Source: Actinomycetales bacterium (GTDB taxonomy: Bacteria > Actinomycetota > Actinomycetes > Actinomycetales > Cellulomonadaceae). Taken from it: 10,126 bases of DNA. Positions 1 through 10,126 of the stretch are shown piece after piece; within the stretch, counting starts at the first letter, position 1, and the number at the start of each line of letters is the position of its first letter. A program made the translations under genes and the position numbers. The notes under the pieces are model-generated. The model saw nothing but the letters and a program-made list of their open reading frames with translations. It had not been told where the DNA came from and did not search any database. The stretch spans positions 1 to 10,126 of the forward strand of contig JAATES010000381.1 in NCBI GenBank assembly GCA_015655615.1, in the 5' to 3' direction.

Positions 1-91
1 CACCCACTCGCAGGACGCTTCCTGTGAATACGTCGTAAAGGGGTGAGCAGAGTGGTGCCATCTCCTCGAGAAGCCGCTGCATGTGATCCAT
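1..91 (-). CDS. Unidentified protein, N-terminal part, runs off the left edge
   Basis: A minus-strand frame opens with ATG at 91 (a second in-frame ATG is at 82) and stays open to the window edge, giving about 30 residues beginning MDHMQRLLEEMAPLCSPLYD. I do not recognise the family. The base composition by codon position is typical of actinobacterial coding DNA: the first and third positions are clearly GC-richer than the second. Just upstream lie a TATTAT -10-like hexamer and a 13-bp palindrome, only 3 nt before the ATG, so the message could be leaderless and repressed. A hairpin at 397-442 separates it from the large operon, so it is probably a separate transcription unit. It may belong to the element or to the flanking host DNA. 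Confidence 0.4.
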   Translation of the reverse strand, partial: MDHMQRLLEEMAPLCSPLYDVFTGSVLRVG

Positions 92-94
92 TTG

Positions 95-107
95 GTGATA
101 ATATCAC
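95..107. promoter_or_regulatory. 13-bp palindrome (operator-like) over a minus-strand -10 box
   Basis: GTGATAATATCAC is a perfect inverted repeat (6-bp arms, one central base) in a locally AT-rich island within GC-rich DNA. On the minus strand it contains TATTAT (positions 98-103), which sits 6 nt before the ATG at 91. A protein bound here would block a promoter at that place. No clear -35 box is visible, and the cognate regulator cannot be named. Confidence 0.4.
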
Positions 108-396
108 AGTAGAAGTTGCGCCGTGTGCGGTCCTGGCAAGGATCGTGCGCGCACGGCACCAGCCTGTCGAGCCCAAATCGAGTGCGTTCCTGGTCGCGGT
201 AGCGATGATCGTCTCGGCATGACTCCAGTCTCTGGCGGCGACGTGGAAGCCTTTCTGGCGGAACTTCTCTCCGGTTTCGAAGTTCCTTCGGGCATGACGA
301 TGCCTCCTGGGCATCGAATGGGGTGGGGTGGGGTGGTGCCGGGTACGACGCAGACCTCGCACCAGATGGGGTAGGACCTCTGGTCTTGGAGGCAGG

Positions 397-442
397 CGAA
401 GGGCGGCTGCGCTGTCCGTGAGGACTGCGGGACCGCCCTTCG
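397..442. terminator. Long hairpin, probable terminator of the minus-strand operon
   Basis: CGAAGGGCGG (397-406) and CCGCCCTTCG (433-442) form a perfect 10-bp inverted repeat. The 26-nt interior contains a second small stem, GTCC (414-417) with GGAC (422-425). It lies 75 nt beyond the stop of the last operon gene. There is no T-run, which is common for actinobacterial terminators. Because it is symmetrical it could act in both directions. Confidence 0.55.
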
Positions 443-516
443 AAGCCATAGTAGCCTGCACGTGGTGTGAGGTGGGCTCGTGGCCCGCTTTTCTTGACCG
501 TGCCCGTCTGCGGCGC

Positions 517-1299
517 TCAGGCGGAATTGGACCCGTCCGGGGGGTGTTGTGGTCCTCGGGTTTGTTGTTCGGCGTAGTGCGCCCCGAGTGCGGCTTCGAG
601 GGCACTGCTGGAGCTGGGTGTGCCCTCGATGGTGGCTTGCAGGTGTGCCAGCAGGGGCTGAGCGTAGGCGGCGATGGCCTCAGCGTCCTTTGCGGCCGTG
701 AATGCCGTAGCGGCCTTCTCGCCGAGGAGTTGGGCGGCCCGGGCATCGATGAGGGCCCGCAGGTAGGCGTAGGACGGTTCCGGGACCGGGTCAAGACCAC
801 CACTGAGCCCCACAGGCCGTGTGGAGCGGGTTTGGGTGTCGATCCACGCCGGCGCCCACTCTGCCAGGGCTGCGAGGGTGTCGAGGTCAGCGTTGGCGGT
901 GACGTCTTCGAGGCGGATACCGGCATCGAGGCGCATGCGGGACTGGTCCCACTTCGCCTGAGCGCGTTGGATGCTTGCGGGGTCGGACCAGTTCACGACC
1001 GGGCGTAGTTTCTCGGCTGCGGCAGCGAGTTGCTGGGCACTGCCGGTGATCTGGGCGGTCAGTCCGTCGACGACCGGCTTGTGCTTCGCCCGCACCTGTG
1101 CCGCGAGCTGCTGACGGTACTTCGCCACGCCCTGGGCGGTCAGGTCCGGGTCCGCGTAGGTCAATGCGGCAAGCAGGTCGTTGTCCAGGGACTGCCGGGT
1201 CGCACGGAGGCGGGCCTTGGTGGTGTTGATGGTCTCGATGGCCCGCGTTTGGTTCTGAATGTGGACGTACTCGTCGGAGAACGCACTGATGAATCCCAT
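517..1299 (-). CDS. Unidentified 260-aa, mostly helical protein; last gene of the operon
   Basis: The family is not recognised. The sequence is rich in Ala, Gln, Leu and charged residues with heptad-like stretches (about residues 15-45, 55-100 and 185-225), so a largely alpha-helical, possibly coiled-coil, soluble protein is likely. There is no signal peptide or membrane segment, and the C-terminus (about residues 226-260) is Ser/Pro/Gly-rich and probably disordered. The start is supported by an AGGAG ribosome site about 6 nt upstream of the ATG. The gene begins 9 nt after the stop of the preceding gene and is followed by a long hairpin, so it is probably the distal gene of the unit. In phage satellites this distal position often holds genes that interfere with, or are packaged by, a helper phage; that role is only a positional guess here. 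Confidence 0.8.
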   Translation of the reverse strand: MGFISAFSDEYVHIQNQTRAIETINTTKARLRATRQSLDNDLLAALTYADPDLTAQGVAKYRQQLAAQVRAKHKPVVDGLTAQITGSAQQLAAAAEKLRPVVNWSDPASIQRAQAKWDQSRMRLDAGIRLEDVTANADLDTLAALAEWAPAWIDTQTRSTRPVGLSGGLDPVPEPSYAYLRALIDARAAQLLGEKAATAFTAAKDAEAIAAYAQPLLAHLQATIEGTPSSSSALEAALGAHYAEQQTRGPQHPPDGSNSA

Positions 1300-1308
1300 G
1301 AGGAGCTC

Positions 1309-1836
1309 CTAGGAAGTGTGGGTGGCGGCGATGGATGCCGGGTGTGGGGTGTAGGCCGGGCAGCCGATCTGATGCTGCCAGGGCTCGGTGGGGCCGCGGC
1401 GTCCGCACGACGGGCATCCTGGTGCGGCACCGTCTTGGGTGGTGGTCAGGTGGATGATGCTGCCGGTGGGGGTGTGGGTGTGGTCGTAGCCGGCCAGGTG
1501 GCGGGTACGGCGGTCGTCTTGGGACTCCACACCCGCAGGCGGCCCCGCGACCGTCAATGCCGCTGCTGCATCGGAGGCCGACACGGCGGCCACGGCGGCG
1601 TCGAGGCGCCGCTTGGCTGCCTGCAGGCGAAGGGCGGTGAACCTGGCCTGGGAGCGGCCGTCATCGAGTTGGTCTCGACTGATCGTGGTGTCCCCAGCGA
1701 CGATGGCACGTTGCAGGGTTGTGACGGCCATCTCGGCGTCCTGATGCGCCTGGAGAGCACCCTGGTGGGCGTCGGTGGCGTCCTGGACGTTCAACGGCTC
1801 AGGAGCCGCCTCTGGGGTGAGGGTGGTGGGTGTCAT
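1309..1836 (-). CDS. Helical protein with a C-terminal Cys/His zinc-knuckle motif
   Basis: 175 aa, family not recognised. Residues about 15-95 are Ala/Gln/Asp-rich and look helical. A Thr/Gly-rich linker follows, then a Cys/His cluster: C141-x2-C144-G and H155-x3-C159-P. The spacing suits one zinc ion. A similar H-x2-G-C-P-A signature occurs in the small protein encoded at 6106-6402. The ATG at 1836 has GGAG about 7 nt upstream and lies 38 nt inside the preceding HTH gene, so translation is probably coupled. A nucleic-acid-binding or scaffold role is possible, but nothing in the sequence fixes it. Confidence 0.75.
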   Translation of the reverse strand: MTPTTLTPEAAPEPLNVQDATDAHQGALQAHQDAEMAVTTLQRAIVAGDTTISRDQLDDGRSQARFTALRLQAAKRRLDAAVAAVSASDAAAALTVAGPPAGVESQDDRRTRHLAGYDHTHTPTGSIIHLTTTQDGAAPGCPSCGRRGPTEPWQHQIGCPAYTPHPASIAATHTS

Positions 1837-2257
1837 CGGGTTGCTCCGCGAGGTGCTGGGTGAGGCTGGCTTGGTCGATCAGCCAGATGCGGGTTCCGTC
1901 GAGACGCCTGGCCTCGATGCGGCCGGTGCTAGCAAGTTGCTGAACCCTCCTGATCGAGAGCCCGCTCTCGGTAGCGGCCTGAGTCGTGGTGCACCACCTG
2001 GGTGCGCCCACTGGTTCCAGTCTTCCAGGCGGCCCGGGCTGGTTTCGTTGCAGCGAAATGGTCTCTGCGACTGCGAGTGCTTCGAGGATGGCCCGCACCC
2101 GGCGCGACACTGGCCGACCCGTTGTGGCCAGGAGGTCCAGCAAAGCACCCGCGAGGTCGGCGGGGATGAGCACACCGGCGGGTGACACGACCACGCCGAC
2201 GTCCGCACCAGAGTCGTTACCGGTGCTGGTGGCCGGGTCGTGAGCGGTGGGGGTCAT
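1799..2257 (-). CDS. Helix-turn-helix protein (MerR/HTH_17-like)
   Basis: 152 aa. Residues 1-25 look disordered and residues 30-75 helical. Residues about 89-135 form a MerR/excisionase-type DNA-binding domain: the run TQAATESGLSIRRVQQLAS fits the helix-turn-helix, and the following GRIEARRLDGTRIWLID fits the beta-wing. This architecture suggests a DNA-binding regulator or recombination accessory factor. The start codon shares ATGA with the stop of the whiB gene, a coupled junction. Its position after whiB suggests the pair could act on transcription together, which is inference. The target is unknown. Confidence 0.75.
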   Translation of the reverse strand: MTPTAHDPATSTGNDSGADVGVVVSPAGVLIPADLAGALLDLLATTGRPVSRRVRAILEALAVAETISLQRNQPGPPGRLEPVGAPRWCTTTQAATESGLSIRRVQQLASTGRIEARRLDGTRIWLIDQASLTQHLAEQPDDTHHPHPRGGS

Positions 2258-2553
2258 GCCGGGTCGTCGCGTTCGCCTGGTGTCAGCCCGCCCCAGATCC
2301 CATACCGTTCACCGCCGGCGGTCGCGAGCTCCAAGCACGCCACCCTGGCTGGGCAGGTCCAGCACGCGGCCACAGCGGTCTTGGCCAGGCGCATCGAGAG
2401 CACCACGGTTGAGTCCAGGTCCCACGCCTGCGGTGTCGGTGAGGTTTGGCACTGTGCCGGCCCGTGTTCATCGAAGGCTGCCCGCAACCGGGCCGCGGCC
2501 TGCCGTGCCGGGCCTGCGGTGCGCAGCAGCTCGCCCGGGTTCGCGTGCCCCAT
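2254..2553 (-). CDS. WhiB-family Fe-S transcription factor
   Basis: 99 aa, a usual WhiB length. Four Cys expected to ligate a [4Fe-4S] cluster are present: C35, then C64-x2-C67-x5-C73. The family's G[I/V]WGG beta-turn follows as GIWGG at 85-89. WhiB-like proteins are found in actinobacteria and their phages and act by binding the primary sigma factor's region 4 next to DNA. The C-terminal tail after the turn is short (10 residues, few basic residues), so DNA contact may be weaker than in WhiB proteins with an AT-hook tail. The gene starts within a TGATG overlap and ends in an ATGA overlap. A role in redirecting host or helper-phage transcription is plausible but not shown. Confidence 0.92.
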   Translation of the reverse strand: MGHANPGELLRTAGPARQAAARLRAAFDEHGPAQCQTSPTPQAWDLDSTVVLSMRLAKTAVAACWTCPARVACLELATAGGERYGIWGGLTPGERDDPA

Positions 2554-2726
2554 CAGATGCCACCACCCGAGTGCCGACGGATTTCGAATCCGATACCAGG
2601 GGTGAACTGGCGGGTCAGGGCCGGTGTGTTCTCAGATTGGTCACGGGTGGCGGCACTGGCACTGGCACTCGCGCGTGCGCGAGTACGCGAAGGGCCAGCG
2701 GGACGTCCGCGCCGCCGGCCGGTCAT
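2553..2726 (-). CDS. Small Arg-rich protein (57 aa), unidentified
   Basis: ATG at 2726 shares ATGA with the stop of the upstream gene, and its own stop overlaps the whiB start as TGATG. Both junctions match the style of the rest of the operon. The product starts MTGRRRGRPAGPSRTRARA, continues with an Ala-Ser repeat encoded by three tandem GGCACT hexamers, and ends in a Phe/Ile-containing tail rich in Gly. The basic N-terminus suggests nucleic-acid binding. Third-position GC is moderate. A longer in-frame extension up to 2972 overlaps the neighbouring gene and is Pro/His/Arg-rich, as out-of-frame readings of GC-rich genes usually are, so I chose the short form. It may also be an untranslated spacer. 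Confidence 0.5.
   Translation of the reverse strand: MTGRRRGRPAGPSRTRARASASASAATRDQSENTPALTRQFTPGIGFEIRRHSGGGI
2667..2684. repeat. Perfect 8-bp inverted repeat with 2-nt centre, beside three GGCACT hexamers
   Basis: ACTCGCGC-GT-GCGCGAGT lies directly next to three tandem GGCACT copies (2652-2669). Both fall inside the 57-aa ORF, 100-130 nt before the whiB start. It could be a protein-binding site, an RNA hairpin that tunes whiB expression, or a chance product of high GC. Confidence 0.4.
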
Positions 2727-3040
2727 CGTGCGGCGCCGGGGAGGTCGAGGGTGGTGGGGAGGGTGAGCCATGTTTCGACGTTGCGTGCGTTGCCGGGGTG
2801 CCAGATGACCGGCTTCCAGTGTTCGGGGATTTGTTGTGTGCTGGTCTTGTCGGAGGGGTAGGGCTTGCGGGGGCGGATGTAGATGGCGAGGGTGATGCCG
2901 GTGGCGTGGAGGGCAAGGATGGTTGGCCAGGTGGGATCGCGGCGGTCGCGTGGGTCGGTCCAGTAGCGCCATTGTCGTTCTCGGTTGAGGGCTTGGATAA
3001 AGCGGAGCTCGAGGGCGAGCATGTCGGGTGTGAGTCTCAT
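2723..3040 (-). CDS. Unidentified 105-aa protein
   Basis: The family is not recognised. It starts MRLTPDMLALELRFIQALN, has a Trp/Arg-rich segment (residues 20-40), a hydrophobic beta-like stretch (about 40-56) and a Trp-rich C-terminal half, consistent with a small folded soluble protein. The ATG at 3040 is chosen because it has AAGGAG about 5 nt upstream. An earlier in-frame start at 3097 would add residues encoded within the iteron repeats and lacks such a site. The gene is immediately downstream of the iteron region and next to the primase-helicase gene, so a replication or control role is possible. Confidence 0.75.
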   Translation of the reverse strand: MRLTPDMLALELRFIQALNRERQWRYWTDPRDRRDPTWPTILALHATGITLAIYIRPRKPYPSDKTSTQQIPEHWKPVIWHPGNARNVETWLTLPTTLDLPGAAR

Positions 3041-3315
3041 CGAGTCTCCTTGACGGCAGCGACCGATAGCGACCGTTCTTCCTGGGTCGTGTCGCATGTT
3101 GAAACAGGGACCGAAAGGACCGATAGCGACCGTGGTTTCGTATGAGTGCCCTGCGCGGGCGCGTATAGGTGGAAGTAGGGAGGATCGGTCGCTATCGGTC
3201 GCTCAGGGTCGGTTGTCGTTGATATTGCAGCGATCTTGACAGCGACCGTTGTGGTGGTGAAACGGTCCAGGACGGTCGCTTGCTGTCGCTGATTGGTCGC
3301 TACTTCTGCCACCAC
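3037..3315 (-). CDS. Possible 92-aa ORF lying across the iteron region
   Basis: A GTG at 3315 (or 3312, with GGTGAG 5 nt upstream) opens a frame that overlaps the primase stop by a few bases and ends in an ATGA overlap with the next gene, like other junctions here. Codon-position GC is weakly coding-like. Against it: the product is Thr/Ser/Val-rich with repeats (RSLSV twice) forced by the DNA iterons, and no family is recognisable. The segment may be a non-coding origin, or an origin inside a gene. Confidence 0.35.
   Translation of the reverse strand: MVAEVATNQRQQATVLDRFTTTTVAVKIAAISTTTDPERPIATDPPYFHLYAPAQGTHTKPRSLSVLSVPVSTCDTTQEERSLSVAAVKETR
3058..3301. repeat. Iteron cluster, candidate replication origin
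   Basis: The octamer AGCGACCG occurs exactly at 3058, 3068, 3125 and 3241, and as its complement CGGTCGCT at 3186, 3196 and 3273. Near copies lie at 3106, 3283 and 3294. Several are spaced 10 bp apart, one helical turn (3058/3068, 3186/3196, 3273/3283). The 16-mer GACCGATAGCGACCGT is repeated exactly at 3061 and 3118 and inverted (15 of 16) at 3185-3200. A less GC-rich patch (about 3211-3240) lies between sites. Iterons directly after a primase-helicase gene are the known arrangement of SaPI/PICI origins, where the Rep protein binds them. Confidence 0.7.
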
Positions 3316-5786
3316 TGCTCACCGTCCTGCTCCGACTCGTCGCTGATGAGTGCGACGCCGGTGTAGACCTTGCGGCTGTTGCTCTTCTGGGTTTGGACTC
3401 CGAAGCGGCCTTTCAGTTCCCGCCCGAGGGCTTGACTGGTCTTCGCCTGCTCGCCCTGCGCGATGCACCAGCGCTTGTACTCGGCGATCAGGTCTGTCTG
3501 CTGGACTCGCAGGACTGAGGAGCCGCGGTGGGTGCGTTCTTCGAGGAAGCGTCCGAGCTGGTCCTCTTCTGCGGCGTACTCCTTCGTGGCGGCCATGACG
3601 CTGTCCGGTTCGTCGAGGCCGGAGCTGAGTGCGTTGACGGCGCCTTTGATGATCCATGCGAGGATGCCCGCGGCTTCCTGTGCGAGCAGCTCGTTTTCGA
3701 GGTTCTGGTTCCGCTTGTCGACCGGGACGGTGTTGGTGAACGGGATGAGCCGTGCCCGGCGCCAGAAGGCCTCACCGCCGGTGGTGACGCGGGGCTGTTC
3801 GTTTCCCATCACCCACAGGTGGTGGGTCGGGTCGAAGCTGAAGAAGTCTTGCCGCATGAATCGGCTCGTGAGCCGGTCGCCACCGGTAAGGAGTTTGACC
3901 TTGGCTTCGTCGAACCGGTCGTTCTCGTTGACTTCGGAGGCCACGACCATGCGCATGCCGGCGAGGCGGGCGATCTCTGTCTCGTGCTGGGTTGCTCCTG
4001 CGAGGAGGAGACGGTTGTTGGCGGTGCTGGCGTAGTCGCCCAGAGCCTTGCCAGTGACGCCGAGGAACACGGATTTGCCGTTGGCGCCGGAACCGTGGGC
4101 AAACGGCAGGACGTGGTAGGTGACGACCCCTGTAGCCGCATAGCCGACGAGTCGCTGCAGGTAGGGGATGACGTCTTCGTGGCCGGCGAACGTCTCGGCG
4201 AGGAACTTGTCCCACAGTGGCGTGGCGGCGTCGTAGTCGGGTGCGGCCAGGGTGCTGCGAGAGTGAAGGGCGGCCGGGTCGGGCGGTGTCAGTGTCCCGG
4301 TGCGTAGGTTTACAGCCCCGTCTGGGGTGTTGAGCGCGTAGGGGTCGGCGTCGAGTTCGTGGGTGGTGACGACGATGGCCGGGTGGGACCGGGCGACTTT
4401 GAGCATGTCTTCGAGGCTGCGCCGTGACAGGGATCGGGTGCGGTGCTTCTCCACGGCCGGACTCGTAGTGGGGTCCAGGCTCTCAGCGGTGTGCTTCGCG
4501 AGCTGGAGGACCTTCTCCTTGTTGTCCCACGCCCACCGGGAGCCGTCCCAGATGAGCCAGTGGCCGCGGTCTGCAACGTAGCGGACGTGGTGGGCGTGCT
4601 GGGTGGCGAACAACTCCGCGTTGCCGACGTCGGTGAGGGTCATGGTGCGGTCGGTCAGCGTGGTGACCTTCGCGGTCCTCGGCACGGGTGCGAGGGCAAG
4701 TGAGCCGTCCGTGGCCGGGATGTTCTGGAACGCGTCCGGGACAACACTGGACTTGTCCGGGACGGTGTGGGGCTTGTCCGCGCTAGGCCCGAGGATGTCG
4801 TCGAACACTGCATCGGGTGAGGTGACGGCGTGCAGGCGGTACTCGGTGGCCTGGTTGCCGTACCCGGCGGCGTAGAGTGCCTTGGCGGTGGCGCTGTGGT
4901 CGCCGCCGTATTGCAGCACTGCGAGCGCCCCCATCTTTGTGTAGGGGATCTCCTGCTGGAAGTCTGTGCTGGACGTGAAGACGAAGAGTCGGTCTCGGTC
5001 GTCGGCATGGCCGGTGGTGGCGCTGATGCCGGTGGTCTTGCCGGGCCGGCGCCAATATCTTGTGCGGCCTCGGGTGAAGACGAGCTGCCACCCTGCCGGC
5101 TCGAGGATGTCGGCCCAGTCAGTCTTGTTCTCGTAGTCGTCACCCGGCGTTACGCCCTCGGTGGGATCATGAGGCGGCACCGGTGATGTGGAGGCTGCCG
5201 GTTCGGGTTGGACGTCCAACGTGGCGAGGACCGCATGGAAGTCGGCGCGTTCCTCGAGGGTGATCGTCGCGGCCATGTCAGGACTACCGATCACTCTCGA
5301 CCAGGAGTTGCCAGTCGGGTGATGCTGCGACGGTGCGACGATGACATACCCGTTCTCACCGCGCGTCTCTGCCAGGATCTCGCCTGCAGAATTCTTCGCG
5401 ATCTTCTGGTTACCCGGCACGGCGGCGTCGACCAGCCTGTAGTGGAAGTGCCAGCCTCCAGAGGGCGACTGCTCCGTCCACCCCATCGTGACCCTGTCCC
5501 ACAACTCACCGATGCCGGAGTTGTGGGCGAGTTCGCGAAGTTCAGGCAAGTGATGGGCGGCGCGGCCCTCCAACTCTGTCAGTTCTGCGCCACCGGAGAC
5601 GCTGCCTTGGATGATGGCGAGGTCGTGGCGGTCGCCTGTGAACCAGGTGTGAAGCTGCTCGACAGTGGCCTGTTGGGTTGTGTATTGCTTCCATGCGACC
5701 GCGGGCGCCTTACTGCCGTCAGGGCGGATCGGGATGACGGAGTAGCCGGCGGCATGGAGTTCGAGTGCAGGTCCGAGGATCGTCAC
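3300..5786 (-). CDS. Primase-polymerase / SF3 helicase replication protein
   Basis: 828 aa. Residues about 1-190 are an archaeo-eukaryotic-type PrimPol domain: the N-terminal GYSVIPIRPDGSKAP, acidic motif I as E71-L-E73, motif II PSGGWHFHY (108-116) and GYVIVAPSQHHPTG (146-159). Residues about 390-545 fit a D5_N-type region. Residues about 555-690 are a superfamily 3 helicase of the phage P4/D5 group: Walker A GSGANGKS (565-572), Walker B region RMVVASEVNEND (612-623), sensor LWVMGNE (657-663) and Arg-finger region FWRRARL (674-680). Such proteins prime, unwind and often recognise the origin. The likely target is the iteron cluster just after the gene. The start is GTG at 5786, with the PrimPol fold beginning at once and GGTGAT about 5 nt upstream; the GTGA overlaps the preceding ORF's stop. 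It is full length for this family. Confidence 0.95.
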   Translation of the reverse strand: MTILGPALELHAAGYSVIPIRPDGSKAPAVAWKQYTTQQATVEQLHTWFTGDRHDLAIIQGSVSGGAELTELEGRAAHHLPELRELAHNSGIGELWDRVTMGWTEQSPSGGWHFHYRLVDAAVPGNQKIAKNSAGEILAETRGENGYVIVAPSQHHPTGNSWSRVIGSPDMAATITLEERADFHAVLATLDVQPEPAASTSPVPPHDPTEGVTPGDDYENKTDWADILEPAGWQLVFTRGRTRYWRRPGKTTGISATTGHADDRDRLFVFTSSTDFQQEIPYTKMGALAVLQYGGDHSATAKALYAAGYGNQATEYRLHAVTSPDAVFDDILGPSADKPHTVPDKSSVVPDAFQNIPATDGSLALAPVPRTAKVTTLTDRTMTLTDVGNAELFATQHAHHVRYVADRGHWLIWDGSRWAWDNKEKVLQLAKHTAESLDPTTSPAVEKHRTRSLSRRSLEDMLKVARSHPAIVVTTHELDADPYALNTPDGAVNLRTGTLTPPDPAALHSRSTLAAPDYDAATPLWDKFLAETFAGHEDVIPYLQRLVGYAATGVVTYHVLPFAHGSGANGKSVFLGVTGKALGDYASTANNRLLLAGATQHETEIARLAGMRMVVASEVNENDRFDEAKVKLLTGGDRLTSRFMRQDFFSFDPTHHLWVMGNEQPRVTTGGEAFWRRARLIPFTNTVPVDKRNQNLENELLAQEAAGILAWIIKGAVNALSSGLDEPDSVMAATKEYAAEEDQLGRFLEERTHRGSSVLRVQQTDLIAEYKRWCIAQGEQAKTSQALGRELKGRFGVQTQKSNSRKVYTGVALISDESEQDGEQWWQK

Positions 5787-6109
5787 CGGGCATCACCGCG
5801 GTTTCGGCGAGCACTCTCCCGGGTAATCGCATACCTTGTCCGAAGAGAGGTTGCTTCGATAGGGGTGGTGGCATGGAGCCAGAGGTTGAGGCGGTCGAGC
5901 TCGAGGGGTTCAGAGTGAACGTGTGCCGATTCGAGGGGAGATTCTTTGTGCATCTCGACTACCAATGGCGTGCATTCGAGTCCGAGTTTGCCGCGAGACG
6001 GTATTTGCGTGAACTTCGCGCACGACGAACCCGCCAGCATCCGCATCGGCCGACGTTTGCTCCGCCGGAGTTCGGTGGCCCATCGGGACCTGGAATGTAG
6101 GTCTGTCAT
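5783..6109 (-). CDS. Possible 108-aa operon protein, unidentified
   Basis: The frame from ATG at 6109 has GGAG 7 nt upstream, shares ATGA with the stop of the preceding gene, and its stop overlaps the GTGA start of the primase. This is exactly how the rest of the operon is joined. The product begins MTDLHSRSRWATELRRSKRR and contains a more ordered middle (LVVEMHKESPL, then LELDRLNLWLHA). No family is recognised, codon bias is flat (third position only slightly GC-richer), and a protein-like ORF lies opposite at 5873-6100. One of the two is probably a shadow. Junction evidence favours this one. Confidence 0.45.
   Translation of the reverse strand: MTDLHSRSRWATELRRSKRRPMRMLAGSSCAKFTQIPSRGKLGLECTPLVVEMHKESPLESAHVHSEPLELDRLNLWLHATTPIEATSLRTRYAITRESARRNRGDAR
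5873..6100 (+). CDS. Competing plus-strand 75-aa ORF, unidentified
   Basis: ATG at 5873 has AGGGG 7 nt upstream. The product looks like a small beta-beta-alpha fold: FRVNVCRFEGRFFVHLDYQW gives two strands, ESEFAARRYLRELRARR a helix, and a Pro/Gly-rich tail follows. This is more protein-like than the minus-strand reading opposite, but it would be the only plus-strand gene inside a minus-strand operon and it lacks clear codon bias. Family unknown. Confidence 0.35.
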   Translation: MEPEVEAVELEGFRVNVCRFEGRFFVHLDYQWRAFESEFAARRYLRELRARRTRQHPHRPTFAPPEFGGPSGPGM

Positions 6110-6402
6110 GGTGTTTCTCCGGTGATGTCGGGGTGGGTTGCTGGGCAGCCCGCGAAGTGGCTGGGGGTGACTTCCCATACGCCGATGCCGCGGTGCTCGT
6201 CGCGGGCCATTTGGCGGCGCTGGGCACGGTTTGGGCCAGTCAGGCGGACCCCGCATGGGCATTGCCCGGTCAGCAGTAGCAACCGCTGTCGGGCGAGGCC
6301 TTCACGCACGTGCTGGGGTGCCTGGTCAGGGATGATCGGCACGACGACGTTGAAGCCGAGACCGAACAACACCGTGGACACAGTCTCGGTGCGGAGGTTC
6401 AT
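6106..6402 (-). CDS. Small Cys/His protein (98 aa)
   Basis: The family is unrecognised. An N-terminal part with a hydrophobic stretch (VLFGLGFNVVVPII, 11-24) is followed by a helix. A possible metal site is C48-P-C50-G with H82-x3-C86 and H90. The H-x2-G-C-P-A signature recurs in the 175-aa protein at 1309-1836. The gene starts in an ATGA overlap with the upstream HTH gene, and its last codons carry the GGAG ribosome site of the next ORF. It probably binds zinc. Its role, perhaps in nucleic-acid or partner binding, is not known. Confidence 0.75.
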   Translation of the reverse strand: MNLRTETVSTVLFGLGFNVVVPIIPDQAPQHVREGLARQRLLLLTGQCPCGVRLTGPNRAQRRQMARDEHRGIGVWEVTPSHFAGCPATHPDITGETP

Positions 6403-6713
6403 GCGGTTCTCCGATCTTGTGACCAGTTGTGACCATCGCCGTCGTTGACCTGGGGTGTTGGGGGGTTGATCGGATCTGTAATCCGTAGGTCCGGCCCGCC
6501 GTCAGGTGTGGGCGTGATCCCGAGGTGGGCGAGTAGGGGTGCGGTGGGTACCCGGTATGCCTTCCCGAGGCGGAGCACGGGGACCGGGAACTGGCCGCGG
6601 CGGGCGAGTTCGTGGGATTTCGTGCGCCCTACCAGCAGGACCCTGCCGGCGGTCTCAATGTCGAGCACCGGGGGCAGTGCTTGGAGTTGGGTGAGAGTGA
6701 ATGGTGTCACCAC
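6399..6713 (-). CDS. Excisionase/MerR-type helix-turn-helix protein
   Basis: 104 aa. Residues about 17-65 read as an HTH_17-type domain: LDIETAGRVLLVGRTKSHEL is the helix-turn-helix and PVPVLRLGKAYRVPTAPLLA the wing and following helix. The tail is Pro/Asp-rich and probably flexible. The GTG at 6713 is preferred because GGAGG lies 7 nt upstream; GTG at 6710 would give a GTGA overlap instead. This is the second such domain in the operon, so the element carries more than one small DNA-binding protein. It may regulate the downstream replication gene or assist excision. Confidence 0.8.
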   Translation of the reverse strand: MVTPFTLTQLQALPPVLDIETAGRVLLVGRTKSHELARRGQFPVPVLRLGKAYRVPTAPLLAHLGITPTPDGGPDLRITDPINPPTPQVNDGDGHNWSQDRRTA

Positions 6714-7006
6714 GGGTTGGCCTCCGGGTTCTTGTTGGCGGCGAACTGGCGAATCAGGTCACTGCGGCGGTGCCGGTTCAATGCGCGGCGCAGCGCCGTT
6801 TCAGTGCGGTACCCGACGCGTCGGGCGGTGTTCTCGAGGGTTTCCCCCGAGCGGGCGAGGAGGTCAATGTCACCGATCACGTCGGCGTAGTCGACCTTGG
6901 GTCCTACCGGTGTGGGTTGTGACCTGGGTGGGAGGCCGGCCTTTCGTCTCTTCCATGCGGCGTGCCAGGCTGCGGGACTGATCCGGGTTTCGGCGGTGGT
7001 GGTCAT
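6707..7006 (-). CDS. Small helix-turn-helix-like protein (99 aa)
   Basis: The N-terminus (1-35) is basic with two Trp. Residues about 41-90 are helical, and ETLENTARRVGYRTETALRR (55-74) fits a helix-turn-helix of the kind found in sigma-like or phage regulatory proteins. It starts in an ATGA overlap with the metallopeptidase gene. DNA binding is likely from the motif, but the exact family is not known to me. Confidence 0.7.
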   Translation of the reverse strand: MTTTAETRISPAAWHAAWKRRKAGLPPRSQPTPVGPKVDYADVIGDIDLLARSGETLENTARRVGYRTETALRRALNRHRRSDLIRQFAANKNPEANPW

Positions 7007-7329
7007 CGGCCCGCCGCCTTGGTGTGTGCCGGGCGCAGGGATGCTTCCAGGAAGATCACTTTGCGGGCGGTCTTGGTGGCCAATTCCTCGATACGGGTCT
7101 CGGCCCGCGGTGAGGGTGGGGTGTCGTGTTCGAGGAGGAAGTGCAGCAGTTCGTGGAGCATCGTCTCGATGTACTGGAGCTTGGATTGGTGTGAGGAGAC
7201 GAAGACCTCACCGGCAGTGTGGGACGTCAGGCCGAGGTACCCATCCGGGAGTGGGCCTTCATAGAACGTCACGAGTGGTTGGAGTTTGGTGCGGTCGAGG
7301 TCCCTCGTGGTCGGCGTCGTGGCGGTCAT
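7003..7329 (-). CDS. HExxH metallopeptidase-like protein
   Basis: 108 aa. The zinc-protease motif H59-E60-L-L-H63 lies in a helix (ETMLHELLHFLLEH), with E81/E82 in a following helix (EELATKTARK) as candidate third ligand. The order beta-strand, HExxH, short gap, acidic helix resembles the compact ImmA/IrrE class, whose members cleave XRE-type repressors of mobile elements, but an SprT-like or other small zincin is possible. No signal peptide, so cytoplasmic. It starts in an ATGA overlap and shares the element with an XRE repressor, which makes a protease-triggered derepression circuit possible (inference). Confidence 0.75.
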   Translation of the reverse strand: MTATTPTTRDLDRTKLQPLVTFYEGPLPDGYLGLTSHTAGEVFVSSHQSKLQYIETMLHELLHFLLEHDTPPSPRAETRIEELATKTARKVIFLEASLRPAHTKAAGR

Positions 7330-7703
7330 CGTGGTTCACCACCCTTGGGGAGCTTGTCGAGGATGTATTGGAGCGTGTCGATCGCACGGATGAGGTCGCT
7401 GCGGTAGATCGTCGCGATGCTCTTCGCATGCCTCGTGAAGCGGTCATCCTCGCTGAGTCGTTCTAGTGTTCCGACCTTCGAAGTCAGAGCGAGAGCGGCG
7501 TTGCGAAACTGATCCGACAAGGGGTTACGCCGGGGCTTGCTCGGCTCTACGGAGCGTTGTTCGGCGATGACCACACACTCGCCAGCCGCGATGGTGGCGA
7601 CCGGAGCGTCAGGTGGAAGCTTGGTGGCCACCTTGGAGGTGTACGGACTCCGTACACCTGCCTTGCGCCGGTAATCGGAAACCGTCATCACGCCGATGCC
7701 CAC
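7326..7703 (-). CDS. C-terminal piece of the frameshifted regulator (125 aa)
   Basis: This is the part of the second frame that follows a GTG at 7703. That codon is the Val within the helix-turn-helix (QIAPAVGIG), so it is unlikely to be a true start. The same frame is open upstream without a start codon up to the duplication. The C-terminal part (about residues 65-120) is helical with regular charge spacing. It is followed by an ATGA overlap with the metallopeptidase gene. Confidence 0.5.
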   Translation of the reverse strand: MGIGVMTVSDYRRKAGVRSPYTSKVATKLPPDAPVATIAAGECVVIAEQRSVEPSKPRRNPLSDQFRNAALALTSKVGTLERLSEDDRFTRHAKSIATIYRSDLIRAIDTLQYILDKLPKGGEPR

Positions 7704-7749
7704 GGCCGGTGCGATCTGCCGCGTGGATAGTGCCGGTGACCCGTCGATC

Positions 7750-8181
7750 TCAATGCTGAGGTTGGCGACGAGGTCGCGGCGGATTGCGGCGGATTGCGGC
7801 GGACAGTCCAGTGGTGTGGGGGGCGAACTCGGTGCTGGCGTACTCGGCCCAGGAGGCGTAGCCCAGGGCGATGTCGGCTCGGCGGTCCCGTGCTTCGCGG
7901 ATCGCGGCGGCCAGTTTGTCTAGGACGCCGGCAGCTGAGTCGAGCAGCAGACTGATCTGCTGCGTCAGGCGGCGAGCGTCACCTTCGGCGAGTGGCACTT
8001 CGCATAGTTCGACAGTTGTGAGGCCACCACTTCGGTGGGGGGTGGCCTCGACTGCCTGGGTGGGTTCTGCGAGAATCGACACGGATGCTCCTATGGCTTG
8101 CTGGCTGTTGGTGTTGTCCATGCCCTCGGTTGCGGCTGCCACCGCGCCGAGGGCGCTCTCGTCTTCGCGGGCTCTGCTCAT
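7750..8181 (-). CDS. N-terminal piece of the frameshifted regulator (143 aa)
   Basis: ATG at 8181 overlaps the stop of the xis-like gene as ATGA. The last 11 residues (NPPRPRRQPQH) are read after the 10-bp duplication and are not native. It lacks the helix-turn-helix, so if made it would probably not bind DNA. A longer upstream extension to 8463 would cover the whole xis-like gene in another frame and is rejected. Confidence 0.55.
   Translation of the reverse strand: MSRAREDESALGAVAAATEGMDNTNSQQAIGASVSILAEPTQAVEATPHRSGGLTTVELCEVPLAEGDARRLTQQISLLLDSAAGVLDKLAAAIREARDRRADIALGYASWAEYASTEFAPHTTGLSAAIRRNPPRPRRQPQH
7776..7803. repeat. 10-bp tandem repeat, 2.8 copies, inside a coding region
   Basis: The unit TTGCGGCGGA is present as a partial copy (7776-7783) and two full copies (7784-7793, 7794-7803). 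Ten is not a multiple of three, so each gain or loss of one unit shifts the reading frame of the regulator gene. With one copy fewer the gene is open. Confidence 0.85.
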
Positions 8182-8378
8182 GCCGTCACCGGAACCTTGG
8201 TGTCGGCGGTGTACTGCGCGTCCAGCCATGTCTCGACATCCTCGAGTCGGTAGCGCACGTGGCGCCCCACACGGAATCCCTTCGGGCCGCGTCCCTGGCT
8301 GCGCCACTTCCGCAGTGTCGGTGTAGGGATCTGAATCTTGTCTGCGACCTCCTGGGTCGTCATCAACCTCGCACTCAC
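8178..8378 (-). CDS. Excisionase (Xis/AlpA-like) HTH protein
   Basis: 66 aa, typical for an excisionase of the HTH_17/MerR type. MTTQEVADKIQIPTPTLRKW (6-25) is the helix-turn-helix, GFRVGRHVRYRLEDVETWL the wing and last helix. Such proteins bend DNA at attachment sites to favour excision, and AlpA-type members also activate integrase or element genes. The GTG at 8378 is preferred over the ATG at 8363 because GGAGG lies 4 nt upstream. It is the first gene of the long minus-strand unit, right beside the operators bound by the presumed repressor, so its synthesis would be the first result of derepression. Confidence 0.88.
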   Translation of the reverse strand: MSARLMTTQEVADKIQIPTPTLRKWRSQGRGPKGFRVGRHVRYRLEDVETWLDAQYTADTKVPVTA

Positions 8379-8392
8379 GGAGCCTCCATCTT

Positions 8393-8429
8393 TGATCGCA
8401 AGTCACTCGGACTGATCTACTTGCGATCA
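8393..8429. promoter_or_regulatory. Inverted-repeat operator TGATCGCAAGT ... ACTTGCGATCA
   Basis: Two perfect 11-bp inverted copies (8393-8403 and 8419-8429) are separated by 15 bp. A related direct copy, CATCTTTGATCGC, is found at 8387-8399 and again at 8477-8489. The placement between divergent genes, over the start of the minus-strand promoter, suits the XRE repressor encoded alongside. Confidence 0.65.
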
Positions 8430-8430
8430 G

Positions 8431-8459
8431 ACCATACATGTCCGAGCGTCCGGGTTCAA
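8431..8459 (-). promoter_or_regulatory. Predicted promoter of the xis-led operon
   Basis: On the minus strand, TTGAAC (8454-8459) is followed after 17 nt by TATGGT (8431-8436). Transcription would begin near 8424, about 45 nt before the GTG of the xis-like gene, inside the inverted-repeat operators at 8419-8429 and before 8393-8403. A bound repressor would therefore cover the start point. Confidence 0.5.
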
Positions 8460-8468
8460 GCATGATCG

Positions 8469-8503
8469 TTGCGTGTCATCTTTGATCGCGTATAGTCGCA
8501 TCA
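8469..8503 (+). promoter_or_regulatory. Predicted leaderless promoter of the repressor gene, with operator in its spacer
   Basis: TTGCGT (8469-8474), 16 nt, then TATAGT (8491-8496). The ATG at 8503 lies 6 nt after the -10 box, so transcription probably starts at the ATG itself. The CATCTTTGATCGC copy at 8477-8489 fills the spacer, which would let the repressor shut off its own gene. Confidence 0.6.
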
Positions 8504-9228
8504 TGGCAGGAAGAGAAAACGCACTGGGACCTACTGGAGACCACGTCCGCCATAATCTGAAGCGGATCAGAACAGCGCGAGGGCTCACTTACGCGGAGTT
8601 GTCACGACAGCTCGAGGCTGCAGGGCGCGCCATTCCTCCGCTTGGACTGCGTCGTATCGAAAGCGGAGACCGGCGGGTGGATGTCGACGATCTGACGGCG
8701 CTCGCCTACGTGCTCTGGGTGAATCCGGTTGTCCTGTTGGCGTCAGAAGTTCGCGGTCGAAGCGTGACTACTGAACTCACCGGCTACGGGGTGTCGTCAT
8801 CGGAAGTTGCACTCAGCTGGTTGAGCGGTGATCCACTGTGCTTGCGAGGCCAGCCTGGCGGAGATGAGCGCTTCCAGTTCCTTCTCGGCGTGATGCCTCG
8901 ACTCACTCAGCGTTCGGATCTAGAACAGAAGTCGGATGCAACACGGGCTGCTCGAGGCGCCATCGAAGACGAAATCCACGAAGCGGCTTTGGCCGGTGCC
9001 GACCGAGCTGAGATAGATGCATTGATCGAAGATCTGAGCCGCGCCCAAGAGCGAGCTACTCGGGCACTCGAGGCGCTCCAGGAAGCTGAGCCCTTGCTGC
9101 TCCCTGCTCCCGTCGATTTTGTGCCAGAGGACGCACGAGCTAAGCAAGTGCATGTATTGGTCCTCTTGGCGAGTAGCACTATGGCCGGTGAGTGCCCGCC
9201 TGTCGGCATCAACGATCGAGAGAGGTGA
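8503..9228 (+). CDS. XRE-family repressor of the element
   Basis: 241 aa. Residues 15-82 are an XRE/Cro-type helix-turn-helix domain: HNLKRIRTARGLTYAELSRQ holds helices 1-2, and IPPLGLRRIESGDRRVDVDD the recognition helix and following turn. The rest includes a charged helical stretch (about 141-196) that may dimerise. An in-frame GTG at 8473 would add 10 residues, but the promoter at 8469-8496 would then overlap the coding sequence, so the ATG at 8503 is chosen. It is divergent from the xis-led operon and 6 nt upstream of the integrase, the place of the Stl/C1-type repressor in satellites and prophages. It probably represses both promoters; the inducing signal is unknown. Confidence 0.85.
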   Translation: MAGRENALGPTGDHVRHNLKRIRTARGLTYAELSRQLEAAGRAIPPLGLRRIESGDRRVDVDDLTALAYVLWVNPVVLLASEVRGRSVTTELTGYGVSSSEVALSWLSGDPLCLRGQPGGDERFQFLLGVMPRLTQRSDLEQKSDATRAARGAIEDEIHEAALAGADRAEIDALIEDLSRAQERATRALEALQEAEPLLLPAPVDFVPEDARAKQVHVLVLLASSTMAGECPPVGINDRER

Positions 9229-9234
9229 CCGAGG

Positions 9235-10126
9235 ATGCGTGGCAGCGTGTTCAAGCGGTGCAACTGTGAACCCACCTACGACACCAAAGGCCGCCGGAAG
9301 GCCTGCCGACTCAACCACGGCTCCTGGGCCTACGTCGTCGACCTCGGACCCGGCCCTGGCAAGGACGGTGTGTGGCAAGACCGCCGGCAAGCGAAGAAGT
9401 CAGGGTTCCGCACCAAGACCGAAGCCGAAGACGCACTCGCCGGCGTCACCGCCTCCGTAGCCGACGGCACCTACGCCCACGACGAACAACAAACCCTGAC
9501 CACCTACCTGCGGGCCTGGCTCGCACAGAAACAGGTCAACGGGCTACGCCCCACCACGGTGCGCGGATACTCCCAGCACATCGAGGACTACCTGGTCCCG
9601 ATGCTCGGCCGCCACCGCCTCAAAGACCTCCGCCCCGGACACATCGAAACCATGCTCACCCAACTCCTGGGCGAACACACGGTAGGCGGCAAGAAACGAC
9701 CCGGGATGAGCCCGGCGACCGTCCGGCGGGTCCACGCCACGTTGCGGTCCGCGCTCGCGTCAGCGAAGAAGAAGAGGCTCATCAGCTTCAACCCGGCCAT
9801 CGACGTCGACCTCCCCAAACACCACCGCCCCAAGGTCCAACCCTGGGAACCCGCAGAGCTGGGCCAGTTCCTCGATCACGTTGCCACCGACCGCCTCGGT
9901 GCCCTCTACGAAGTCATTGCCGGTGCCGGACTGCGCCGCGGGGAAGCCCTCGGGCTGCGATGGTCGGACGTGGACCTGGAGCGGCGGGTGATCTTCGTGC
10001 GCCAACAGGTCGCCCAAGTCACCACCACCACGGCCTGTGCGATCTGTGGGCGGGTGCATGGCCGGTTGATGTTCGCACCCACCAAGACCGACAGCCACGA
10101 AGAAGAAGCCCTCGACATCGCGGACA
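9235..10126 (+). CDS. int: Tyrosine integrase, truncated by the right window edge
   Basis: The frame from ATG at 9235 is open for 297 codons to the end of the window. Residues 1-60 are an arm-type DNA-binding region with Cys/His (C9, C11, C24, H28) that may bind zinc. Residues about 85-185 are the SAM-like core-binding domain (TYLRAWLAQKQVNGLRPTTV). The catalytic domain starts at about 203 and shows the box-I arginine in GAGLRRGEALGLRW (R234) and the beta-hairpin lysine region PTKTDS (K284). The H-x-x-R and Tyr motifs lie beyond the window. An insertion with C268-x2-C271 and H275 precedes the lysine. It follows the repressor by 6 nt, with AGGTGA overlapping that stop, so the two are co-transcribed. 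The attachment site should lie just past its end. Confidence 0.95.
   Translation, partial: MRGSVFKRCNCEPTYDTKGRRKACRLNHGSWAYVVDLGPGPGKDGVWQDRRQAKKSGFRTKTEAEDALAGVTASVADGTYAHDEQQTLTTYLRAWLAQKQVNGLRPTTVRGYSQHIEDYLVPMLGRHRLKDLRPGHIETMLTQLLGEHTVGGKKRPGMSPATVRRVHATLRSALASAKKKRLISFNPAIDVDLPKHHRPKVQPWEPAELGQFLDHVATDRLGALYEVIAGAGLRRGEALGLRWSDVDLERRVIFVRQQVAQVTTTTACAICGRVHGRLMFAPTKTDSHEEEALDIAD

Follow-up and report, generated by a model that had tools for sequence, protein, structure and literature searches.

An actinobacterial contig that probably carries the integrase-proximal part of a phage-satellite-like element whose family shares the A260 protein and, in most relatives, a phage tape measure

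The PLEs of Vibrio cholerae (PLE1, PLE4, and PLE11) are integrated satellites of phage ICP1 that are described as encoding a tape measure and a tail chaperone; their tape measures go into chimeric tails, and deletion of the tape measure lowers transduction (PMC12987554). Satellite tape measures were reported from Vibrio PLEs in March 2026 (PMC12987554), along with predicted tmp genes in some cf-PICIs and in elements that resemble PLEs. For Mycobacterium, a set of candidate PICIs was defined by an integrase and a major capsid gene (PMC10654092), and the Streptomyces elements MulchRoom and MiniFlayer (Mulch/Flayer) are described as encoding a terminase, a portal, and a capsid (PMC10690885). Here, we analysed a stretch of 10,126 bp (hereafter, the window), which is the complete contig C222 of an assembly in 406 contigs (81% complete). 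In our judgement, the window is probably the integrase-proximal part of a phage-satellite-like lineage that is marked by the protein A260 and that would combine the head of a helper phage with a tape measure of its own; the tape measure of the window element itself is predicted, from its relatives, to lie beyond the contig.

The window element resembles the SaPI/PICI elements in the integrase and repressor being divergent from an xis/primase operon and, going by its relatives, in size, but it differs from them in its phage-type PrimPol-D5 protein, and no capsid-remodelling or packaging-redirection gene was recognised in the incomplete window. Genes for a tape measure, a TAC, TerL, or a MuF-type protein are not known as features of PICIs. 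The cf-PICIs, the Mycobacterium candidate PICIs, and MulchRoom and MiniFlayer are likewise small phage-dependent or candidate elements, most of them with an integrase; however, they carry capsid genes, whereas no capsid or portal was recognised in the A260 elements.

The window is the integrase-side half of a small integrated element. Because it is an entire contig of a fragmented assembly, both ends of the element are out of view and extension is impossible. The gene for the tyrosine integrase (9235..10125; Phage_int_SAM_3, E = 1.3e-8; PHROG integrase, 1.8e-41), of which the 3' part is missing since the reading frame reaches the contig end, and that for an XRE-type regulator or repressor (8473..9228; HTH_3/HTH_31, E = 1e-4; PHROG 11503, 1e-22) are on the forward strand. 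On the reverse strand, a divergent operon that includes the primase and replication genes begins with a Xis-type HTH_17 protein (8178..8378; HTH_17, 6e-13; PHROG 66 excisionase, 1e-11) and continues with two open frames to which no function was assigned, N138 (7750..8163; only PHROG 8179 at E = 0.04) and M125 (7326..7703; PHROG 29861, E = 6e-5), an IrrE-like (ImmA/IrrE) protein (7003..7329; PF06114, E = 7e-6), a small protein of 99 aa that is HTH-like on weak evidence (6707..7006; 57 aa from an inner start), the HTH protein J104, which several related elements share (6399..6713; PHROG 32619, 1e-6), an open frame for the small protein I98, with no function assigned (6106..6402), and a PrimPol-D5 (SF3) primase-helicase (3300..5786; Prim-Pol, 2e-12; D5_N, 1e-33; PHROG 2478, 6e-168). 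Adjoining the primase is a probable origin, a cluster of seven copies of the iteron AGCGACCG/CGGTCGCT (3058..3280) with no copy elsewhere in the 10,126 bp; the number expected by chance in the same region was 0.03, with a maximum of one per run (2000 first-order Markov simulations). An open frame that spans these repeats (3037-3315) probably does not represent a gene.

Beyond the iterons, the same strand encodes a protein of 105 aa with no family match and no function assigned (2723..3040, at the best-scoring start), a WhiB-like regulator (2254..2553; PF02467, 7e-11), the HTH_17 protein C152 (1799..2257; PF12728, 6e-5), B175, an orphan with a putative zinc knuckle and no family matches (1309..1836; itself the sole match among the 5.8 billion proteins searched), and A260 (517..1299). 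The remaining positions, 1..516, held no convincing gene and no att core (open-reading-frame call and att search), and neither a tRNA gene nor an att core was found anywhere in the window. A sequence-only reading of this DNA had described the same divergent layout, the PrimPol-SF3 helicase with its iterons, and the distal WhiB and HTH genes, all in agreement with the gene calls and matches given here; it had also placed a 57-aa gene among the distal ones, which was in error, the only 57-aa frame called (6707-6880) being proximal to the primase. Its remark that no capsid, tail, terminase, relaxase, or FtsK-type gene can be seen holds for the window, in which none was recognised with Pfam, PHROG, or 93 phage structural and lysis queries (tblastn). 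The Xis-type protein and C152 weakly match the PHROG 57 small-terminase family (4e-5 and 5e-4, respectively), which we read as an HTH cross-match. In the whole 81%-complete assembly, neither a PF10145 tape measure nor a PF06152 MuF-type gene was found.

A260 is the all-helical marker of the element family (predicted structure of helices only; model pLDDT, 87). It has no Pfam or PHROG match, and three separate queries against 50,697 phage records gave no homologue. The family comprises 12 other proteins found, plus matches in genomes (1,799 genomes counted, with overlapping draws). Scans of viral contigs, for which the A260 alignments A1 and A3, P0012, and the integrase of the window served as queries, gave nothing useful, nor did searches of plasmids with the A260 of G828 and with P0001; the Rhodococcus A260 matched 0 of 298 genomes in a search without a positive control. 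Twelve actinobacterial A260 elements were read (G379, G443, G525, G563, L053 to L056, pDJL3, G578, G828, and G368). Five further matches were left out: G909 (E = 4e-4), likely a chance match, in what we take, by resemblance, to be an ESX locus; G495 (E = 6e-4); L057, in which the match spans 46 residues; and the remnants G004, which keeps the C-terminal half of A260 alone, and G964, an A260 piece adjoining an integrase.

Repeats of the att kind, which the sequence-only reading had suggested looking for and of which none was found in the window, appeared in the relatives: direct repeats of 17-58 bp flank eight of the nine elements tested for ends (the exception is L054), with spans of 5.7-16.4 kb, and six of these eight sit at a tRNA gene (ARAGORN). 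The Rhodococcus element pDJL3, carried by R. qingshengii djl-6-2, is a separate circular plasmid (15,865 bp) that carries an integrase and was typed as non-mobilizable. The window element has an integrase, a Xis-type HTH protein, and an A260-family protein together. Its integrase shares 50-55% identity with the L055 and L056 integrases and 41-45% with those of G379 and G443; the corresponding values for J104 are 46-53% and 39-43%. Its xis is 31-50% identical to small HTH genes of the related elements, its XRE protein is 35% identical over 107 aa to that of G828, and its WhiB has a match in L056 (1e-5) and a weak one in L055 (E = 0.014). The elements have A260 and an integrase in common, as a rule xis as well, and J104 in part; A260, and in several elements also xis and J104, is kept in the same order across elements, and synteny is conserved among three Agromyces elements.

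An intact tape-measure gene was found in nine of the 12 elements, by a PF10145 or TMP_3 match in G379, G443, G525, pDJL3, L055, and L056 and by homology in G563, L053, and L054; G578, G828, and G368 have A260 without a tape measure. In L055 and L056, the tape measure is upstream of A260, a place occupied by B175 in the window. A large terminase (TerL) is encoded in pDJL3, L053, and L054, each time alongside a small gene in the TerS position, and a MuF-type minor capsid gene in two elements. The tape measures come from at least three phage tape-measure lineages; the A260 elements may have recruited this gene repeatedly. In the Rhodococcus elements it may be exchanged together with TAC, as one cassette; the TAC-TMP pair is present in pDJL3 and L054. 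The G379 tape measure is 48% identical to that of phage Hum25 over 355 aa, and that of pDJL3 (1439 aa) is 52% identical to that of phage Mbo4 (1585 aa) with 97% of the query aligned. Lengths gave a mixed picture, near those of phages in G379, G563, and pDJL3 and shorter in G443 (850 aa, against 1274 in Xula and 1585 in Mbo4); the near-phage values include 960 and 1008 aa, beside 988 in Hum25. Purifying selection acts on the tape measure in one Rhodococcus pair (pDJL3 and L053; dN/dS: TMP, 0.15; TAC, 0.07; A260, 0.13; TerL, 0.03).

In none of the 12 relatives could a portal or major capsid gene be recognised (Pfam on 64 ORFs of five elements, on 10 proteins of pDJL3, and on 10 chosen proteins of L055 and L056; 93 phage queries). 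In a phage-against-phage control, these queries recovered few major capsid proteins, with one cross-hit; the absence is one of sequence searches, and a very divergent capsid gene may have escaped them. A tape measure in an element with no recognised head, which is the trait of the PLEs, characterises nine of the 12 relatives, though no tape measure was seen in the incomplete window. The PLEs share with pDJL3 and L054 also the TAC-TMP pair, a likeness of gene content; they differ in the host phylum, in that A260 and the terminase or MuF-type genes are features of the A260 elements, and in that their use of a helper is proven, whereas for the A260 elements it is a proposal. A satellite type, as proposed in the sequence-only reading, is favoured by the small, repeat-bounded relatives in which no portal or major capsid was recognised; the narrower PICI identity is putative. 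That reading had also held that structural or conjugation genes within the att boundaries would make the locus a full prophage or an AICE. Half of this came about in the relatives: nine of the 12 carry a structural gene, the tape measure, and structural genes do lie inside such boundaries, but the full set of terminase, portal, capsid, and tail was found in none of the 12.

It is rather unlikely that the window belongs, as its left part, to an ordinary temperate prophage with structural genes past the contig end. Its primase is phage-type, with 47% identity to the primase of Arthrobacter phages (ChuckDuck), and has its closest relatives in full-size phages and others on viral contigs of 34-40 kb; ChuckDuck has the same order of integrase, repressor, and divergent operon. 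ChuckDuck, Hum25, and the Rhodococcus phage Mbo4, which share the primase or tape measures with the A260 elements, have complete tailed-phage genomes of 42-46 kb that encode head, tail, and lysis functions. Against a prophage, A260 is missing from the phage records searched, and the A260 homologues that could be placed in an intact locus are in the twelve compact elements, the longest repeat-bounded one being 16.4 kb. The integrase-A260 gap in the window (7.9 kb) is also within the range of the seven tape-measure elements measured (5.0-9.1 kb). Decay of prophages, with the tape measure as a leftover, has remnants such as G004 and G964 in its favour; as an explanation of the elements it is very unlikely, because their frames are intact, the Agromyces synteny is conserved, dN/dS is low in the one pair compared, and the same odd gene was retained from three or more lineages.

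AICEs carry an integrase, Xis, and phage-like, primase-type replication genes, and pDJL3 was deposited as a plasmid. A fragment of G828 (L038, 6581-7348) resembles an FtsK-type ATPase, judged by eye. Nevertheless, movement by conjugation as an AICE or integrated plasmid is highly improbable: the FtsK-type translocase of AICEs is unrecognised in the 10.1 kb seen of the window element, no FtsK/TraB or relaxase gene was found in the window, the 64 ORFs of five relatives, or 10 pDJL3 proteins, pDJL3 is non-mobilizable by type, and genes for a tape measure, TAC, terminase, or MuF-type protein belong to phages. A satellite may instead use its tape measure as a decoy that poisons the tail assembly of the helper, without a place in the particle. 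PLE11 is reported to restrict tail assembly also, via Rta (PMC12987554), and the short G443 tape measure would suit a decoy; we regard this as improbable, however, given the near-phage lengths of the others and the coupling of tape measure and TAC in pDJL3, which a decoy need not have.

In the satellite-like reading that we favour, the integrase and Xis would move the element into and out of its site, usually a tRNA gene, while XRE would keep the divergent operon repressed. Once derepression sets in, the PrimPol-D5 protein would replicate the element from the adjacent iterons. The element itself would build no head. A tailed phage, either infecting the cell or induced in it, would give the head, the portal, and most of the tail, as the gene content of the relatives suggests, and the element would give a substitute tape measure and, in some cases, also a large terminase, a chaperone for the tape measure, or a minor capsid protein of the MuF type. 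Since the helper's head and tail would be joined to the element's tape measure, we propose that element DNA leaves in chimeric particles; helper dependence and chimeric tails are what we infer for the A260 elements. Against this reading stand the three elements that have A260 and no tape measure, the failure to find a tape-measure or MuF-type gene in the assembly of the window, the position of B175 ahead of A260, and a primase that is nearest to those of full-size phages. More tentatively, such satellites may put their own versions in place of those virion proteins that are taken to pass into the recipient cell along with the DNA (the tape measure, 9/12; the MuF-type internal head protein, 2/12), A260 being the common partner.

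With a phage tail-ruler gene and no recognised shell, the relatives look like parasites that borrow a phage particle and supply one key part of it. An independent actinobacterial lineage that has tape measures and no recognised head would point to more than one origin of tail substitution, and the A260 elements bring the question of what a satellite gains from a tape measure of its own into soil bacteria that are tractable. If the proposal is true, such satellites would control the delivery of their own DNA without building a particle.

The contig C222 (10,126 bases) is one of 406 contigs of a 2.17-Mb assembly judged 81% complete, and on its plus strand it carries an XRE gene (8473-9228) and a tyrosine integrase gene (9235-10125) that is truncated at the contig end. 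On the minus strand, an operon starts with the gene for a Xis-type HTH_17 protein (8178-8378) and continues through small genes, including those for an IrrE-like protein and the HTH protein J104 (6399-6713), to a PrimPol-D5 helicase (3300-5786). This is followed, on the same strand and in this order, by a 105-aa gene, WhiB, HTH_17, the orphan gene B175 (1309-1836) and, last, A260 (517-1299), which encodes a protein predicted to be helical. Adjoining the primase, at 3058-3280, AGCGACCG occurs seven times across both orientations (0.03 expected), and the rest of the window had none. The sequence-only reading had described integrase and XRE repressor facing one way and a divergent, xis-led operon running through the PrimPol helicase and iterons to distal genes; gene calls, family matches and the iteron count bore this layout out. 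Because both element ends lie off the contig, the window is undecidable alone. That it is part of a prophage was a serious rival interpretation, since the primase resembles phage primases: along 98% of its length it shares 47% identity with the protein of Arthrobacter phage ChuckDuck, and its relatives were found on viral contigs of 34-40 kb. In Cellulosimicrobium terreum there is a 59% match to the N-terminal region of the primase (L002 10001-10993).

The element of the window was shown to belong to a family of elements marked by A260. Its integrase was 50-55% identical to those of the viral contigs L055 and L056, 45% to that of genome G443 and 41% to that of genome G379; J104 was 46-53% identical to the L055 and L056 genes, and Xis shared 31-50% identity with small HTH genes from several relatives. 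A WhiB gene in L056 and a weak WhiB match in L055 (E 0.014) both precede the tape-measure gene; in the window, WhiB lies between the primase and A260. Replication genes vary (PrimPol-D5 in the window versus AAA_25 in G443, the Rhodococcus plasmid pDJL3 and L056), and DUF3987 and replication-initiation families were also present among 64 ORFs of relatives, which we take to be a G525 gene and Agromyces genes, respectively.

A260 itself had no Pfam or PHROG match, and tblastn with three different family members found none in 50,697 phage records. The predicted structure was all-helical (pLDDT 86.7), with no significant fold match. For B175, a search of 5.8 billion proteins, which sees only relatives sharing short exact words, recovered only B175 itself. 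Profile search gave 13 A260 proteins, the window's own included. Matches were found in at least 2 of 200 genomes of the family, at least 5 of 396 of the order, at least 6 of 394 of the class and at least 1 of 396 of the phylum (window genome included in each; at most six candidates scored per genome for order, class and phylum), in three of the 60 genomes from the G379 genus and in two of the 47 from the G443 family; these counts are lower bounds and the genome draws overlap. The A260 family is thus rare, yet extends past the order of the window: G828 and G964 are of the same class and a different order, and pDJL3 is from Rhodococcus. In G004, a genome of the window's genus, A260 persists as its C-terminal half, joined to a low-complexity repeat and close to tRNA-Pro(cgg) (L010 16862-17956); it is a remnant, perhaps of integration at this tRNA gene.

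Twelve elements were read in context: seven chromosomal (G379, G563, G578, G443, G525, G828 and G368), the plasmid pDJL3 and four viral contigs (L053, L054, L055 and L056). L052, a viral-contig copy of pDJL3 (100% identical), was not counted twice, and G004 and G964 (remnants), G495 and G909 (weak) and L057 (short) were excluded. Direct repeats were found at the ends of eight of the nine elements tested (sizes include both repeats; tRNA genes by ARAGORN): G379 (53 bp at tRNA-Tyr; 16.3 kb), G578 (58 bp at tRNA-Arg; 13.7 kb), G563 (24 bp at tRNA-Ser; 16.4 kb), G443 (45 bp at tRNA-Arg; 14.9 kb), L055 (at least 37 bp at tRNA-Lys; 14.2 kb), G368 (27 bp at tRNA-Val; 5.7 kb), and G525 (17 bp; 12.6 kb) and G828 (27 bp; 13.2 kb), at whose repeats ARAGORN found no tRNA gene. 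L054 gave no end repeats in a comparison limited to 60 bases on the side where its contig begins, inside the integrase gene. The pDJL3 record (15,865 bp, circular, with its own integrase, typed non-mobilizable) shows that a circular form of the element exists, with no implication as to the origin of the circle.

Several elements had further genes. The G368 mini-element (L042 13460 to L043 3575) has an integrase, a small HTH gene, a weak A260 relative (E 2.4e-5) and a gene 32% similar over 111 aa to a HIRAN-domain protein of the G443 element. By eye, the G828 element has an IS110-type transposase-like frame and, inside its 27-bp repeats, a 255-aa frame resembling an FtsK-type ATPase (L038 6581-7348), which matched neither solved structures nor the FtsK-like protein of the adjoining AICE-like locus (L039 6601-14098; GntR-type regulator, FtsK-like protein, replication gene, xis and integrase, also by eye). 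Type I restriction genes that by eye look HsdS- and HsdM-like (L017 1659-5122) lie just beyond the bounding 17-bp repeat of G525. At the far end of three Agromyces elements, on the opposite strand, are a putative lipoprotein and a conserved 118-aa HTH protein (L021 1893-2249, PHROG 5536; L027 1994-2350; L028 13913-14266). DUF732 was matched by two of the 64 ORFs.

A tape-measure gene was present in nine of the twelve elements, namely G379, G443 and G525 (by PF10145 or TMP_3), G563, pDJL3, L053, L054, L055 and L056, and none was found in G578, G828 or G368. All frames are open (767-1439 aa). Length comparisons with phage counterparts gave no uniform picture: the G379 and G563 proteins have 960 and 1008 aa versus 988 in phage Hum25, and the pDJL3 protein has 1439 versus 1585 in Mbo4 (52% identity, 97% of the query aligned), but the G443 protein has 850 versus 1274 (Xula) and 1585 (Mbo4). 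The G379 and G563 proteins resemble those of Arthrobacter phages and share only short, weak matches with the G443 protein, which resembles those of Rhodococcus, Streptomyces and Mycobacterium phages; the G525 protein is of another type, with its best match in staphylococcal phages, and it matched none of the other tape measures in that comparison. The tape measures derive from several lineages. A tail assembly chaperone gene (PHROG 3860, 4e-30) lies immediately upstream of the pDJL3 tape measure, and L054 has two. Between pDJL3 and L053, dN/dS was 0.15 for the tape measure, 0.07 for the chaperone, 0.13 for A260, 0.03 for the large terminase and 0.21 (few changes) for the gene at the small-terminase position, and higher in four short genes (0.24, 0.32, 0.46 and 0.61). 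Because dS of the chaperone (1.0) and the tape measure (0.7; the two genes together at L051 8976-13744 versus L053 2774-7545) exceeds that of most other genes (0.03-0.44 in the other nine), exchange of this part as a cassette is suggested; dS was 1.1-1.4 in three short genes, two of which adjoin the cassette.

Head and packaging genes were searched with Pfam on 64 ORFs from five elements (a set leaving out the tape-measure, A260, integrase and xis genes, the majority of XRE genes and some further, chiefly small, ORFs). Ten families were matched, the sole structural one being Minor_capsid_2 in G525, with no terminase, portal, major capsid, FtsK or relaxase; with PHROGs, the same ORFs matched 52 families, 25 of the 52 being listed. 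In a tblastn comparison of 93 structural and lysis proteins of five actinophages with seven elements and the window, the matches were confined to tape measures (G379, G563 and G443) and one connector (G525); within the 10,126 bp of the window all queries were unmatched, in agreement with the earlier statement that no capsid, tail or terminase gene is visible there. Against pDJL3, L053, L054, L055 and L056, the same queries matched tape measures, chaperones and, weakly, two lysins, the latter within the tape-measure genes of L055 and L054. G828, G368, L053 and L054 were searched for structural genes by this tblastn only, plus single G828 and G368 proteins. The control (each phage versus the other four) recovered the large terminase six times, the portal four times and the major capsid once, and the same tblastn failed to detect the tape measure of G525 and the terminase of pDJL3. 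A capsid gene of high divergence may therefore have escaped these sequence searches. The large terminase of pDJL3 (PHROG 2, 2e-42) has 99% and 69% identical counterparts in L053 and L054, preceded in all three by a small gene, which we take by position as a small-terminase candidate and which had no PHROG match. Phage_min_cap2, presumably a MuF-type minor capsid family, was found in L055 (6e-48) and L056 (2e-61).

For the element of the window, a tape measure is a prediction, seen neither in the contig nor in the assembly: neither a PF10145 or PF06152 gene nor the remainder of the integrase was found in the whole 81%-complete assembly. A260 and the integrase are separated by 7.9 kb in the window. 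The corresponding distance is 5.0-9.1 kb across the seven measured elements that have a tape measure and 2.3-6.0 kb across the three that lack one. In L055 and L056, the closest by integrase, the order is tape measure, a 167-182-aa gene, A260 and MuF-type gene; since in the window WhiB, HTH and B175, not a tape measure, precede A260, a tape measure, if present, must sit after A260, as in G443 and G525.

Vibrio PLEs are a precedent for a satellite-encoded tape measure: they are described as encoding a tape measure, a chaperone and sometimes a baseplate hub and as building chimeric tails, with a 96% (PLE1) or 99% (PLE4) loss of transduction without the tape measure (PMC12987554). According to the authors of that report, a tape measure had not been reported from any other satellite; they also list PLE-like elements and cf-PICIs with putative tmp genes. 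Among actinobacterial elements, Mycobacterium candidate PICIs were defined by integrase and major capsid (PMC10654092), the Streptomyces Mulch and Flayer satellites have genes for capsid and packaging (PMC10690885), and one survey works on the assumption that many elements below 15 kb could be satellites, with experiments lagging (PMC10023795). Judged on titles and abstract openings, with most subscription journals outside the search, no description of capsid-less tape-measure elements in Actinomycetota was recognised. The best-supported reading of the A260 elements is a satellite lineage in which a helper phage would give the head and most of the tail and the element would contribute its own tape measure, to which some subgroups would add their own large terminase or MuF-type protein.
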